Below, in pieces: positions 1 to 64,000 of a DNA stretch of 64,000 nucleotides. Source of the DNA: Promicromonospora sukumoe. Lineage in GTDB: Bacteria; Actinomycetota; Actinomycetes; Actinomycetales; Cellulomonadaceae. The number at the start of each line of letters is the position of its first letter. Position 1 is the first letter of the stretch. A program made the translations under genes and the position numbers. The stretch spans positions 372,001 through 436,000 of the forward strand of contig NZ_JACGWV010000001.1 of assembly GCF_014137995.1 (NCBI RefSeq), in the 5' to 3' direction. Below the pieces are notes generated by a model that was given only the letters and a program-made list of their open reading frames with translations, was not told where the DNA came from and made no database searches.

Positions 1-165
1 GCCCTGACCGGCGACTACGCCCGCGACGTCACGGCGGGACGCGTGACACGCGACGGCGTGGCGGTGACCGAGGTGACGGTCCGCACGCCGCTGCCGGTCG
101 TGGGCCTGCTGGGCCCGGGCGGCACGCTCACGGTGCGCGGCCACGCCCTGGAGGAGGAAGGGTGA
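1..165 (+). CDS. TadE-family pilus protein, C-terminal part
   Basis: The window opens inside a gene; 54 codons remain before TGA at 163-165. The visible end carries alternating hydrophobic segments (VTVRTPLPVVGLLGPGG) and closes with an acidic EEEG tail. This is how TadE-like minor pilins of actinobacterial Flp/Tad systems end: a beta-rich domain after one N-terminal membrane helix. TadE proteins sit in the membrane and help assemble the Flp pilus. The next gene starts on GTGA overlapping this stop, so the two are translationally coupled. The N-terminus lies outside the window, so the family call rests on the tail and on the neighbour. Confidence 0.6.
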   Translation, partial: ALTGDYARDVTAGRVTRDGVAVTEVTVRTPLPVVGLLGPGGTLTVRGHALEEEG

Positions 166-737
166 GCCGACTGCGCCAGAGAGCCCGGGGAAGTGTTCAC
201 GCAGCCGAGGGGGTAACGCTGAGCGCGCACTGCTACGTCTCCGTTACCCCTCCCGCTGCGGTGGTTGTTCCCCGGGCCTCACCCGGGCGACCGCGCCGCG
301 CGGGTCGCAGCGGCGAGGAGGGCTCCGCCATGGTCGAGTTCCTCGGCGTCGCGCTGATCCTGCTGATCCCGCTGGTCTACCTCGTGGTCACGCTCGGCCG
401 CGTGCAGGCCGGCGCGTTCGCCGCCGAGGGCGCGGCGACGAGTGCCGTCCGAGCGCTGGTCACGGCCGAGTCGGCCGCGGCCGGGACCGCCCGGGCCGAC
501 GCCGCGGTGCGGATTGCCCTGACGGACCAGGGCTTCGCCGGCGACGAGGGCGCGCTCACCCTGGAGTGCTCGCAGTCCCCGTGCCTGACGCCGGGCGGTG
601 CCGTGGCCGCCGTCGTCCGCGTCGAGGTGCCCCTGCCCCTGCTGCCCGACGCCGTGCGCGGCTGGGTGCCGTTGTCCGTGCCGGTGGAGGCCTCGCGCAC
701 GGGAACTGTCGACGAGTACGCCGCCGTGCGGCCGTAG
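162..737 (+). CDS. TadE/TadG-like pseudopilin
   Basis: A 191-residue protein. Residues about 50-80 read EEGSAMVEFLGVALILLIPL and onward, a prepilin-like boundary (small residue, then hydrophobic helix with a conserved Glu) typical of TadE-like proteins. The rest is a small periplasmic beta domain with a Cys pair (CSQSPC). The GTG start at 162 is chosen because GAGGAGG lies 4-5 nt upstream and GTGA overlaps the previous stop. The first 48 residues are an odd, low-complexity leader. They contain an inverted repeat at DNA level (GGGGTAACG at 210-218, CGTTACCCC at 242-250). A GTG at 261 is a possible later start but has no ribosome site. Confidence 0.7.
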   Translation: MSRLRQRARGSVHAAEGVTLSAHCYVSVTPPAAVVVPRASPGRPRRAGRSGEEGSAMVEFLGVALILLIPLVYLVVTLGRVQAGAFAAEGAATSAVRALVTAESAAAGTARADAAVRIALTDQGFAGDEGALTLECSQSPCLTPGGAVAAVVRVEVPLPLLPDAVRGWVPLSVPVEASRTGTVDEYAAVRP

Positions 738-750
738 GCCCCAGGTCCGA

Positions 751-782
751 CGGCGGCCCGCACCCGAAGGTGCGAGCCGCCG
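751..782. terminator. Bidirectional terminator hairpin
   Basis: CGGCGGC (751-757) pairs with GCCGCCG (776-782), and an inner GCACC/GGTGC stem closes a CGAA loop. On the minus strand the loop reads TTCG, a very stable tetraloop. It lies between the convergent pilin gene (ends 737) and xylanase gene (ends 805) and can serve both. Confidence 0.75.
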
Positions 783-804
783 CCGTGCCGCGGGTGTCAG
801 ACCG

Positions 805-2254
<1,450 letters not shown>

Positions 2255-2340
2255 GTACCGCCTGAGGCCGTGACCAGCCACGTCAGGCCTGTCCACAGGC
2301 CCGCCGGGCCGGGTCCGCGCGGCCCGCGCACAATGGGCCG

Positions 2341-2883
2341 ATGAGCCCCGCCGACCCCTCCGCAGCGGGGCCCGCCGACCCCTCCGCCGCACCTCGGTCC
2401 CGGGCTGGGACGGCGGACCGGGAGCGGGCCGCGGACCGCGAGCAGGCAGCGGACCGGGAGAGCGGCCGGATCATGCTGCTCACCTCGGCCTTCGTCGCGT
2501 TCGCGCTGATGCTCGTCGCCGTCGTCGCCTCCGCGAGCGCGGTGCACCTGGACCGCAAGGCGCTCTACGACGTCGCGGACCTCGCCGCGGCGGACGCGGC
2601 CGACGCGATGTCCCCGGACTCCTTCTACGCGGGCGTGGGCGCCCCGGCCGACGGTGCCCCGCTCATCCTGTCCGACGCCGCCGTGCGGGCCGCCGTCGAG
2701 CGGTACCTCGCCGAGCACCCGCCCGGGCTGCCCGTGGCGGTCACCGGGGCGTCGTCGCCGGACGGCCGCTCGGCGCGGGTGACGCTCGCCGCGTTGTCCC
2801 GGCCGCCTCTGCTGCGCTGGTTCACCGACGCGTTCGGCGGCGGGGTCCCGCTCTCGGCGTCGTCGACGGCCCGCGCCTGGTGA
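2341..2883 (+). CDS. TadG-like pilus/secretion-associated membrane protein
   Basis: A 180-residue protein. An N-terminal tail with repeated ADRE units (residues 20-40) precedes one membrane helix (about 43-66, IMLLTSAFVAFALMLVAVVA). An extracytoplasmic domain follows, rich in Ala/Asp (YDVADLAAADAADAM). This matches the Rv3660c-neighbourhood TadG-like proteins that follow TadE genes in actinobacterial Flp loci, and it lies in the same direction as the TadE-like genes. CACAAT at 2329-2334 with 6 nt to the ATG suggests a leaderless start. Exact role in pilus assembly is unknown. Confidence 0.6.
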   Translation: MSPADPSAAGPADPSAAPRSRAGTADRERAADREQAADRESGRIMLLTSAFVAFALMLVAVVASASAVHLDRKALYDVADLAAADAADAMSPDSFYAGVGAPADGAPLILSDAAVRAAVERYLAEHPPGLPVAVTGASSPDGRSARVTLAALSRPPLLRWFTDAFGGGVPLSASSTARAW

Positions 2884-2938
2884 GGCGCACTAGGCCGTCC
2901 TTGGGAGCGGTGTCGGTGACCCGGGTTAGGTTGTGCCC

Positions 2939-3361
2939 ATGAGCGAGCACGGCACCGGCGCGCGGACCGGCGACGACCAGGGATCCACCGACCAGGGCGG
3001 CACCCGCCTGGAGCCGGACCAGGTCTTCGACCTCGCCCGCCAGGGTGCGGACGTGCTGCTGGACCTCGTGGACGCGGGCCTCCCGGTCGAGCTGGCCGAC
3101 CAGGCGGGCAACACGCTCCTGATGCTCGCCGCGTACCACGGTCACGCGGCCCTCACGGCGGGTCTCGCCGAGCGCGGGGCGGACGTGAACCGGCTGAACG
3201 GCAACCACCAGGCCCCGCTCGCGGGCGCCGTCTTCAAGAACGAGCCCGACGTGATCCGGGTGCTGGTCGAGCACGGCGCGGACCCGGATGCCGGTACGCC
3301 CAGCGCCCGCGCCACCGCGCAGATGTTCGGCCGCGAGCTGCCCGAACCGGGAGCTCGCTGA
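2939..3361 (+). CDS. Ankyrin repeat protein
   Basis: A 140-residue cytoplasmic protein. From about residue 30 it shows ankyrin helices: [20 protein letters not shown], then [20 protein letters not shown] and [20 protein letters not shown] with the ..[16 protein letters not shown] finish. That is about three to four repeats, a protein-binding scaffold. The start is ATG 2939 because TAGGTT (2927-2932) lies 6 nt ahead, the leaderless pattern seen widely here. An in-frame GTG at 2933 is less likely. Small ankyrin proteins of this type are common in Micrococcales; the partner is unknown. Confidence 0.85.
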
Positions 3362-3429
3362 CCCGGACGGCCGCCGGTGCGAGATTTTCCGGCGTCGGGC
3401 ACCGGGATGCGCGGGTAACCTTGAACATC

Positions 3430-4539
3430 GTGGCCACCAACGACTTTCCCGCAGAGATCAAGGCGCTTCGCACGACCCTCGAGTCCATCGAGGCCGTGAG
3501 CGACCCCACCGCGCTCGAGGCGAAGATCGCCGAGCTGTCGGAGCAGGCGTCGGCGCCCAACCTGTGGGACGACCCGGAGGAGGGCCAGAAGGTCACCTCC
3601 GCGCTGTCGGCGGCCCAGGCGGAGCTCAGCCGCGTGGAGAAGCTCGGCGCGCGCATCGACGACGTCGAGACCCTCGTGGAGCTCGGCAACGAGATGGACG
3701 ACGCCGACTCGCTGACCGAGGCCGAGGAAGAGGTCGCCAAGATCCGCAAGGACCTCGCGGCCCTCGAGGTGCGGACCCTGCTGAACGGCGAGTACGACTC
3801 CCGCGAGGCCGTCGTGACGATCCGCGCGGGCGCCGGTGGCGTGGACGCCGCCGACTTCGCCGAGATGCTCATGCGCATGTACCTGCGCTGGGCCGAGCGG
3901 CACGGCTACCCCACCAAGGTGGGCGACACGTCGTACGCGGAGGAGGCGGGCCTCAAGTCCGCGACCTTCGAGGTCAACGTGCCCTACGCCTTCGGCAACC
4001 TGTCCGTCGAGGCGGGCACGCACCGCCTGGTGCGCATCTCGCCGTTCGACAACCAGGGCCGCCGCCAGACGTCGTTCGCCGCCGTCGAGGTGATCCCGCT
4101 CATCGAGCAGACCGACCACATCGACATCCCGGACTCCGAGCTCAAGATCGACGTGTACCGCTCCTCGGGCCCGGGTGGTCAGTCGGTCAACACGACCGAC
4201 TCCGCCGTCCGCATGACGCACATCCCCACGGGCGTCGTCGTCGCGATGCAGAACGAGAAGTCGCAGATCCAGAACCGCGCCGCCGCGTACCGCGTGCTCC
4301 AGTCGCGCCTGCTCCTGCTCCGCAAGGCGGAGGAGGCCGCGAAGAAGAAGGAGATGGCCGGCGACATCAAGGCGAGCTGGGGCGACCAGATGCGCTCCTA
4401 CGTGCTCCAGCCCTACCAGATGGTCAAGGACCTGCGCACCGAGCACGAGTCGGGCAACCCGCAGGCCGTGTTCGACGGCGCCATCGACGAGTTCATCGAG
4501 GCCGGCATCCGCTGGCGCCGCGGCGGCTCGGGGAACTGA
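3430..4539 (+). CDS. prfB: Peptide chain release factor 2 (RF2)
   Basis: A 369-residue class I release factor that reads UGA and UAA. The anticodon-like SPF tripeptide is in [15 protein letters not shown], and the GGQ motif that triggers peptidyl-tRNA hydrolysis is in [17 protein letters not shown]. The first residues, [13 protein letters not shown], are as in actinobacterial RF2. The GTG at 3430 is chosen over TTG at 3421 because TAACCT (3416-3421) overlaps that TTG and gives an 8-nt leaderless spacing. No in-frame UGA occurs near codon 25, so the autoregulatory frameshift known from E. coli is absent here. Confidence 0.97.
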
Positions 4540-4587
4540 CGGCGGGCGGCCAGGACGGCCGCCCGCTCTGGTCCGGGCCGGCGCGCG

Positions 4588-5631
4588 TCAGGCGTGCGGC
4601 ACGATGACCGCCCGCCCGGAGAGCTGTCCTGACTCCAGCTTCCGGTACGCCTCGTCAAAGCGGTCGAGCGGGTAGCGCTCGACGTCGGGCACGATCTGCC
4701 CCGCCCGGTACATCGCGACGACCTCGTAGAGCTCCTCGATCGTGCCCCAGTAGGTGTTGGTGGTCTCGGCCTCGTACGGGTTGGTGAAGAAGCTCCACTC
4801 GGTCACGCCGCCCGCGATCCCGACCACCGTGAGCCGCCCCCGCTGCGCCAGGCACGCCTGCGCCGTCCTGATCGTGGGCGCGGCGCCCACCAGGTCGAAG
4901 GCGGCGTCGACGCCGCGGCCGCCGGTGATCTCGCGGATCGCTTCCACCTGGTCCGGCCCGCCCGGTACGGTGACGGCGCCGTTGGCGGCCGCGCGGTCCA
5001 TGGCGTCCTGCTTCATGTCCGTGGCGATCACGGTGGCGCCGGTGAGCGCCGTCAGGATCTGCACGGCCACCTGCCCCAGCCCGCCCAGGCCCACGACCAG
5101 CGCGAACTTGCCGCCGCCCGCCAGCTTCGGCAGCGACAGCTTGATCGCGTGGTAGGGCGTGAGGCCGGCGTCGGCCAGGGGAGCGGCCGCCACCGGGTCG
5201 GCGTCGCCCAGCGGCACCAGGTTGCGCGCGGGGGTCACCATGTACTCCGCCATGCCGCCGTCGCGGCCGATCCCCGTGGCCGCCCACGGCATGGTCGCCG
5301 CGTTCTCGCAGTAGGTGTCCTGCCCGCGGGAGCAGGCCTTGCAGTGCCCGCAGCCGTTGGGCCCGTACACGAGGAACGCGTCGCCCTTCGAGAACCCGGT
5401 GACGCCCGGCCCCAGCTCCTCGATCCACCCGGAGGCCTCGTGGCCCAGCACGAACGGCGGCGCGAAGGAGCCCGGCTGCCCCTCGGCGAACTCCTTGTAC
5501 AGCGCGACGTCGGAGTGGCACGCCCCGGAGCCGGCGATCTTCAGCAGCACCTCGCCCGGGCCGGGGCTCGGCCGCTCCACCTCCCTGAGGGTCGGGAAGG
5601 TCTGGAACTTCTCGAACACGACAGCACGCAT
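4588..5631 (-). CDS. Zinc-dependent alcohol dehydrogenase
   Basis: A 347-residue medium-chain dehydrogenase/reductase that oxidises alcohols with NAD(P). Catalytic zinc ligands lie in GACHSD and GHEASG. The structural zinc lobe is [15 protein letters not shown], and the Rossmann motif is VGLGGLGQ. Overall it resembles the NAD-dependent ADH-A type of Rhodococcus and Streptomyces. ATG at 5629-5631 follows CAGGAG at good spacing; the open frame continues upstream to 5814 but that part is arginine/proline-rich and noncoding in look. It is divergent from ftsE and apparently a single-gene unit. Substrate is not evident. Confidence 0.9.
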
Positions 5632-5828
5632 CAGCTCACGCTCCTGTTGCCGGGGGCCGGTTCCTCCATGAGAACCCATCGGCCCGGGACCGGCACGGGG
5701 ACGTGCGCGGCAGTTTGCCGTTTCCGAGTGATTTGCATGGATTTTGCGCGCACCGAGCGCGTACGGGGTGGGTCTCGTCGGCGTGTCTGCCCGACACGCC
5801 ACGGGATGTGCCACCTAGGGTCGGGCTC

Positions 5829-6605
5829 GTGATCAGGTTCGAGAACGTGTCGAAGGTCTATGCGCGCGGCGCTCGGCCTGCCCTCGACCAGGTCTCCGTG
5901 GACGTCGAGCGTGGCGAGTTCGTGTTCCTCGTGGGGGCCTCGGGCTCGGGCAAGTCGACGTTCCTCTCCCTCGTGCTGCGCGAGCAGCGGCCCACCCGCG
6001 GCCGCGTCTACGTGGCGGGGCGCGACGTCGCCAACCTCTCCGGCTGGCGCGTGCCCACCCTGCGCCGCCAGCTCGGCGTGGTGTTCCAGGACTTCCGGCT
6101 GCTGCAGAACAAGACCGTCCACGAGAACGTGGCGTTCGCGCTCCAGGTGATCGGCAAGCCGCGGCACGTCATCCGCGACACCGTGCCCGAGGTGCTCGAC
6201 ATGGTCGGCCTCGCGGGCAAGGGCAAGCGGATGCCGACCGAGCTCTCCGGCGGTGAGCAGCAGCGCGCCGCGATCGCGCGCGCCATCGTCAACCGGCCGC
6301 AGATCCTGCTGGCCGACGAGCCGACCGGAAACCTCGACCCCACCACCTCGCTGGGCATCATGCGCCTGCTGGACCGCATCAACCGCACCGGGACCACCGT
6401 CGTCATGGCCACGCACGACGACGAGATCGTCAACGAGATGCGCCGCCGCGTCGTCGAGCTCTCGGACGGCGTCGTCATCCGCGACGAGGCGCGTGGCGGC
6501 TACGGCGAGCGGGAGGCGATCCTGCCCGACGTCGGAGCCTCGCCCGTGCTCGACGCCCCCGGCAGTGGAACCCGCGCGCCCGTCCAGACGGTGCGGGGGT
6601 CCTGA
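5829..6605 (+). CDS. ftsE: Cell division ATP-binding protein FtsE
   Basis: A 258-residue ABC ATPase. Walker A is GASGSGKST, the signature LSGGEQQR and Walker B ILLADEPT with the D-loop GNLDP; a switch His lies in MATHDDEIV. With FtsX it forms the membrane complex that activates peptidoglycan hydrolases at the septum. GTG at 5829 follows TAGGGT (5816-5821) by 7 nt, so the operon is probably leaderless. The C-terminal 35 residues beyond the ATPase are a variable tail. ftsX starts 2 nt downstream. Confidence 0.97.
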
Positions 6606-6607
6606 CC

Positions 6608-7519
6608 GTGCGCTTCCAGTTCGTGCTCGGCGAGGTCTTCAGCGGCCTGCGCCGGAACACCACCATGGTCGTGGCCGTTGTGCTCGTGACCTTCGTGTCG
6701 CTGACCTTCGTGGGTGCCGCGGCCCTGCTCCAGGCGCAGATCGGCAAGCTCAAGGACGACTGGTACGACCTCGTCGAGGTCTCCGTGTTCCTCTGCCCGG
6801 AGGGCTCGGTGTCGCCCACCTGCGCCACGGGCGAGGCCACGGACGGCCAGATCGACGCGGTGCGCCAGGTCATCGACACCGAGCTGTCCAGCCAGGTCAG
6901 CAAGGTCTACTTCGAGTCGAAGCAGCAGGCGTTCGACGCCTTCAGCGAGCGCTACCCCGACGGCTACCAGGGCACGCAGCTCACCGCCGACGACATGCAG
7001 GCCTCCTTGCGGCTCAAACTGACCGACGCCGAGCAGTTCGCCGTCGTCAGCGACGTCCTGTCCGGGCGCGACGGCGTGGAGATTGTCGAGGACCAGCGGG
7101 CCGTCTTCGAGCCGCTGTTCCGCACGCTCAACGTCGCCACCCTGCTCGCGGCCGGGCTGGCCGGCGTCATGCTCCTGGCCGCGGTGCTGCTGATCACCAC
7201 CACGATCAGACTCAGCGCCGTCTCGCGGCGCAAGGAGACCGAGATCATGCGCCTGGTGGGCGCCTCCAACCTGTTCATCCAGCTCCCGTTCCTGCTGGAG
7301 GGCGCGCTCGCCGCCGTGCTGGGCTCGCTGCTCGCCGGGGGAGGACTGTGGCTCGCCGTGCGGTTCATGGTCAGCGACTGGCTGGAACGGTCCGTCGACT
7401 GGGTCGCCTACGTCTCGGAGGTCGACGTGTTCCGCGTCGCGCCGCTGCTCGTCGTCGTGGCGGTCGCGCTCGCCGCCCTCTCGTCCTTCTTCACGCTGAA
7501 CCGGTACACGAGGATCTGA
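6608..7519 (+). CDS. ftsX: Cell division protein FtsX
   Basis: A 303-residue integral membrane protein. One helix near the N-terminus (about 20-42) is followed by a large extracellular loop with a Cys pair (CPEGSVSPTC), then three helices (about 175-300) with the FtsX domain. The loop is where coiled-coil hydrolase partners bind in this family. The gene begins 2 nt after ftsE and its TGA overlaps the ATG of the M23 hydrolase gene, so all three are co-translated. This three-gene order supports a dedicated FtsEX-hydrolase module. Confidence 0.96.
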   Translation: MRFQFVLGEVFSGLRRNTTMVVAVVLVTFVSLTFVGAAALLQAQIGKLKDDWYDLVEVSVFLCPEGSVSPTCATGEATDGQIDAVRQVIDTELSSQVSKVYFESKQQAFDAFSERYPDGYQGTQLTADDMQASLRLKLTDAEQFAVVSDVLSGRDGVEIVEDQRAVFEPLFRTLNVATLLAAGLAGVMLLAAVLLITTTIRLSAVSRRKETEIMRLVGASNLFIQLPFLLEGALAAVLGSLLAGGGLWLAVRFMVSDWLERSVDWVAYVSEVDVFRVAPLLVVVAVALAALSSFFTLNRYTRI

Positions 7520-8895
7520 TGCCCACTCCCCGAAACCTCCAGCCCAGGGTCTCCGTCCGCGGCACCGTCGCCGCGGCGCTCGCGGTCGTGCTCCTGCTCG
7601 GGGGCTCGTCCGCCGTCCAGGCCGACGACCTCGACGACCGCCGGGCCGCCGCGGAGCGGCAGCAGGCGGCCAAGGAGAAGGAGCGCGAGAGCCTCGAGTC
7701 CGAGCTGGAGCACACGGACACCCAGCTCGCGGACGCGGTGCTGGAGCTGGACCAGGTCGAGGGCCGGCTGCCGGTGGCGGAGGCGGAGCTCGCGGTGGCC
7801 GAGGCCGAGCTGCAGCGGGCCGAGCGGGAGGCCGCGATCCTGGCCCAGCGGCTCGCCGACGCCCAGCTCGAGGAGGCGCAGGTCACCCAGAAGCTCCAGG
7901 ACGGCTCCGGCAAGGTCGACGCCGCGCGCGGCGACATCGCGCAGATGGCCCGGGAGGAGTTCCGGGGGTCCGGCAGCAACTCGACCATCGGGCTGGTGAC
8001 GGGTGCCCAGAGCACCGAGGAGTTCATCGACGGGTACTCGGTGTCGTCGTCGGCCGCGCGCATCCGGGCGCGCACGCTCGCCGAGCTGCAGGACGCCGAG
8101 GCGACGGCGCGCAACCTCCAGGCGCGGCTGACCGCCATCCGCGAGGTCGTCACGGAGCTCAAGCGGCTCGCCGACGAGAACGTGGAGTCCAAGGAGGCGG
8201 CCAAGCAGGCCGCCGTCGAGCGCAAGGCCGAGATCGAGCGGCTCATCGCGGAGCAGGAGCGGCTCAAGGCGCGCATCGAGCGGCGCAAGGATGCCGCCCT
8301 GGAGAGCATGCAGTCGAACGAGCAGGAGCTCAGCTCCATCGAGTCCGACCTGAAGTCGATCATCCGCAAGCAGCAGGAGCGGGACGAGCGACTGGCCCAG
8401 CAGCAGGACGACCGGGGCTCCTCGGGCGGCTCCTCCGGTGGTGGCGGCTCGTCGGGCGGCGAGGGCGGTGGCGGCAACAGCGGCGCCGGGACCATGTCGT
8501 TCCTCAGCTACCCGACGGCGAACCCGTTCATCACCTCGCCGTACGGCATGCGCTTCCACCCGGTGCTGAACTACTCCCGCCTGCACGCCGGCACCGACTT
8601 CCGCGCCTACTGCGGCACGCCGATCCTGGCCGCCGCCGACGGCACCGTGCTGTACGCGCGCACCCTGGCCGGCCTGGGCAACCAGGTGCTGATCGACCAC
8701 GGCTACTCGTCGAGCGGGTCCAGCGTGATGAGCAGCTCGAACCACCTGACGTCGTTCGCCGTCTCGGCGGGGCAGCGGGTCTCGCGCGGCCAGCTCATCG
8801 GCTACTCGGGCACCACGGGCACGTCCACGGCGTGCCACCTGCACTTCGAGCTCTACATCAACGGCTCGACCGTCGACCCGATGACCTGGCTCTAA
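7519..8895 (+). CDS. FtsEX-linked coiled-coil M23 peptidoglycan hydrolase
   Basis: A 458-residue secreted protein. It has a signal peptide (about 1-36, ending AVQADD), a long charged coiled coil (about 40-300), a Ser/Gly linker (about 303-325) and a C-terminal M23/LytM domain. The zinc ligands look complete: HAGTD (HxxxD) and CHLHFEL (HxH). It may therefore be a working endopeptidase rather than a pure amidase activator like EnvC. The coiled coil is the expected contact for the FtsX loop. ATG at 7519 overlaps the ftsX stop (TGATG). Confidence 0.9.
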   Translation: MPTPRNLQPRVSVRGTVAAALAVVLLLGGSSAVQADDLDDRRAAAERQQAAKEKERESLESELEHTDTQLADAVLELDQVEGRLPVAEAELAVAEAELQRAEREAAILAQRLADAQLEEAQVTQKLQDGSGKVDAARGDIAQMAREEFRGSGSNSTIGLVTGAQSTEEFIDGYSVSSSAARIRARTLAELQDAEATARNLQARLTAIREVVTELKRLADENVESKEAAKQAAVERKAEIERLIAEQERLKARIERRKDAALESMQSNEQELSSIESDLKSIIRKQQERDERLAQQQDDRGSSGGSSGGGGSSGGEGGGGNSGAGTMSFLSYPTANPFITSPYGMRFHPVLNYSRLHAGTDFRAYCGTPILAAADGTVLYARTLAGLGNQVLIDHGYSSSGSSVMSSSNHLTSFAVSAGQRVSRGQLIGYSGTTGTSTACHLHFELYINGSTVDPMTWL

Positions 8896-8922
8896 AAGCC
8901 TGGTCCCGCTGGACCGGGCGCG

Positions 8923-8928
8923 TAAACT
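8923..8928 (+). promoter_or_regulatory. Putative smpB -10 box
   Basis: TAAACT at 8923-8928 follows a short GGTCC/GGACC hairpin (8902-8915) that may end the ftsEX operon. It would give smpB a roughly 50-nt leader carrying the strong GGAGGG ribosome site. No convincing -35 is visible. Confidence 0.4.
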
Positions 8929-8985
8929 GGGACGTCGCGCCACCCGCAGCGGGTTCCGCGCGCTCGCAGAACCCGGAGGGAGACC

Positions 8986-9468
8986 ATGGCCAAGAAGAAC
9001 GTCGATGATCCGCGCAAGATCGTGGCGAACAACAAGAAGGCCCGTCACGACTACGTGATCGAGGACGTCTTCGAGGCCGGGCTGGTGCTGTCCGGGACCG
9101 AGGTCAAGGCGCTCCGGATGGGCCGTGCGTCCCTGACGGACGGCTACGCCAACATCGACCGTGGCGAGGCCTGGCTCGAGAACGTGCACATCCCCGCCTA
9201 CTTCCAGGGCACGTGGAACAACCACGCGCCGCGGCGCCGGCGCAAGCTGCTGCTGCACCGCGAGGAGATCGCGCGCCTGGAGTCGAAGTCCCGGGAGAAG
9301 GGGCACACCCTCATCCCGCTGTCGCTGTACTTCCTGGACGGCCGCGCCAAGGTAGAGATCGCCCTGGCCCGAGGCAAGAAGGAGTACGACAAGCGCCAGA
9401 CGCTGCGCGAGCAGCAGGACATGCGGGAGGCGCAGCGGGCGATACGGCAGAAGGAGATGCTCAGCTAG
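8986..9468 (+). CDS. smpB: SsrA-binding protein SmpB
   Basis: A 160-residue RNA-binding protein that carries tmRNA to stalled ribosomes in trans-translation. It contains the conserved core ([20 protein letters not shown] and [18 protein letters not shown]), the LHREEI segment, and the basic tail [14 protein letters not shown] that mimics the missing tRNA anticodon arm. The ATG is preceded by CGGAGGGAGACC. The tmRNA gene follows directly at 9605, as in many actinobacteria. Confidence 0.97.
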
Positions 9469-9604
9469 GTCTGAGCCGCCCGTCGGCCCTTGTCCGGCTG
9501 TTACGGAAATAACGTTCCCGAACGGGGCGTTGATCAACTACGCTGGAGATGTTCCGCACGGGCCTGGCCCGGACGGGACGAGCAGGACGATTGACAACAC
9601 CATA

Positions 9605-9972
9605 GGGGCTGATCGGTTTCGACGGTGGTCGTACTTCGAGGAGAAGCGGGCCGAGGATGCAGGCTTATCTCGTAAACGATGCCTGTAAACCAATAGTTGC
9701 CGATAACTCGCGCAACGAGTTCGCCCTCGCCGCCTGAGCGAGCCCGAACTCCGTCGGCCTGGGAGACGCTTCCGTCCCAGTAGCCGGCGTCATCTAGGAA
9801 GCCTCTGCTCGTAGCTCTCGTCATCGGGGCTACGGGAACACTTAGATGGCTGGGCCTGTCCGCGAACGTGTCTGCGCGAGCGCGGGGGCCGAGAAAATCC
9901 ATAGCAGACTGCGCCCGGAGAAGTCCTCGAAAAGCGATACCGGACCCGGGTTCGATTCCCGGCAGCTCCACC
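9605..9972 (+). ncRNA. ssrA: Transfer-messenger RNA (tmRNA)
   Basis: The 5' end GGGGCTG (9605-9611) pairs with CAGCTCC (9963-9969) to form the tRNA-like acceptor. A T-arm with TTCGATTCC lies near 9950. The tag frame starts at GCC 9699 and reads ADNSRNEFALAA, then TGA at 9735-9737. The ALAA end is the usual proteolysis signal. The encoded 3' end is ACC followed by C, so the last A of CCA must be added after transcription. The one-piece layout and smpB neighbour support the call. Confidence 0.97.
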
Positions 9973-9976
9973 CTCC

Positions 9977-10016
9977 ACGAAGCGAGGCGCACCCCACGGG
10001 GTGCGCCTCGCTTCGT
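9977..10016. terminator. tmRNA terminator, 18-bp stem
   Basis: A perfect 18-bp inverted repeat (9977-9994 with 9999-10016) with loop CACG directly follows the tmRNA. The MFS gene on the other strand ends at 10039, so the hairpin can stop transcription from both sides. Confidence 0.85.
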
Positions 10017-10038
10017 CATGTCCGGGTCGCGGTCTTCC

Positions 10039-11454
10039 TCAATCTGCCGGAGCGGGCCTGCGCCGCACCAGCAGCGACACGAGCACCGTCAGTATCCCGA
10101 CGCCGGCGGCGGCCGTGAACGCCACCTGCATCCCCGCGGCGTCGGGGGACAGGCTGCCCGAAGCCGAGCCCAGGGTGGCGACCGAGACGAAGAGGGCGGT
10201 ACCCATCGCGCCGGCCACCTGCTGCGTCGCCGACAGGCTCGCGCTGCCGTGCGCATACAGCTCGGCCGGCAGCGATCCCAGTGCTTCTGCCATGAGCGGC
10301 GTCAGCATGAGTGACATCCCGAGCATCAGCACCAGGTGGAACCCGATCGCGGCCGGCAGGGGGGTCCCGGGACCCATCATCGAGAACAGCCCCAGGCCGA
10401 ACGCCATGAGCACCGCTCCCGGGACCACCAGCGGCCGGGCTCCGTGCCGGTCGAACAACGCGCCTACCGGCCGACCGAGCAGGCCGAGCAGGAGCCCTCC
10501 CGGCAGCACGGAGAGTCCCGCGACCAGCGGACTCGCGCCGAGCACCGTCTGCAGGTAGAGCGGCAGCAGGACCGATGCGACGCCGATCAGGGTCAACAGC
10601 ATCAGGACGGTCAGCGCCAGCGCGACGACGAACGGGCGTCGTCCGAAGGGCCGCAGATCGAGCAGTGCCCGGTCGTGCCGTTGCAGCCGCTGCTGGCGGC
10701 CCACGAAGAGCGCGAGCGCCGCGAGGCCCGCAAGGACGGTGATCCATGGGGGGACACCGCCACCACTGCCCTTGCCGATCGTCGACAGGCCGTGGACGAG
10801 GCCGCCGAACCCGATCGCCGCGAGGAGCACCGACGTGACGTCCAGCGGTGCCGGACGCCTGACGGTGTCGAGGTGCAGCCATCGCGCACCCGCCGCGAGC
10901 GCGGCCAAGGACAGCGGGAGGACCAGCCAGAACATCCAGCGCCAGCTGAGCCCGGACAGCACCGCGCCGCCGATCGTCGGACCGATCGCCGGCGCGACGG
11001 CGACGACGACGGTGATCGTGCCCATCGTGGCGCCACGGCTCTTCTCGGGGACGAGTCGCAACGACGTCGTCATCAGCAACGGAAGGATCAGCGCGGTGCC
11101 GACCGCCTGCACCATGCGTCCGGCGAGCAGGACCTCGAACCCGGGCGCGACACCGGAGATGACGGTCCCCGCGACAAAGATCCACGACGACGCCAGGAAC
11201 ACCTGACGCGGCGTGTACCTGTCGAGCAGGTAGCCGGTCGTCGGGATGACCACGGCCATCGTCAGCAGATAGCCGCTGGTCAACCACTGCACGGTCGTGG
11301 CGGGGACGGCGAGCTCGACGCTCAGCTCACGGAGCGCGACGGTGAGGACGGTCTCGCTGAGGATCATCACGAACGCGGCGCTGACCAGGACTCCGATCAG
11401 CACGCCGGGGCGGCTCGGTGGCGCGTGCCCGGTCTGGGTCGCTGAGGTGGTCAC
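10039..11454 (-). CDS. MFS drug exporter, DHA2 (EmrB/QacA) type
   Basis: A 471-residue membrane protein with about 14 helices. Motif A appears as GYLLDRYTPRQV after helix 2, and motif C as APAIGPTIGGAVLSGLSWRW, which mark proton-driven exporters of the EmrB/QacA group. Its GTG start (11454-11452) overlaps the stop of the flavoprotein gene by GTGA, so the two are coupled. With the divergent TetR gene this looks like an inducible detoxification unit: oxidise and export. The substrate cannot be read from sequence. Confidence 0.88.
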   Translation of the reverse strand: MTTSATQTGHAPPSRPGVLIGVLVSAAFVMILSETVLTVALRELSVELAVPATTVQWLTSGYLLTMAVVIPTTGYLLDRYTPRQVFLASSWIFVAGTVISGVAPGFEVLLAGRMVQAVGTALILPLLMTTSLRLVPEKSRGATMGTITVVVAVAPAIGPTIGGAVLSGLSWRWMFWLVLPLSLAALAAGARWLHLDTVRRPAPLDVTSVLLAAIGFGGLVHGLSTIGKGSGGGVPPWITVLAGLAALALFVGRQQRLQRHDRALLDLRPFGRRPFVVALALTVLMLLTLIGVASVLLPLYLQTVLGASPLVAGLSVLPGGLLLGLLGRPVGALFDRHGARPLVVPGAVLMAFGLGLFSMMGPGTPLPAAIGFHLVLMLGMSLMLTPLMAEALGSLPAELYAHGSASLSATQQVAGAMGTALFVSVATLGSASGSLSPDAAGMQVAFTAAAGVGILTVLVSLLVRRRPAPAD

Positions 11455-12803
11455 GCGGGGTCGTCGTCCCGCTTCAGCACGTCGTCCAGGTGCCCGGCGA
11501 GCGCCGCGACCGTGGCTCGGTTGTCCGGGTCGGCCATCTCGTGGAGGTCGAAGAGCGCTGCCGAGAGGCGTGACCCGACCAGCCACTCGAAGAGTGCGGG
11601 CGACGAGGACCACCGGTGCAGGCGCTCCATGCGGGTGCCGTAGAACGACAGCAGGTCTCTGGCGGTACGGGGGTTCTGGGCCGGCGGCGCGAGGTGGTTG
11701 CGGGTGGCGTCGTCGAGGTCGAGCGACTCCAGCTTCGCGATGACGGCGGCGCTGGGCGCGACGAGGCACGGCAGCAGCGGCTGCAGCGTGATGGTGCCCT
11801 CGTCGAAGACGGGCCGGGGCTGCTTCTGCGTCAGCCCGTCGGCCGAGCAATCGACGTAGACCGTCCCGTGCGGTGTCGGGATGGTGCCGCCTTCGAGATG
11901 TGCACCGGCCGAGTCGATGCGGCGTACGCGCCCCAGCCGCACCACGTCCTCGATCTGTCGCAGCTGGTCGAGCTCGGTGGAGCTGACCGTCGCACAGCGA
12001 AAGGCACCAGGCGTGACGGCGGGGTCCCGGCGGAGCACGAGGCCCAGCTCCTCCAGCGCCCCGGTCGCGCCGTCGACCGAGTCGTGCTCGTGCAGTCTCG
12101 TCAGCTCCCGGAACTGCGACTCGGCTCCTTCGTGGCTGCGGTTGACCAGCCACGCGTCGCGCGGGGCGATCCAGCGGATGCGGTCCGGGGTGACGCCCTG
12201 GTTCAGCAGCCAGAGGCAGGCGTCGAGACCGGTCTTCCCCGCCCCGACGACGGTGAACCGCTCGGGTGCGCCACCGAGCTCCACGAGCCGGTTGACCGGT
12301 ACGACCGGCGCGCCGTCCTCGACGTCGTAGCCCGGGCGCATCATCGCGGGCACGGTGACGTTCACGTAGGAGGCGTCGACGATCCGCTTCCTGACGACGA
12401 TCTGTGTGGTGGCGCCGGTGACGAGGGACCGCGCCCGGGCGGTCGCCGGCCGGCCGGCGCGCACGTCGGCGACGTCGTGCATCGGCAGGTAGGTGACGCG
12501 GCCCGAGGCCACCAGCACGTCACGCATGATGCGGTCGTAGTAGTCGAGCACCTCGTTGCGCGAGGCGAGGCTCGCGCCGACGGAGTCGCTCGGCATCGCC
12601 CGGGAGTGGACCCCGTAGACGTTCGACGGGCCGTGCAGCCTGACGAACGGGTACGACATCGTCCAGTGGCCACCCGGGGCGTGGTTGCGGTCCACGACGG
12701 CCATCGTGCCGGTGCTCTCGCTGAGGAGGGCGTCCGCGAAGGCCATACCCGTGGCACCCGCGCCGATGATCAGGTAGTCGACGGTGATCGTCTCAGGAGT
12801 CAT
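11451..12803 (-). CDS. FAD/NAD(P)-binding oxidoreductase
   Basis: A 450-residue flavoprotein. The FAD Rossmann motif GAGATGMAFADALL is at the N-terminus (about residue 15). A second dinucleotide motif VVGAGKTGLDACLWLL in the middle matches the NADPH site of flavin monooxygenase-like enzymes. ATG 12803 is preferred because GAGG lies 5 nt ahead; an in-frame GTG at 12809 is possible. It is first in an operon with the MFS exporter and divergent from a TetR gene, with a shared operator between. A role in oxidising a toxic compound before export is inference. Confidence 0.75.
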   Translation of the reverse strand: MTPETITVDYLIIGAGATGMAFADALLSESTGTMAVVDRNHAPGGHWTMSYPFVRLHGPSNVYGVHSRAMPSDSVGASLASRNEVLDYYDRIMRDVLVASGRVTYLPMHDVADVRAGRPATARARSLVTGATTQIVVRKRIVDASYVNVTVPAMMRPGYDVEDGAPVVPVNRLVELGGAPERFTVVGAGKTGLDACLWLLNQGVTPDRIRWIAPRDAWLVNRSHEGAESQFRELTRLHEHDSVDGATGALEELGLVLRRDPAVTPGAFRCATVSSTELDQLRQIEDVVRLGRVRRIDSAGAHLEGGTIPTPHGTVYVDCSADGLTQKQPRPVFDEGTITLQPLLPCLVAPSAAVIAKLESLDLDDATRNHLAPPAQNPRTARDLLSFYGTRMERLHRWSSSPALFEWLVGSRLSAALFDLHEMADPDNRATVAALAGHLDDVLKRDDDPA

Positions 12804-12878
12804 GTCCACCTCGGTTCTCGTGCGTCGCTGTCAGGGGAGTCGTTCTCTCCCTGCTCGGGTCGCCACCGTAACGCAAAG

Positions 12879-12919
12879 TGGCAGTGACTGCCAGAACCAA
12901 CATTTACTGCCGTAAGTAA
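12879..12919. promoter_or_regulatory. TetR operator region between flavoprotein and tetR
   Basis: Site 1, 12879-12893, is the palindrome TGGCAGT-g-ACTGCCA (7-bp arms). Site 2, 12904-12919, has TTACT and AGTAA arms and contains a second ACTGCC half-site. TATGGT (12930-12935), 6 nt before the tetR GTG, is its likely -10. A repressor on these sites would control both directions. Confidence 0.75.
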
Positions 12920-12941
12920 CGCTGTCTGCTATGGTCGGGGC

Positions 12942-13544
12942 GTGGAGCGACAAGGTCCGAGCCTGCGAGATCGCAAGCGGCAGGTGGTGCGTGCGGAGGT
13001 GATGGCAGTGGCCATCGACCTCTTCCTCCGAGACGGATATGAAGCCGTCACCGTGGACCAGATCGCCTCGGCGGCGGGGCTGTCGCCGCGCAGCTTCTTC
13101 CGCTACTTCACGGGGAAGGAAGCCGTCTTCACCCACATGATCGACGACACCGGCAGCGGTATCGCCCACCGCCTCGAGGCTCGTCCGTCCGACGAGGGCT
13201 CCTGGCTCGCGCTGCGTCGGTCGTTCGACGAGGTGATCCAGATGCTCGACGATCCCGGTCGGTCACTGCCGATGATGCGGCTCATCTACGACACCCCGGT
13301 GCTGTACGGCGGCCACCTGCGCAAGCAGGCGCAGTGGAACGAGCTCCTCACCGCCGCGCTCACCGCCCGGCTCGCCACGACACCGTCCGACGACGAGCGA
13401 CTGCGCGCGGGCGCCCTCGCCGCCGCAGCCGTCTCGTGCTTCGAGTACGCCCGCCTCGAGTGGGTCGCCCGCGACGGCGGACGCTCCGTGGCAGAGCTCC
13501 TCGACCTCGCCATGGGCGCCGTCCACCCGTTGCCGGACCGGTAG
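12942..13544 (+). CDS. TetR-family transcriptional regulator
   Basis: A 200-residue repressor. The N-terminal helix-turn-helix runs about 15-65 (AIDLFLRDGYEAVTVDQIASA and LSPRSFFRYFTGKE), the standard TetR DNA-binding domain. The C-terminal ligand domain is unclassified. It is transcribed away from the flavoprotein-exporter operon across a 138-bp gap that holds two ACTGCC palindromes, so it very likely represses that operon and itself. GTG 12942 fits a leaderless start after TATGGT. Confidence 0.92.
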   Translation: MERQGPSLRDRKRQVVRAEVMAVAIDLFLRDGYEAVTVDQIASAAGLSPRSFFRYFTGKEAVFTHMIDDTGSGIAHRLEARPSDEGSWLALRRSFDEVIQMLDDPGRSLPMMRLIYDTPVLYGGHLRKQAQWNELLTAALTARLATTPSDDERLRAGALAAAAVSCFEYARLEWVARDGGRSVAELLDLAMGAVHPLPDR

Positions 13545-13552
13545 GGGCCGGC

Positions 13553-14302
13553 TCAGGATCTCCTCCGGGTGACCGACGACGGCAGCCCCACCGCGTGCGC
13601 CCGCTCGCTGCGGTCGCGGATGCCGAGCAGCATCCGCCGGGTCATGAGCAGCGCGACGGGGTCCATCAGCTCTCCGGCCAGCGCACTCAGGCGGCCCGCC
13701 AGGCCGGGGGACCGCACCGACCGGCTGCGGACCAGCAGCCGGCAGCGGTCGGGTTCGTCGTCGGCGAGCACGAACGCCCAGGTGGCGTTCCAGGGGTGCT
13801 CGGGCGGTCGCTGACGCAGCACCAGGGCGTGGGGCGGTTCGACGACGGCGACGCGGAACGCGTACCCCTCGGGCAGGCCCATCGCCCCGGGCGGGGTGGC
13901 CCGGACGACGTCGCCCACCGCCAGGTACTGCCACTCGCCGTGCAGCTCGTCGGCGCTGTGGATGCCCAGGCCGAACAGGTTCTCGAGCCAGTCGTAGCTG
14001 TACCAGCCGCCGCGGTCCTGGCCGATCTGCACCAGCCACGGCCAGACTTCGGCGCACGGGGCACCGATGGTGATCGCTCGGGTGGACGCGGAGTCGGCGG
14101 CGAGCAGCTCGTCGCCCGGCAGCCTGCTGCCTATCTCCTCCGGTGTCGCGCCCCAGTTCCGGAGCCGGGACCGGCTCGCGACGGTGGCCGCGACCGCCGC
14201 CGTCGCCACGGCCGCCGCGGCCAAGGTCCGCCGGTGCGGCGGGCCGCGGCCGGTCCGGTGGCCGCCGTCGGGCGCCTCGCCGGTGAGGCGGTCGTGCTCC
14301 AT
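13553..14302 (-). CDS. SRPBCC-fold membrane-anchored protein
   Basis: A 249-residue protein. An arginine-rich start and one hydrophobic stretch (about 26-44, LAAAAVATAAVAATVA) suggest a membrane anchor. The remainder has features of START/Bet v1-like (SRPBCC) proteins: ITIGAPCAEVWPWLVQIGQDRGGWYSYD near residue 75, then the GDVVRATPP and ALVLRQRPP strands. Such proteins bind hydrophobic ligands. It converges on tetR with an 8-bp gap. No catalytic role is evident. Confidence 0.65.
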   Translation of the reverse strand: MEHDRLTGEAPDGGHRTGRGPPHRRTLAAAAVATAAVAATVASRSRLRNWGATPEEIGSRLPGDELLAADSASTRAITIGAPCAEVWPWLVQIGQDRGGWYSYDWLENLFGLGIHSADELHGEWQYLAVGDVVRATPPGAMGLPEGYAFRVAVVEPPHALVLRQRPPEHPWNATWAFVLADDEPDRCRLLVRSRSVRSPGLAGRLSALAGELMDPVALLMTRRMLLGIRDRSERAHAVGLPSSVTRRRS

Positions 14303-14439
14303 GCACCGACCACACCACGGGCGGCCGCCGGGTCCCCAGGGTCGAACGTCCCGGCGTCATCGGCATTCGTCCCTGACCGGTGGCACACTGGCAGCGGCGC
14401 GGACACCGGGGTCCGTGAACTGGAGCGGAAGGGCACCAC

Positions 14440-16320
14440 ATGGCCGACTACGCGGACGTCTACCGGCGCAGCCTCACCGACCCGGAAGGGTTCTGGGGCG
14501 AGCAGGCGGCGCTGGTCTCGTGGTTCCGCAAGCCCACCCGCGTGCTCGACGCCGAGCACGCGCCCTTCTACCGCTGGTTCCCCGACGGCAGGCTCAACAC
14601 CTGCTACAACGCCCTGGACCGGCACGTCATCGCGGGCCGCGGCGACCAGGCCGCGCTGATCTACGACAGCCCCGTCTCCGGCACCACGGCGACCATCACC
14701 TACGCCACCCTGCTGCAGGACGTCGCGGCGTTCGCCGGCGCCCTGCGCGACCTCGGCGTCGAGCCGGGGGACCGCGTGGTGATCTACCTGCCCATGGTGC
14801 CCGAGGCGGTCATCGCGATGCTGGCCTGCGCCCGGCTGGGCGCGGTGCACTCCGTGGTGTTCGGCGGGTTCGCCGCCAACGAGCTGGCCGTCCGGATCGA
14901 CGACGCGCGGCCCAAGGTCGTGGTGTCGGCGTCCTGCGGCATCGAGCCCGGCCGGATCGTGGAGTACAAGCCGCTGCTGGACCGGGCGCTGGAGCTGGCC
15001 GACCATGCGCCGTCGTCGTGCGTGGTGCTCCAGCGGCCGCAGGCCGAGGCGACGCTCGTGGAGGGGCGCGACATCGACTGGGCGACCGCGATGCACGCCG
15101 GGCGGACCAACCCCGCGCCGTGCGCGGAGGTCGCGGCCACCGACCCGCTCTACATCCTCTACACCTCGGGCACCACGGGGAAGCCCAAGGGCATCCTGCG
15201 CGACAACGGCGGGCACGCCGTCGCTCTGGCCTGGTCCATGCGGAACATCTACGACATCGAGGCCGGCCAGGTCTGGTGGACCGCGTCCGACGTCGGCTGG
15301 GTCGTCGGCCACTCCTACATCGTCTACGGGCCGCTGATCGCGGGCGCGACCACCGTGCTCTACGAGGGCAAGCCGGTCGGCACGCCCGACGCCGGCGCGT
15401 TCTGGCGCGTGGTCGCCGACCACCAGGTCGAGGGCCTGTTCACGGCGCCGACCGCGATCCGCGCCATCAAGAAGGAGGACCCCGAGGGCATCCTCGTGGC
15501 CGCCCACGACACCACCTCCCTGCGGCACCTGTTCCTCGCGGGGGAGCGGCTCGACCCCGGCACCTACGAGTGGGCCGGCCGCATCCTCGGGGTGCCCGTG
15601 ATCGACCACTGGTGGCAGACCGAGACGGGGTGGGCCGTCGTCGCGAACCTGCGCGGGCTCGACCCGATGCCCACCCGGCCCGGGTCGCCGTCGGTCCCCG
15701 TGCCGGGGTTCGACGTGCAGGTGCTGCTGCCGGACGGCTCGGTCGCGGGACCGAACCAGGAGGGGAGCCTCGCGATCCGCCTGCCGCTGCCACCCGGGAC
15801 CCTGCAGACGCTGTGGCGCGACGACGAGCGATACGTCTCCTCCTACCTCGCGGCCTTCGACGGCTACTACCTGTCCGGCGACGGCGGCTACGTGGACGAC
15901 GACGGCTACGTCTACGTGATGGGCCGCACCGACGACGTCATCAACGTGGCCGGGCACCGGCTCTCGACCGGGGCGATCGAGGGGGTCCTGGCGGGGCATC
16001 CCGCCGTGGCCGAGTGCGCCGTCATCGGGGCCGCCGACCCGCTCAAGGGCCAGGTGCCGCGCGGGCTCGTGGTGCTCAAGGCCGGGGTGGACCCCGAGGG
16101 TGTCGCGGCCGAGCTCGTCGCCGCGGTGCGCGACCAGATCGGTCCCGTCGCCGCGTTCAAGGACGTCGAGATCGTCGCCGGGCTGCCCAAGACGCGCTCG
16201 GGCAAGATCCTGCGGCGCACCATGCGCCAGCTCGCCGACGGCGAGCACCCCGTGGTGCCGTCCACGATCGAGGACCCGGCGGTGCTGACGGCGCTGGAGC
16301 CGGTGCTTCGCCGGGAGTGA
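14440..16320 (+). CDS. prpE: Propionyl/acetyl-CoA synthetase, PrpE/AcsA type
   Basis: A 626-residue AMP-forming acyl-CoA ligase. The N-terminal ACS domain begins with YRRSLTDPEGFWGEQAALV. The P-loop is LYTSGTTGKPKG (about 240-251). The adenylation motif is DHWWQTETGW, as in propionyl-CoA synthetase PrpE, followed by YYLSGDGG and the C-terminal catalytic Lys in TRSGKILRRTMR. It activates short fatty acids, propionate or acetate, to CoA thioesters. GGAAGGG lies before the ATG. It stands alone, followed by hairpin C2. Propionate versus acetate preference is not settled by sequence. Confidence 0.88.
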   Translation: MADYADVYRRSLTDPEGFWGEQAALVSWFRKPTRVLDAEHAPFYRWFPDGRLNTCYNALDRHVIAGRGDQAALIYDSPVSGTTATITYATLLQDVAAFAGALRDLGVEPGDRVVIYLPMVPEAVIAMLACARLGAVHSVVFGGFAANELAVRIDDARPKVVVSASCGIEPGRIVEYKPLLDRALELADHAPSSCVVLQRPQAEATLVEGRDIDWATAMHAGRTNPAPCAEVAATDPLYILYTSGTTGKPKGILRDNGGHAVALAWSMRNIYDIEAGQVWWTASDVGWVVGHSYIVYGPLIAGATTVLYEGKPVGTPDAGAFWRVVADHQVEGLFTAPTAIRAIKKEDPEGILVAAHDTTSLRHLFLAGERLDPGTYEWAGRILGVPVIDHWWQTETGWAVVANLRGLDPMPTRPGSPSVPVPGFDVQVLLPDGSVAGPNQEGSLAIRLPLPPGTLQTLWRDDERYVSSYLAAFDGYYLSGDGGYVDDDGYVYVMGRTDDVINVAGHRLSTGAIEGVLAGHPAVAECAVIGAADPLKGQVPRGLVVLKAGVDPEGVAAELVAAVRDQIGPVAAFKDVEIVAGLPKTRSGKILRRTMRQLADGEHPVVPSTIEDPAVLTALEPVLRRE

Positions 16321-16363
16321 CGCTGTGCCGCGGGTGCTGGTGCTGACGCTCTGCCGAAGCTGC

Positions 16364-16419
16364 CGAACGTAGGGTTGGTCGCCGCATGAACGCTCAGAGA
16401 GCGACTGGCTCTACGTTCG
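16364..16419. repeat. Palindrome family C, copy 2
   Basis: A hairpin between the acyl-CoA synthetase and GH20 genes. Arms 16364-16382 and 16401-16419 (CGAACGTAG... and ...CTACGTTCG) differ at four positions, but every difference gives a G-U pair in RNA on the plus strand, so the stem stays closed. Its right half, GCTCAGAG-n-GCGAC...CTACGTTC, matches the copy at 54395-54450. It probably works as a terminator. Confidence 0.7.
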
Positions 16420-16467
16420 ACGCGGGCCGCCGCGTTGGAAGGGAGGCGCCGCGCTAGGGTGTGCGGC

Positions 16468-18453
16468 GTGCACTCGCCCGGAGATCCTGGCCTTGTTCCC
16501 CTGCCTGCGTCGACGCAGGTGCTGGGCGGTTCGGCGCTGCTCCGGGACGGCGCGCGGGTCCTGGCCGACCCGGCCCTGCGGCCGGCCGCTCGCTGGTGGC
16601 GGCGGGTCACGGAGGAGGCCTTCGGGATCGACCTGGTGCCGGTGACCGGCCCTTCCGACGTCGGCGCGGATGAGGGCGCCGGCGACGGTTCCGCCGGGCG
16701 GCCCGCCGACGTCGTCCTCGCGCTCGCACCCGACCTGCCCGCCGAGGGCTACCGGATCGAGGTGGACGGTGCGCCGTCGGGCGCCGTCGTACGTGTGGAG
16801 GCCGCAGACCTCGCCGGGGCCCACGCCGCGACGCAGACCCTGCGGCAGCTCGCCGGACCGTCCGCGTACCGCCGGGCGCCCGCGGACTACCGGGGCGCGA
16901 GCACGCTGCCCGCCCTGCCGGTGGTCCGTATCGAGGACCACCCGCGGTTCGCCTGGCGCGGGGTGCTGCTCGACGTCGCCCGCCACTTCCTGCCCAAGGC
17001 GGACGTGCTGCGGTTCGTCGACCTGGCCGCCGCCCACCGGCTGAACGTGCTGCAGCTCCACCTCACGGACGACCAGGGCTGGCGCGTGCAGGTGCACCGC
17101 TACCCCGAGCTGACGCGCACCGGCGCGTGGCGCCGCGAGTCCACCGTCGGCACCTGGCGCACGGGTTCGCGCGACGGCCGCCCCCACGGCGGCTTCTACA
17201 CGCAGGACGACCTGCGCGAGATCGTCGCCTACGCCCGCGACCGCGGGATCACCGTGGTGCCCGAGATCGACGTGCCCGGCCACGTCGAGGCCGCCGTCGC
17301 CGCCTACCCGGAGCTCGGCACACGCAAGGACCGCAGCGGGGTGCGCACCACCTGGGGCATCAGCCAGGACGTGCTGGACCCGTCCGAGGGGTCGCTCGCG
17401 TTCTTCCGGCACGTGCTGGACGAGGTCCTGGAGATCTTCGACGCGCCGTGGATCGGCCTCGGCGGCGACGAGGTGCCGCCCACCCTCTGGCGCGAGTCGC
17501 CGGCCATCGTGGAGCGCGCCCGGTCGCTGGGCCTCTTCGACGCGGCGGGCGCCGTCGACGTCGCGCAGCTCCACGGCTGGTTCGTCGCCCGCCTCGCCGA
17601 GCACGTGTCCGCCGCGGGCCGCCGCGCCGTCGTCTGGGACGAGGCGGTCTCGCCGATGCTGCCGCGCGACGTCATCGTCACGTCCTGGCGCGGGTACGCC
17701 CAGGGTGCTGCCGCGCTCGCGGCCGGGTACGACGTCGTCATGGCGCCCGAGCAGGTGCTCTACCTGGACCACCGGGCCGGCGAGCACCCGGCGGAGCCGA
17801 TCCCGGTCGGCTTCCTGCGCACGGTCGAGGACGTCTACTCGTTCGATCCTCTCCCACCCTCGTTGAGTGCGGGCTTTTCGCTGGGTGAGCAGGCCTCGGA
17901 GGGGCAGATATCCAGCACTCAACGAAAGCAGGGGCGGCTGCTCGGCGCGCAGGCCCAGGTGTGGACCGAGCACCTGGACAGCGCCCGGCGTGTCGACTAC
18001 GCGGCGTTCCCGCGGCTGGCCGCGTTCGCCGAGGTCGCCTGGTCGCCGCGGGGCGAACGGGAGCCCGGGTCGGCGGCGTCGAAGGAGTTCCTGGAGCGTC
18101 TGGAGCGGCGTCACCTCCCGCGGCTCGACGCGTACGGCGTGGAGTACCGGCCGCTCGCCGGCCCGCACCCCTGGCAGACGCGACCCGGCGTCCAGGGCTA
18201 CCCGCGGGACCTGGCGGCAGAGACCGCCGTCGGCGGCTGGGCGGGGCTCGGCGGCTGGCGGGAGGACGGCGGCGTCGAGAACCTGCCGGAGCCCGCGCCG
18301 GAAGAGGATTCGGCGGGGGAGCGGACGCCGGCGAGCGCGGGTACCTCGGCGGGGGAGCGGACGCCGGAGACCGAGCGGGCCTCGAAGGACACCCGGACCT
18401 CGGAGGACGCGCAGGTCCTGGAAGGTGAGCGGACCCCGGAGGGGGACGCGTGA
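16468..18453 (+). CDS. Cytosolic GH20 beta-N-acetylhexosaminidase
   Basis: A 661-residue glycosidase that releases terminal beta-GlcNAc/GalNAc. An N-terminal GH20b-like domain precedes the barrel (from about 150: FAWRGVLLDVARHFLP, LHLTDDQGWR). The catalytic Asp334-Glu335 pair is in LGGDEVP; later come VWDEAV and AQVWTEH. No signal peptide is seen, so it should act in the cytosol on imported sugars. GTG 16468 follows TAGGGT (16455-16460) by 7 nt. Two oddities: a palindromic element is read in frame at about residues 465-486, and the last 50 residues are a Glu/Thr tail with a 36-nt direct repeat (18310 and 18346, SAGERTP). The stop overlaps the deacylase start (GTGA). Confidence 0.9.
   Translation: MHSPGDPGLVPLPASTQVLGGSALLRDGARVLADPALRPAARWWRRVTEEAFGIDLVPVTGPSDVGADEGAGDGSAGRPADVVLALAPDLPAEGYRIEVDGAPSGAVVRVEAADLAGAHAATQTLRQLAGPSAYRRAPADYRGASTLPALPVVRIEDHPRFAWRGVLLDVARHFLPKADVLRFVDLAAAHRLNVLQLHLTDDQGWRVQVHRYPELTRTGAWRRESTVGTWRTGSRDGRPHGGFYTQDDLREIVAYARDRGITVVPEIDVPGHVEAAVAAYPELGTRKDRSGVRTTWGISQDVLDPSEGSLAFFRHVLDEVLEIFDAPWIGLGGDEVPPTLWRESPAIVERARSLGLFDAAGAVDVAQLHGWFVARLAEHVSAAGRRAVVWDEAVSPMLPRDVIVTSWRGYAQGAAALAAGYDVVMAPEQVLYLDHRAGEHPAEPIPVGFLRTVEDVYSFDPLPPSLSAGFSLGEQASEGQISSTQRKQGRLLGAQAQVWTEHLDSARRVDYAAFPRLAAFAEVAWSPRGEREPGSAASKEFLERLERRHLPRLDAYGVEYRPLAGPHPWQTRPGVQGYPRDLAAETAVGGWAGLGGWREDGGVENLPEPAPEEDSAGERTPASAGTSAGERTPETERASKDTRTSEDAQVLEGERTPEGDA
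17861..17924. repeat. Palindrome family A copy inside the GH20 gene
   Basis: CGTTGAGTGC (17861-17870) and its partner GCACTCAACG (17915-17924) frame a 64-bp segment. Its ends match the intergenic elements at 59862 and 60952, including the CCACCC flank on the left. The interior has decayed and is translated as part of GH20 between the conserved YSFDP and LLGAQ motifs. See findings. Confidence 0.8.
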
Positions 18454-20084
18454 CCGGCACCATCCTGGTGCGCGGCGCCCGGCTGCCGCAGCCCGACGGG
18501 TCCCTGTCCGAGCCGCTCGACCTCCACGTCGCGCGCGGCAGGATCGCCGCGATCACCCGGGCGGGCACCCGGCCCGGCGGTGGGCGAGACGGCACCGGCA
18601 CGGGTGACGGCGGAACCGGCCAGGACGCCGTCGGGCTGCCGGACACCGGGCGACCCGGCGACCCGGGCACGCCGACCCTCGACGCCCACGGCCGGGTCGC
18701 CCTGCCCGGGTTCGTGGACGCGCACACCCACGCCGAGGCCGCCGTCTTCGACCCGGACGTGCAGCTCGCGATGCTCCGCCAGGGCATCACCACGGTCGTG
18801 ACCGGGCAGGACGGCGTGTCCTTCGCGCCGTCCGACCGTGCGACCTACGACTGGGCGAGCACGTACTTCGCCGCGATCGACGGCGACCATCCCGTCTTCG
18901 CAGGTGGCTCCGTGGGCGACCTGCTGACGACGTACCACCGCACCGTCCCGCTCAACGTGGCGTACCTCGCGCCGCACGGCACCCTGCGGTACGGGGTGCT
19001 CGGGGCGGCGCAGCGCGCGGCGTCGGACGAGGAGATCGCGGCCATGGTGCGCCTGCTGGAGCAGGCCCTGGACGACGGCGCCTGCGGCCTCTCGACCGGG
19101 CTGGAGTACGTGCCGGCCGCGTACGCCGACGAGCGCGAGCTGGTCGCCCTCGCCAAGGTGGTCGCGGCGCGCGGGCTGCCGCACGTGAGCCACATGCGCG
19201 GGTACGAGGACCGGGGCGCCGAGGGGCTGGCGGAGCTCGTGCGGATCGCCCGCGCGTCCGGCGTCGCCACGCACGTCTCGCACCTGCACGGACCCGCGCA
19301 CGACCTGCTGGAACGTGTCGGAGCGGCGCGTGCCGAGGGGCTCGACCTGACCTACGACTCCTACCCCTACCTGCGCGGATGCTCCATCCTCTCGATGGTC
19401 GCGCTGCCCACGTGGCTCCCGCTCGCCGACGCCGCCGCGACCGTCGCCGCCCTCCGAGACCCCGCACTGGCGGGCCGCCTGAGCGACCACTTCGCCGGCC
19501 TGACGGACCTCTGGCCCCGCATCACCTTCGCCTCCGTGCCCGGCATGGAGTGGGCCGAGGGCATGACCCTGCCCGACGTCGCCGCCCGGCTCGGGCGCCC
19601 GGCCCCCGACACCGTGGTCGAGATCCTGACGACCACCGCGCTGCGCGCGAGCTGCGTGTTCGCGCAGCCGCCCACCAACTCGGCCGAGTCGGTGCGCGCG
19701 CTCGCCGGGTACGAGGGCCACCTCGCCGGGTCCGACGCGATCTACTGGGGCGGACGCCCGCACCCGCGCGGCTGGGGAGCCTTCGCGCGGTTCCTCGACG
19801 AGCACGTGCGCCGCGGCTCGTGGACCTGGTGGGACGCCGCCCAGCACCTCTCCGCGCGGGCCGCCCGCCGGTTCGGCCTGACCGGGCGCGGGGAGCTGGT
19901 GCCCGGAGCCGTCGCGGACCTCGTGCTCGTCGACCCGGGCCGCGTCCGCGACGAGGCAACGTACGAGCAGCCCCGCACCCCGGCGTCGGGCATCGAGGAC
20001 GTGCTGGTCGCGGGTGTCCCGGTCCTGGCGGCCGGCGCCCTCACGGGCGAGACGCCGGGCCGCGGCCTCCGCCCGGCCCCGTGA
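18450..20084 (+). CDS. N-acyl-D-amino-acid deacylase
   Basis: A 544-residue amidohydrolase that frees D-amino acids from N-acyl (for example N-acetyl) forms. The metal motif VDAHTHAEA follows a beta strand (about 90); later metal and catalytic residues lie in PHVSHMRGYED, THVSHLHG and the GSDAIYWGG segment. The C-terminal ADLVLVDPGRVRDEATYEQP is typical of D-aminoacylases. GTG 18450 overlaps the GH20 stop. A Gly-rich insertion (about 45-75, GGGRDGTGTGDGGTG) is unusual in the N-terminal beta domain. The neighbours suggest its substrate comes from cell-wall peptides. Confidence 0.85.
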   Translation: MTGTILVRGARLPQPDGSLSEPLDLHVARGRIAAITRAGTRPGGGRDGTGTGDGGTGQDAVGLPDTGRPGDPGTPTLDAHGRVALPGFVDAHTHAEAAVFDPDVQLAMLRQGITTVVTGQDGVSFAPSDRATYDWASTYFAAIDGDHPVFAGGSVGDLLTTYHRTVPLNVAYLAPHGTLRYGVLGAAQRAASDEEIAAMVRLLEQALDDGACGLSTGLEYVPAAYADERELVALAKVVAARGLPHVSHMRGYEDRGAEGLAELVRIARASGVATHVSHLHGPAHDLLERVGAARAEGLDLTYDSYPYLRGCSILSMVALPTWLPLADAAATVAALRDPALAGRLSDHFAGLTDLWPRITFASVPGMEWAEGMTLPDVAARLGRPAPDTVVEILTTTALRASCVFAQPPTNSAESVRALAGYEGHLAGSDAIYWGGRPHPRGWGAFARFLDEHVRRGSWTWWDAAQHLSARAARRFGLTGRGELVPGAVADLVLVDPGRVRDEATYEQPRTPASGIEDVLVAGVPVLAAGALTGETPGRGLRPAP

Positions 20085-20138
20085 CCTCGGCTCGCTGGGC
20101 CCCGCCCCGTGCGCGACGCCCAAGGCGGGTGACCCCCA

Positions 20139-20208
20139 TCTCCTTCGAGACCTAAGTTTCTTCGCTTTCCGGCTCCGGAAAGCGAAGAAACTTAGGTCTC
20201 GAAGGAGA
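20139..20208. repeat. 34-bp-arm perfect inverted repeat (D)
   Basis: Arms 20139-20172 and 20175-20208 are exactly complementary with a 2-nt centre. The arms are strikingly AT-rich for this genome (GACCTAAGTTTCTTCGC). It lies between two genes of the same direction, deacylase (ends 20084) and PLP enzyme (starts 20318). It may therefore end or attenuate transcription inside the cluster. Confidence 0.85.
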
Positions 20209-20317
20209 GAAGCATCCGGCCCACAGGGGAGCAGCGGCCGGTTCGAACGGGAGCGGCGGCCCGTCCCGACGGCGGACCAGGTCGTCGGCACCTCGGCCCG
20301 CACGGCAGGATGGGGTC

Positions 20318-21565
20318 GTGCTGCGCATCGACGACCCCTCGTTCTCCTGGCCCCTGCTGACGCTCGACGAGCCCGCCCTCGACCACAACATCGCCACCGT
20401 GGCGGGCGCCTTCGCCGCCGCGGGCGTGGACCACGCACCGCACGTCAAGACGCACATGTCCCGCCAGATCTGGGAGCGCCAGGTCGCCGCGGGCGCCTGG
20501 GGCGCCACCGTCGCGACCCCCGCCCAGCTCCGGACGGCGCTCGGCTGGGGCCTCCCCGGCGCCGGGCGCCGCGCTTTCCTCGCGAACGAGCTCGTCGACC
20601 CCCGCGAGATCGCCTGGCTGCGCACCGCCCTGACCGACGGCACCGCCGACGAGGTCTGGGTCTACGTCGACTCCGACCACGGCGTCGAGCTGCTCGCCGA
20701 CGGCTTCGCCGGCGCCGCCCCGGAGGCCGCCGCGCGGCTCGGCGTGCTCGTCGAGCTCGGCGTCCCCGGCGGCCGCACCGGTGTGCGCACCGTGGCCGAC
20801 GCCGTGGCGCTCGCGGGCCGCGTGCACGACGCCGGGCTCCGCCTGGTCGGCGTGGCCGGCTACGAGGGGCCCGTCGCGGGCGGCACCAGCGCCGAGGAGC
20901 TGGCCGCCGTCGGCCGGTGGTGCGACGGCCTGCGGGAGGTGGGGGCGCGGGTCGCGGGCCTCGTCGACGGGCCCGTGGTGCTGAGCGCCGGAGGCAGCGC
21001 GTTCGCCGACGTCGTCACGCGGCGCCTGGGCGAGCCGCTCCCCGTTCCCGCGGACGACGCCGCGGGCGGCGACGCGGCCGGTGCCGCGACCCTCCCGGCC
21101 CGCGTCGTGCTGCGCTCCGGCGCCTACGTGACCCACGACCACGGCCACTACCTGCGCACCGACCCGTGGACCCGCCTGGGCGCCGAGCCCCTGCGCCCCG
21201 CGATCACGGTCTGGGCGTCCGTGCTGTCCGCGCCGGAGCCCGGCCTCGTCATCTGCGGCATGGGCCGCCGCGACGTGTCGTTCGACATCGACCTGCCGAC
21301 GCCGCTCGTCGTGCGCCGGGCCGACGCCGACGGCCGCCTGGGCGAGGCCCGCGAGCTGGCTGGCGTCGTCGTGACCGCCCTCAACGACCAGCACGCCTAC
21401 CTCTCGCTCGATGCCGACGCGGACGGCACGGCCGACGGCCCGCTCCGCCCCGGCGACGTGGTCGGGTTCGGCATCTCGCACCCGTGCACCACGCTCGACA
21501 AGTACCGCACCGCTCTGGTGACCCGCGGCGACGAGGTCGCCGAGCAGGTCACCCTGAGCTTCTGA
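20318..21565 (+). CDS. D-serine dehydratase-like (DSD1-type) PLP enzyme
   Basis: A 415-residue fold-type III PLP protein with an alanine racemase-like N-terminal barrel. The PLP lysine is Lys44 in HVKTHMS. Near the C-terminus, ISHPCTTLDKYR holds His388 and Cys390, the zinc ligands of eukaryotic-type D-serine dehydratases and D-threonine aldolases. It probably converts a D-hydroxy-amino acid to a keto acid or aldehyde with glycine. The GTG start has CAGGAT 6 nt upstream. A RidA gene follows 32 nt later, which fits an enzyme that releases an enamine/imine. D-threonine aldolase activity is the main alternative. Confidence 0.82.
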   Translation: MLRIDDPSFSWPLLTLDEPALDHNIATVAGAFAAAGVDHAPHVKTHMSRQIWERQVAAGAWGATVATPAQLRTALGWGLPGAGRRAFLANELVDPREIAWLRTALTDGTADEVWVYVDSDHGVELLADGFAGAAPEAAARLGVLVELGVPGGRTGVRTVADAVALAGRVHDAGLRLVGVAGYEGPVAGGTSAEELAAVGRWCDGLREVGARVAGLVDGPVVLSAGGSAFADVVTRRLGEPLPVPADDAAGGDAAGAATLPARVVLRSGAYVTHDHGHYLRTDPWTRLGAEPLRPAITVWASVLSAPEPGLVICGMGRRDVSFDIDLPTPLVVRRADADGRLGEARELAGVVVTALNDQHAYLSLDADADGTADGPLRPGDVVGFGISHPCTTLDKYRTALVTRGDEVAEQVTLSF

Positions 21566-21597
21566 CCCACCACCGAGATACCCGCAAGGAGAACCAG

Positions 21598-22002
21598 ATG
21601 ACCGCGAAGACCGCCATCTCGACCCCGGACGCCCCGGCGCCCGCGCACACCTTCCACCAGGGCGTGCGCAAGGGGCCGTTCGTGCAGGTCTCGGGCCAGG
21701 GCCCCATGGACCCGGCGACGAACGAGTACGTGTTCCAGGGCGACGTCGCCGCGCAGACCACCCGCACGCTCGAGAACGTCCGGGCGATCGTCGAGGCCGG
21801 CGGCGCGACGTTCGACGACGTCGTGATGCTCCGGGTCTACCTCACCAAGCGCGAGGACTTCCCGATCATGAACGAGGCCTACGGCGAGTTCGTGACCAAG
21901 CACTGCCCGGGTGGCGTGCTGCCGAGCCGCACCACCGTCTTCACGGGGCTGCCCCGCGAGGAGATGCTCGTGGAGATCGACGCGCTCGCGATCACCGACT
22001 GA
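21598..22002 (+). CDS. RidA-family imine/enamine deaminase
   Basis: A 134-residue protein of the RidA/YjgF/Rid superfamily, normally a trimer. It speeds hydrolysis of reactive 2-aminoacrylate/imines made by PLP enzymes to keto acids and ammonia. Motifs: VQVSGQGPMDP, TLENVRAIVEAGGATFDDVV, PSRTTVFTGLPREEMLVEIDALA with the conserved Arg. AAGGAGA precedes the ATG. Its place directly behind a D-serine dehydratase-like gene gives a clear job: clearing that enzyme's intermediate. Confidence 0.9.
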   Translation: MTAKTAISTPDAPAPAHTFHQGVRKGPFVQVSGQGPMDPATNEYVFQGDVAAQTTRTLENVRAIVEAGGATFDDVVMLRVYLTKREDFPIMNEAYGEFVTKHCPGGVLPSRTTVFTGLPREEMLVEIDALAITD

Positions 22003-22013
22003 CCTGACACGCA

Positions 22014-22060
22014 CCACGGCCCTGACTCACCGCCCGGGAGGCGGCGAGTCAGGGCCGTGG
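22014..22060. terminator. Bidirectional terminator hairpin (F)
   Basis: CCACGGCCCTGACTC (22014-22028) pairs exactly with 22046-22060, with an inner CCGCC/GGCGG helix. It separates the convergent RidA (ends 22002) and DUF4349 (ends 22082) genes. Confidence 0.85.
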
Positions 22061-22081
22061 TCGTGCCAGGGGCGGGAAGAG

Positions 22082-23068
22082 CTACTCCGCCGGGGCCGGC
22101 TCCGGGTCGACGGCGGGCGGCGTCGGGCCGGAGCCGGAGCGGGTCTTGGCGACCTGACGGCGGACGCCCACCACCACCAGCAGCACCAGGCCGCCCAGCG
22201 CGAGCCACGGGATGATCGCGCCGAGGACCAGCACCACCACGTTGAACGTGCTCACCAGCGCGCTCCACCCCGCCGTCAGGCCCCCGACGAACCCGCCGGG
22301 CTTGGCCTGAGCCGCCGGCGTGCCCTCCGCGAGGATCTCGACGTGCAGGGTGGACATCGCCACCTCGTCCGAGAGCCGGCTCCGCTCGGAGACCCGGGAG
22401 TCCAGCTCGGCCTGCCGGGTGGCGAGCTCGGCCTCGATCTCGATGAGGTCGGCGGTGCGGTCGGCGTCGGCCATGAGCTCGCGCAGCCGGTCGGTCGAGG
22501 TGCGGAGCGCCTCGATCCGGGCGTCGAGGTCCTGCGCGGTGCCGGTGACGTCCACCGTCTCGATGTGCCGGTCGCGCACCTCGCCGAGCTCGTCGAGCGC
22601 GTCCAGCGTGGCCGAGACCCGGTCGGCGGGGATGCGGAGCGTCATCGAGGCGCTGCCCAGCTCGTCGTCGGTCTCGGCCCGCTCGTCGCGTGCCTCGACC
22701 CGGCCGCCGACCTCCTCCACGAGGCCGGCGATCTGCTCCGCGGAGTCGAACGGGTCGTCCACCACGAGGGTCGCGTCACCCGTGGTGATGAGCTCGCGGT
22801 CCACCGCTTCCTCGCGGGCCTCGGCGACGCCGATCGCCCCCGTGGCGGCGTCGGCCGCGCCCTCCACGGCGTCGGGCGCGGCCATCTCGCTGCGCGCCGC
22901 GCCGCCGTCGGCGCCGGACTCCGAGCCGGAGGAGTCCCCGGCTCCTCCGCCGGAGCAGGCCGCGAGCGTGACGGCGAGCGTGCCGCCGACGACCGTTGCC
23001 AGGAGTGCGTGGACGAGTCGGCGCGCGGGCGGGCCCGCGTCCCCCTGGGCAGACCGGTTGCGCATCAT
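22082..23068 (-). CDS. DUF4349 lipoprotein
   Basis: A 328-residue membrane-associated protein. The signal ends in a lipobox (LAVTLAAC, Cys38). After a Ser/Gly/Ala linker comes the DUF4349 region (ELITTGDATLVVDD to about 260) with a coiled coil (LRELMADADRTADLIEIEAEL), then one C-terminal membrane helix and a basic tail. Function of DUF4349 is unknown; it is common at the surface of Gram-positives. Start ATG 23068 is set by TACGCT 6 nt ahead, a leaderless layout. It is divergent from the ROK regulator gene across 308 bp. Confidence 0.85.
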   Translation of the reverse strand: MMRNRSAQGDAGPPARRLVHALLATVVGGTLAVTLAACSGGGAGDSSGSESGADGGAARSEMAAPDAVEGAADAATGAIGVAEAREEAVDRELITTGDATLVVDDPFDSAEQIAGLVEEVGGRVEARDERAETDDELGSASMTLRIPADRVSATLDALDELGEVRDRHIETVDVTGTAQDLDARIEALRTSTDRLRELMADADRTADLIEIEAELATRQAELDSRVSERSRLSDEVAMSTLHVEILAEGTPAAQAKPGGFVGGLTAGWSALVSTFNVVVLVLGAIIPWLALGGLVLLVVVGVRRQVAKTRSGSGPTPPAVDPEPAPAE

Positions 23069-23307
23069 GCGACGAGCGTAGGAGTCCGGAAGTGCCGGAA
23101 GCCGCCTCACCTGAGAACTGTGATCCCTTTGTGAACTTGTGGCCCCGGTGACCCGATTTTTCACCGCTTATGCGTGGTTCTTGATCACGTTCCGGTCACG
23201 CCGTGCTCCTCTCGCCCAGTTGGGGCAGGCTCGGATTCGTCAGGCAGATGAAGTAATCCGCACAGCCGTACAGGGTGAAGTCCGCCGCCGGGGGTGAAGT
23301 GACCCAA

Positions 23308-23373
23308 GTAACAGTCTTGTTACGGGTCACACCCGGCAATGGACAGGCACTCTGTTAAGGAGGTCTACTAACA
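23308..23373 (+). promoter_or_regulatory. Putative ROK-regulator operators
   Basis: The 308-bp gap 23069-23376 holds GTAACA-gtct-TGTTAC (23308-23323), flanked by GACCC (23301-23305) and GGGTC (23324-23328), which extend the symmetry. A second pair, TGTTA (23353-23357) and TAACA (23369-23373), straddles the AAGGAGG ribosome site of the regulator gene. Shared GTTA/TAAC half-sites suggest one protein binds both and autoregulates. The rest of the gap shows no gene. Confidence 0.6.
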
Positions 23374-23376
23374 AAC

Positions 23377-24531
23377 ATGGCGACGGCGACAGAACGCAAC
23401 GGCACCGGGCGAGGGCTCGGCGCACGTCTGCGCGCGACGTCCAAGGTGCTTCCCGAGCACGCCAGGGCGCACAACCGGTCCCTGGTGCTGCAGCACCTCT
23501 TCCACGAGGGGCCCACCTCCCGGGCCGACCTCGCACGAGCCACCTCGCTCACCCGCGTGACCATCTCCGACCTGGTCTCGGTGCTCATCACCGAGGGTCT
23601 GGTCGAGGAGCTCGGCACGCGGCCCGGCCAGCGCGTGGGCAAGCCCGCGATCCTGGTCGGACTGCGGACGGACGCCTACCAGATCGTGGCGGTGGACCTC
23701 ACCGAGCACGGCCACATGCGCGGCGCCGTGCTCAGCCTCACCGGCGAGATCATGGTGCGCCGGCAGCTCGACATCGACGGGCGCACCGGCGACGAGCTCG
23801 TCGACCTGCTCACGCGGTTCGTCCGCCGCCTCGTCGCGGCGGCCGGCCACCCCGTGATCGGCGTCGGCGTCGGCTCGCCCGGCATCATCGACCTGGACGG
23901 GCGCGTCGTCGAGGCGCCGAACCGCGGCTGGTACGACGTACCGCTCGCCGAGGTCCTGGCCGAGCGGCTCGGCCTCCCCGTGCACGTCGCGAACGACGCC
24001 AACACGGCGGCGCTCGGCGAGTTCACCTACGGCGGGGCGACCGGCAGCATGCTGGTGGTCACCGTGGGCGCCGGTGTCGGCGCGGGCGTGGTGGTCGACG
24101 GCGTGCGGGTGCACGGCCAGCGCGACGCCGCGGGCGAGATCGGCCACGTCACCGTGGTCGACGACGGCAACGTGTGCGCCTGCGGGCGCCGCGGCTGCCT
24201 CGAGACGGTCCTGTCCGTGCCGGCGCTGCGCAGCGCCGTCGAGGGCAAGAGCCCAGAAGATTCCGACGCCGCTCTGGCGTCGGCCGGCCGGGTGCTGGGT
24301 GTGACCCTCGCCCCGGTCGTCAGCGCGCTCAACCTCACGGAGGTGCTGCTGAGCGGTCCACGCGACCTGCTCGACGGCCCCCTGCGCGAGGCTGCGCTGG
24401 ACACCATCCGACAGCGGACCATGCCGGCCATCAACACCGGCCTGCAGCTGCGGATGGCCGCACTCGACGAGGACGTGGTGCTGGCGGGTGCCGCCGTCCT
24501 CGTGCTTTCCGCCCAGCTGGGGGTCTCGTGA
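23377..24531 (+). CDS. ROK-family transcriptional regulator
   Basis: A 384-residue repressor. An N-terminal MarR-like helix-turn-helix (about 29-72, LFHEGPTSRADLARATSLTR) precedes a ROK sugar-kinase-like domain with VGVGSPGIIDLDG, NDANTAALGE and the zinc motif CACGRRGCLET. It heads a run of amino-sugar transport and catabolism genes, so it likely senses N-acetylglucosamine or a phosphorylated derivative. AAGGAGG is 13 nt before the ATG, a long spacing that might lower translation. A 90-bp gap separates it from the binding protein. Confidence 0.9.
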   Translation: MATATERNGTGRGLGARLRATSKVLPEHARAHNRSLVLQHLFHEGPTSRADLARATSLTRVTISDLVSVLITEGLVEELGTRPGQRVGKPAILVGLRTDAYQIVAVDLTEHGHMRGAVLSLTGEIMVRRQLDIDGRTGDELVDLLTRFVRRLVAAAGHPVIGVGVGSPGIIDLDGRVVEAPNRGWYDVPLAEVLAERLGLPVHVANDANTAALGEFTYGGATGSMLVVTVGAGVGAGVVVDGVRVHGQRDAAGEIGHVTVVDDGNVCACGRRGCLETVLSVPALRSAVEGKSPEDSDAALASAGRVLGVTLAPVVSALNLTEVLLSGPRDLLDGPLREAALDTIRQRTMPAINTGLQLRMAALDEDVVLAGAAVLVLSAQLGVS

Positions 24532-24621
24532 GCATCAGTGCGCACGTGTGGGCGGAGGGCATCCCATCGAGCTTTCCCTATGTACCGCGACACCTGGTCG
24601 TATCCCGGGAGGAACCCACAC

Positions 24622-25914
24622 GTGAACAAGAACCGTCTCGTCGGCGCTGCGGCGTCGGCGATCACCCTGACGCTCGCGCTCAGCGCCTGCGGTAACGCCG
24701 GCGGCGCCGCGACCGCCGAGGAGACCGGCCCCGGCGAGGTCCGGGTCTGGCTCGTCGGCACCGACACGCCGCCCGAGGCGCGCGACTACCTCAAGAAGAC
24801 CTTCGAGGAGGAGAACCCGGGCAGCACGCTCACGATCGAGGAGCAGGCCTGGGACGGCCTGGTCGACAAGTACACGACGGCGCTGTCCGGCTCGGACGCC
24901 CCCGACGTGGTCGAGATCGGCAACACCCAGGCCGCCGCGTTCACCTCGGCCGGCTACTTCCGCGAGATCACCGGCGAGGAGTTCGAGACGCTGGGCGGCT
25001 CCGACCTGCTCCCCGGCTTCGTCGAGGCCGGCGACTGGGAGGGCAAGCACTACGCGCTGCCGTACTACTCGGGCTCGCGCGTGGTCTTCTACTCGAAGCA
25101 GGTCCTGGGCGACACCGCCGCGCCCACGACGCTCGACGAGTACGTCGACACCGCCGTCGACCTGAAGACCGACGACCTGTCCGGCGTCTACTGGCCCGGC
25201 CAGGACTGGTACAACGCCCTGCCCTTCATCTGGGAGAACGGCGGCTACGTCGCCGAGCAGGCCGAGGACGGCACGTGGGACGCCGGCTTCTCCTCCGAGG
25301 GTGGCCTCGCCGGCCTGGAGCAGATCCAGACCATCATGACCAAGGGCAACAACGCCCCGTCCGACGCGCAGGAGACCGACCTGCAGGTGCCGTTCTGCGA
25401 GGGCAAGGTCGCCTTCCTCTCGGCGCCGAGCTGGATCCAGTGGTCCATCAAGGCTCCCGAGAAGCCCGCTGAGCCGGAGGGTGTGCCGGGCTGCGAGAAG
25501 ACGTACGGCTCGGACCTCGAGGGCCTCGCCCTGCCGGGCAAGGACGGCGGCGCCGCCCAGGTGTTCGCCGGTGGCTCGAACATCGCCATCGCGCAGAAGT
25601 CGGCCCGCCCCGACCTCGCGATGAGCGCCTACGAGATCCTGCTCAGCGACGAGTACCAGTCGATCCTCGCCGGGATCGGCCTGTTCCCGGCCAAGACCTC
25701 GCTCTTCGAGCAGGTCGACCAGTCGACGTCGATCGGCAAGGCCGCCGCTGAGGCCGCCGCCAACGCGAAGCTCACGCCGGCCTCCCCGAAGTGGGCCGAC
25801 GTCGAGTCCAAGACGCTGCTGCAGACCGCCTTCTCCCGGATCGCCGCCGGCGACGACGTGAAGACGGTCGCGGAGAAGCTCGACGCGGACATCGAGGAGA
25901 TCCTCAACAGCTGA
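24622..25914 (+). CDS. Sugar ABC transporter solute-binding lipoprotein
   Basis: A 430-residue lipoprotein with lipobox LALSAC (Cys23). The mature part reads VRVWLVGTDTPPEARDYLKK and so on, the family 1 sugar-binding fold of DasA/NgcE/ThuE proteins. It would capture an oligosaccharide outside the membrane. GTG 24622 has GGGAGGAA upstream; the longer frame from 24538 lacks a signal. Given NagB and a ROK kinase downstream and a cytosolic hexosaminidase upstream, chitobiose or another amino sugar is the likely ligand. That is inference from context. Confidence 0.88.
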   Translation: MNKNRLVGAAASAITLTLALSACGNAGGAATAEETGPGEVRVWLVGTDTPPEARDYLKKTFEEENPGSTLTIEEQAWDGLVDKYTTALSGSDAPDVVEIGNTQAAAFTSAGYFREITGEEFETLGGSDLLPGFVEAGDWEGKHYALPYYSGSRVVFYSKQVLGDTAAPTTLDEYVDTAVDLKTDDLSGVYWPGQDWYNALPFIWENGGYVAEQAEDGTWDAGFSSEGGLAGLEQIQTIMTKGNNAPSDAQETDLQVPFCEGKVAFLSAPSWIQWSIKAPEKPAEPEGVPGCEKTYGSDLEGLALPGKDGGAAQVFAGGSNIAIAQKSARPDLAMSAYEILLSDEYQSILAGIGLFPAKTSLFEQVDQSTSIGKAAAEAAANAKLTPASPKWADVESKTLLQTAFSRIAAGDDVKTVAEKLDADIEEILNS

Positions 25915-25930
25915 CCTGGTCAGCACGACC

Positions 25931-25972
25931 TCCCGTCCCGCCCGGCGCCCACACGGCCCGGGCGGGACGGGA
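25931..25972 (+). promoter_or_regulatory. Intercistronic stem-loop after the binding-protein gene
   Basis: A perfect 15-bp stem (25931-25945 with 25958-25972) with a 12-nt loop lies between the binding-protein and permease genes. Such structures commonly protect the upstream mRNA and reduce read-through, giving more binding protein than permease. Confidence 0.75.
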
Positions 25973-26047
25973 CACCACTGCCCGCCTGATGCCCGCGGCT
26001 GCTCTTCCAGTGGAGCGGCTGTCGGCCGCCTCAGAGGAAGACAGGAC

Positions 26048-26995
26048 ATGAGCTCCACACTTCTCGACGCACCGGCGCCACCGCGCCAAGAGATCCGGCG
26101 CAAGCGCCGGCCCCCGTACCTGCCCTGGCTCCTGCTGTCGGCCGCGATGGTCCTCCTCGGCGTGCTGACGGGCTTCCCCCTCGTCCGCCTGGTCGTGATG
26201 TCGTTCCAGGAGTACGAGCGGGCCCAGCTGATGGGCCAGCCCGCCGAGTGGGTCGGGTTCGACAACTACGCGACGATCCTGACCGACGTCGACGGCTTCT
26301 GGACCGTGCTGGCCCGCAGCTTCGTGCTGATGGTCGTCCTGGTGGTCGTCACGATCGTGCTCGGCATGCTCGTGGCCCTGCTCATGATGCGGGTCGGCAA
26401 GGGCCTGCGGCTCCTGGTCTCGGTCGGCCTGCTGCTGGCCTGGGCAATGCCGTCGCTGGCCGCGACCACCGTCTGGGGCTGGCTCTTCGACACGCAGTAC
26501 GGCGTGGTCAACAACCTGCTCACCAAGATCACCGGGGACCGGTGGTTCGGCTACTCCTGGCTGCTCGACCCGCTGTCCTTCTTCGTGATCGTGACGTGCA
26601 TCGTCGTGTGGGGCGCCGTGCCGTTCGTCGCGTTCACGCTCTACGCGGGCCTCACGCAGATCCCCGAAGAGGTCATCGAGGCCGCGCAGCTCGACGGCGC
26701 CAGCGCGTTCCAGCGCTTCCGGCTCATCCAGCTGCCGTACGTGCGCAGCATCGTCACGGTGCTCGTCGTGCTGTCGATGATCTGGGACCTGAAGCTCTTC
26801 ACGCAGGTCTTCGTGCTGCAGGACATCGGCGGCGACCGGGAGCTGACCAGCACCATCGGCGTCTACATCTACCAGATGGGTATGGCCCAGGGGCACTACG
26901 GCCTGGCGAGCGCGATCGGCGTCATCTTCGTGTTCGTCATGCTGGCCATCGCCTACCCCTATGTGCGGCGCACGCTGCGGGAGGAAGAGCTGTGA
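26048..26995 (+). CDS. Sugar ABC transporter permease, MalF type
   Basis: A 315-residue inner-membrane protein with six helices, preceded by a cytoplasmic tail with RRKR-like charge. The EAA loop for the ATPase is EEVIEAAQLDGASAFQRFRLIQLP. It partners the next permease to form the channel. AGGACATG places the ribosome site close to the ATG. No ATPase gene is in the operon, so a shared MsiK-type ATPase encoded elsewhere presumably powers it. Confidence 0.92.
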   Translation: MSSTLLDAPAPPRQEIRRKRRPPYLPWLLLSAAMVLLGVLTGFPLVRLVVMSFQEYERAQLMGQPAEWVGFDNYATILTDVDGFWTVLARSFVLMVVLVVVTIVLGMLVALLMMRVGKGLRLLVSVGLLLAWAMPSLAATTVWGWLFDTQYGVVNNLLTKITGDRWFGYSWLLDPLSFFVIVTCIVVWGAVPFVAFTLYAGLTQIPEEVIEAAQLDGASAFQRFRLIQLPYVRSIVTVLVVLSMIWDLKLFTQVFVLQDIGGDRELTSTIGVYIYQMGMAQGHYGLASAIGVIFVFVMLAIAYPYVRRTLREEEL

Positions 26996-27843
26996 TCAAG
27001 ATCCGCAAGCGTTTCGCCGACACCGGGTTCGGCGTGATCGCCGTGTTCGTCTTCGTGCTCTCGGCCTTCCCCGTGTACTGGATGGTCAGCACCTCGTTCC
27101 TGCCGAACAACCGCATCCGCGGCGAGAACCTCGCGTTCTTCCCGACGCCGGACGTGTTCACGCTGGACAACTACCGGGCGGCGATCTTCAGCCCGCGGGC
27201 GCCGTTCGCGCCCGCCGTGGCGAACTCGATCGGGGTCACGTTCCTGACCCTGGTGATCGTCCTGGTCGTCGGGTTCGTGGCCGCGCTCGCCCTGACCCGG
27301 TTCCAGTTCAAGGGCCGTCGCACCTTCATCGTGCTGATCCTCGTCGTCCAGATGATCCCCGGAGAGGCGATGATCATCTCGATGTTCCGGATCATCGACG
27401 GCTGGCAGCTCCTCAACACGATCATCGGCCTGACGCTCGTGTACGCGGCGGGAGTGCTGCCGTTCACCATCTGGACGCTGCGCGGATTCGTCAACGGTGT
27501 ACCCAAGGAGCTGGAGGAGGCGGCGATGATCGACGGGTGCTCCCGTGCCGGCGCGTTCTGGCGGGTCACGTTCCCGCTGCTCGCACCCGGCCTGGTGGCC
27601 ACCGGCGTGTTCGCCTTTATCCAGGCGTGGAACGAGTTCGTCACGGCGCTGGTGATCATGCAGCGGCCCGAGGCGATGACCCTGCCGCTGTGGCTGCGCA
27701 CGTTCGTGCAGGCCACGCAGGCCACGAACTGGGGCGCGGTCATGGCGGCGTCGGTGCTCATCGCGATCCCCGCGGTGATCTTCTTCCTCATCGTGCAGGG
27801 CCGGATGACCGGCGGGCTGGTCTCCGGCGCGGTGAAGGGCTGA
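26992..27843 (+). CDS. Sugar ABC transporter permease, MalG type
   Basis: A 283-residue permease with six helices and the EAA motif KELEEAAMIDGCSRAGAFWRVTFPLL. GTG 26992 overlaps the stop of the first permease (GTGA), so the two subunits are made in equal amounts. Its own TGA overlaps the ATG of the ROK kinase (TGATG). Together with the binding protein it forms an importer of the carbohydrate uptake 1 type. Confidence 0.92.
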   Translation: MIKIRKRFADTGFGVIAVFVFVLSAFPVYWMVSTSFLPNNRIRGENLAFFPTPDVFTLDNYRAAIFSPRAPFAPAVANSIGVTFLTLVIVLVVGFVAALALTRFQFKGRRTFIVLILVVQMIPGEAMIISMFRIIDGWQLLNTIIGLTLVYAAGVLPFTIWTLRGFVNGVPKELEEAAMIDGCSRAGAFWRVTFPLLAPGLVATGVFAFIQAWNEFVTALVIMQRPEAMTLPLWLRTFVQATQATNWGAVMAASVLIAIPAVIFFLIVQGRMTGGLVSGAVKG

Positions 27844-28922
27844 TGGGCGGTACAAAGCAGGCCAGGTGGTCCTTCGGCAGGTCGAGCAAGCGAAAGGTCG
27901 GGATGGGAAAGGTCGGCAAGCGGCAGGGAGGCGCCCGGTCGGGGACCGGGCGCGCTCCCGGGTACACGGTCGGCCTCGACATCGGCGGCACCAAGATCCT
28001 CGGTGCGCTCCTCGACCCGGCGGGTGAGGTGGTCGCCACGGTGCGCCGGTCCACGGTGCACGGCGCCGACGGTCTGGTCGACGGCGCCGCGCGGGCGGTG
28101 CGCGACGTCGTCGAGTCCGGCGGGGTGGAGCTCGCGGCCGTGGTCGGCGTCGGGCTTGGCATCCCCGGCATCGTCGACCACGTGTCCGGCACCGTGAAGC
28201 ACGCGGTCAACCTCGGGGTGCACGACGACGAGCTGCCGCTCGCCGAGCTGCTCTCCGCGGAGCTCGGCGGTGTCGCGGTGGTGGTGGAGAACGACCTCAA
28301 CGTGGCCGCCGTCGGCGCGGCGCACGTGCTGGAGCGGTCGGGGAGCACGGCCGACGGGCAGGGCGGGGCCGGCGGGTCCGCCGAGCACGAGGACCTCGCG
28401 TTCCTCGCGCTGGGTACGGGCCTCGCGTCCGGCCTGGTGCTGGACGGCAAGCTGCGCCGCGGCGCGAGCGGCGCGGCCGGCGAGATCGGGCACATCCCGG
28501 TGGACCCGCTGGGGCCGGAGTGCCCGTGCGGGCAGCGCGGCTGCCTGGAGCGGTACGCATCGGGCAAGGCGCTGGAGGCGGCGTGGCCGTCGCGGCACGG
28601 CAAGCCGGCTCCGGTGGAGCTGTTCGAGGCGGCGCGCGCCGGCGACGAGGAGGCCATCGCGGTCAAGGACCGGTTCGCGGCCGCGACGGCGTCCGCCGTG
28701 CGGCTGCTGGTCCTGACCGCCGACGTACGGCACGTCGTGCTGGGCGGCGGCGTCGCGCTGCTCGGCACCGAGCTGCTGGACGCCGTGCAGGACGCGCTGC
28801 GCGAGCAGGCCAAGGTGTCGTCGTTCCTCGGGTCGCTCAAGCTGGCGGAACGGGTCAGGCTGGCGCCGACGCACGTTCCCGTCGCGGCCGTGGGCGCCGC
28901 GGTGCTGGGGAGGAGGAGCTGA
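27843..28922 (+). CDS. ROK-family sugar kinase (glucosamine/GlcNAc kinase-like)
   Basis: A 359-residue kinase. After a 40-residue very basic leader (RSSKRKVGMGKVGKRQGG) comes the ROK fold: ATP motif VGLDIGGTKILGALLD, catalytic VVVENDLNVAAVG with Asp, and zinc motif CPCGQRGCLERYASG. It lacks a helix-turn-helix, so it is a kinase rather than a regulator. It likely phosphorylates the imported amino sugar for NagB. ATG 27843 overlaps the permease stop; an ATG at 27903 with AAAGG ahead would remove half the odd leader. Glucokinase activity is possible. Confidence 0.85.
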   Translation: MGGTKQARWSFGRSSKRKVGMGKVGKRQGGARSGTGRAPGYTVGLDIGGTKILGALLDPAGEVVATVRRSTVHGADGLVDGAARAVRDVVESGGVELAAVVGVGLGIPGIVDHVSGTVKHAVNLGVHDDELPLAELLSAELGGVAVVVENDLNVAAVGAAHVLERSGSTADGQGGAGGSAEHEDLAFLALGTGLASGLVLDGKLRRGASGAAGEIGHIPVDPLGPECPCGQRGCLERYASGKALEAAWPSRHGKPAPVELFEAARAGDEEAIAVKDRFAAATASAVRLLVLTADVRHVVLGGGVALLGTELLDAVQDALREQAKVSSFLGSLKLAERVRLAPTHVPVAAVGAAVLGRRS

Positions 28923-29701
28923 TGGAGGTCGTGATCGCGCCGGCGGACGAGCTGGCGAGGCTGGCGGCGGACGCCGTGGAGGGCCTGCTGCGGGCCGACC
29001 CGGAGACGGTGCTCGGGCTGGCCACGGGGTCCTCGCCCCTGGCCGTGTACGACGAGCTGGCCCGCCGGCACAAGGACGGGCTCTCCTTCGCCCGCGCCAG
29101 GGCGTTCATGCTCGACGAGTACGTCGGCCTGAGCGCGGACCACCCGGAGCGGTACCGCAACGTGATCGAGAAGGAGATCGCGTCACGCGTGGACCTCGCG
29201 CCCGGCGCGGTCCAGGGCCCGGACGGCCTGGCCGAGGACCTGCCCGCGGCGTGCGCCGCGTACGAGCAGGCCATCGCGGACGCCGGGGGCGTGGACCTGC
29301 AGATCCTGGGGATCGGCACGGACGGCCACATCGCGTTCAACGAGCCGGGCTCCTCGCTCGCCTCGCGCACCCGGATCAAGACGCTCACGAAGCAGACGCG
29401 CGAGGACAACGCGCGGTTCTTCGGCGGGTCGGTCGAGCAGGTCCCGCGGCACTGCCTCACGCAGGGCCTCGCCACGATCATGTCGGCCCGGCACCTGGTG
29501 CTGCTGGCGACCGGACGGGCCAAGGCCGAGGCGGTGCACCAGCTCGTGGAGGGCCCGGTCTCGGCGATGTGGCCCGCCACGATCATGCAGCTGCACCCGC
29601 ACGCCACCGTGCTGGTCGACGACGCCGCGGCCTCCCGCCTGCAGCTCGGCGACTACTACCGGCAGACCTACGCCGACAAGCCCGCCTGGCAGGGCCTGTA
29701 G
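28922..29701 (+). CDS. nagB: Glucosamine-6-phosphate deaminase
   Basis: A 259-residue enzyme turning glucosamine-6-phosphate into fructose-6-phosphate and ammonia. Key segments: LATGSSPLAVYDEL (phosphate loop), MLDEYVGL, GIGTDGHIAFNEPGS (catalytic Asp, His and Glu) and TQGLATIMSARHLVLLATG. ATG 28922 overlaps the kinase stop. It ends the amino-sugar operon; nagA (deacetylase) is absent from this cluster, so GlcNAc-6-phosphate would need a NagA encoded elsewhere. Palindrome B1 follows. Confidence 0.95.
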   Translation: MEVVIAPADELARLAADAVEGLLRADPETVLGLATGSSPLAVYDELARRHKDGLSFARARAFMLDEYVGLSADHPERYRNVIEKEIASRVDLAPGAVQGPDGLAEDLPAACAAYEQAIADAGGVDLQILGIGTDGHIAFNEPGSSLASRTRIKTLTKQTREDNARFFGGSVEQVPRHCLTQGLATIMSARHLVLLATGRAKAEAVHQLVEGPVSAMWPATIMQLHPHATVLVDDAAASRLQLGDYYRQTYADKPAWQGL

Positions 29702-29705
29702 AGCC

Positions 29706-29753
29706 ACGTGTCAGACGCTCAGGTCCCTCGGGTGACCTGAGCGTCTGACACGT
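29706..29753. repeat. Palindrome family B, copy 1
   Basis: ACGTGTCAGACGCTCAGGTC (29706-29725) pairs exactly with 29734-29753. It lies between convergent nagB (ends 29701) and the AAA ATPase gene (ends 29765). It shares its sequence with the element at 36137-36184 except for two base-pair changes that are compensated in the other arm. Likely a two-way terminator. Confidence 0.85.
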
Positions 29754-29764
29754 CAGAGGGCCCG

Positions 29765-31171
29765 TCAGAGATAGTTACCCGCGACCGGGGCGGGCTTCCA
29801 CCGGCCCGACGTCGCCACGTCGGCGACCCGGCCGGTCGTCAGACCGTCGGGGCCGTGCTCCAGGATCGAGCGGCGGGCCACCTCGCGCAGGTCCGCGCCC
29901 GTGGCGCCGTCCAGGTACGACGCGACCAGGTCCACGTCGACCGGGGCGTCCGGCGGCAGGAACAGGCGGAGGATCTCCGTGCGCCCTGTCTGGTCCGGCG
30001 GCGGCACCTCGATGATGGTGTCGAAGCGGCCGGGCCGCTTCACGGCCGGGTCCAGCGAGTCCGGGTCGTTGGTGGTGCCGACCGTCAGCACGTCGTCCGA
30101 GCTGCGCGTCCCGTCCAGGGCGTCGAGGAACTCGGCGAACGAGGTGTCGCCGCGCGACCCCTTGGACGCCACCGAGTCGATCTCCTCCAGCACGACGAGG
30201 CACGGGCCGAGCCCGCGGATCTCCTCGTACAGCTCGGTCATCCAGGTGCGCAGCACCTCGGCGGTGACCAGCACGACCGTGAGCGGCCCGGCGAGCTCCG
30301 TGGCGATGACCCGGGTGAGCTTGGTCTTGCCGACGCCCGGCTTGCCGGCCAGCAGCAGGCCGCGCGACGTCGTGTGGCCCAGGGCCCGCAGCGCGTCGCG
30401 GCGCGTGGTCACGCTGGAGCAGAACAGGTCCACCTCGCGCCACAGCTCGGCGGGCAGCACGACGTCGCCGCGCACCTGGACCGTGTGCTTCACGGGCATC
30501 AGGTCGACGGTGCCGTTCCCGGACCTGGCCGACAGCACGCCGCCGCGGTACGGGTGGTCCTCCTCCAGCGTGCGGGCCAGGTCGGCCAGCACCCGCTCGG
30601 CGAGCGCCAGCCCGCCCGGCGGGGTGAACGCCGTGATCGTGGGCTGGCCGTAGCGGTAGGCCACCTCGACGGCCACGGCCGTGTCGTAGGCGGACCCGGC
30701 GGGGAAGAGCACGGTGGCGACCGACGGCACGCTCACGGAGGTGCCGTTGCCGAGGTCCAGCGCCGCGCGCTGCGGGGCGCCGCCGGGGCCGAACACGGCG
30801 ACGTCGTCGGGGTGGCGGTCCACCCAGCGCTGGAGCGCGTAGGCGTGCAGCCGCTGCAGGGTGCGCGACATGTCGCGCGAGACGTTGACGAGCGTGCTCT
30901 CGTCGGCCTCCCAGCGGCGGGCGAGCCACTCGGCGGACGAGCGGGGTTCCTTGGGGCGGTCCGGGACGGGGCGGCCTAGCATCGCGGCGACGGCGGCGAC
31001 CGCGCGCCGGGCGGCCTCGTCGTGGTCGCCGAAGTCGGGCCAGACGGGTTCGGGCGCGCCGCGGGGGATGTCGGACAGGGCGGCGGTGGTCAGGGTCTCG
31101 GCGAGGTCGGTCGCGGAGGCGGCGCCGTCGTCGGGCAGGGTGAGGCTCCTCTCAGGGCGGGGACGTGACAT
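29765..31171 (-). CDS. AAA-family ATPase
   Basis: A 468-residue cytoplasmic ATPase. About 250 residues with no recognised domain precede a single AAA module: Walker A AGKPGVGKT (about 275-283), Walker B CLVVLEEID (about 324-332), sensor 1 TVGTTNDP and arginine finger PGRFD. The Walker B Asp is replaced by Glu (LEEID instead of DEID), which may slow hydrolysis. The AAA part resembles CDC48/FtsH-type unfoldases but no protease domain is attached. ATG 31171 lies 7 nt after TATAAC, a leaderless start. It is divergent from DUF3039. Confidence 0.82.
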   Translation of the reverse strand: MSRPRPERSLTLPDDGAASATDLAETLTTAALSDIPRGAPEPVWPDFGDHDEAARRAVAAVAAMLGRPVPDRPKEPRSSAEWLARRWEADESTLVNVSRDMSRTLQRLHAYALQRWVDRHPDDVAVFGPGGAPQRAALDLGNGTSVSVPSVATVLFPAGSAYDTAVAVEVAYRYGQPTITAFTPPGGLALAERVLADLARTLEEDHPYRGGVLSARSGNGTVDLMPVKHTVQVRGDVVLPAELWREVDLFCSSVTTRRDALRALGHTTSRGLLLAGKPGVGKTKLTRVIATELAGPLTVVLVTAEVLRTWMTELYEEIRGLGPCLVVLEEIDSVASKGSRGDTSFAEFLDALDGTRSSDDVLTVGTTNDPDSLDPAVKRPGRFDTIIEVPPPDQTGRTEILRLFLPPDAPVDVDLVASYLDGATGADLREVARRSILEHGPDGLTTGRVADVATSGRWKPAPVAGNYL

Positions 31172-31297
31172 GCGCACAGTTATATCCGTGGTCACCGACA
31201 CGACCGCAAGGATTTCCGCGCAAGAGGTGCCCGGGGCGGAGGTCCCGAGGGCGTGCCGACGGCATGGCTGTCGGTGGTCCCGCGTAGACTTGTCCGC

Positions 31298-31600
31298 ATG
31301 ACCGAACCACTCTCCAGCCCGCAGGACGAGCCCAGTACGCAGGGCGGCACGAGCGTCCTCGAGCGCGAGGAGACCCGGGAGGAGACGGAACCGGGAGACC
31401 ACGAGCGTTTTGCGCACTATGTGCGCAAGGAGAAGATCATGCAGTCCGCCATGAGCGGCAAGCCCGTGATCGCGCTCTGCGGCAAGGTCTGGGTCCCTGG
31501 ACGCGACCCGGGCAAGTTCCCGGTGTGTCCCCGGTGCAAGGAGATCTACGACGGTCTCCGTGACCCGCAGGACGGCGGCGAGGGCGACTCCACCAAGTGA
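31298..31600 (+). CDS. DUF3039 protein
   Basis: A 100-residue actinobacterial protein. An acidic N-terminal half (residues 1-37) precedes the conserved block HERFAHYVRKEKIM and GKPVIALCGKVWVPGRDP, ending VCPRCKEIYD, a likely zinc site with CPRC. Function is unknown. It starts at ATG 31298, 7 nt after TAGACT, and its stop overlaps the start of the helicase gene (GTGA). This coupling suggests the two proteins work together. Confidence 0.9.
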   Translation: MTEPLSSPQDEPSTQGGTSVLEREETREETEPGDHERFAHYVRKEKIMQSAMSGKPVIALCGKVWVPGRDPGKFPVCPRCKEIYDGLRDPQDGGEGDSTK

Positions 31601-33402
31601 CGAGCCAGCCGCAGCAGCTGCCCCACACACCGTCGTCTGCGGCCGCTTCGTCGCTCAGCCCTGCCTTTCCACGCCGCGCCCCCTGGGGCACGGCGTCGAG
31701 TCTGCGCGCCTGGCAGGCGGAGGCCCTGGAGCAGTACCGCGTGTCGAACCCGCGGGACTTCCTGGCCGTCGCCACCCCGGGCGCGGGCAAGACGACGTTC
31801 GCGCTCCGCATCGCCACCGAGCTGCTCGAGCAGGGCATCGTCCGGCGGGTCACCGTCGTGGCGCCCACCGAGCACCTCAAGACCCAGTGGGCCGACGCCG
31901 CCGCACGCGTCGGCATCCGCATCGACCCGCAGTTCAAGAACTCGCAGGGCCGGCACGGCTCGCACTACGATGGCGTCGCGCTCACGTACGCGCAGGTCGC
32001 GGCCAAGCCGGCGCTGCACCGCGCCCGCACGGAGGCGGCCCGCACCCTGGTGATCCTCGACGAGGTGCACCACGGCGGTGACGCCCTGAGCTGGGGCGAC
32101 GCCGTCCGCGAGGCCTTCGAGGGCGCCGAGCGCCGCCTGGCGCTCACCGGCACCCCGTTCCGCAGCGACACCTCCGCGATCCCGTTCGTGCAGTACGAGG
32201 CCGACGCCGAGGGCATCCGCCGCTCCAAGGCCGACTACACGTACGGCTACGGCGAGGCGCTGCGCGACCACGTCGTGCGCCCCGTGCTCTTCCTGTCGTA
32301 CGCGGGCGACATGCGCTGGCGCACCAAGATGGGCGACGAGGTCAGCGCCCGTCTCGGCGAGGCCATGACCAAGGACATGACCGGGCAGGCGTGGCGTACC
32401 GCGCTGGACCCGGAGGGGCAGTGGATCCCGTCGGTGCTCGCCGCCGCGGACAAGCGCCTCACCGAGGTGCGCCGCACGGTGCCCGACGCCGGCGGTCTGG
32501 TCATCGCGACCGACCAGGACAACGCGCGCGCCTACGCCACGCACCTGCAGGAGATCACCGGCAAGCGTCCGATCGTCGTCCTCTCGGACGACGAGGGCGC
32601 CTCCGGGCGCATCGAGGAGTACGCGCAGGGCGAGGACCGCTGGATGGTGGCCGTGCGCATGGTGTCGGAGGGCGTGGACGTGCCGCGCCTCGCCGTCGGC
32701 GTGTACGCCACCAGCGCCTCGACGCCGCTGTTCTTCGCCCAGGCGATCGGCCGGTTCGTGCGCGCCCGAAAGCGCGGCGAGACGGCGTCGATCTTCCTGC
32801 CGAGCGTCGCGCCGCTGCTGAACCTGGCCAACTCGATGGAGCAGGAGCGCGACCACGCGCTCGACCGGCCGCGCACGGCCGAGGAGCAGGGCATCGAGTA
32901 CGACCCCGAGGCGGCGCTGGTCGCCGAGGCGAACAAGGAGGAGAAGGCGTCGAGCGAGCTGCTCGGGTCCTTCCAGGCGCTGGAGGCGCAGGCCTCGTTC
33001 GACCGCGTCCTGTTCGACGGCGGCGAGTTCGGCACGAGCGCCGACCTCGGCTCGGCGGAGGAGCAGGACTTCCTCGGCCTGCCCGGGCTCCTGGAGCCGG
33101 ACCAGGTGGCGACGCTGCTGCGGCAGCGTCAGGCCGACCACCTCAAGGCGCGCGGCGGCGCCCCCACCGCGCGTGAGGTGCAGAACGAGCGGTCCGAGCA
33201 GGAGCACCGGCGCGCGGCCGAGCTGCGCAAGGAGCTGTCCAAGCTCGTCTCCGCGTGGGCCAAGCGCAGCGGGCAGCCGCACGGCATGGTGCACACCGAG
33301 CTGCGCCGCAAGTGCGGCGGGCCCGAGGTGCCCCTGGCGACGGCCGACCAGCTCGAGGCGCGCGTGGCACAGGTCCGGCGCTGGTTCGTCGGTCAGAAGT
33401 AG
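31597..33402 (+). CDS. DEAD/DEAH-box (SF2) helicase
   Basis: A 601-residue superfamily 2 helicase. Motifs in order: Walker A ATPGAGKTTFALR (about 60), DEVH box VILDEVHH, motif III ALTGTPFRSD, motif V MVSEGVDVPRLAV and motif VI QAIGRFVRARKRG. The C-terminal 200 residues are charged and helical with no known domain. The type resembles restriction-like and UvrB/RecG-like helicases conserved in actinobacteria. GTG 31597 overlaps the DUF3039 stop. Its nucleic acid target is not known. Confidence 0.88.
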   Translation: MTSQPQQLPHTPSSAAASSLSPAFPRRAPWGTASSLRAWQAEALEQYRVSNPRDFLAVATPGAGKTTFALRIATELLEQGIVRRVTVVAPTEHLKTQWADAAARVGIRIDPQFKNSQGRHGSHYDGVALTYAQVAAKPALHRARTEAARTLVILDEVHHGGDALSWGDAVREAFEGAERRLALTGTPFRSDTSAIPFVQYEADAEGIRRSKADYTYGYGEALRDHVVRPVLFLSYAGDMRWRTKMGDEVSARLGEAMTKDMTGQAWRTALDPEGQWIPSVLAAADKRLTEVRRTVPDAGGLVIATDQDNARAYATHLQEITGKRPIVVLSDDEGASGRIEEYAQGEDRWMVAVRMVSEGVDVPRLAVGVYATSASTPLFFAQAIGRFVRARKRGETASIFLPSVAPLLNLANSMEQERDHALDRPRTAEEQGIEYDPEAALVAEANKEEKASSELLGSFQALEAQASFDRVLFDGGEFGTSADLGSAEEQDFLGLPGLLEPDQVATLLRQRQADHLKARGGAPTAREVQNERSEQEHRRAAELRKELSKLVSAWAKRSGQPHGMVHTELRRKCGGPEVPLATADQLEARVAQVRRWFVGQK

Positions 33403-33493
33403 ACGGGAGCGAGAAGATCCGCATGGTGAGACAAGAGGCCGTCCTGGCCGGATTCGCCCGGCCCAGGCCAGTTCTCTGGCCTACCGTGAGTGC

Positions 33494-34942
33494 ATGACCG
33501 ACGAGCTTCGGAGCATCGGCGCTCCGCTCACCGACTCGTGGCCTGCCCTCGACAACGTCGTCGGGGAACCGCGGCCGCTCCCCGCAGCACCCCTTCCGGC
33601 GGTCCGGCCGTCGGTGGCGCTGCTGACCGACCGCTACGAGCTGACCATGCTCCAGGCGGCCCTGGCCGACGGCACCGCGCACCGGCACTGCGTGTTCGAG
33701 GTGTTCACGCGACGCCTGCCCGCGGGCCGGCGCTACGGCGTCCTGGCGGGCACCGGCCGTGTCCTGGAAGCGCTGCCACACTTCGTCTTCGAGGACGCCG
33801 AGCTGGCGTACCTGGAGCAGAACGCGGTGGTGGACCGCAGGACGCTGGACTACCTCGCCAACTACCGGTTCACCGGGACCATCCAGGGCTACGTCGAGGG
33901 CGAGGTGTTCTTCCCCGGCTCGCCCGTGCTGCAGGTCGAGGGCTCGTTCGCCGAGGCCGTGCTGCTGGAGACGCTGATCCTGTCGATCCTGAACTACGAC
34001 TCGGCGGTGGCGTCGGCGGCGTCGCGCATGACGAGCGCGGCCGGCAACCGGCCCGTGCTGGAGATGGGCTCCCGCCGGGCGAGCGAGCAGGCGGCCGTCG
34101 CGGCCGCCCGCGCCGCCGTGATCGGCGGGTTCGCCGGCACCTCCAACCTCGAGGCCGGCATGCGCTACGGGCTGGACACCATCGGCACCGCCGCGCACGC
34201 GTTCACGCTGCTGCACGACAGCGAGCGGGAGGCGTTCGCGTCGCAGGTCGCCTCGCTGGGCGCCGGCACCACGCTGCTTGTCGACACCTACGACGTGAAG
34301 CAGGGCGTGGCCACGGCCGTCGAGGTGGCGGGGACCGGGCTCGGTGCCGTGCGGCTCGACTCCGGCGACCTCGGGGGACTGGCGGGCGAGGTGCGTCGCC
34401 AGCTCGACTCGCTCGGCGCGCGGGACACCAAGATCGTGGTCACCTCCGACCTCGACGAGTACGCGATCGCTTCGCTGGCCGCCGCGCCGGTGGACGTCTA
34501 CGGCGTCGGCACGTCGCTCGTGACCGGCTCGGGCGCACCCACCTGCGGCATGGTCTACAAGCTCGTGGCGCGCGCCGACTCGTCGGGCGTGCTGCAGCCG
34601 GTGGCCAAGGCCTCGGCGAACAAGGCGTCGGTGGGCGGGCGCAAGGCCGCCGCGCGCCGCTACGGCCGCGACGGGTACGCCATCGAGGAGATCATGGTGA
34701 CCGGCCCGGACACCGCCGTGGCGGAGTGGACGCCGCAGAGCGACGACCTGCGCCCGCTGCTCGCGCCGCTGGTGGTCGACGGCGCCGTGGACTCGCGCTG
34801 GGTGGGCCCGTACGGGGTCGCGAACGCCGCGATCAACCACGGTATGGTGCGCGCCGAGCTGCCGCGGGGCGCCCGCCGGCTGTCCAAGGGCGACCCGGCG
34901 ATCCCGACCGTCGACCTGCGGCTGGACGACCTTCCCGACTGA
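33494..34942 (+). CDS. pncB: Nicotinate phosphoribosyltransferase
   Basis: A 482-residue NAD-salvage enzyme that makes nicotinate mononucleotide from nicotinate and PRPP. Features: LLTDRYELTMLQAAL at the start of the domain, GSRRASEQAAVAAARAA, catalytic His in GTAAHAFTLLHDSE, DTYDVKQGV, and phosphate-binding VRLDSGDL and VYGVGTSLV. About 40 extra N-terminal residues precede the domain. ATG 33494 lies 6 nt after TACCGT. It is directly upstream of clpS, an arrangement common in actinobacteria. Confidence 0.95.
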   Translation: MTDELRSIGAPLTDSWPALDNVVGEPRPLPAAPLPAVRPSVALLTDRYELTMLQAALADGTAHRHCVFEVFTRRLPAGRRYGVLAGTGRVLEALPHFVFEDAELAYLEQNAVVDRRTLDYLANYRFTGTIQGYVEGEVFFPGSPVLQVEGSFAEAVLLETLILSILNYDSAVASAASRMTSAAGNRPVLEMGSRRASEQAAVAAARAAVIGGFAGTSNLEAGMRYGLDTIGTAAHAFTLLHDSEREAFASQVASLGAGTTLLVDTYDVKQGVATAVEVAGTGLGAVRLDSGDLGGLAGEVRRQLDSLGARDTKIVVTSDLDEYAIASLAAAPVDVYGVGTSLVTGSGAPTCGMVYKLVARADSSGVLQPVAKASANKASVGGRKAAARRYGRDGYAIEEIMVTGPDTAVAEWTPQSDDLRPLLAPLVVDGAVDSRWVGPYGVANAAINHGMVRAELPRGARRLSKGDPAIPTVDLRLDDLPD

Positions 34943-35023
34943 GGTCACAGCCAGGCGACAACTTCGTGGGAATCTCGGACAGGGGTGTCCAGTCCGGGGA
35001 CGAAACAGCCTAGAGTGAGACCT

Positions 35024-35365
35024 GTGACTTCCACCCAGCTGCCGCTGCTCACGCCCCTGGGGTCAGCCGGGACGGCCGTCGAGGAGGACACCGAAGAGGC
35101 GATCTTCGCGGGGATCGCCGACCCGTGGGTGACCATCGTCTGGAACGACCCGGTGAACCTGATGTCATACGTGACGTACGTGTTCGAGAGCTACTTCGGG
35201 TACCCCCGCGCCAAGGCGGAGCAGCTCATGACCCAGGTGCACAAGAACGGTCGTGCCGTCGTGTCCAGCGGCGGGCGCGAGCGTATGGAGGTGGATGTGC
35301 AAGCGATGCACGGGTTCGGGCTGTGGGCGACGCTGCAGGAGTCGGGCGCTCGGGGAGTCGCATGA
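35024..35365 (+). CDS. clpS: ATP-dependent Clp protease adaptor ClpS
   Basis: A 113-residue adaptor that delivers N-degron proteins to ClpC/ClpA-ClpP. The N-terminal 35 residues are disordered; the core reads [20 protein letters not shown] with the substrate-pocket Asn-Asp, then [12 protein letters not shown] and the final helix-strand. GTG 35024 lies 7 nt after TAGAGT (35011-35016). Its stop overlaps the DUF2017 start (ATGA). Confidence 0.95.
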
Positions 35366-36114
35366 CGCCGTTCCGCGCCATGCGGCGGGGTTACGAGGCT
35401 CGGTTCGAACCGGTTGAGCGGGTCGTCCTGGCCAAGGTGGCGCGCGACGTCTCCGCGATGCTCCGCGAGGAGGCGGGCCTGGACCTGTTCGCCGACGGCG
35501 ACGAGCCGGGTCCCTCCTCGCACCACGCCCCGGGCAAGGGACAGGCCTGGGCCAACGGCCTCCTCGCGCCGGACGAGCTGACCGACGCCGACCTCGCGCG
35601 GCTCACCGGCGTGACCGGCGTGGGGCGCATCCCGACGGACCCCGCGGCGCAGCGGCTCCTGCCGGACGCGAGCAAGGACGACGCGGACGTCGCCGACGAG
35701 TTCCGCCGGCTCACGCAGAACGACGTCGCCCAGGCGAAGGTGGACCGGCTGGAGGCGTTCGCCGCGCTGCTGGACCTGCCCTCGGGCGACGACGCGCCGT
35801 CGACGGTGGGCCGCCACGGCGCGCCGCCCCCGGTGCGGGTGCCGCGCGAGGACGCCGAGCAGTTCGCGGGCGCCCTCACGGACGTGCGGCTCGTGATCGC
35901 GGAGCGGCTCGGGCTGAAGACCGACGACCAGGTCATGCAGCTCACCGACGAGATCATGTGGGACCGGCAGGCGGGCCGCGAGATCCCCGTGGCGACCGAC
36001 GGGCGCGCCGCCCGGCGGTTCTGGTCCGGGGTGTTCGTCGCGGCGGGCTACGCCCAGGAGACGCTCATGGACGTGATGCTCGCGGAGCTCCGCGGGCGCC
36101 GTCCGCTCGCCTAG
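35362..36114 (+). CDS. DUF2017 protein
   Basis: A 250-residue cytoplasmic protein always found next to clpS in actinobacteria. It opens [20 protein letters not shown] and has helical segments ([28 protein letters not shown]), ending in [16 protein letters not shown] helices. No catalytic motif is seen. Coupling to ClpS by a 4-nt overlap suggests a role in proteolysis or its control, but that is inference. Palindrome B2 follows. Confidence 0.88.
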
Positions 36115-36136
36115 CCCGCCCCACCCCGCGCGACCC

Positions 36137-36184
36137 ACGTGTCAGACGTACAGGTCCCCCGGGGGACCTGTACGTCTGACACGT
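36137..36184. repeat. Palindrome family B, copy 2
   Basis: A 48-bp perfect palindrome: arm 36137-36160 (ACGTGTCAGACGTACAGGTC, then CCCC) and its exact complement 36161-36184. It lies between convergent DUF2017 and MBL genes, and its last base is the first base of the MBL stop codon. Compared with 29706 the inner CT/AG pairs are replaced by TA/TA in both arms. Confidence 0.9.
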
Positions 36185-37011
36185 CAGAGCTCGTAGACCG
36201 TTCCCGGTTTCGCGATCTCTACCGGGCCCGCGTACGAGCCGCGGGCCTCGGCCAGGGAGTCCTCCGGGTCGTTCCACACCGGCAGGTGCGTGAGCAGCAG
36301 GCGCCGGGCGCCGGCCTCGGTCGCCACCTGACCGGCGCGGTGCCCGGTGAGGTGGATGCCGCGCTCGACGACGTCGTCGCGCCCCTCCAGGAAGGCGGCC
36401 TCGCTGAGCAGCAGGTCGACGTCGCGCGCGAGCTCGACCACGGAGGTGCAGGCGTCGGTGTCACCGGTGTACGCGAGCGTCGTCGTGCCGCCGGACGACG
36501 ACGGGCCCGTGATCCGCACGCCGTACGTCTCGACCGGGTGGAACACCCGGTGCGGCTCGATGGTCAGCGGACCGACCTCGATCCGCTTGTGGTCGGCCCA
36601 GGACCGGAAGTCGAAGTCGTTCTCCATGGACTCGCCGTCGCTCAGCCCGTACGACACGGCGACGTGCCGCTCGGCGGTGGACGGCCCGTAGACCGGCAGG
36701 GGCTGGTGCCGGCGCCCGGCGCGCAGCGACCCGTGTTCGGGGTGGTAGCGCAGGTAGACGTACAGCCCCGCCAGGTCGGCGCAGTGGTCAGGGTGCAGGT
36801 GCGAGATCGACACGGCGTCGAGCGCGTGGGGGTCGACGTGCTGCTGCAGCGCCCCGAAGGCTCCGTTGCCCAGGTCGAGCAGCACGTTCCAGTCGCGCTC
36901 CTCGTGGCCCGACGCCGCGGACTCGGCGGCGGTCACCTGCACCAGGTACGACGACGCGGGCGTGGCGGGGCCGGGGAACGAGCCGGCGACCCCCAGGGGG
37001 ATGAGGCGCAT
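36184..37011 (-). CDS. MBL-fold metal-dependent hydrolase
   Basis: A 275-residue metallo-beta-lactamase-fold protein. The zinc signature is SHLHPDHCADL; further ligands fall in AYTGDTDAC and LLLTHLPV. It resembles the actinobacterial RNase Z-like/cyclic-nucleotide phosphodiesterase group often found beside murI. Its ATG (37011-37009) overlaps the murI stop, so the two form a unit. Substrate is unproven; 3',5'-cyclic nucleotide hydrolysis is the main suggestion from related proteins. Confidence 0.85.
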   Translation of the reverse strand: MRLIPLGVAGSFPGPATPASSYLVQVTAAESAASGHEERDWNVLLDLGNGAFGALQQHVDPHALDAVSISHLHPDHCADLAGLYVYLRYHPEHGSLRAGRRHQPLPVYGPSTAERHVAVSYGLSDGESMENDFDFRSWADHKRIEVGPLTIEPHRVFHPVETYGVRITGPSSSGGTTTLAYTGDTDACTSVVELARDVDLLLSEAAFLEGRDDVVERGIHLTGHRAGQVATEAGARRLLLTHLPVWNDPEDSLAEARGSYAGPVEIAKPGTVYEL

Positions 37012-37814
37012 CAGACGGCCTCCACGAGGGAGACCTCGGGGCCGAGGAACCGGCTGGCGAGCTGCCCGAACGGCGCCGGGTCGCCGGTGGTCAGGAACTT
37101 GTGCACCGGGGCGCCGGAGTCGGGGGAGCGCTCCAGGTCGTGCGCCACGAGGGTGCGGTACACGTCCTTGGCGGTCTCGTCGGCGCTGGAGACCAGCGTG
37201 ACCTCCTCGCCCATGACGTACGAGATGGCGCCCGCGAGCAGCGGGTAGTGCGTGCAGCCCAGCACGAGGGTGTCGACGCCGGCCGCCTTGACCGGGTCGA
37301 GGTACTCGTGCGCGAACTTCTGCACCTCCGGGCCCGACGTGCGGCCCTCCTCGACGAAGCGCACGAACTCGGGGCACGCCTGGCTCGTGATCGTCAGCCC
37401 GGGCGTCACGTGGAACGCGTCGTCGTACGCGCGCGACCGCACCGTGGTGCGCGTGCCGATGACGCCGATCCGGCCCGTGCGGGTGGCGGTCACCGCGGCC
37501 CGGGCCGCGGGCAGGATCACCTCGACCACGGGGATGCCGTGCCGCTGCTCGTACCGCTCGCGCGCGTCGCGCATCATGGCCGACGACGCCGTGTTGCACG
37601 CGATCACCAGCATCTTCACGCCGTCCGCCACGAGGCGGTCCATGGCGTCCAGGGCCATGGCCCGGACCGCCGCGATCGGCTTGGGGCCGTAGGGGCTGTT
37701 CGCGGTGTCGCCGAGGTACCGGACCTGCTCGTTGGGGAGCTGGTCCAGGATGGCGCGCGCGACCGTGAGGCCGCCGAGGCCGGAGTCGAAGATCCCGATG
37801 GGCGCGTCGTTCAC
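37011..37814 (-). CDS. murI: Glutamate racemase
   Basis: A 267-residue enzyme supplying D-glutamate for peptidoglycan. The two catalytic cysteines lie in [10 protein letters not shown] and LGCTHYPLL; the start [17 protein letters not shown] and [11 protein letters not shown] are diagnostic. It is first in a two-gene unit with the MBL hydrolase and divergent from rph over about 200 bp, in which no further gene is seen. Confidence 0.96.
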
Positions 37815-38018
37815 GGGGTGAAGCCTAGCGACGACATCGTGTCGGAACCGTTACCAGCGCCACGCGCTGTGCGTGACGCGTGACACGTTCCGCCAGGTCA
37901 GCGGCGTGCTTTCCGGAGCGCGAAAAGACGGCCGGCCGGGACGGGCCCCACGGGCGGCGGGCCCGGGCCGTCGTCGGGCCGCCGTCGGGCGCGGAGACGT
38001 ACGGCCTAGGCTGGGCGC

Positions 38019-38771
38019 ATGACCTCCAGCACCGACCAGATCGTGCGCGCCGACGGGCGCGCCACCGACCAGCTCCGCCCCGTGAAGATCACCCGGGGAT
38101 GGCTCGACGAGGCCGAGGGTTCGGTGCTCGTGGAGTTCGGGCGCACGCGCGTGCTGTGCGTCGCGTCGTTCACCGAGGGCGTGCCGCGCTGGCGCAAGGG
38201 CTCGGGCGAGGGCTGGGTCACCGCCGAGTACGCGATGCTGCCGCGCGCCACCAACGAGCGCAGCCAGCGGGAGTCCGTGAAGGGCAAGATCGGCGGCCGC
38301 ACCCACGAGATCTCGCGCCTGATCGGTCGCTCGCTGCGCGCCGTCGTCGACATGAGCGCGCTCGGCGAGAACTCCATCGTGCTGGACTGCGACGTGCTCC
38401 AGGCCGACGGCGGCACCCGGACCGCCGCGATCACCGGCGCCTACGTGGCCCTCGCCGACGCCATCGCGTGGGGCCGCCGCCACGGGCACATCAAGGGCGG
38501 CAAGCAGGTGCTCGCCGACTCGGTCGCCGCCGTCTCGGTCGGCATCATCGACGGCACCCCGATGCTCGACCTGCCCTACGTCGAGGACGTGCGCGCCGAG
38601 ACCGACATGAACGTGGTGGTCACGGGCGGCGGCAAGTTCATCGAGGTGCAGGGCACCGCGGAGCACGCGCCGTTCGACCGCGCCGAGCTCGACGCCCTGC
38701 TCGACCTCGCGGTGGGCGGTACGGCCGAGCTCACCAAGATCCAGCAGGAAGCGCTCGCGCAGGAGCTCTGA
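38019..38771 (+). CDS. rph: Ribonuclease PH
   Basis: A 250-residue phosphorolytic 3' exoribonuclease that trims tRNA 3' ends. Conserved segments: [43 protein letters not shown] (phosphate-binding Arg), [19 protein letters not shown] and [16 protein letters not shown] 38019 lies 6 nt after TAGGCT. rdgB follows after 41 nt. Confidence 0.97.
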
Positions 38772-38812
38772 GCGGGCGCGGCGCGACGGGCGGCGGCTGG
38801 CATGATCGGGGC

Positions 38813-39484
38813 ATGACGTCCCTGACCGTGCCGCCCGCCGCCCGAATCGTCCTCGCCACGCACAACGCCAAGAAGGTCCCGGAGCTGCGCGCGATCCTCA
38901 CCGAGGCGGGTCTGGACCTGCCCGACGGCGGCCTGGTCACCTCGGGCGAGGTCGGCGCCCCGGAGCCGGTCGAGGACGGCGTCACGTTCGCCGAGAACGC
39001 GCTCATCAAGGCCCGCGCGGTGTGCGCCGCGACCGGCCTGCCCGCCGTCGCCGACGACTCGGGCCTGGCCGTGGACGTCCTGGGTGGCGCCCCCGGCATC
39101 TTCTCGGCCCGCTGGGCCGGCAAGCACGGCGACGACCTCGCCAACCTGGAGCTGCTGCTCGGCCAGCTCGGGGACGTGCGCCCCGAGCACCGGCAGGCCG
39201 GGTTCGTGTGCGCCGCCGCGCTGGTCACGCCCGACGGGCGCGAGGAGGTGCGGCTCGGTGAGATGCGGGGCGTGCTCGCCGCCGCGCCGCGCGGCATCAA
39301 CGGGTTCGGCTACGACCCGATCCTGGTCCCGGACGAGGACCCGCTGTTCGTGGACGTCGTGTCCGACGAGACACCCCGCCGCACCGCCGCGGAGCTGTCC
39401 GCGGACGAGAAGAACGCGATCTCCCACCGGGGCAAGGCGTTCCGCGCGCTGGCCCCGCTGGTGGTCGAGCTGCTCCGGGGCTGA
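38813..39484 (+). CDS. rdgB: XTP/dITP diphosphatase
   Basis: A 223-residue house-cleaning nucleotidase (RdgB/HAM1) that removes noncanonical purine triphosphates. Motifs: LATHNAKKVPELRAIL, VADDSGLAVDVLGGAPGIFS, GFGYDPIL and ISHRGKAFRAL. It follows rph in the same direction, a standard pairing. CATGAT (38801-38806) 6 nt before the ATG could give it a leaderless transcript of its own. Confidence 0.96.
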   Translation: MTSLTVPPAARIVLATHNAKKVPELRAILTEAGLDLPDGGLVTSGEVGAPEPVEDGVTFAENALIKARAVCAATGLPAVADDSGLAVDVLGGAPGIFSARWAGKHGDDLANLELLLGQLGDVRPEHRQAGFVCAAALVTPDGREEVRLGEMRGVLAAAPRGINGFGYDPILVPDEDPLFVDVVSDETPRRTAAELSADEKNAISHRGKAFRALAPLVVELLRG

Positions 39485-39507
39485 GCCGCGCTCGCTCGCG
39501 CGCGGCG

Positions 39508-39558
39508 ACCATGCATCTGCTGCCAGAACTGGACTCGGTCTGGCAGCAGGTGCATGGT
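39508..39558. repeat. Convergent-gene inverted repeat (E)
   Basis: ACCATGCATCTGCTGCCAGA (39508-39527) pairs with 39539-39558 with one G-U position and an 11-nt loop. It separates convergent rdgB (ends 39484) and DUF3054 (ends 39580) and is a likely two-way terminator. Confidence 0.8.
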
Positions 39559-39579
39559 CTCGGTCGGACCAGGCGCGCG

Positions 39580-39963
39580 TCAGCTCTCGGCGGCGCGGGC
39601 CTGGCCGCGGCGGATGCCCGTCACCAGGCCGCGCCAGCCGAGCATCGTGATCGCCAGGAAGATGGCGGTGACCAGCGCGAACGACCACGCCAGCCCGCCG
39701 CCCGAGAGGCCGCGCAGCGCCAGGCCGCCGAGCACGGTGACGGCCCAGATGGTCACGCCGGTGGGCCAGACACGCGACGGGTCGCGCCACGCGCGGGCCA
39801 CGGCCCAGCCGATCGCGGCGGCCAGGGCGAACGGCCACACCACGCGGCCCAGGGCGGCGACGAGCGACCCGTCGTGCGACGTGATGCCGACGACCGTGAA
39901 GACGAGGACGGCGACGGCGTCGGCCACGGCCGCGGGCCAGACCGGGGTTCGAGAAGTGCTCAC
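39580..39963 (-). CDS. DUF3054 membrane protein
   Basis: A 127-residue protein with four predicted helices (about 10-28, 35-55, 68-85, 92-110), with ITSHDGSL and WRDPSRVWPTGVTIW between, as in DUF3054 proteins of actinobacteria and haloarchaea. Function is unknown. GTG 39963 lies 6 nt after TAGGAT on the minus strand, so the start is probably leaderless. It stands alone. Confidence 0.85.
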   Translation of the reverse strand: MSTSRTPVWPAAVADAVAVLVFTVVGITSHDGSLVAALGRVVWPFALAAAIGWAVARAWRDPSRVWPTGVTIWAVTVLGGLALRGLSGGGLAWSFALVTAIFLAITMLGWRGLVTGIRRGQARAAES

Positions 39964-40021
39964 CAGCGCATCCTAGGCGCCCGCTGCCCGCGGACCCGGC
40001 GGCCCGTGGGTCGGCCGGTTG

Positions 40022-41281
40022 CTAGGCGGGCAGGTTACGCAGGAGGTCCACGTAGCCGCCGAGCGCGGCCCGCACCTCGCCGGGCTCCAGCCCGAACCGC
40101 TCCAGCGTGTACCGGTGCGGCGGCAGGTGCCGTGGTGCGTCCAGCGCGGCGGCCAGGTTGGCGTCGTCGTCGGCGCCCCAGCGCGCGCCGAGGCGGTCGA
40201 ACAGCTCGGGCAGCACGACGCCGGGGTCCCCGGTGAGGCGGTCGTACGACAGGTCGAGCACGACGTCGGGGCCCAGCGCGGCGCGCTGCTCCAGCGCGCG
40301 GGACACGCCGCGGGACATGATCGCCAGCCACTCCGGGCCGATCCGGGCCAGGTCGACGGCGTCGGGCCGCCGGTGGATCCGCTGGGCCGACTCGGCCAGG
40401 GAACACAGGGAGGCCAACGCGGTCTCGGGGGCGCGGTGCGTCCAGACGAAACGGGCGTCCGGGAACACGTCACGGATCGCGGCCAGGTGGAAGAGGTTCG
40501 CCGGGTGCTTGAGCACCCACCGCCGCTCGGGGCGGCCGTACGACAGAAGCTGCAGGGTGTCGCGCAGGAACCGGTAGTCGGGCCGCGCGTCGAACGTCGC
40601 GAGCCGGTCGAGGTAGTCCGGCATCGGCACACCGGCGGCGTGCATCTCCGAGTGGGCCCGGATGAACGTGTCCTCCTCCTCGGACGCCGCGTCCATCGGG
40701 TGGATCGTGCCCCACGTGTCGCTCAGCCGCGACGTCATCGCGAACTTGCGCCGGGTGCGCCGGACCAGCGCGGCTTCGGTGGCGTCGTCGACGGCGAGGC
40801 CGGGGAAGGTCATCTCCCAGAGCCGGGGGCCGCGGTGGGCGGGCGACCTGGACAGCACGTTGTACGCGAGCGTCGTGCCCGTGCGCGGCATGCCCACCAC
40901 GAACACCGGCGCCGTCACCGGCTGCCCGGCGACCTCCGGGTGCCGCGCGCGCAGGTCGCCCACGACCACGCGGTTGCGGACCCGCAGGCGCACCAGCTCC
41001 TGGCCCGCCGCCCAGCCGAGCGGGCTCAGGCCGGGAAAGCCGGCGAACGCGTGCAGGGCCAGCCGCAGGTGGTCGAGGTCCGCGGCGTTCTCGGTGCTCA
41101 GCGGCGCTCGACCGCGCGAGGCCTGCGCGACCATCCGGTCGAACACGGCGTCCGGGTCCCGGCGCGTGCGCGTCGCGGGAGCCAGCAGCAGGTTGGTCAG
41201 GCGCAGCGCCGGCCGGACGCCGGACGAGGTCGAGGGCACGGTGCTCCAGGGGTCGTGGTGCAGGCCGGGGGTCCGGCACAT
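40022..41281 (-). CDS. Sulfotransferase-family protein
   Basis: A 419-residue protein of the bacterial sulfotransferase_3 type. The 5'-phosphosulfate loop is VGMPRTGTTLAYNVL (about 125-140), the 3'-phosphate site is likely WVLKHPANLFHLAAI, and DARFVWTHRAPETALASLCSL follows. Such enzymes move sulfate from PAPS to small molecules or lipids; the acceptor is unknown. The assigned ATG has no clear ribosome site; a GTG about 14 codons in is possible. It stands alone, divergent from the ABC-F gene. Confidence 0.82.
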   Translation of the reverse strand: MCRTPGLHHDPWSTVPSTSSGVRPALRLTNLLLAPATRTRRDPDAVFDRMVAQASRGRAPLSTENAADLDHLRLALHAFAGFPGLSPLGWAAGQELVRLRVRNRVVVGDLRARHPEVAGQPVTAPVFVVGMPRTGTTLAYNVLSRSPAHRGPRLWEMTFPGLAVDDATEAALVRRTRRKFAMTSRLSDTWGTIHPMDAASEEEDTFIRAHSEMHAAGVPMPDYLDRLATFDARPDYRFLRDTLQLLSYGRPERRWVLKHPANLFHLAAIRDVFPDARFVWTHRAPETALASLCSLAESAQRIHRRPDAVDLARIGPEWLAIMSRGVSRALEQRAALGPDVVLDLSYDRLTGDPGVVLPELFDRLGARWGADDDANLAAALDAPRHLPPHRYTLERFGLEPGEVRAALGGYVDLLRNLPA

Positions 41282-41370
41282 CCTCGCGCGGGCGGCTCCC
41301 GGGCATCAAGCAGACGTGCGGCGGTGCCCGCCGGCTTCGGCGTCGGCAGCGGCCCCCGTAGGCTTGTCGG

Positions 41371-43050
<1,680 letters not shown>

Positions 43051-43056
43051 CTCCCG

Positions 43057-43086
43057 TTGCAGCGCTGGGCGACGGCGGCCTATCCT
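43057..43086 (+). promoter_or_regulatory. Orphan sigma70-type promoter
   Basis: TTGCAG (43057-43062), an 18-bp spacer and TATCCT (43081-43086) form one of the best promoter pairs in the window. It points into a region with no convincing forward gene, only a hairpin and then the opposing gene. Confidence 0.6.
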
Positions 43087-43092
43087 GATACC

Positions 43093-43160
43093 AGCCCGCC
43101 GCGCTAAGCGGAGGGAAGTGAGCCCGAGAGCCAGCCGGACGGCTGTGCGCTCGGGCTTCG
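43093..43160 (+). ncRNA. Candidate small RNA ending in a hairpin
   Basis: The transcript predicted from TATCCT would start near 43093. It runs into AGCCCGAG (43121-43128) pairing with CTCGGGCT (43150-43157), with an inner AGCC/GGCT helix, then GGGCTTCGCGC. It is about 65 nt long and lies 3' of ABC-F, just before the convergent gene ending at 43167. The hairpin may simply be the shared terminator; the promoter is what makes an RNA plausible. Confidence 0.35.
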
Positions 43161-43166
43161 CGCATC

Positions 43167-43706
43167 TCAGACGTCGACCACCTTCGTCACCATCTCCTCG
43201 CATCGCGGCCGCCACTCGCCGCCGCGGGCCCACGCCCAGGCGATGGCGTCAGGCAGCGCCAGCAGAGGCTCGCTCGCGGCGCGGTCGTGGCGGTAGTGCA
43301 GGGCGTCCTCGGAGCGGTGGGCCTTCGTCACGGCGATCAGAACCCTACGGTCCACCTGGACCATGCTGTCGTCGTGCTCAAGGCAGATGGTGGTCCGCGC
43401 GTCCCGGATCGCCCCGGTGACGAGTTCCTGAAGGCAGGCCCTGCGCCGCTCGGCCTCCTTGCGCCGCGGACGGTCGGCGTCGACGGCACGGAAGATCGTC
43501 GCCTCGACCGGGAGACGCGAGATGGCCGCGAGGATCTTTCGCCTGCGCGAGTCGCTCTCACGGTGCATGTGCAGCCGCGCCTGGCCCGGCATGGTCAGCG
43601 ATCTGATCTCGGCCCGTGCCGTCCTGAGATCAGCGCTGCCGAGCGCGACGGCGACGAGAAGGTAGTCACGAGCCTTGGTCTCGTCGACGAACACGTGCCC
43701 GCTCAA
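43167..43706 (-). CDS. Hypothetical protein, DUF3800-like
   Basis: A 179-residue protein. It opens SGHVFVDETKARDYLLVAVAL, with an acidic pair at a strand end as in DUF3800/RNase H-like proteins. Then come PGQARLHMHRESDSRRRKILAAI, a central EHDDSMVQVDRR, and the end LLALPDAIAWAWARGGEWR. Start is TTG 43706 because AAGGAG lies about 8 nt upstream; the open frame continues to 43781 but crosses a promoter-like palindrome. Function is unknown and the DUF3800 link is tentative. Confidence 0.6.
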   Translation of the reverse strand: MSGHVFVDETKARDYLLVAVALGSADLRTARAEIRSLTMPGQARLHMHRESDSRRRKILAAISRLPVEATIFRAVDADRPRRKEAERRRACLQELVTGAIRDARTTICLEHDDSMVQVDRRVLIAVTKAHRSEDALHYRHDRAASEPLLALPDAIAWAWARGGEWRPRCEEMVTKVVDV

Positions 43707-43740
43707 TCGAGCCTCTCCTTGATGGGTCTGGTGGCGGGCT

Positions 43741-43756
43741 GTTGCGTATACGCAAC
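43741..43756. promoter_or_regulatory. 16-bp perfect palindrome upstream of the DUF3800-like gene
   Basis: GTTGCGTATACGCAAC is fully symmetric and lies 35 bp before the proposed TTG start. Its centre, GTATAC, could be part of a -10. It is a likely repressor site. Confidence 0.5.
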
Positions 43757-43879
43757 GGGAACCGACATCTTCGGGTATCAAGGATCAGGCTAGGTGCACT
43801 CCTGATGGCGCGCTCGTCCAGACAAGCGCGCCATGCGTGGGAAGTGCGATCCAGGGCCGGCGCAGCGCGCCGGCGCTGC

Positions 43880-44449
43880 TCAGGGCAGCCGGCCCACGTG
43901 GGCCATCGCCTGCTTGATCAGCATGCCCTGGCCGTTCATCATCTCGGCCTGGACGTCGTCGGCGCACGCCTCCTCGGGCGTGAGCCAGGCGAGGTCGAGC
44001 GCGTTCTGCTGCGGGCGGCAGTCGCCCGTCACGGGCACCACGTAGGCGAGCGAGACCGCGTGCTGGCGCGGGTCGTGGAACGCGGTGATCCCCGGCGTCG
44101 GGAAGTACTCGGCGACGGTGAACGGCTGCGGCGACGGCGGCACCTGCGGCAGCGCGACGGGGCCGAGGTCCTTCTCGATGTGTCGCAGCAGCGCGTCCCG
44201 CAGCCGCTCGTGGTACATCACGCGACCCGAGACCAGGGCCCTCGTCATCGCGCCCTGCGGGTTCACGCGCAGCAGCAGCCCGACGGCGACCACGTCACCT
44301 GAGTCGTCGACCCGGACCGGCACGGCGTCCACGTACACGAGGGGGAGCTGCGCGCGTACCACGGCGAGGTCCTCGTCGGTCATCCACCCCGAGACAGGGG
44401 CGGGCTCGCGGTAGAAATCGTCGGCAGGGTAGTCGGCAGTGTCCGTCAC
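43880..44449 (-). CDS. DUF4916/Nudix-family hydrolase
   Basis: A 189-residue protein. It begins TDTADYPADDFYREPAPVSGWMTDEDLAVV and contains LPLVYVDAVPVRVDDSGDVVAVGLLLRV and LRDALLRHIEKDLGP, matching actinobacterial Nudix-related DUF4916 proteins. The Nudix box itself is degenerate, so hydrolase activity is uncertain. GTG 44449 is 7 nt after TAGAAC on the minus strand, preferred over the ATG at 44521. It is divergent from thioredoxin. Confidence 0.75.
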   Translation of the reverse strand: MTDTADYPADDFYREPAPVSGWMTDEDLAVVRAQLPLVYVDAVPVRVDDSGDVVAVGLLLRVNPQGAMTRALVSGRVMYHERLRDALLRHIEKDLGPVALPQVPPSPQPFTVAEYFPTPGITAFHDPRQHAVSLAYVVPVTGDCRPQQNALDLAWLTPEEACADDVQAEMMNGQGMLIKQAMAHVGRLP

Positions 44450-44604
44450 GGGGTCCGTTCTACCAGTTCGGGCGTTGCGGTGCCTGACCCGCCCCGCCCG
44501 ATCGGTACCCGAATGTGACACGGATCGCCCGACCGCCGCTCCTGGAATAGCAGAGGGTGGGGCTGTGCTTCACCAGGTAGACGCCCAACGAAAGGAAGCG
44601 TGAC

Positions 44605-44970
44605 ATGGCAACTGTCGACATCACCGACGCCACGTTCGAGAAGACCGTCAGCGACAACGGGATCGTCCTCGTGGACTTCTGGGCCACCTGGTGCCCGCCG
44701 TGCAAGATGTTCGGACCTGTCTTCGAGGCATCCTCGGACAAGAACGACGACATCGTGCACGCGAAGATCGACACCGACGCCAACCCCGGCATCTCGGCCG
44801 CCGCTCAGGTGACCTCCATCCCGACGCTGATGGCGTTCCGCGACGGTGTGCTCGTCTTCCGCCAGGCCGGCGCCCTGCCCGCCAAGGGCCTCGCCGAGGT
44901 CGTCGAGGCCGTCCGTGGCCTCGACATGGACGTGGTCCGCAAGGACATCGCCGCGCAGCAGCAGAACTGA
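44605..44970 (+). CDS. trxA: Thioredoxin
   Basis: A 121-residue cytoplasmic thioredoxin. The redox site is WCPPC (Cys30, Cys33) rather than the usual WCGPC; the cis-Pro is in TSIPTLM. It starts VDITDATFEKTVSDNGIVLVDFWA. AAGGAAG precedes the ATG. The C-terminal 15 residues (MDVVRKDIAAQQQN) extend past the fold. The Pro in the active site should alter redox potential. A thioredoxin-dependent peroxidase gene lies at 47715. Confidence 0.93.
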   Translation: MATVDITDATFEKTVSDNGIVLVDFWATWCPPCKMFGPVFEASSDKNDDIVHAKIDTDANPGISAAAQVTSIPTLMAFRDGVLVFRQAGALPAKGLAEVVEAVRGLDMDVVRKDIAAQQQN

Positions 44971-44976
44971 CGCGAC

Positions 44977-44998
44977 GGGCGGGCCCGAGGGCCCGCCC
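44977..44998. terminator. Bidirectional GC hairpin
   Basis: GGGCGGGCCC (44977-44986) pairs with 44989-44998 around GA. It lies between the convergent thioredoxin and DsbA-like genes. Confidence 0.75.
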
Positions 44999-45011
44999 GC
45001 GGCCGTGACGC

Positions 45012-45788
45012 CTACTGGCCCAGCGACCCCTCGACGGCCGCGACCAGGTCGGCGGGACTCTGGGTCTCCAGCTTCTCGCCGTCCAGGAAGAACGTGGGCG
45101 TGCCGCTGACCCCGAGCGCCCGGCCCTCGTCGAAGTCGCGCTGGACGCGCTCGGCGGTCGCCGGGTCGGCCACTGCGGCGTCGAACTGCTCCAGGTCGAG
45201 GCCGAGGTCCCGCGCGAAGCCGCGGAAGACCTCGGCCTGCGAGTCCTGGACCTCGCCCCACTCGGCCTGCGTCTCGTACATGCGCTGGTACATGGGCTCC
45301 AGGGCGTCCTGCCCGGCCGCCGCCTCGACCGCGACGGCGGCGTGGACCGAGTTGGCGTGCGCGGGGATCGGGAAGTAGCGGATCACGACGGTGAGCTCCT
45401 CGCCGTACTGCTCCTTGAGCTGTTCGACCGTGGGGTAGTAGGCGCGGCAGACCTCGCACTCGAAGTCCAGGAACTCGACGAGCACGGCCTGCTCGTCGGC
45501 GGCCTGGTTCAGGACGTGGCTGTCCTCGCGCACGACCTGGGCGTCCCCGGTCGGTGCGTCGGGGCGGGACGTCAGGATGAACACGACGAGCAGGACGACC
45601 AGGCCGAGCACCCCGGCCAGGAGCACGATCTGCAGCAGCCGCCGCGGCGTCAGACGCCCGGCGGCTGTCGTGCGCCGGGGAGCCGGGCCTCCGGATCCCG
45701 ACCTCGCGGAGGCGGATCGGTTGGTCGTGGGTCGCTGGTCGGAAGTTCGCCGGGTCGAGGGACGTGGGCCGGCGGGTCGCTGGGTCAT
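45012..45788 (-). CDS. DsbA-family membrane-anchored thiol oxidoreductase
   Basis: A 258-residue protein. A Ser/Arg/Pro-rich cytoplasmic tail (1-48) precedes one membrane helix (about 50-72). The extracytoplasmic DsbA/thioredoxin-4 domain carries active site CEVC in EFLDFECEVCRAYYP, then IRYFPIPAHANSVHAA and cis-Pro GVSGTPTFFLDGE. It forms or repairs disulfides in exported proteins. GGAGGAA lies 5 nt before the ATG. It may be co-transcribed with the upstream small gene. Confidence 0.9.
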   Translation of the reverse strand: MTQRPAGPRPSTRRTSDQRPTTNRSASARSGSGGPAPRRTTAAGRLTPRRLLQIVLLAGVLGLVVLLVVFILTSRPDAPTGDAQVVREDSHVLNQAADEQAVLVEFLDFECEVCRAYYPTVEQLKEQYGEELTVVIRYFPIPAHANSVHAAVAVEAAAGQDALEPMYQRMYETQAEWGEVQDSQAEVFRGFARDLGLDLEQFDAAVADPATAERVQRDFDEGRALGVSGTPTFFLDGEKLETQSPADLVAAVEGSLGQ

Positions 45789-45916
45789 GGGATTCCTCCA
45801 CGGGTTCGGGCATGCCGGTGGCGCGGGGCGCCCCGGCATCAGGGCGGGTGGGCGCGCGGCCGGTGGCCGCGCGGTGGTTCGCACGGCGGACGACGGCGTC
45901 CGCCCGGCGAGCCTGC

Positions 45917-46324
45917 CTACGTGCGGCTGATGCCCCAGAGCACCGGGTCGTGCCCGAGCGCCCGCGCCAGGGTGTGCGCCTGCGCCACGTGGGCCCCCGC
46001 GAGGAGCAGGGGCGGCAGGACGACGCGGTACGCCGCCGGCGCGCACACGGCCGGCTCGGACCCGGTGACGAGCGGTGCGCGCAGGCTCAGCAGGCCGGGC
46101 ATGTCCGTGCCGTGCTGCCCGCCGTGCGCGGGGCAGTCGTCGGAGGCCGCGGCCACGCCCTTGCCGGAGGGCTGGTCGGCATGGTGCTGGACCGTCACGA
46201 CGTGCGGCTCCGGCGCCGCGGTGCCCGGGGTGGCGAGGCCCAGCAGCCCGGCCAGCGCGAGCAGCACGACGAGCGCGTACCGCGAGGCGGTCGCGCGCGC
46301 TCCGGGCCGGGTCGAGAGGGTCAT
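45917..46324 (-). CDS. Hypothetical secreted protein
   Basis: A 135-residue protein with a signal-like start (RYALVVLLALAGLLGLATPGTAAPE). A His-rich middle follows (VTVQHHADQPS, CPAHGGQHGTDM) and then a second hydrophobic stretch (YRVVLPPLLLAGAHVAQAHTLA). The His and Cys residues could bind metal. No family is recognised. It lies 125 bp upstream of the DsbA-like gene in the same direction, so an extracytoplasmic redox or metal role is possible but speculative. Confidence 0.55.
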   Translation of the reverse strand: MTLSTRPGARATASRYALVVLLALAGLLGLATPGTAAPEPHVVTVQHHADQPSGKGVAAASDDCPAHGGQHGTDMPGLLSLRAPLVTGSEPAVCAPAAYRVVLPPLLLAGAHVAQAHTLARALGHDPVLWGISRT

Positions 46325-46386
46325 GTCGGGGCGATCGTAGACGAACCGGCCCGATGCCGGGAGGTCGACGTCGACACTGCTCAGGG

Positions 46387-46468
46387 TGCGCGAGGGGGGA
46401 CTCGAACCCCCACGTCCGGAGACACCAGGACCTAAACCTGGCGCGGCTGCCAATTACGCCACTCGCGC
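46387..46468 (-). tRNA. tRNA-Leu (anticodon TAG)
   Basis: On the minus strand the acceptor GCGCGAG pairs with CTCGCGC. The anticodon stem-loop is CCAGG-TTTAGGT-CCTGG, reading TAG for leucine CUA/CUG codons. A long variable arm (TGTCTCCGGACG) marks it as a class II tRNA. The T-arm is GGGGG-TTCGAGT-CCCCC. CC but no final A is encoded. Confidence 0.95.
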
Positions 46469-46503
46469 GCGGCGCTCAGTCTACGGGCAGGTGAGCGCCC
46501 AGG

Positions 46504-47715
46504 TCAGCGGAACGCGGCGATCCCCGTGATGTGTCGGCCCAGCACGAGCGTGTGCACCTCGTCGGTGCCCTCGTAGGTGCGCACCGACTCCAGGTTGTTG
46601 GCGTGCCGCATCGGCGAGTGGTCGAGCGTCACGCCGTTGCCGCCCAGGATCGTGCGCGCGGTCCGGCAGACGTCGATCGCGATGCGGGCGTTGTTCAGCT
46701 TGCCGGCCGAGATCATGTGCCCCTGCAGACGTCCGGCGTCCTTGAGCCGGCCCAGGCGCAGCGCCATGAGCTGTGCCTTGGTGATCTCCAGCGCCATGTC
46801 GACGAGCTTGGCCTGCGTGAGCTGGAAGCCCGCGACCGGCGTGCCGAACTGCTCGCGCCCCTGCGCGTACGCCAGGGCGGACTCGAAGGCGTCCCGGGCG
46901 GCGCCGACGGCGCCCCACACGATGCCGTAGCGGGCCTCGTCGAGGCACGCGAACGGCCCGGCCAGTCCCGGGTGCTCCGGCAGGATCGCGTCCGCGGGCA
47001 GGCGCACGCCGTCCAGCGTGACGTCGCACTGCACCGACGCCCGCATCGACAGCTTCGGCTCGATGGGCACCGCGGTGAACCCGGGGGTCGACGTCGGCAC
47101 GACGAACCCGCGCACCCGGTCCCGTTCGCTCCCGTCGTCCTGCGGCTCTCGGACCTTGGCCCAGATGATCGCGACGTCGGCGAACGAGGCCATGCCGATC
47201 CACCGCTTGGCGCCGTCCAGGACCCACTCGCCGCCGGCGTCGCCGCCCTCGGCGCCGGGCTCGAACCTGGCGCGGGTGGTCATGCTCGCCGGGTCGGAGC
47301 CGGCCCCGGGCTCGGTGAGCCCGAAGCAGCCCACGACCTCGCCCGTGGCCATCCGCGGCAGCCACCGCTGCTTCTGCGCCTCGGAGCCGTGCTTGTGGAT
47401 GGCCGACATCGCCAGCGAGCCCTGCACCGAGACGAAGGTGCGGATGCCGGAGTCGCCGGCCTCCAGCTCCTGCGCCGCCAGCCCGTACTCGACGGCGGAC
47501 CGGCCCGCGCAGCCGTAGCCCTCCAGGTGCATGCCGAGCACCCCGAGCTCGCCCAGCTCGGGGACGAGCTCGCGCGGGAAGTGCGCGTCGGCGAACCACC
47601 GCGCGATGTCCGGCCGCACCCGGCGGTCCACGAACTCCCGCACGCGGTCGCGCGTCGCGAGCTCGGTGTCGCTGAGCTCGGCGTCGAGGTCGAGCAGGTC
47701 GGCCGGCGATCCCAC
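46504..47715 (-). CDS. Acyl-CoA dehydrogenase, glutaryl-CoA dehydrogenase-like
   Basis: A 403-residue FAD enzyme. The N-terminal helical domain (LSDTELATRDRVREFVDRRV), the central VVGCFGLTEPGAGSDPASM flavin/substrate strand, and the C-terminal TARTILGGNGVTLDHSPMRH plus YEGTDEVHTLVLGR with catalytic Glu all fit. The overall type is close to glutaryl-CoA dehydrogenase. GTG 47715 shares one base with the stop of the PrxQ gene. The reaction is alpha,beta-dehydrogenation of an acyl-CoA; the natural substrate is unproven. Confidence 0.88.
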   Translation of the reverse strand: MGSPADLLDLDAELSDTELATRDRVREFVDRRVRPDIARWFADAHFPRELVPELGELGVLGMHLEGYGCAGRSAVEYGLAAQELEAGDSGIRTFVSVQGSLAMSAIHKHGSEAQKQRWLPRMATGEVVGCFGLTEPGAGSDPASMTTRARFEPGAEGGDAGGEWVLDGAKRWIGMASFADVAIIWAKVREPQDDGSERDRVRGFVVPTSTPGFTAVPIEPKLSMRASVQCDVTLDGVRLPADAILPEHPGLAGPFACLDEARYGIVWGAVGAARDAFESALAYAQGREQFGTPVAGFQLTQAKLVDMALEITKAQLMALRLGRLKDAGRLQGHMISAGKLNNARIAIDVCRTARTILGGNGVTLDHSPMRHANNLESVRTYEGTDEVHTLVLGRHITGIAAFR

Positions 47716-48197
47716 TAGGAGTCGAGCCCCAGCACCTTGCGGATCCGGGCCACGTGGCCCGTCGCCTTCACGTTGTAGAACGACTCGGCGACCGTCAGGT
47801 CCGGGTTCACGACGACCGTGGAGCGGATCACGCCCACGTAGGTCTTGCCGTAGTTCTGCTTCTCGCCCCAGGCGCCGTACGCCTCCAGCGTCGCGTGCTC
47901 CTCGTCGGACGCGAGGGGGAAGGTGAGCGCCTCGGACTCGGCGAACTTGGCGAGCTTGGCGACCTTGTCGGGGGAGATGCCCACGACGGCGTAGCCGGCG
48001 CCCAGCAGGGACGCCTCCGAGTCGCGGAAGTCGCACGCCTCCTTGGTGCAGCCCGGCGTCGCGGCGGCCGGGTAGAAGTACACGATGACGCCCTTGTCCG
48101 TGCTCTTCGCCAGGTCGGCGAGGCGGACGGAGGCGCCGTCGGCGGTCGGGAGAGTGAAGTCGGGAGCCTTGTCCCCGGGCTCGAGGCGAGTCGTCAT
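47715..48197 (-). CDS. bcp: Thioredoxin-dependent peroxiredoxin (PrxQ/Bcp)
   Basis: A 160-residue peroxidase that reduces hydroperoxides with thioredoxin. The peroxidatic and resolving cysteines are five apart in TPGCTKEACDFRD, the PrxQ pattern. Other signs: GDKAPDFTLPTADG, FYPAAATPGC and LASDEEHATLEAYGAWGEK. ATG is at 48195-48197. Its stop overlaps the acyl-CoA dehydrogenase start. Confidence 0.95.
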   Translation of the reverse strand: MTTRLEPGDKAPDFTLPTADGASVRLADLAKSTDKGVIVYFYPAAATPGCTKEACDFRDSEASLLGAGYAVVGISPDKVAKLAKFAESEALTFPLASDEEHATLEAYGAWGEKQNYGKTYVGVIRSTVVVNPDLTVAESFYNVKATGHVARIRKVLGLDS

Positions 48198-48289
48198 GCC
48201 CGTAACGTTAGCCGCCCTCGGGGCTCCCCGTGCGCCGTGCGCCGGCGGCCTGTGGACAACCCCGTTCGGCAGTCGCGTAGCGTTGTCCT

Positions 48290-48643
48290 GTGAGCACCTC
48301 CGCCGTGACCGACTCCGTGACGAAGCCCGGAAACCTCCCGATCCGCATGCTGCACGACCGGCTGCTGGTCGAGCCCGAGACGGACTCGTCGGAGCGGCAG
48401 TCGACGGCGGGTCTCGTGATCCCGGCGACCGCCGTCGGCCCCAAGCGGCTCGCCTGGGCGACGGTCGTGGCCAAGGGGGAGCACGTGCGGCAGGTCGACG
48501 TCGGCGACCGCGTCCTGTTCGACCCGGAGGACCGCGCGGAGGTCGACCTGGCCGGCACCGACTACGTGCTCCTGCGCGAGCGCGACGTGCACGGCGTGGC
48601 CGAGAGCGACGAGGCCGACGGCTCCACGGGGCTCTACCTCTAG
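48290..48643 (+). CDS. GroES-like co-chaperonin family protein
   Basis: A 117-residue protein with the GroES fold: IRMLHDRLLVEPETD, STAGLVIPATAVG, WATVVAKGEHVRQVDVGDRVLFDP and YVLLRERDVHGV. It carries extra tails at both ends, so it is a divergent paralog rather than the main GroES, and no groEL is near. GTG 48290 lies 6 nt after TAGCGT. Confidence 0.82.
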   Translation: MSTSAVTDSVTKPGNLPIRMLHDRLLVEPETDSSERQSTAGLVIPATAVGPKRLAWATVVAKGEHVRQVDVGDRVLFDPEDRAEVDLAGTDYVLLRERDVHGVAESDEADGSTGLYL

Positions 48644-48736
48644 GCCGCTCCCGGATCCTCGCGGCGCGGGCCGGCTGTCGTGCAGTTCACAGGCCGGGCC
48701 AGCTCGTTCGGTTACCGATGACGCCGCTGGTCCTGG

Positions 48737-48742
48737 TAGTGT
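48737..48742 (+). promoter_or_regulatory. tRNA-Lys 1 -10 box
   Basis: CTGGTAGTGTTTC places TAGTGT 13 nt before the tRNA. The second lysine tRNA has a matching CTGGTAATCTTTC, so the promoter was duplicated too. Confidence 0.6.
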
Positions 48743-48755
48743 TTCTTCCCGTTGC

Positions 48756-48831
<76 letters not shown>

Positions 48832-48921
48832 ACGCGACGGTTCGACGGCCCCCTCCGGGGGTGCTGGCGGGCACTGTCGCGAGGCGGAGAAAAGTGGTGC
48901 GCCGAGGGTCCTGAGCCCTGG

Positions 48922-48927
48922 TAATCT
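48922..48927 (+). promoter_or_regulatory. tRNA-Lys 2 -10 box
   Basis: TAATCT in CTGGTAATCTTTC lies 11 nt before the second tRNA-Lys and resembles the box before copy 1. Confidence 0.6.
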
Positions 48928-48938
48928 TTCCGTCGCAG

Positions 48939-49011
<73 letters not shown>

Positions 49012-49020
49012 CAGCATGCA

Positions 49021-49048
49021 GAAGGCCCCCACCACGGTGGGGGCCTTC
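49021..49048. terminator. tRNA-Lys terminator hairpin
   Basis: GAAGGCCCCCACC (49021-49033) pairs with GGTGGGGGCCTTC (49036-49048). It ends the tRNA-Lys transcript and faces the convergent gene ending at 49081. Confidence 0.85.
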
Positions 49049-49080
49049 GCCGTTCCCGCTGTGTCTGCCTGAGATCAGGG

Positions 49081-49383
49081 TCAGAACACCTTCACGGGGA
49101 ACAGCTCGGTCCGCGCCACCACCCGGTCCCGCTCCTCCGTCAGCGCCGTGCGCCGGGGGTCGGCCAGGTACCCGTCGAGCTCCCGCTGCCCGGCGAACCG
49201 GTAGAGCTGCACCTCGTGCGGCCGGCCCCGCCTGCCGTCGGACGACGCGCGCTGCAGCACCGTGCCGCCGTGCTCCGGGACGAGTGCGAGCACCCGGTCC
49301 TCGTAGGCCGCCATGGCCGCCTCCTGGCCCGGGTGCGCCCACAGCAGGCAGCACAGCCGGATCTCCTCGTCGTCGTTCGCCAC
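49081..49383 (-). CDS. Hypothetical protein, dimeric alpha-beta barrel-like
   Basis: A 100-residue protein: IRLCCLLWAHPGQEAAMAAYEDRVLALVPEHGG, then VQLYRFAGQRELDGYLADPRRTALTEERDRVVARTELFPV. The pattern of a strand, a helix with AAYEDRV, an LYRFAG strand and a YLADP helix resembles DUF1330/ABM-type ferredoxin-like barrels. GTG 49383 is 6 nt after TAGGCT. Function is unknown. Confidence 0.7.
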   Translation of the reverse strand: MANDDEEIRLCCLLWAHPGQEAAMAAYEDRVLALVPEHGGTVLQRASSDGRRGRPHEVQLYRFAGQRELDGYLADPRRTALTEERDRVVARTELFPVKVF

Positions 49384-49557
49384 ACCTTGAGCCTAGAGCC
49401 CTGCCGGTTGACGGGAGAGCCCGGCCGACCCCCGCGGGGTGCCCACAATTTGTCCGGTTGTCGCCTGGTGCACCTGTGGAGTTCACCCGCTCCGGCCAGG
49501 TTTGTCCTCCGGGCGTGCTCGGAGCCGTCCACCCCACGGACCTTAGGGAGGACGGCC

Positions 49558-52500
49558 ATGCGGCCAGTCACCAGGAAACAGCGCGGCCGGCAGCAGGCCG
49601 CGCTCGTCGCGGCGGTCACGGCCGCGACGCTCGCCCTGACGGGCTGGGCCGCGACGTCGTCGTCGGCCGCGCCCGCGGACACGGACACCGGCACGCCTGC
49701 CGCGACCAGGACGGCGCCGCACGCGCCGGAGGCGCCGTCGTCGGGCGCCCCGATTCTCACCCCGGACGAGGGCGAGTTCCTCGAGGGCACCGTGCCCGTC
49801 GCGGCCGTGCCCGTCGCGCCCGGCGACGACGTCGAGCGCCTGACCGTCGACGGCACGGACGTCCCCGGCGCCACGGAGACCCTCGGCACGTCGGTGCTCG
49901 GCTACACGGTCGGCACCAACTCGACCGAGGCGCGGTACAAGAACCACGTGGTCGTGAACGGCTCGGCGCCCATCTACCTGCCCGACGCCGTGAGCGAGCG
50001 CGTCGAGCTGGAGGTGCCCAACGAGTACCTCGTGACCGGCGAGAACACGGTCGAGGTCGTCGTGGGCACCATCAGCTCCGACTGCGGCGTCAACCACGAC
50101 GACTTCGTGCTCTCGGACCTGACCCTGGAGCCGCTCGGCGAGCTGGCCGACGGCGAGGAGAACGAGTACACCTACTCGTTCGGCGACGGCACCTGCGGCA
50201 GCAACACCAGCCTGCTGCTGCGCGCGGAGCTGACCTTCTTCGTCCAGGGCGACCCGCAGGGCACCACCGGCCTGAGCGCCGACCTCGACACCACGACGCT
50301 GACCAACGGCGCGCACACGATCGAGGCGCGCACGGCGTCGGGCGACTCGACGAAGCACCGCGTCCGCGTGAACAACGCGCCCGCCGGCGCGCCCCGCCTC
50401 ACGCCCGTCGACGGCACGCTCGCCAACAGCACCGTCACCGTCACGGGCGCGCGCCCGGCGGACGGCGACGGCGCGACGGCTGAGCTCACGGTCGACGGCG
50501 ACGCGGTCGAGACCACCGAGACGCTCGGCGCGGGCGACGCGGCCTTCTCCTTCAACGTCGGCTCGAACGCCGTCGACGGCCAGGCCGCGAACCTGCTGGT
50601 CGTCAACGGCATCGAGACGCCGATGGGCGGCTCGTACGCGAGCCAGCGCGCCGACGTCGTCATCCCGAACGAGTGGCTGCGCCCCGGCGACAACACGGTC
50701 AAGGTCGTCACCGGCACCTTCGCGGGCGACTGCAACCGCGACGACTTCACGATCTCGAACCTCGCGCTGACCCCCGCCGCGGGCACCGCGGCCGGCGTCG
50801 GGCTCAAGCCCTCCTACGCGATGGGCGACGGCACCTGCGGCTCCAGCGGCACCGCGCTGCGCGAGGTCACGCTGACCTTCACGGTCGACGCCCCCGCGCG
50901 CGGCCTGCGCGCCGACGTGGACACTGCCACCCTGTCCGACGGCGAGCACGAACTCGCGGCGACGTCGACCACGGGGGAGACCGCCACCCGCGCGCTCTTC
51001 ACCGACAACTCCGGCCCGGCGCTGGTCTCCGCGACCCCCGCGGACGGCGACCGGCTCACCTCCGCCGTGCCGCTCGCCGTTGCCGTGGACGACGCCTCCG
51101 GCGTGGTGCAGGGCCCGGACGTCACGCTCGACGGCGACGAGATCGCCGTCGGCGACCCCGTCGGCCCGGGCCTGCCCGCCGGCGACCACACCCTCGTGGT
51201 GAAGGCCACGGACGGCCTCGGCAACGAGGTCACCCACGAGATCGCCTTCGTGAGCGCCGGCATCCCGGACGTGCCGACGGACGTCGCCCCGGCGTCGGGC
51301 ACGAAGGGTGTGGGCCGCACGGCCACGCTCAAGGCGACGGTCGCGGAGCCCGACGGCGGCGACGTCACCGCGCGCTTCTCCGCCGCGGAGATCCTGACCC
51401 CGAACCAGGCTTGGCAGGGCCGGGCGGACGCCGTCCCCACGACGCTGAGCGTGCGGGGCGAGAAGAAGCTGAGCACCAAGGCGCTGGAGCCCGGCGACGG
51501 GAAGTCGGTGGAGTCCCCGGCCGCGGGCGACGTGACCTACCAGCGGTTCGACGTGCCGGTCCGCGGCAAGGTCGAGGCGCCCGTGCTGCGCTGGGAGGGC
51601 ACCGCCGACCCGGCGCGTCTGGTCAGCCTGCGGGCCTGGAACCCGGACACCGACGCCTGGGACGTCGTCGCCTCCGCGCGCGGCGCGGCCGAGGGCGGCA
51701 CCGTCCTGGAGGGCACCGTGAGCCGGGACTACGTGGACCGCGGCAAGGTGCACGCCATGGTCACCGGCGAGGACCCCTTCGCGGACGACCTCGACGCCGG
51801 GGACAAGGACCGCTTCGACGACCCGGACGCCTACGACTTCTCGATGGTGCACTACACGGACACGCAGTACCTGACCGAGGGCGCCGTCGAGCAGGAGACC
51901 GCCGAGGAGCGGGCCGTCTGGGCGCAGGGCTACAACGGCGTCATGGACTGGATCGTCGACAACGCCGACGAGCGCAAGATCGCCTACGTGGCGCACACCG
52001 GCGACATCACCGAGACCAACATCCGGGCGTACCCGCCGGAGCTGGAGGACCAGGTGATCGGCGAGTTCGAGTTCGCGTCCCAGGCGCAGGCCCGGATCGA
52101 CGCCGCCGGCATCCCGAACGGCGTCGTCGCCGGTAACCACGACAACCAGTCCGGCACCGACCCGACGCTCTACGACCAGTACTTCGGCCCCGACCGGTAC
52201 GAGGACCTCGAACAGGGCTGGGACGACGCGTCCTACGGCGGCACCATGACGCCGGGCTCGAACGAGAACCACTACGACCTGTTCTCGGCCGGCGGCCTGG
52301 ACTTCGTCGTCGTCGGCCTGTCCTACGGCGTCACGCGCGACGAGGCCGAGTGGGCCGCGTCGATCTTCGAGCGCTACTCGCACCGCAACGGCATCCTGCT
52401 CACGCACGACTACCTGGAGCCCTCCTCGTCGCCCGACGGGCGCGGCGCCAACTTCGGCGGGTCCGACGGGCCGCTGCTCTACAACCTGCTCGTCAAGGAC

Positions 52501-53067
52501 AACCCGAACGTGTTCATGGTGCTCGCCGGGCACCGGCACGGCGTGGGCACCAACGTGCGCCCGCCCGTGGTCGGGGACATCGGCGGCGGCGTGGTCGAGC
52601 TGCTCGCGGACTACCAGTTCTACACGGTGTCCGCCGGCCAGCTCGGGCTCGCCGAGATCGGCGGGTACGAGCCGGCCGACCAGCTCCAGTTCGGCGCGTC
52701 GTTCTTCCGCATGCTGCAGTTCGACGTCGACCGCGGCGAGGTCTCCATCGACACCTACTCGCCGCTGCTGGGCGAGTTCGGCGCCACGGAGTACGACACC
52801 GAGCACCGGTACAACGGGCTCGAGGACAACATGGTGCTGCCGGTCGACCTGACCTCCCGCACCACGTCGTTCAGCACGGAGTCCGTGGTTCTGTACGACC
52901 CGGTGGACGAGATCGGCCGGGACCGCGTCGGCTCCGGCGAGGTCGCCTCCGTCCGGTGGACCGGTCTCAAGCCGGACCGCACCTACGCCTGGTTCGTCAC
53001 CGCCCGCACCTCCGGCGGCGGCACGACGACGGCGTCCCCGGCGTACTTCACCACGGCGCGTCGGTGA
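49558..53067 (+). CDS. Large secreted metallophosphoesterase
   Basis: A 1169-residue exported protein. A signal peptide (about 1-38, RKQRGRQQ then a hydrophobic core to SSSAAP) is followed by two copies of a roughly 200-residue beta domain (about 62-275 and 276-480). Each copy holds LTP-DG, LTVDG, a Cys pair and a YSFGDGTCGS/YAMGDGTCGS motif. Ig-like segments (about 480-740) come next. The calcineurin-type phosphoesterase (about 755-1060) has VHYTDTQYL, HTGDITETN, GNHDNQSG and AGHRHGVG. A fibronectin-like end follows. There is no sorting signal, so it is released. GGGAGGA precedes the ATG, and the stop overlaps the next gene. Confidence 0.85.
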   Translation: MRPVTRKQRGRQQAALVAAVTAATLALTGWAATSSSAAPADTDTGTPAATRTAPHAPEAPSSGAPILTPDEGEFLEGTVPVAAVPVAPGDDVERLTVDGTDVPGATETLGTSVLGYTVGTNSTEARYKNHVVVNGSAPIYLPDAVSERVELEVPNEYLVTGENTVEVVVGTISSDCGVNHDDFVLSDLTLEPLGELADGEENEYTYSFGDGTCGSNTSLLLRAELTFFVQGDPQGTTGLSADLDTTTLTNGAHTIEARTASGDSTKHRVRVNNAPAGAPRLTPVDGTLANSTVTVTGARPADGDGATAELTVDGDAVETTETLGAGDAAFSFNVGSNAVDGQAANLLVVNGIETPMGGSYASQRADVVIPNEWLRPGDNTVKVVTGTFAGDCNRDDFTISNLALTPAAGTAAGVGLKPSYAMGDGTCGSSGTALREVTLTFTVDAPARGLRADVDTATLSDGEHELAATSTTGETATRALFTDNSGPALVSATPADGDRLTSAVPLAVAVDDASGVVQGPDVTLDGDEIAVGDPVGPGLPAGDHTLVVKATDGLGNEVTHEIAFVSAGIPDVPTDVAPASGTKGVGRTATLKATVAEPDGGDVTARFSAAEILTPNQAWQGRADAVPTTLSVRGEKKLSTKALEPGDGKSVESPAAGDVTYQRFDVPVRGKVEAPVLRWEGTADPARLVSLRAWNPDTDAWDVVASARGAAEGGTVLEGTVSRDYVDRGKVHAMVTGEDPFADDLDAGDKDRFDDPDAYDFSMVHYTDTQYLTEGAVEQETAEERAVWAQGYNGVMDWIVDNADERKIAYVAHTGDITETNIRAYPPELEDQVIGEFEFASQAQARIDAAGIPNGVVAGNHDNQSGTDPTLYDQYFGPDRYEDLEQGWDDASYGGTMTPGSNENHYDLFSAGGLDFVVVGLSYGVTRDEAEWAASIFERYSHRNGILLTHDYLEPSSSPDGRGANFGGSDGPLLYNLLVKDNPNVFMVLAGHRHGVGTNVRPPVVGDIGGGVVELLADYQFYTVSAGQLGLAEIGGYEPADQLQFGASFFRMLQFDVDRGEVSIDTYSPLLGEFGATEYDTEHRYNGLEDNMVLPVDLTSRTTSFSTESVVLYDPVDEIGRDRVGSGEVASVRWTGLKPDRTYAWFVTARTSGGGTTTASPAYFTTARR

Positions 53068-54359
53068 GACTGCGCCGTTCGCTGGCCCTGGCGGGGCTGC
53101 TCGCGGTCGTGAGCAGCCCCGCCGTGGGGCAGGCCGCCTGGGCGCACGACGCGACCAGCGACGTGTACGCGGAGGTGACTTCGGCGCCGTCGGGCCCGGG
53201 TTCTGAGGGTGGCGGGCCGACGACGGACGTGTCGGCCGTGCTCGACCTCGAGTACGACCTGCTGATGAAGTCCGCCTGGCTGCGGGCCGAGGCGTACGAG
53301 GCCACGGACCGGGCGGACCAGCTCGCCCAGCTCGGCGAGCACGAGGCCGAGGTCGACGGGTACGTCACCGACCGCTTCGTGGTCACGTACGACGGCGAGC
53401 CCTGCGCCCCCGCGCTGTCCGGCGCCGACGTCGTCGAGCGCGGAGAGCGGGCCTACGCCTCGCTGGCCTACACGTTCGTGTGCGACGGCGAGCCGGAGGG
53501 CGTGCACGAGGTGTCCAGCGCCCTGTTCCCGGACGCCGAGTCGTTCGTGCACTCCACCGAGACGATCATCCGGTACTCGCTCGACGAGGAGGACGGCTCG
53601 GCGGTGCTCACCACGGCGTCGCCCACCCTGACGACGGGGGAGCACCGGCTGCTCCAGCAGGTGGGGGAGTTCTTCGTGCTGGGCGGCGAGCACCTGCTGT
53701 TCGGCGTCGACCACGTGCTGTTCCTGCTGGCGCTGCTGATCGGGGCGCGGCGGCTGCGCGACGTCGTCCTGATGGCGACGGCGTTCACCGTGGCGCACTC
53801 CGTGACGTTCCTGCTCGCGGCCCTCGGCGTGGTGTCGGTGCCGGCGATCGTGGTGGAGCCGGTGATCGCGGCGTCGATCGCGGTCGTGGCGGTGGTGGAC
53901 CTGGTGCTGATCTGGCGGGGTGGGGCCGGGGGCGGGCTCGGGCTCGGGGGGTCGGCGTCGGCCGGTCCGACGTCGGGCACGGTGCGGGACGCGCTGCGGT
54001 GGCGGGCGCCGGCCGGTCTTCGTGACGGCGGACTTCGGGACGCCGGTCTCCGGGACGAGCGCGGCGCGTGGGACCGGTGGCGGCTGCCCGTGGTGTTCGT
54101 CTTCGGGCTGGTGCACGGCGTCGGGTTCGCGGGCGCGCTCGGCATCGACGCGGCCTGGTCGTGGACGCTGCTGTGGTCGCTGCTGTCGTTCAACGTGGGC
54201 ATCGAGGCGGTGCAGCTCGGGATCATCGCGGTGGTGTTCCCGTTGCTGGTCCTGCTGCGCGTGCGGGCGCCGAGAACGGCCCGCTGGGTGTTGTTGGTGA
54301 GCTGCGCGGCGATAGCGGCGCTGGCCCTCTACTGGGTGGTGGACCGGCTCGCGGGCTGA
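53064..54359 (+). CDS. HupE/UreJ-family membrane protein
   Basis: A 431-residue protein. A signal sequence (1-27, ending AWAHD) precedes an extracytoplasmic domain (about 28-190) and then helices with the HupE/UreJ_2 motifs GEHLLFGVDHVLFLLALL, TAFTVAHSVTFLLAAL and FGLVHGVGFAGALGI. The His-rich helices suggest metal transport, nickel or cobalt in known relatives. A Gly/Arg repeat loop (LRDGGLRDAGLRDER) splits the helices. GTG 53064 overlaps the phosphoesterase stop, so the two genes are coupled; the shared theme may be metal-dependent phosphate release. Confidence 0.82.
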   Translation: MRLRRSLALAGLLAVVSSPAVGQAAWAHDATSDVYAEVTSAPSGPGSEGGGPTTDVSAVLDLEYDLLMKSAWLRAEAYEATDRADQLAQLGEHEAEVDGYVTDRFVVTYDGEPCAPALSGADVVERGERAYASLAYTFVCDGEPEGVHEVSSALFPDAESFVHSTETIIRYSLDEEDGSAVLTTASPTLTTGEHRLLQQVGEFFVLGGEHLLFGVDHVLFLLALLIGARRLRDVVLMATAFTVAHSVTFLLAALGVVSVPAIVVEPVIAASIAVVAVVDLVLIWRGGAGGGLGLGGSASAGPTSGTVRDALRWRAPAGLRDGGLRDAGLRDERGAWDRWRLPVVFVFGLVHGVGFAGALGIDAAWSWTLLWSLLSFNVGIEAVQLGIIAVVFPLLVLLRVRAPRTARWVLLVSCAAIAALALYWVVDRLAG

Positions 54360-54394
54360 CGCTCTGCGGCTGGCCGGCGGACGCCGGCGGAATT

Positions 54395-54450
54395 TGAACG
54401 TAGGTGTAGTCGCACTCTGAGCGCTCAGAGTGCGACCACACCTACGTTCA
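54395..54450. repeat. Palindrome family C, copy 1
   Basis: Arms 54395-54422 and 54423-54450 (TGAACGTAGGTGT...) are complementary at 27 of 28 positions. It lies between the convergent HupE-like (ends 54359) and hydrolase (ends 54491) genes. Its right half matches the element at 16364-16419. Confidence 0.85.
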
Positions 54451-54490
54451 GTTGTGCCCGGGAGCCCAGCCGTTCGGCATCAGCGGCCGG

Positions 54491-55492
54491 TTACGGATGC
54501 GCCGACCAGAACGTCTCCAGCTCTGCGTCCAGGGCCGGCGCCACCTGCATCGGCAGCGAGTGCGTCGTGTCCGGCCAGATCTTGACCTGCGCGTCCGGGA
54601 TGAGCCGCGCCTTGTCGGCCGCCGCCTCGCCCCCGGCCAGCGACGAGTCGCTCGCGATCGCCACGTACACGGGCATCGGCAGCGCCCCCAGCTCGGCGTC
54701 GCTCAGCACGCTCGGGCTGGGCAGCCCCGACGAGCTGTAGCTCTCCGAGCCGACGGCGATCATCCGGGCCAGCGGGTCGCCGGGGTCCACCTCGTCGTCC
54801 GACACGCCGCCGATCCGGTTCAGCGCGGACTCCCGCCACGACTGGGGGAGGAACGGCAGCGAGACCGGGATGGTCGTGAGGATCACGGAGAGCGGCATCA
54901 TGCCCAGCGTCATGACGGGCTCCAGCAGCGTGAGGCTCGCCAGCCGGTCCGGGTGCCGCACCGCCACGGCGGCCGCGAGCCCGCCGCCCTGCGAGTGCCC
55001 CACGAGGTGAACCCGGTCGAGGTCGAGGTCGGCCAGCGCCTCGTCCACCCAGCGTGCGGCGTCGCCGACGTCGCGCATCGCCACCGTCTGCTCCGACAGT
55101 CCCGTGTCGCCGAGCGTGTCGAAGGCGTAGACGGTGCGGTGTTCGACGAGGTCGGGCAGGTTGTCGGCCCACATCGGGGTCGCGGCCGACCGGCCCGGCA
55201 GCAGGACCACGGGCGTGGCGTCGGCGTCGTCGGGGTGCACCCAGGCGTAGGCGCGGACCGTGCCGAAGCTCGTGGCGACGTCGTGCGTGGCGGTGGGCTC
55301 GGGCAGGCCGGCCATCGCGTCCGTGTACGCGTCGTCGTACGCCTGGCGTGCCTCGGGCGTGCGGAAGTGGCCGACGCCGGGCCCGCCCGCCGCGACGAGC
55401 AGCACCAGCCCGCTCGTGGAGACCGCCGCGACGACGGCGAGCAGGACGGTCGGCCACCGACGGCGCCTCGGACCGGTGGTTCGCGTGCTCAT
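54491..55492 (-). CDS. Membrane-anchored alpha/beta hydrolase
   Basis: A 333-residue hydrolase. One N-terminal helix (about 12-35) anchors or exports it. The fold shows VVLLPGRSAATPMWADNL (oxyanion), nucleophile Ser in VGHSQGGGLA, an acid near ASDSSLAGG and catalytic His in PDTTHSLP. Ester hydrolysis is likely; substrate unknown. GAGAGGAA lies 5 nt before ATG 55492. It is divergent from a TetR gene with a long shared operator, so it is probably the main target of that regulator. Confidence 0.85.
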   Translation of the reverse strand: MSTRTTGPRRRRWPTVLLAVVAAVSTSGLVLLVAAGGPGVGHFRTPEARQAYDDAYTDAMAGLPEPTATHDVATSFGTVRAYAWVHPDDADATPVVLLPGRSAATPMWADNLPDLVEHRTVYAFDTLGDTGLSEQTVAMRDVGDAARWVDEALADLDLDRVHLVGHSQGGGLAAAVAVRHPDRLASLTLLEPVMTLGMMPLSVILTTIPVSLPFLPQSWRESALNRIGGVSDDEVDPGDPLARMIAVGSESYSSSGLPSPSVLSDAELGALPMPVYVAIASDSSLAGGEAAADKARLIPDAQVKIWPDTTHSLPMQVAPALDAELETFWSAHP

Positions 55493-55521
55493 CGGGGTTC
55501 CTCTCGACGTCGGTGCGTTTT

Positions 55522-55565
55522 GCAATGCACTCGCATCGTAACAGGTAGCGATGCGACCGCATTGC
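55522..55565. promoter_or_regulatory. TetR double operator
   Basis: GCAATGCACTCGCATCG (55522-55538) and its near-complement 55549-55565 match at 15 of 17 positions around a 10-bp centre. Each half is itself an ATGC-N4-GCAT site, so two repressor dimers could sit side by side between the two divergent start codons. Confidence 0.8.
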
Positions 55566-55577
55566 TATCCTGGGCGC

Positions 55578-56141
55578 ATGCCGAGAGTCGTGGACCATGA
55601 GGAGCGCCGCTGGGAGATCGTCTTCGCGCTCTGGCTGGTCATCGCCCAGCAGGGGATCGAGGGCGTCAGCCTGCGCCACGTCGCCGCCGAGGCCGGCGTC
55701 TCGATGGGACGCATCCAGCACTACTTCGGCACCAAGGACGCCCTCGTCCTGGCCGGCTGCACCGCGCTCGTCGACCGCGCCTACGGCGGCTACCAGGAGA
55801 CCGCCGACGCCGCTCCCCGTGAGCGGCTGCTGCACGTCATGAGCCAGCAGATCCCGCGGGACGACGCCGGACGGGTCGGCGTCAGCGTCTGGTACGCCTA
55901 CGTGGCCAAGTCGATCAACGACGCCGCCGTCCGCCAGGTCCTGGCCGAGGCGCGACGCGGCGCCGAGGACGAGTGCGTGCGGTTGATCGTTGCCGACCGG
56001 GATGTGAGTGCCGAGGCCGCGCTGACCCAGGCCCGTCGGCTGCTGGCGCTCGCGGACGGGCTGACGCTGCGGGTGCTGGTCCGGGACCTGGAGCCGGACG
56101 AGGCGCTGGGGATGCTGGAGGCCGAGGTCGGTCGGGGGTAG
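55578..56141 (+). CDS. TetR-family transcriptional regulator
   Basis: A 187-residue repressor with HTH about 10-55 (AQQGIEGVSLRHVAAEAGVS then MGRIQHYFGTKDALVLA). ATG 55578 lies 6 nt after TATCCT (55566-55571), whose first base follows the operator directly. Binding there would block its own promoter. The upstream in-frame ATG at 55551 falls inside the operator and is rejected. Target: the divergent hydrolase and itself. Confidence 0.92.
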   Translation: MPRVVDHEERRWEIVFALWLVIAQQGIEGVSLRHVAAEAGVSMGRIQHYFGTKDALVLAGCTALVDRAYGGYQETADAAPRERLLHVMSQQIPRDDAGRVGVSVWYAYVAKSINDAAVRQVLAEARRGAEDECVRLIVADRDVSAEAALTQARRLLALADGLTLRVLVRDLEPDEALGMLEAEVGRG

Positions 56142-56189
56142 CCGGGGTCGGGCGCCCGGGCGGCCCGGGTGGCCCGAACGCTCCCGGCG

Positions 56190-56486
56190 TCAGTCGGCGC
56201 GATCCGGGCTCCCGAACAGGTCGCCGAACGCCTCGTCGGCCTGCCGTGCGACCTCGACGTCCCGCGCCAGCCGGGCCCCGCGGTCGACCGGCCCGTCCCA
56301 GGCGCGGGGGTCCCGGGCGGGACCGTCGAGGAGCCCGCGCCGGATCCAGCCGAGCACGAGCTGCGGCCCGGAGGTACCGCTCCGGGCGGCCATCGCGGTG
56401 AGCTGGTCGCCGTCGACGTCGGACAGGTCGACGACGACCCGCCGGCCGTCGAGCTCGACGCGCGCGCAGGAGCCGCGGTCGGTCAT
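56190..56486 (-). CDS. Hypothetical small protein
   Basis: A 98-residue protein: ARVELDGRRVVVDLSDVDGD, then a helical QLVLGWIRRGLLDGP and a charged end AWDGPVDRGARLARDVEVARQADEAFGDLFG. A strand-helix-helix N-terminus could be a ribbon-helix-helix, and the tail could bind a partner, as antitoxins do. No family is recognised. A CATCCGATCGGATG palindrome (56492-56505) lies just before its ATG. It is downstream of the 59-residue frame at 56521. Confidence 0.5.
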   Translation of the reverse strand: MTDRGSCARVELDGRRVVVDLSDVDGDQLTAMAARSGTSGPQLVLGWIRRGLLDGPARDPRAWDGPVDRGARLARDVEVARQADEAFGDLFGSPDRAD

Positions 56487-56520
56487 GGATGCATCCGATC
56501 GGATGAGGCTGATGGCATGG

Positions 56521-56700
56521 TCACGACGGCCGGCTGGTCTCCGCGTCCGGGAAGGTCGACCAGAAGAACTCGGCGGTGCGCGAGGCGAAGGTCGGGTCGC
56601 CGCTGGAGGCGAGCGGGAGGTCGACTGGTTCGTCCCACGAGCGGTCGCGAGGACGCTCGGGCTGCTCGGAAGGCACGGCTCCGGGTGCGATGGCGAGCAT
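56521..56700 (-). CDS. Hypothetical small protein (59 residues)
   Basis: ATG 56700 follows GTCAGGAGCCACCG, a good ribosome site. The protein is acidic and Pro/Ser-rich (PSEQPERPRDRSWDEPVDL, then TFASRTAEFFWSTFPD). It ends 34 bp before the 98-residue gene in the same direction. The ribosome site is the main support; the product is unknown. Confidence 0.4.
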   Translation of the reverse strand: MLAIAPGAVPSEQPERPRDRSWDEPVDLPLASSGDPTFASRTAEFFWSTFPDAETSRPS

Positions 56701-56830
56701 CGGTGGCTCCTGACTCTGCTGGGTGAGGCGGCTGCACCCAGCCTGCCCGGTGCGTCCGCAGGCCCGCGCGTCGGGCGGCGAATCAGTGCGGATACGCAAC
56801 GCCCGCCCGCGACCTCGTACGCTCTTCCCT

Positions 56831-57625
56831 GTGAGTCAGCCCGTTTCCGCCCAGCCCGACACCGCGCGCCAGGACACCGACACCCCGCTCGACCTCTCGG
56901 GGTTCCGGACCAAGCCGGTGTCCTTCGTGCGCCGTTCGGGCCGCCTCACGGACAAGCAGAAGCGGCTGTTGGCCGAGCGCCGCACGGCCTACGTCGTCGA
57001 CGTGCCGCGCGCCATCGCCCGCACCTCCGTGCACCCCGAGTACGTGCTGGACCCGGCGGCCGTCTTCGGGCGCACGGCCCCGCTGGTCGTGGAGATCGGC
57101 TCCGGCCTGGGTGACGCCGTCGTCGCGGCGTCCTCGGCCGATCCCGAGCGCGACTACCTCGCCGTCGAGGTCTACCAGCCCGGGCTGGCGCACACGATCG
57201 CCCGCGCCGAGCGGGCCAGCGCGGCGCTGGGGCAGGACGGGCTGCCGAACCTGCGGCTGGTGCAGGCCAACGCGGCCGAGCTGCTGGAGACCACCGTCGC
57301 GGCCGGGTCGGTCGACGAGCTCTGGGTGTTCTTCCCCGACCCGTGGCACAAGGCCCGCCACCACAAGCGCCGCCTGGTCACCGCGGAGTTCGCGGCGCTT
57401 GCGGCGCGCGTGCTGCGGCCGGGCGGCACGCTCCGCCTCGCGACCGACTGGGCCGAGTACGCCGAGCAGATGGTCGAGGTCCTGGAGGCGGACGAGAACC
57501 TCGTCAACGCGCACGGTCCGGGCGTCCTGGCGCCGCGGTTCGAGCGGCGCGTGCTGACCGGGTTCGAGCGCAAGGCGCACGACGCCGGGCGGGACATCGC
57601 GGACCTGGAGTACGTGCGCCGCTGA
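56831..57625 (+). CDS. trmB: tRNA (guanine-N7)-methyltransferase
   Basis: A 264-residue SAM-dependent enzyme that makes m7G46 in tRNA. SAM site VVEIGSGLGDAVVAA; then LAVEVYQPGLA, and the diagnostic FFPDPWHKARHHKRRLV; end GFERKAHDAGRDIADLEYVRR. GTG 56831 lies 7 nt after TACGCT (56818-56823); an upstream in-frame extension to 56723 is rejected. It stands alone. Confidence 0.95.
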   Translation: MSQPVSAQPDTARQDTDTPLDLSGFRTKPVSFVRRSGRLTDKQKRLLAERRTAYVVDVPRAIARTSVHPEYVLDPAAVFGRTAPLVVEIGSGLGDAVVAASSADPERDYLAVEVYQPGLAHTIARAERASAALGQDGLPNLRLVQANAAELLETTVAAGSVDELWVFFPDPWHKARHHKRRLVTAEFAALAARVLRPGGTLRLATDWAEYAEQMVEVLEADENLVNAHGPGVLAPRFERRVLTGFERKAHDAGRDIADLEYVRR

Positions 57626-57777
57626 CGTCACGCCGACGTCACGCAGGTGTCATGCCGCCGTCGCGGCGACGTCGCGCTGACCTGCCGGTTTCCCGTGGCG
57701 AGCGGGTGAAAGCCGTCGCGAATGTAACGACTTGGTCAAGTCATGAAACGCGCCGTCTGAACCGTTTGCCCCGAGCG

Positions 57778-57793
57778 TGTGAGGTACGGCACA
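57778..57793 (+). promoter_or_regulatory. CRP/GlxR-like binding site
   Basis: TGTGAGGTACGGCACA fits the actinobacterial CRP/GlxR pattern TGTGA-NN-TA-NN-TCACA with one change. It lies about 75 bp before the DUF485-actP operon, in a 240-bp gap (57626-57865) with no gene. Acetate uptake genes are known GlxR targets in Corynebacterium. Confidence 0.55.
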
Positions 57794-57865
57794 TTGGGCC
57801 GGGTGCGAGATGCGCACACCGGGCCGCGGCAGAGCGCGCGCCCCCCATGAGCCAATGGAGGCGTC

Positions 57866-58204
57866 ATGAGTGACGTACAGGCCGCAGGGCCTGCCGAAAC
57901 CGATTACCAACGCGTCGAGCGTTCGGACGAGTTCCAGAGCCTGCGCAGGGCGTTCCGGAACTTCGTCTTCCCGATGACGGCGCTGTTCCTCGTCTGGTAC
58001 CTCCTGTACGCGCTGATGAGCACGTACGCCCACGAGTTCATGAGCATCCGTGTGGCCGGCACCATCACGGTCGGGCTGGTCTTCGGGCTGCTGCAGTTCG
58101 TGTCCACGTTCGTCATCACCACGCTCTACGCGCGGTGGGCCAACGACAAATTCGACGCCCGGGCGCAGGCCCTGCGCGAGGAGATCGAGGGGGGCGAGCT
58201 GTGA
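57866..58204 (+). CDS. DUF485 membrane protein
   Basis: A 112-residue protein with two helices (about 35-55, FPMTALFLVWYLLYALM; and 68-92, TVGLVFGLLQFVSTFVITTLY) and the DUF485 motif SDEFQSLRRAFRNFVFP. It always accompanies ActP-type symporters and may act as a small subunit. TGGAGG precedes the ATG. Its stop overlaps the actP start (GTGA). Confidence 0.92.
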   Translation: MSDVQAAGPAETDYQRVERSDEFQSLRRAFRNFVFPMTALFLVWYLLYALMSTYAHEFMSIRVAGTITVGLVFGLLQFVSTFVITTLYARWANDKFDARAQALREEIEGGEL

Positions 58205-59850
58205 ACGGGACCGTCATGGCAGCGGCGGCCACGAACGTCGGCAACATCTGGGTCAACATCGGCATCTTCGCGGCGTTCGTCGTGGTCACGCTCGTCGTCG
58301 TCTTCCGGGTGTCCCGGCAAAACAAAAGCGCCGCGGACTTCTACGCCGGCGGCCGCAACTTCACCGGCACGCAGAACGGCACCGCCATCGCGGGCGACTA
58401 CCTGTCCGCCGCGAGCTTCCTGGGCATCGCGGGCGCCATCGCCGTCAACGGGTACGACGGCTTCCTCTACTCCATCGGCTTCCTCGTGGCGTGGCTCGTC
58501 GCGCTGCTCCTGGTCGCCGAGCTGCTGCGCAACACCGGCAAGTTCACGATGGCCGACGTGCTGTCGTTCCGGCTCAAGCAGCGCCCGATCCGGCTCGCGG
58601 CGGCGCTGTCCACGCTCGCCGTCGTCTTCTTCTACCTGCTGGCGCAGATGGCCGGCGCGGGCGGCCTCGTCGCGCTCCTGCTCGGCATCACCGACAAGGC
58701 CGGCCAGGGCCTGGTCATCGCTGTCGTCGGCGCGCTGATGATCCTGTACGTGCTGGTGGGCGGCATGAAGGGCACCACCTGGGTGCAGATCATCAAGGCG
58801 ACGCTGCTCATCGCGGGCGCCGGCGCCATGACCATCTGGGTGCTCGCGCGCTTCGGCTTCAACCTGTCGGCCGTCATGCAGGAGGCCGTCAACATGGCCG
58901 GCGAGAACGGCGAGGCGATCCTCGAGCCGGGCCTGCAGTACGGGGCGACGGCGTTGTCGCAGCTCGACTTCCTGTCGCTCGCGCTCGCCCTGGTGCTCGG
59001 TACCGCGGGCCTGCCGCACGTGCTGATGCGCTTCTACACGGTGCCGTCGGCCAAGGAGGCCCGCAAGTCCGTGGTCGTGGCGATCTGGCTGATCGGCATC
59101 TTCTACCTGTTCACGCTGGTGCTCGGGTACGGCGCGGGCGCGCTGGTTGGCCCCGAGACGATCCTCGCGGCACCCGGCGGGCAGAACTCGGCGGCACCGC
59201 TGCTCGCGTTCGAGCTCGGCGGCGAGATCCTGCTCGGCATCATCGCGGCGGTCGCCTTCGCGACGATCCTCGCGGTCGTCGCCGGGCTCACGATCACGGC
59301 GGCGGCGAGCTTCTCGCACGACATCTACGCCTCGATCATCAAGAAGGGGCAGGTCTCGCCCGACGGCGAGGTCCGGGTCGCCCGCTGGACGGTGGTCGTG
59401 ATCGGCATCATCGCGATCATCGGCGGCATCTTCGCCAACGGGCAGAACATCGCGTTCCTCGTGGCGCTGGCGTTCTGCGTCGCGGCGTCGGCCAACCTGC
59501 CGACGATCATCTACTCGCTGTTCTGGAAGCGGTTCAACACGTCCGGCGCGCTGTGGAGCATCTACGGCGGCCTCGTCTCGACCGTCGTGCTGATCATCTT
59601 CTCGCCGGTCGTCTCCGGGAAGCCCGCGGACCCGGTCACCGGGCTCAGCAAGTCGATGATCAGCGACCCGTCGATCGACTTCCACTGGTTCCCGCTCGAC
59701 AACCCGGGCATCGTGACGATCCCGCTCGCGTTCGTGCTCGGCATCGTCGGCACCTACCTGAGCAAGGAGCGGTCGCACCCGGAGAAGTACGCCGAGATGG
59801 AGGTTCGCTCCCTCACGGGCGCGGGCGCGGAGAAGGCCACCGCCCACTGA
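58201..59850 (+). CDS. actP: Cation/acetate symporter ActP
   Basis: A 549-residue sodium:solute symporter with about 13 helices. Family motifs: RNFTGTQNGTAIAGDYLSAA, GTAGLPHVLMRFYTVPSAKEAR and ITAAASFSHDIYASIIKK. It imports acetate and similar short acids for use by an acyl-CoA synthetase such as the one at 14440. GTG 58201 is coupled to DUF485. Palindrome A1 follows. Confidence 0.92.
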   Translation: MNGTVMAAAATNVGNIWVNIGIFAAFVVVTLVVVFRVSRQNKSAADFYAGGRNFTGTQNGTAIAGDYLSAASFLGIAGAIAVNGYDGFLYSIGFLVAWLVALLLVAELLRNTGKFTMADVLSFRLKQRPIRLAAALSTLAVVFFYLLAQMAGAGGLVALLLGITDKAGQGLVIAVVGALMILYVLVGGMKGTTWVQIIKATLLIAGAGAMTIWVLARFGFNLSAVMQEAVNMAGENGEAILEPGLQYGATALSQLDFLSLALALVLGTAGLPHVLMRFYTVPSAKEARKSVVVAIWLIGIFYLFTLVLGYGAGALVGPETILAAPGGQNSAAPLLAFELGGEILLGIIAAVAFATILAVVAGLTITAAASFSHDIYASIIKKGQVSPDGEVRVARWTVVVIGIIAIIGGIFANGQNIAFLVALAFCVAASANLPTIIYSLFWKRFNTSGALWSIYGGLVSTVVLIIFSPVVSGKPADPVTGLSKSMISDPSIDFHWFPLDNPGIVTIPLAFVLGIVGTYLSKERSHPEKYAEMEVRSLTGAGAEKATAH

Positions 59851-59861
59851 CCCCACCCCGT

Positions 59862-59924
59862 CGTTGAGTGCTGGGTATTCGCCCTTTCTCGTGCGCGAGA
59901 AGGGCGAATACCCAGCACTCAACG
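59862..59924. repeat. Palindrome family A, copy 1
   Basis: Arms 59862-59886 and 59900-59924 (CGTTGAGTGCTGGGTATTCG, then CCCTT) are exactly complementary; the apical part also pairs with one bulge. Flanks CCCCACCCCGT and ACGGGTGGGG extend the symmetry. It lies between convergent actP and epimerase genes, and the epimerase stop codon (59919-59921) is inside the right arm. Confidence 0.9.
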
Positions 59925-60914
59925 AATACGGGTGGGGCGGGGCGGGCGGGCGAGGGCGTCGTCCAGGGCCGGGGCGAGCGTCGGCCAGCGGAAGGCGAAG
60001 CCCGACTCGGTGAGCCGCTCGGGCAGCACCCAGCGGCTCTTGAGCACCAGCTCGGCCTCGTTGCGCAGCACCCACAGCGCCGGCTCCAGCAGCCAGCGGG
60101 GCGCCGGGACGCCGACCGGCATCCGGGTCACGCGGCGCAGCTCCGCCATGAGCGTCCGGTTGTCCACCGGGCGCGGCGCGGCGAGGTTCACCGGCCCGGA
60201 GATGTCGTCGTGCTCCTCCAGGAACCGGACGGCGCGCAGCACGTCGTCGACATGGATCCACGAGAACTTCTGCCGGCCGCCGCTGCGGTGCACCGGCACG
60301 GCGCCACCGGTCGGGTGCTCGCCGATGCCGCGGTAGCGCCGGTGCCGGAACCACCACCCGTCGAGCTGCGGCCCGCCGACGCCGAGCCGCGCCACCCGCG
60401 CGAGCATGTCCGACGCCGGGCCACCGAGCACGATCGCCATCCGCAGCGCGACCCGCCGGGTGCCGGGCAGGCGTCCCGCGAAGAGCTCGTGCTCCCAGCT
60501 CCGCGCGACGTCCACGGAGAACCCGGCGCCGAGCTCGCCGTCGTCCTCGGTCTGCGGCCGGTCGAGCGCGTACCGGTAGATCGTGGCGGTGCTCGCGTTG
60601 AGCCACACGCGCGGCGGGCGGGCCGACGTCGCGACCGCGTCGTGGAGCTGCCGGTTGGTCTCGACCCGTGACCGCAGGATCTCGTCGCGGTTCCGGTCCG
60701 TGTACCGGCAGCCCACGCTCTTGCCGGCGAGGTTGACCAGCAGGTCGGCGCCGTCGACCAGGCGCTGCACGGCGGCGACGTCGGACCAGCGGGCGTCGGG
60801 GCCGGTGCGGCCGACCCGGACGACGTCGTACCCGCGCGCGGTGAGGTCGTCGACGAGCGCCCGTCCGATGAACCCGGTCCAGCCTGCTACGACGGCCCGC
60901 CTCGCCTCGGTCAT
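59919..60914 (-). CDS. TIGR01777-type NAD-dependent epimerase/dehydratase
   Basis: A 331-residue extended SDR protein. NAD motif VVAGWTGFIGRAL replaces the usual GxTGFIG (GWTGFIG). Then VNLAGKSVGCRY and SSTATIYRYA-like VWLNASTATIYRYAL follow; the active-site Tyr is present. It ends FRWPTLAPALDDALARPP. The family (YfcH-like) has no firm function. Its last residues and stop are encoded by palindrome A1, and palindrome A2 lies just upstream, so the gene is bracketed by family-A elements. Confidence 0.85.
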   Translation of the reverse strand: MTEARRAVVAGWTGFIGRALVDDLTARGYDVVRVGRTGPDARWSDVAAVQRLVDGADLLVNLAGKSVGCRYTDRNRDEILRSRVETNRQLHDAVATSARPPRVWLNASTATIYRYALDRPQTEDDGELGAGFSVDVARSWEHELFAGRLPGTRRVALRMAIVLGGPASDMLARVARLGVGGPQLDGWWFRHRRYRGIGEHPTGGAVPVHRSGGRQKFSWIHVDDVLRAVRFLEEHDDISGPVNLAAPRPVDNRTLMAELRRVTRMPVGVPAPRWLLEPALWVLRNEAELVLKSRWVLPERLTESGFAFRWPTLAPALDDALARPPRPTRIR

Positions 60915-60951
60915 GCGTCGCAGCGTATCGCCCGCCTTCCCACCCCTGCCT

Positions 60952-61014
60952 CGTTGAGTGCTGGGTATTCGCCCTTCCGGCGTGCGGAAAAGGGCGAATA
61001 CCCAGCACTCAACG
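60952..61014. repeat. Palindrome family A, copy 2
   Basis: Arms 60952-60976 and 60990-61014 are identical in sequence to those of copy 1; the 13-nt centre differs but keeps GTGCG. It lies between the epimerase start (60914) and the molybdoenzyme stop (61022), both on the minus strand, so it ends the molybdoenzyme transcript. Confidence 0.9.
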
Positions 61015-61021
61015 GAGCGGT

Positions 61022-63346
<2,325 letters not shown>

Positions 63347-63405
63347 CCTCCTGACCCTACGCCGGAGTCGACGACCTGTGGGGGCTGCGGACATATCGGT
63401 CGCGG

Positions 63406-63446
63406 AAGGTCCGGCGGAAGGGCCTGCGCAAGGTCCGGCGGAAGGG
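63406..63446. repeat. Direct repeat in the fdh-fdhD intergenic region
   Basis: AAGGTCCGGCGGAAGGG occurs at 63406-63422 and again at 63430-63446, a 24-bp period. It lies between the divergent promoters and may be a regulator site. Confidence 0.5.
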
Positions 63447-63484
63447 TCTGGGGAAGCGCCCGCCGGAGGTGCGAGACTGGCGGT

Positions 63485-64000
63485 ATGGGAGTCGTCACCG
63501 ACCGACGCCGTGTGGTCCGCGTCCGCGAGGGCGTCCGCGCGGCACGCCCGGACACGCTCGCCGTCGAGGAACCGCTCATGGTCCGGCTCGTCGCGCCCGG
63601 GACGCCGCTCGGCGCCCCGCGGCCGCTGGGCGGCCCACGGCTCGTGGGGCCCGTGGTCCCGGTGGGCGGCCCGCTGTCCGACGACGGCGCCCCGGCGCGG
63701 CCCGGCAGCGAGACCCTGACCGTGACGATGCGGACCCCCGGCGACGACTTCGACCTGGTCGCTGGCTGGCTGGTCTCGGAGGGCGTCGTCGGGGCCGCCG
63801 CCGACATCGCCGCGATGCGCCTGTGCCCCGACGAGGACAACACCGTCGAGGTGGCCCTCGCGCGCGGCGTCGAGCCCCCGCGGGCCCGGGCGTTCGCGAC
63901 GACGAGCGCGTGCGGGGTGTGCGGGTCGGACACCGTGGTCGAGGTACGGGCCGCGCTGCGCTGGCCGGTCGCGGGCGACCCCGTCACGGTCGGCGCCGAC
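63485..64000 (+). CDS. fdhD: Formate dehydrogenase accessory sulfurtransferase FdhD, N-terminal part
   Basis: 172 codons run open to the window end. FdhD transfers sulfur from IscS to the Mo cofactor of formate dehydrogenases. Visible motifs: VEEPLMVRL, TVTMRTPGDDFDLVAGWLVSEG, and ATTSACGVCGSD with the catalytic CxxC. An expanded Pro/Gly insertion (about 38-68) lies in the early beta region. ATG 63485 is 6 nt after GAGACT. It is divergent from the YdeP/FdhF-like enzyme, its likely client. The C-terminal third is outside the window. Confidence 0.93.
   Translation, partial: MGVVTDRRRVVRVREGVRAARPDTLAVEEPLMVRLVAPGTPLGAPRPLGGPRLVGPVVPVGGPLSDDGAPARPGSETLTVTMRTPGDDFDLVAGWLVSEGVVGAAADIAAMRLCPDEDNTVEVALARGVEPPRARAFATTSACGVCGSDTVVEVRAALRWPVAGDPVTVGAD

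Follow-up and report, generated by a model that had tools for sequence, protein, structure and literature searches.

The window analysed here, a stretch of 64,000 nucleotides from the soil actinobacterium Promicromonospora sukumoe, carries on its forward strand a GH20 beta-N-acetylhexosaminidase gene (16519..18453) that is open and intact and matches the Pfam profile PF00728 with 344.7 bits. The start is that given by a purpose-made gene caller, which served for gene context in this genome in place of the official annotation; the open reading frame list starts it at 16435. Within the coding sequence, as a preliminary description of the window had noticed, lies a 64-bp palindromic element (17861..17924, + strand) that is read in frame as SLSAGFSLGEQASEGQISSTQR. 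Its left terminal 10-mer (17861..17870, + strand) is an exact match to CGTTGAGTGC, the right terminal 10-mer (17915..17924, - strand) is exactly the inverse of CGTTGAGTGC, and CCACCC stands to the left at 17854-17859. The same ends and left flank had been seen in two intergenic elements, and the ends were confirmed there. These copies are 63 bp long, with exact ends at 59862/59924 and 60952/61014; the first (59862..59924) is located between convergent genes at 58201-59850 (+) and 59919-60914 (-), and the second (60952..61014) between tandem genes at 59919-60914 (-) and 61022-63346 (-). Both are nearly perfect palindromes. In the GH20 element, 16 of the 27 arm positions are complementary, as compared with 22-27 in most intergenic copies; hence, its interior has decayed and its 10-bp ends have been kept, as originally described.

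The window contains no exact 10-mers other than the six ends of these three elements. When one mismatch was allowed, 8 were counted against a chance mean of 5.6, which is within chance, and the weight is therefore carried by the pairing of ends and by genome-wide counts. In the P. sukumoe genome (G000; 6.51 Mb, 4 contigs), CGTTGAGTGC occurs exactly 138 times versus 4 times for the reversed control, and the ends are thus not common by chance. Among 100 end places listed in G000, 84 form pairs with a spacing of 52-54 bp, and a partner, though an imperfect one, was identified for 15 of the remaining 16. Both ends were found exact at element spacing in 66 rows, as against 0 in the control; the rows correspond to about 56 places, counted by hand, as even-length and some other copies appear on both strands. 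A chance likeness of a repetitive-looking linker to the repeat ends could be argued from the pairing of the window copy at 16 of 27 positions only. It is, however, extremely improbable given the genome-wide excess of ends and the less decayed copy in the orthologous GH20 loop of P. panici (G008), where 22 of 27 arm positions are paired.

A scan of the window for long palindromes found four and missed the decayed GH20 copy. Two further intergenic hairpins, at 22013-22061 and 39507-39559, are unlike this repeat. Rfam models at gathering scores detected tmRNA and tRNAs only in the window, and no known RNA family at the element.

At least 75 copies of the repeat, here called family A, were catalogued in the stretches of G000 selected for reading, and they measure 62-64 bp between outer ends. 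An exact 10-bp end at G000:C1:1657684 (L167), for which the listed places include no partner at the spacing of the element, stands outside this catalogue. Sixty-seven copies lie outside genes, mostly behind stop codons (38 convergent, 25 tandem, 2 divergent and 2 without a gene called on one side), and 8 within genes. Divergent gaps are avoided (2 of 65 copies, compared with 14 of 43 window gaps of at least 40 bp; p=3e-5), and the hairpins are strong, with a mean energy of -49 kcal/mol for 113 intergenic copies. Both features would suit an ordinary bidirectional transcription terminator, copies within genes then being remnants of gene fusion or readthrough. However, the pooled flanks show no T-run after the hairpin, the right flank being A/G-rich, and copies are found inside single genes (in the PHP domain of DnaE2, in TatD and in xanthine dehydrogenase, XDH) that have element-free orthologs. 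This explanation is therefore improbable, and a terminator role between genes would in any case be compatible with mobility.

The eight G000 genes that include a catalogued copy encode the GH20 enzyme, FbiC (CofGH), DnaE2, an ABC-F ATPase, a DUF2264 protein, ImuA' (NF058630), XDH and LigD. TatD, found later via a peptide search, is the ninth, and the nine host genes are mutually unrelated. Names were taken from Pfam and NCBIfam matches, those to NCBIfam being below cut-off for ABC-F, XDH, TatD and FbiC (CofGH model). The copies in DnaE2 (PHP domain), XDH, TatD and ABC-F fall within the spans of Pfam domains. Four of the nine hosts (DnaE2, L162; ImuA', L191; LigD, L200; TatD, L241) belong, by plain count, to DNA repair, mutagenesis or nuclease functions. 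Congeners add an ABC ATPase, an ABC exporter, a PASTA-type kinase and KdpB as hosts.

Seven of the eight in-gene copies in G000 share one reading frame, typically (S/P)LSAGYSP....STGQIPSTQR (the LSAG frame), and the DUF2264 copy is read in another, the VECG frame. A length of 64 bp was found in 7 of 8 in-gene copies but in 11 of the 67 others (p=1e-4). A larger set of loci from G000 and its relatives gave 147 distinct copies, of which 34 lie in genes; 32 of these 34 measure 64 bp, and the LSAG frame is used by 32 and the VECG frame by 2. As loci L202-L271 (69 copies, 22 in genes, a few from G000) were selected by a search with the LSAG-frame peptide, frame and length there are not independent evidence, and the 75-copy set of G000 alone was used for these comparisons. 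In intergenic copies, the LSAG and VECG frames are open in 85-97%, and the third contains a stop in 96-98% of strands. Since most intergenic copies are open in two frames, the repeat is inherently translatable and a special coding subfamily is unnecessary.

Two further palindromes, unrelated to family A and to one another, occupy the same gene sites in related species. The family B core, GGTCGAGCYTGTCGAGAC, has 143 exact occurrences in G000, 181 in G010, 100 in G005 and 69 in G012, and none in G006, G007 or G011; the control gave 0 in all 79 genomes. Outside the genus, the core is common in G035 (117), G020 (49) and G066 (19). In frame, family B yields the peptides LVEPVET or RVELVET-like, mostly VE(L/P)VET, in GH20, DnaE2, LigD, FbiC and another gene (L053 1942-1981, L162 3121-3165, L200 1528-1545, L335 1830-1847 and L190 2819-2890). 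Family C, with ends close to TTGTGGGCGYGATCGTTGCG, was recognised by eye in several congeners, where it occupies the sites in TatD and XDH (L352 831, L346 1837 and L348 1834); one more copy is located at L083 6624. More long near-perfect palindromes occur at L242 1423-1494, L213 1404-1475 and L246 4538-4601, two of them with GACTTCGGTCGGTTGC arms, which suggests a larger zoo of such repeats in Promicromonospora.

Eight gene sites were compared in 13 genomes, G000 and 12 congeners, including sp. AC04 (G003), P. panici and P. thailandica (G011); 97 sites were read and 7 were missing. The G000 column is filled by choice, the genes having been picked there, GH20 excepted. By rule-based classing, 33 of the 97 sites were assigned to A and a further 8 to weak or one-ended A, 4 to B and 2 to weak B, and 6 to C, which left 44 with none. 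In 200 shuffles per site, which like those for hairpin energy preserve base counts only, A and B never appeared, weak A was met in 1.1%, one-ended A in 0.1%, weak B in 0.35% and C in 1.5%; by this measure the test for C is loose, and the assignment of ImuA' of G005 to C is probably false.

Orthologous sites proved to be polymorphic: some are filled, some hold a decayed copy or one end of it, and others are empty. DnaE2 carries family A in G000, G004, G008 and G012 and a decayed copy in G003. Its flank-to-flank window comprises 59 aa in G000 versus 37 aa in G001, G007 and G011, a difference of exactly 22 codons or 66 nt, and 38-44 aa in the other element-free genomes. TatD has family A in G000, G003 and G011 and family C in G002, G005 and G008; the corresponding window is 56 aa in G000 versus 35 aa in G006, G009 and G010, the three genomes nearest to G000, where the site is empty without a scar. 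TatD of G001 (L353) retains the right terminal stretch CCAGCACTCAACG only, as if an in-frame deletion had removed most of the element. XDH is occupied by family A in G000, G004, G006 and G012, by B in G009 and G010, and by C in G005 and G008. FbiC has family A in G009 and family B in its sister G010. ImuA' is filled in G000, G006, G007 and G011 and, with more divergence, in G003, and a one-end remnant is left in G001. In a joined tree of the 13 genomes, G000 grouped with G006 (84/83) and G010 with G009 (100/98), and the two pairs formed ((G000,G006),(G010,G009)) with support of 94/96; G012 and G004 were also paired (100/99), and the rest was mostly unresolved.

Much of this pattern is accounted for by old insertion and decay, as filled sites are common to several species. 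An explanation from old insertions only, in which each copy entered an ancestor of the genus once and was then inherited, decayed or lost with no present movement, draws on such shared sites, ImuA' being an example, and on the intermediate states of decay and one-end remnants in TatD and ImuA' of G001. Against it, TatD is filled in G000 and scarlessly empty in the three nearest relatives, and one FbiC site carries A and B in sister genomes, both of which favour gain or exchange over pure inheritance. The same is indicated by two unrelated genes of G000, DnaE2 and XDH, whose copies differ at 2 of 64 bases, as compared with 9 of 64 between the XDH copies of G000 and G006. Inheritance alone is therefore possible but rather doubtful.

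At the GH20 site, family A or a decayed form of it is present in G000, G001, G002, G003 and G008, and family B in G010, with a weaker B in G009 and a still weaker B-like match in G004. The site in Antribacter gilvus carries a third palindrome, recognised by eye. A tree of GH20 alone did not join G000 to G006, G009 and G010. The preliminary description had put the loop at about 29 residues, against about 13 for the family, with roughly 16-20 added. The loop indeed has 29 residues in G000 and 12 in many other actinobacterial GH20 enzymes, and it is likewise short in the solved Arthrobacter enzyme (3RCN). The estimate of the addition did not hold in full, since the loops of six congeners without a clear element already have 16-20 residues; 22 codons entered, with a net gain of 9-13 residues over element-free congeners. 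Two explanations can be given: partial loss of the old loop, or short loops that are relics in their own right. Among 99 of 110 GH20 loci, in which some genomes occur twice, no loop lacking a related palindrome carries the residues of the G000 loop.

In an AlphaFold2 model of the enzyme, which superimposes on 3RCN with a TM-score of 0.92 (target length), the insert (residues 448-469 of the modelled piece) lies in blocks with pLDDT values of 58 and 54, compared with 85 and 94 in the flanking blocks and a mean of 86. Blocks 51-60 and 421-430 and the C-terminal end are similarly low.

A clean empty GH20 site was not found among the congeners, which is the weakest point for GH20 taken alone, and for this reason the case for mobility rests mainly on DnaE2, TatD, FbiC and XDH. 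Family A is multicopy, is located mainly behind stop codons and in frame in many unrelated genes, and varies in presence between species. The GH20 stretch is accordingly read, with good though incomplete confidence, as a decayed copy of this non-autonomous mobile palindrome. The earlier suggestion of a mobile palindrome that makes protein sequence in an actinobacterium is thus supported, and for more genes than the one noticed.

Family A is an element of approximately 63-66 bp with constant ends, CGTTGAGTGCNGG, and a covarying interior. Variation is almost absent at position 20 and at most of the outer 13 bases, and interior pairs switch between pair types. In 32 coding copies, 74 double-change cells were counted versus 36.2 after shuffling, and 83.1% of cells are paired versus 78.3% in shuffled and 34-42% in slid alignments. 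These values support upkeep of the palindrome and fall short of proof, because related rows can beat shuffles without any structure. The compensatory changes that preserve arm pairing in coding copies, and the interchange of A, B and C at the same sites, would also be expected if the hairpin itself were selected, as a pause in DNA or mRNA, for stability or as a folding aid, with palindrome families swapping at sites. Template-switch correction of imperfect palindromes is, however, a possible source of the same covariation, 44 of the 97 gene sites have no recognised palindrome, and decayed copies persist; selection of the hairpin is thus unlikely.

The left flank is rich in C and the right flank in G, coding copies included. 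The tracts were considered as an extended stem and rejected in this role, flank bases pairing near the composition expectation at most positions with little extra complementarity. Rather than a target, they may represent a feature of gene ends and linkers. Direct repeats of 4-6 bp beside the ends, sought at three offsets as a target-site duplication, were found in 0 of 113 intergenic and 0 of 34 coding copies. Right at the ends, repeats of 3 bp are present in 1 of 113 and 1 of 34 copies, and those of 2 bp in 6 of 113 and 0 of 34, respectively.

For family A as a mobile palindrome, a trans-acting enzyme would recognise the ends or the hairpin and insert the element without target duplication, possibly at the junction of a C-rich and a G-rich tract. 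The majority of insertions into genes would be purged. The survivors would be those that add a multiple of three, the 64-bp variant plus one base on each side giving 66 nt, that avoid the single frame with a built-in TGA, and that sit where a loop is tolerated, which for hosts other than GH20 is presumed. The predicted peptide would be a flexible passenger loop, and the DNA would meanwhile decay, the ends lasting longest. Between genes, the copies probably serve as hairpins at the 3' ends of mRNAs, where they may have a terminator-like role. A RAYT/Y1 transposase was rejected as the mobiliser, since PF01797 was detected, at the sensitivity tested, in 0 of the 13 genomes and in 5 of 14 control genomes; RAYT-driven REPs differ in this respect, as they need a Y1 (HUH) transposase. 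A parent insertion sequence with family A ends was not found among the 40 of 85 candidates scored, all listed own-genome BLAST matches spanning 59-64 bases.

The likeness to Rickettsia palindromic elements (RPEs) drawn in the preliminary description holds for behaviour and not for size. Like family A, RPEs are multicopy, are found between genes and in frame in unrelated genes, and comprise several families per genome. RPEs are of ~150 bp, as against 63-66 bp for family A (62-64 bp between outer ends in G000), and family A is distinguished by constant symmetric ends CGTTGAGTGC, by a GC-rich actinobacterial host and by sharing its gene sites with B and C. By analogy with published descriptions, from which the likeness is drawn, family A appears to work like RPEs, which is not a claim of membership. 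In-frame RPEs and intragenic REPs are treated in passages of PMC10969869 and in section 15 of PMC3733652. The latter (Di Nocera 2013) also describes, in its main text, intragenic REPs of the GTAG and CGTC classes, including copies in DnaE2 and a DNA ligase; the DnaE2 and ligase hosts in G000 echo these cases from other phyla. According to the same text, such REPs resemble family A in occupying convergent and tandem gaps near stop codons with some copies in genes, and family A shows this placement behind genes, rarely in divergent gaps (38/25/2). REPs are described as 20-40 bp long with a tag at one end, whereas family A lacks the one-end tag, both ends being CGTTGAGTGC or near to it in the 32 aligned coding copies. 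The main text of PMC3733652 does not contain the words Actinobacteria, Arthrobacter or Streptomyces. Bacterial MITEs are short non-autonomous inverted-repeat elements capable of in-frame fusions, as outlined in parts of the review PMC10969869; family A has terminal inverted repeats like theirs but not their target-site duplication. It likewise shares with intrinsic terminators the hairpin but not the T-run. No report of such elements from actinobacteria or Promicromonospora was among the literature matches listed, as judged by title and the start of the abstract, subscription journals being largely outside the scope of the search.

A wider interpretation, put forward tentatively, is that a small number of sites in conserved genes, including the DNA repair and mutagenesis genes DnaE2, ImuA', LigD and TatD, may be revolving doors, through which no fewer than three unrelated palindrome families pass in and out and succeed each other in frame via a shared and undescribed hairpin-inserting mechanism with no Y1 transposase and no target duplication. 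Actinobacteria would thereby renew protein loops with DNA pre-adapted in length and frames to be harmless.

To our knowledge, protein-coding palindromes have been described chiefly in Rickettsia and among proteobacterial REPs. In Promicromonospora, copies number in the dozens, close relatives carry filled, empty or decayed alleles, and three families are interchangeable. This free-living and presumably culturable system could allow direct observation of insertion, frame filtering and decay. The findings are also relevant to the repeated appearance of DnaE2 and DNA ligase genes as hosts across distant phyla, to the origin of small flexible loops and to the enzyme that mobilises the insertions.

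The ends of family A were counted on both strands in 79 genomes. Within the genus, exact ends (reversed control in brackets) were 138 (4) in G000, 118 (0) in G012, 99 (0) in G004, 71 (1) in each of G006 and G008, 55 (0) in G003, 29 (7) in G009, 27 (3) in G002, 25 (1) in G001, 12 (0) in G011, 9 (1) in G005, 5 (1) in G007 and 3 (1) in G010. Spread by plasmids or phages was rejected, as no useful match was obtained and no place in plasmid or phage records covered 80% of the element. Outside Promicromonospora, the counts were mostly near the control. Counts above it were given by G023 with 25 (4), G028 with 23 (8), G026 with 18 (5) and G041 with 14 (1). G060, from the genus of Antribacter, gave 13 (1), and both places fetched from it are full family A palindromes (L356 1001-1064 and L357 1001-1065). 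G042 and G072, which belong to one genus in another family of the order, gave 20 (3) and 22 (3), respectively; the places inspected in G042 (L358 1001-1108 and L359 1001-1044) are shorter palindromes with the same ends, CGTTGAGTGC, adjoining in pairs.
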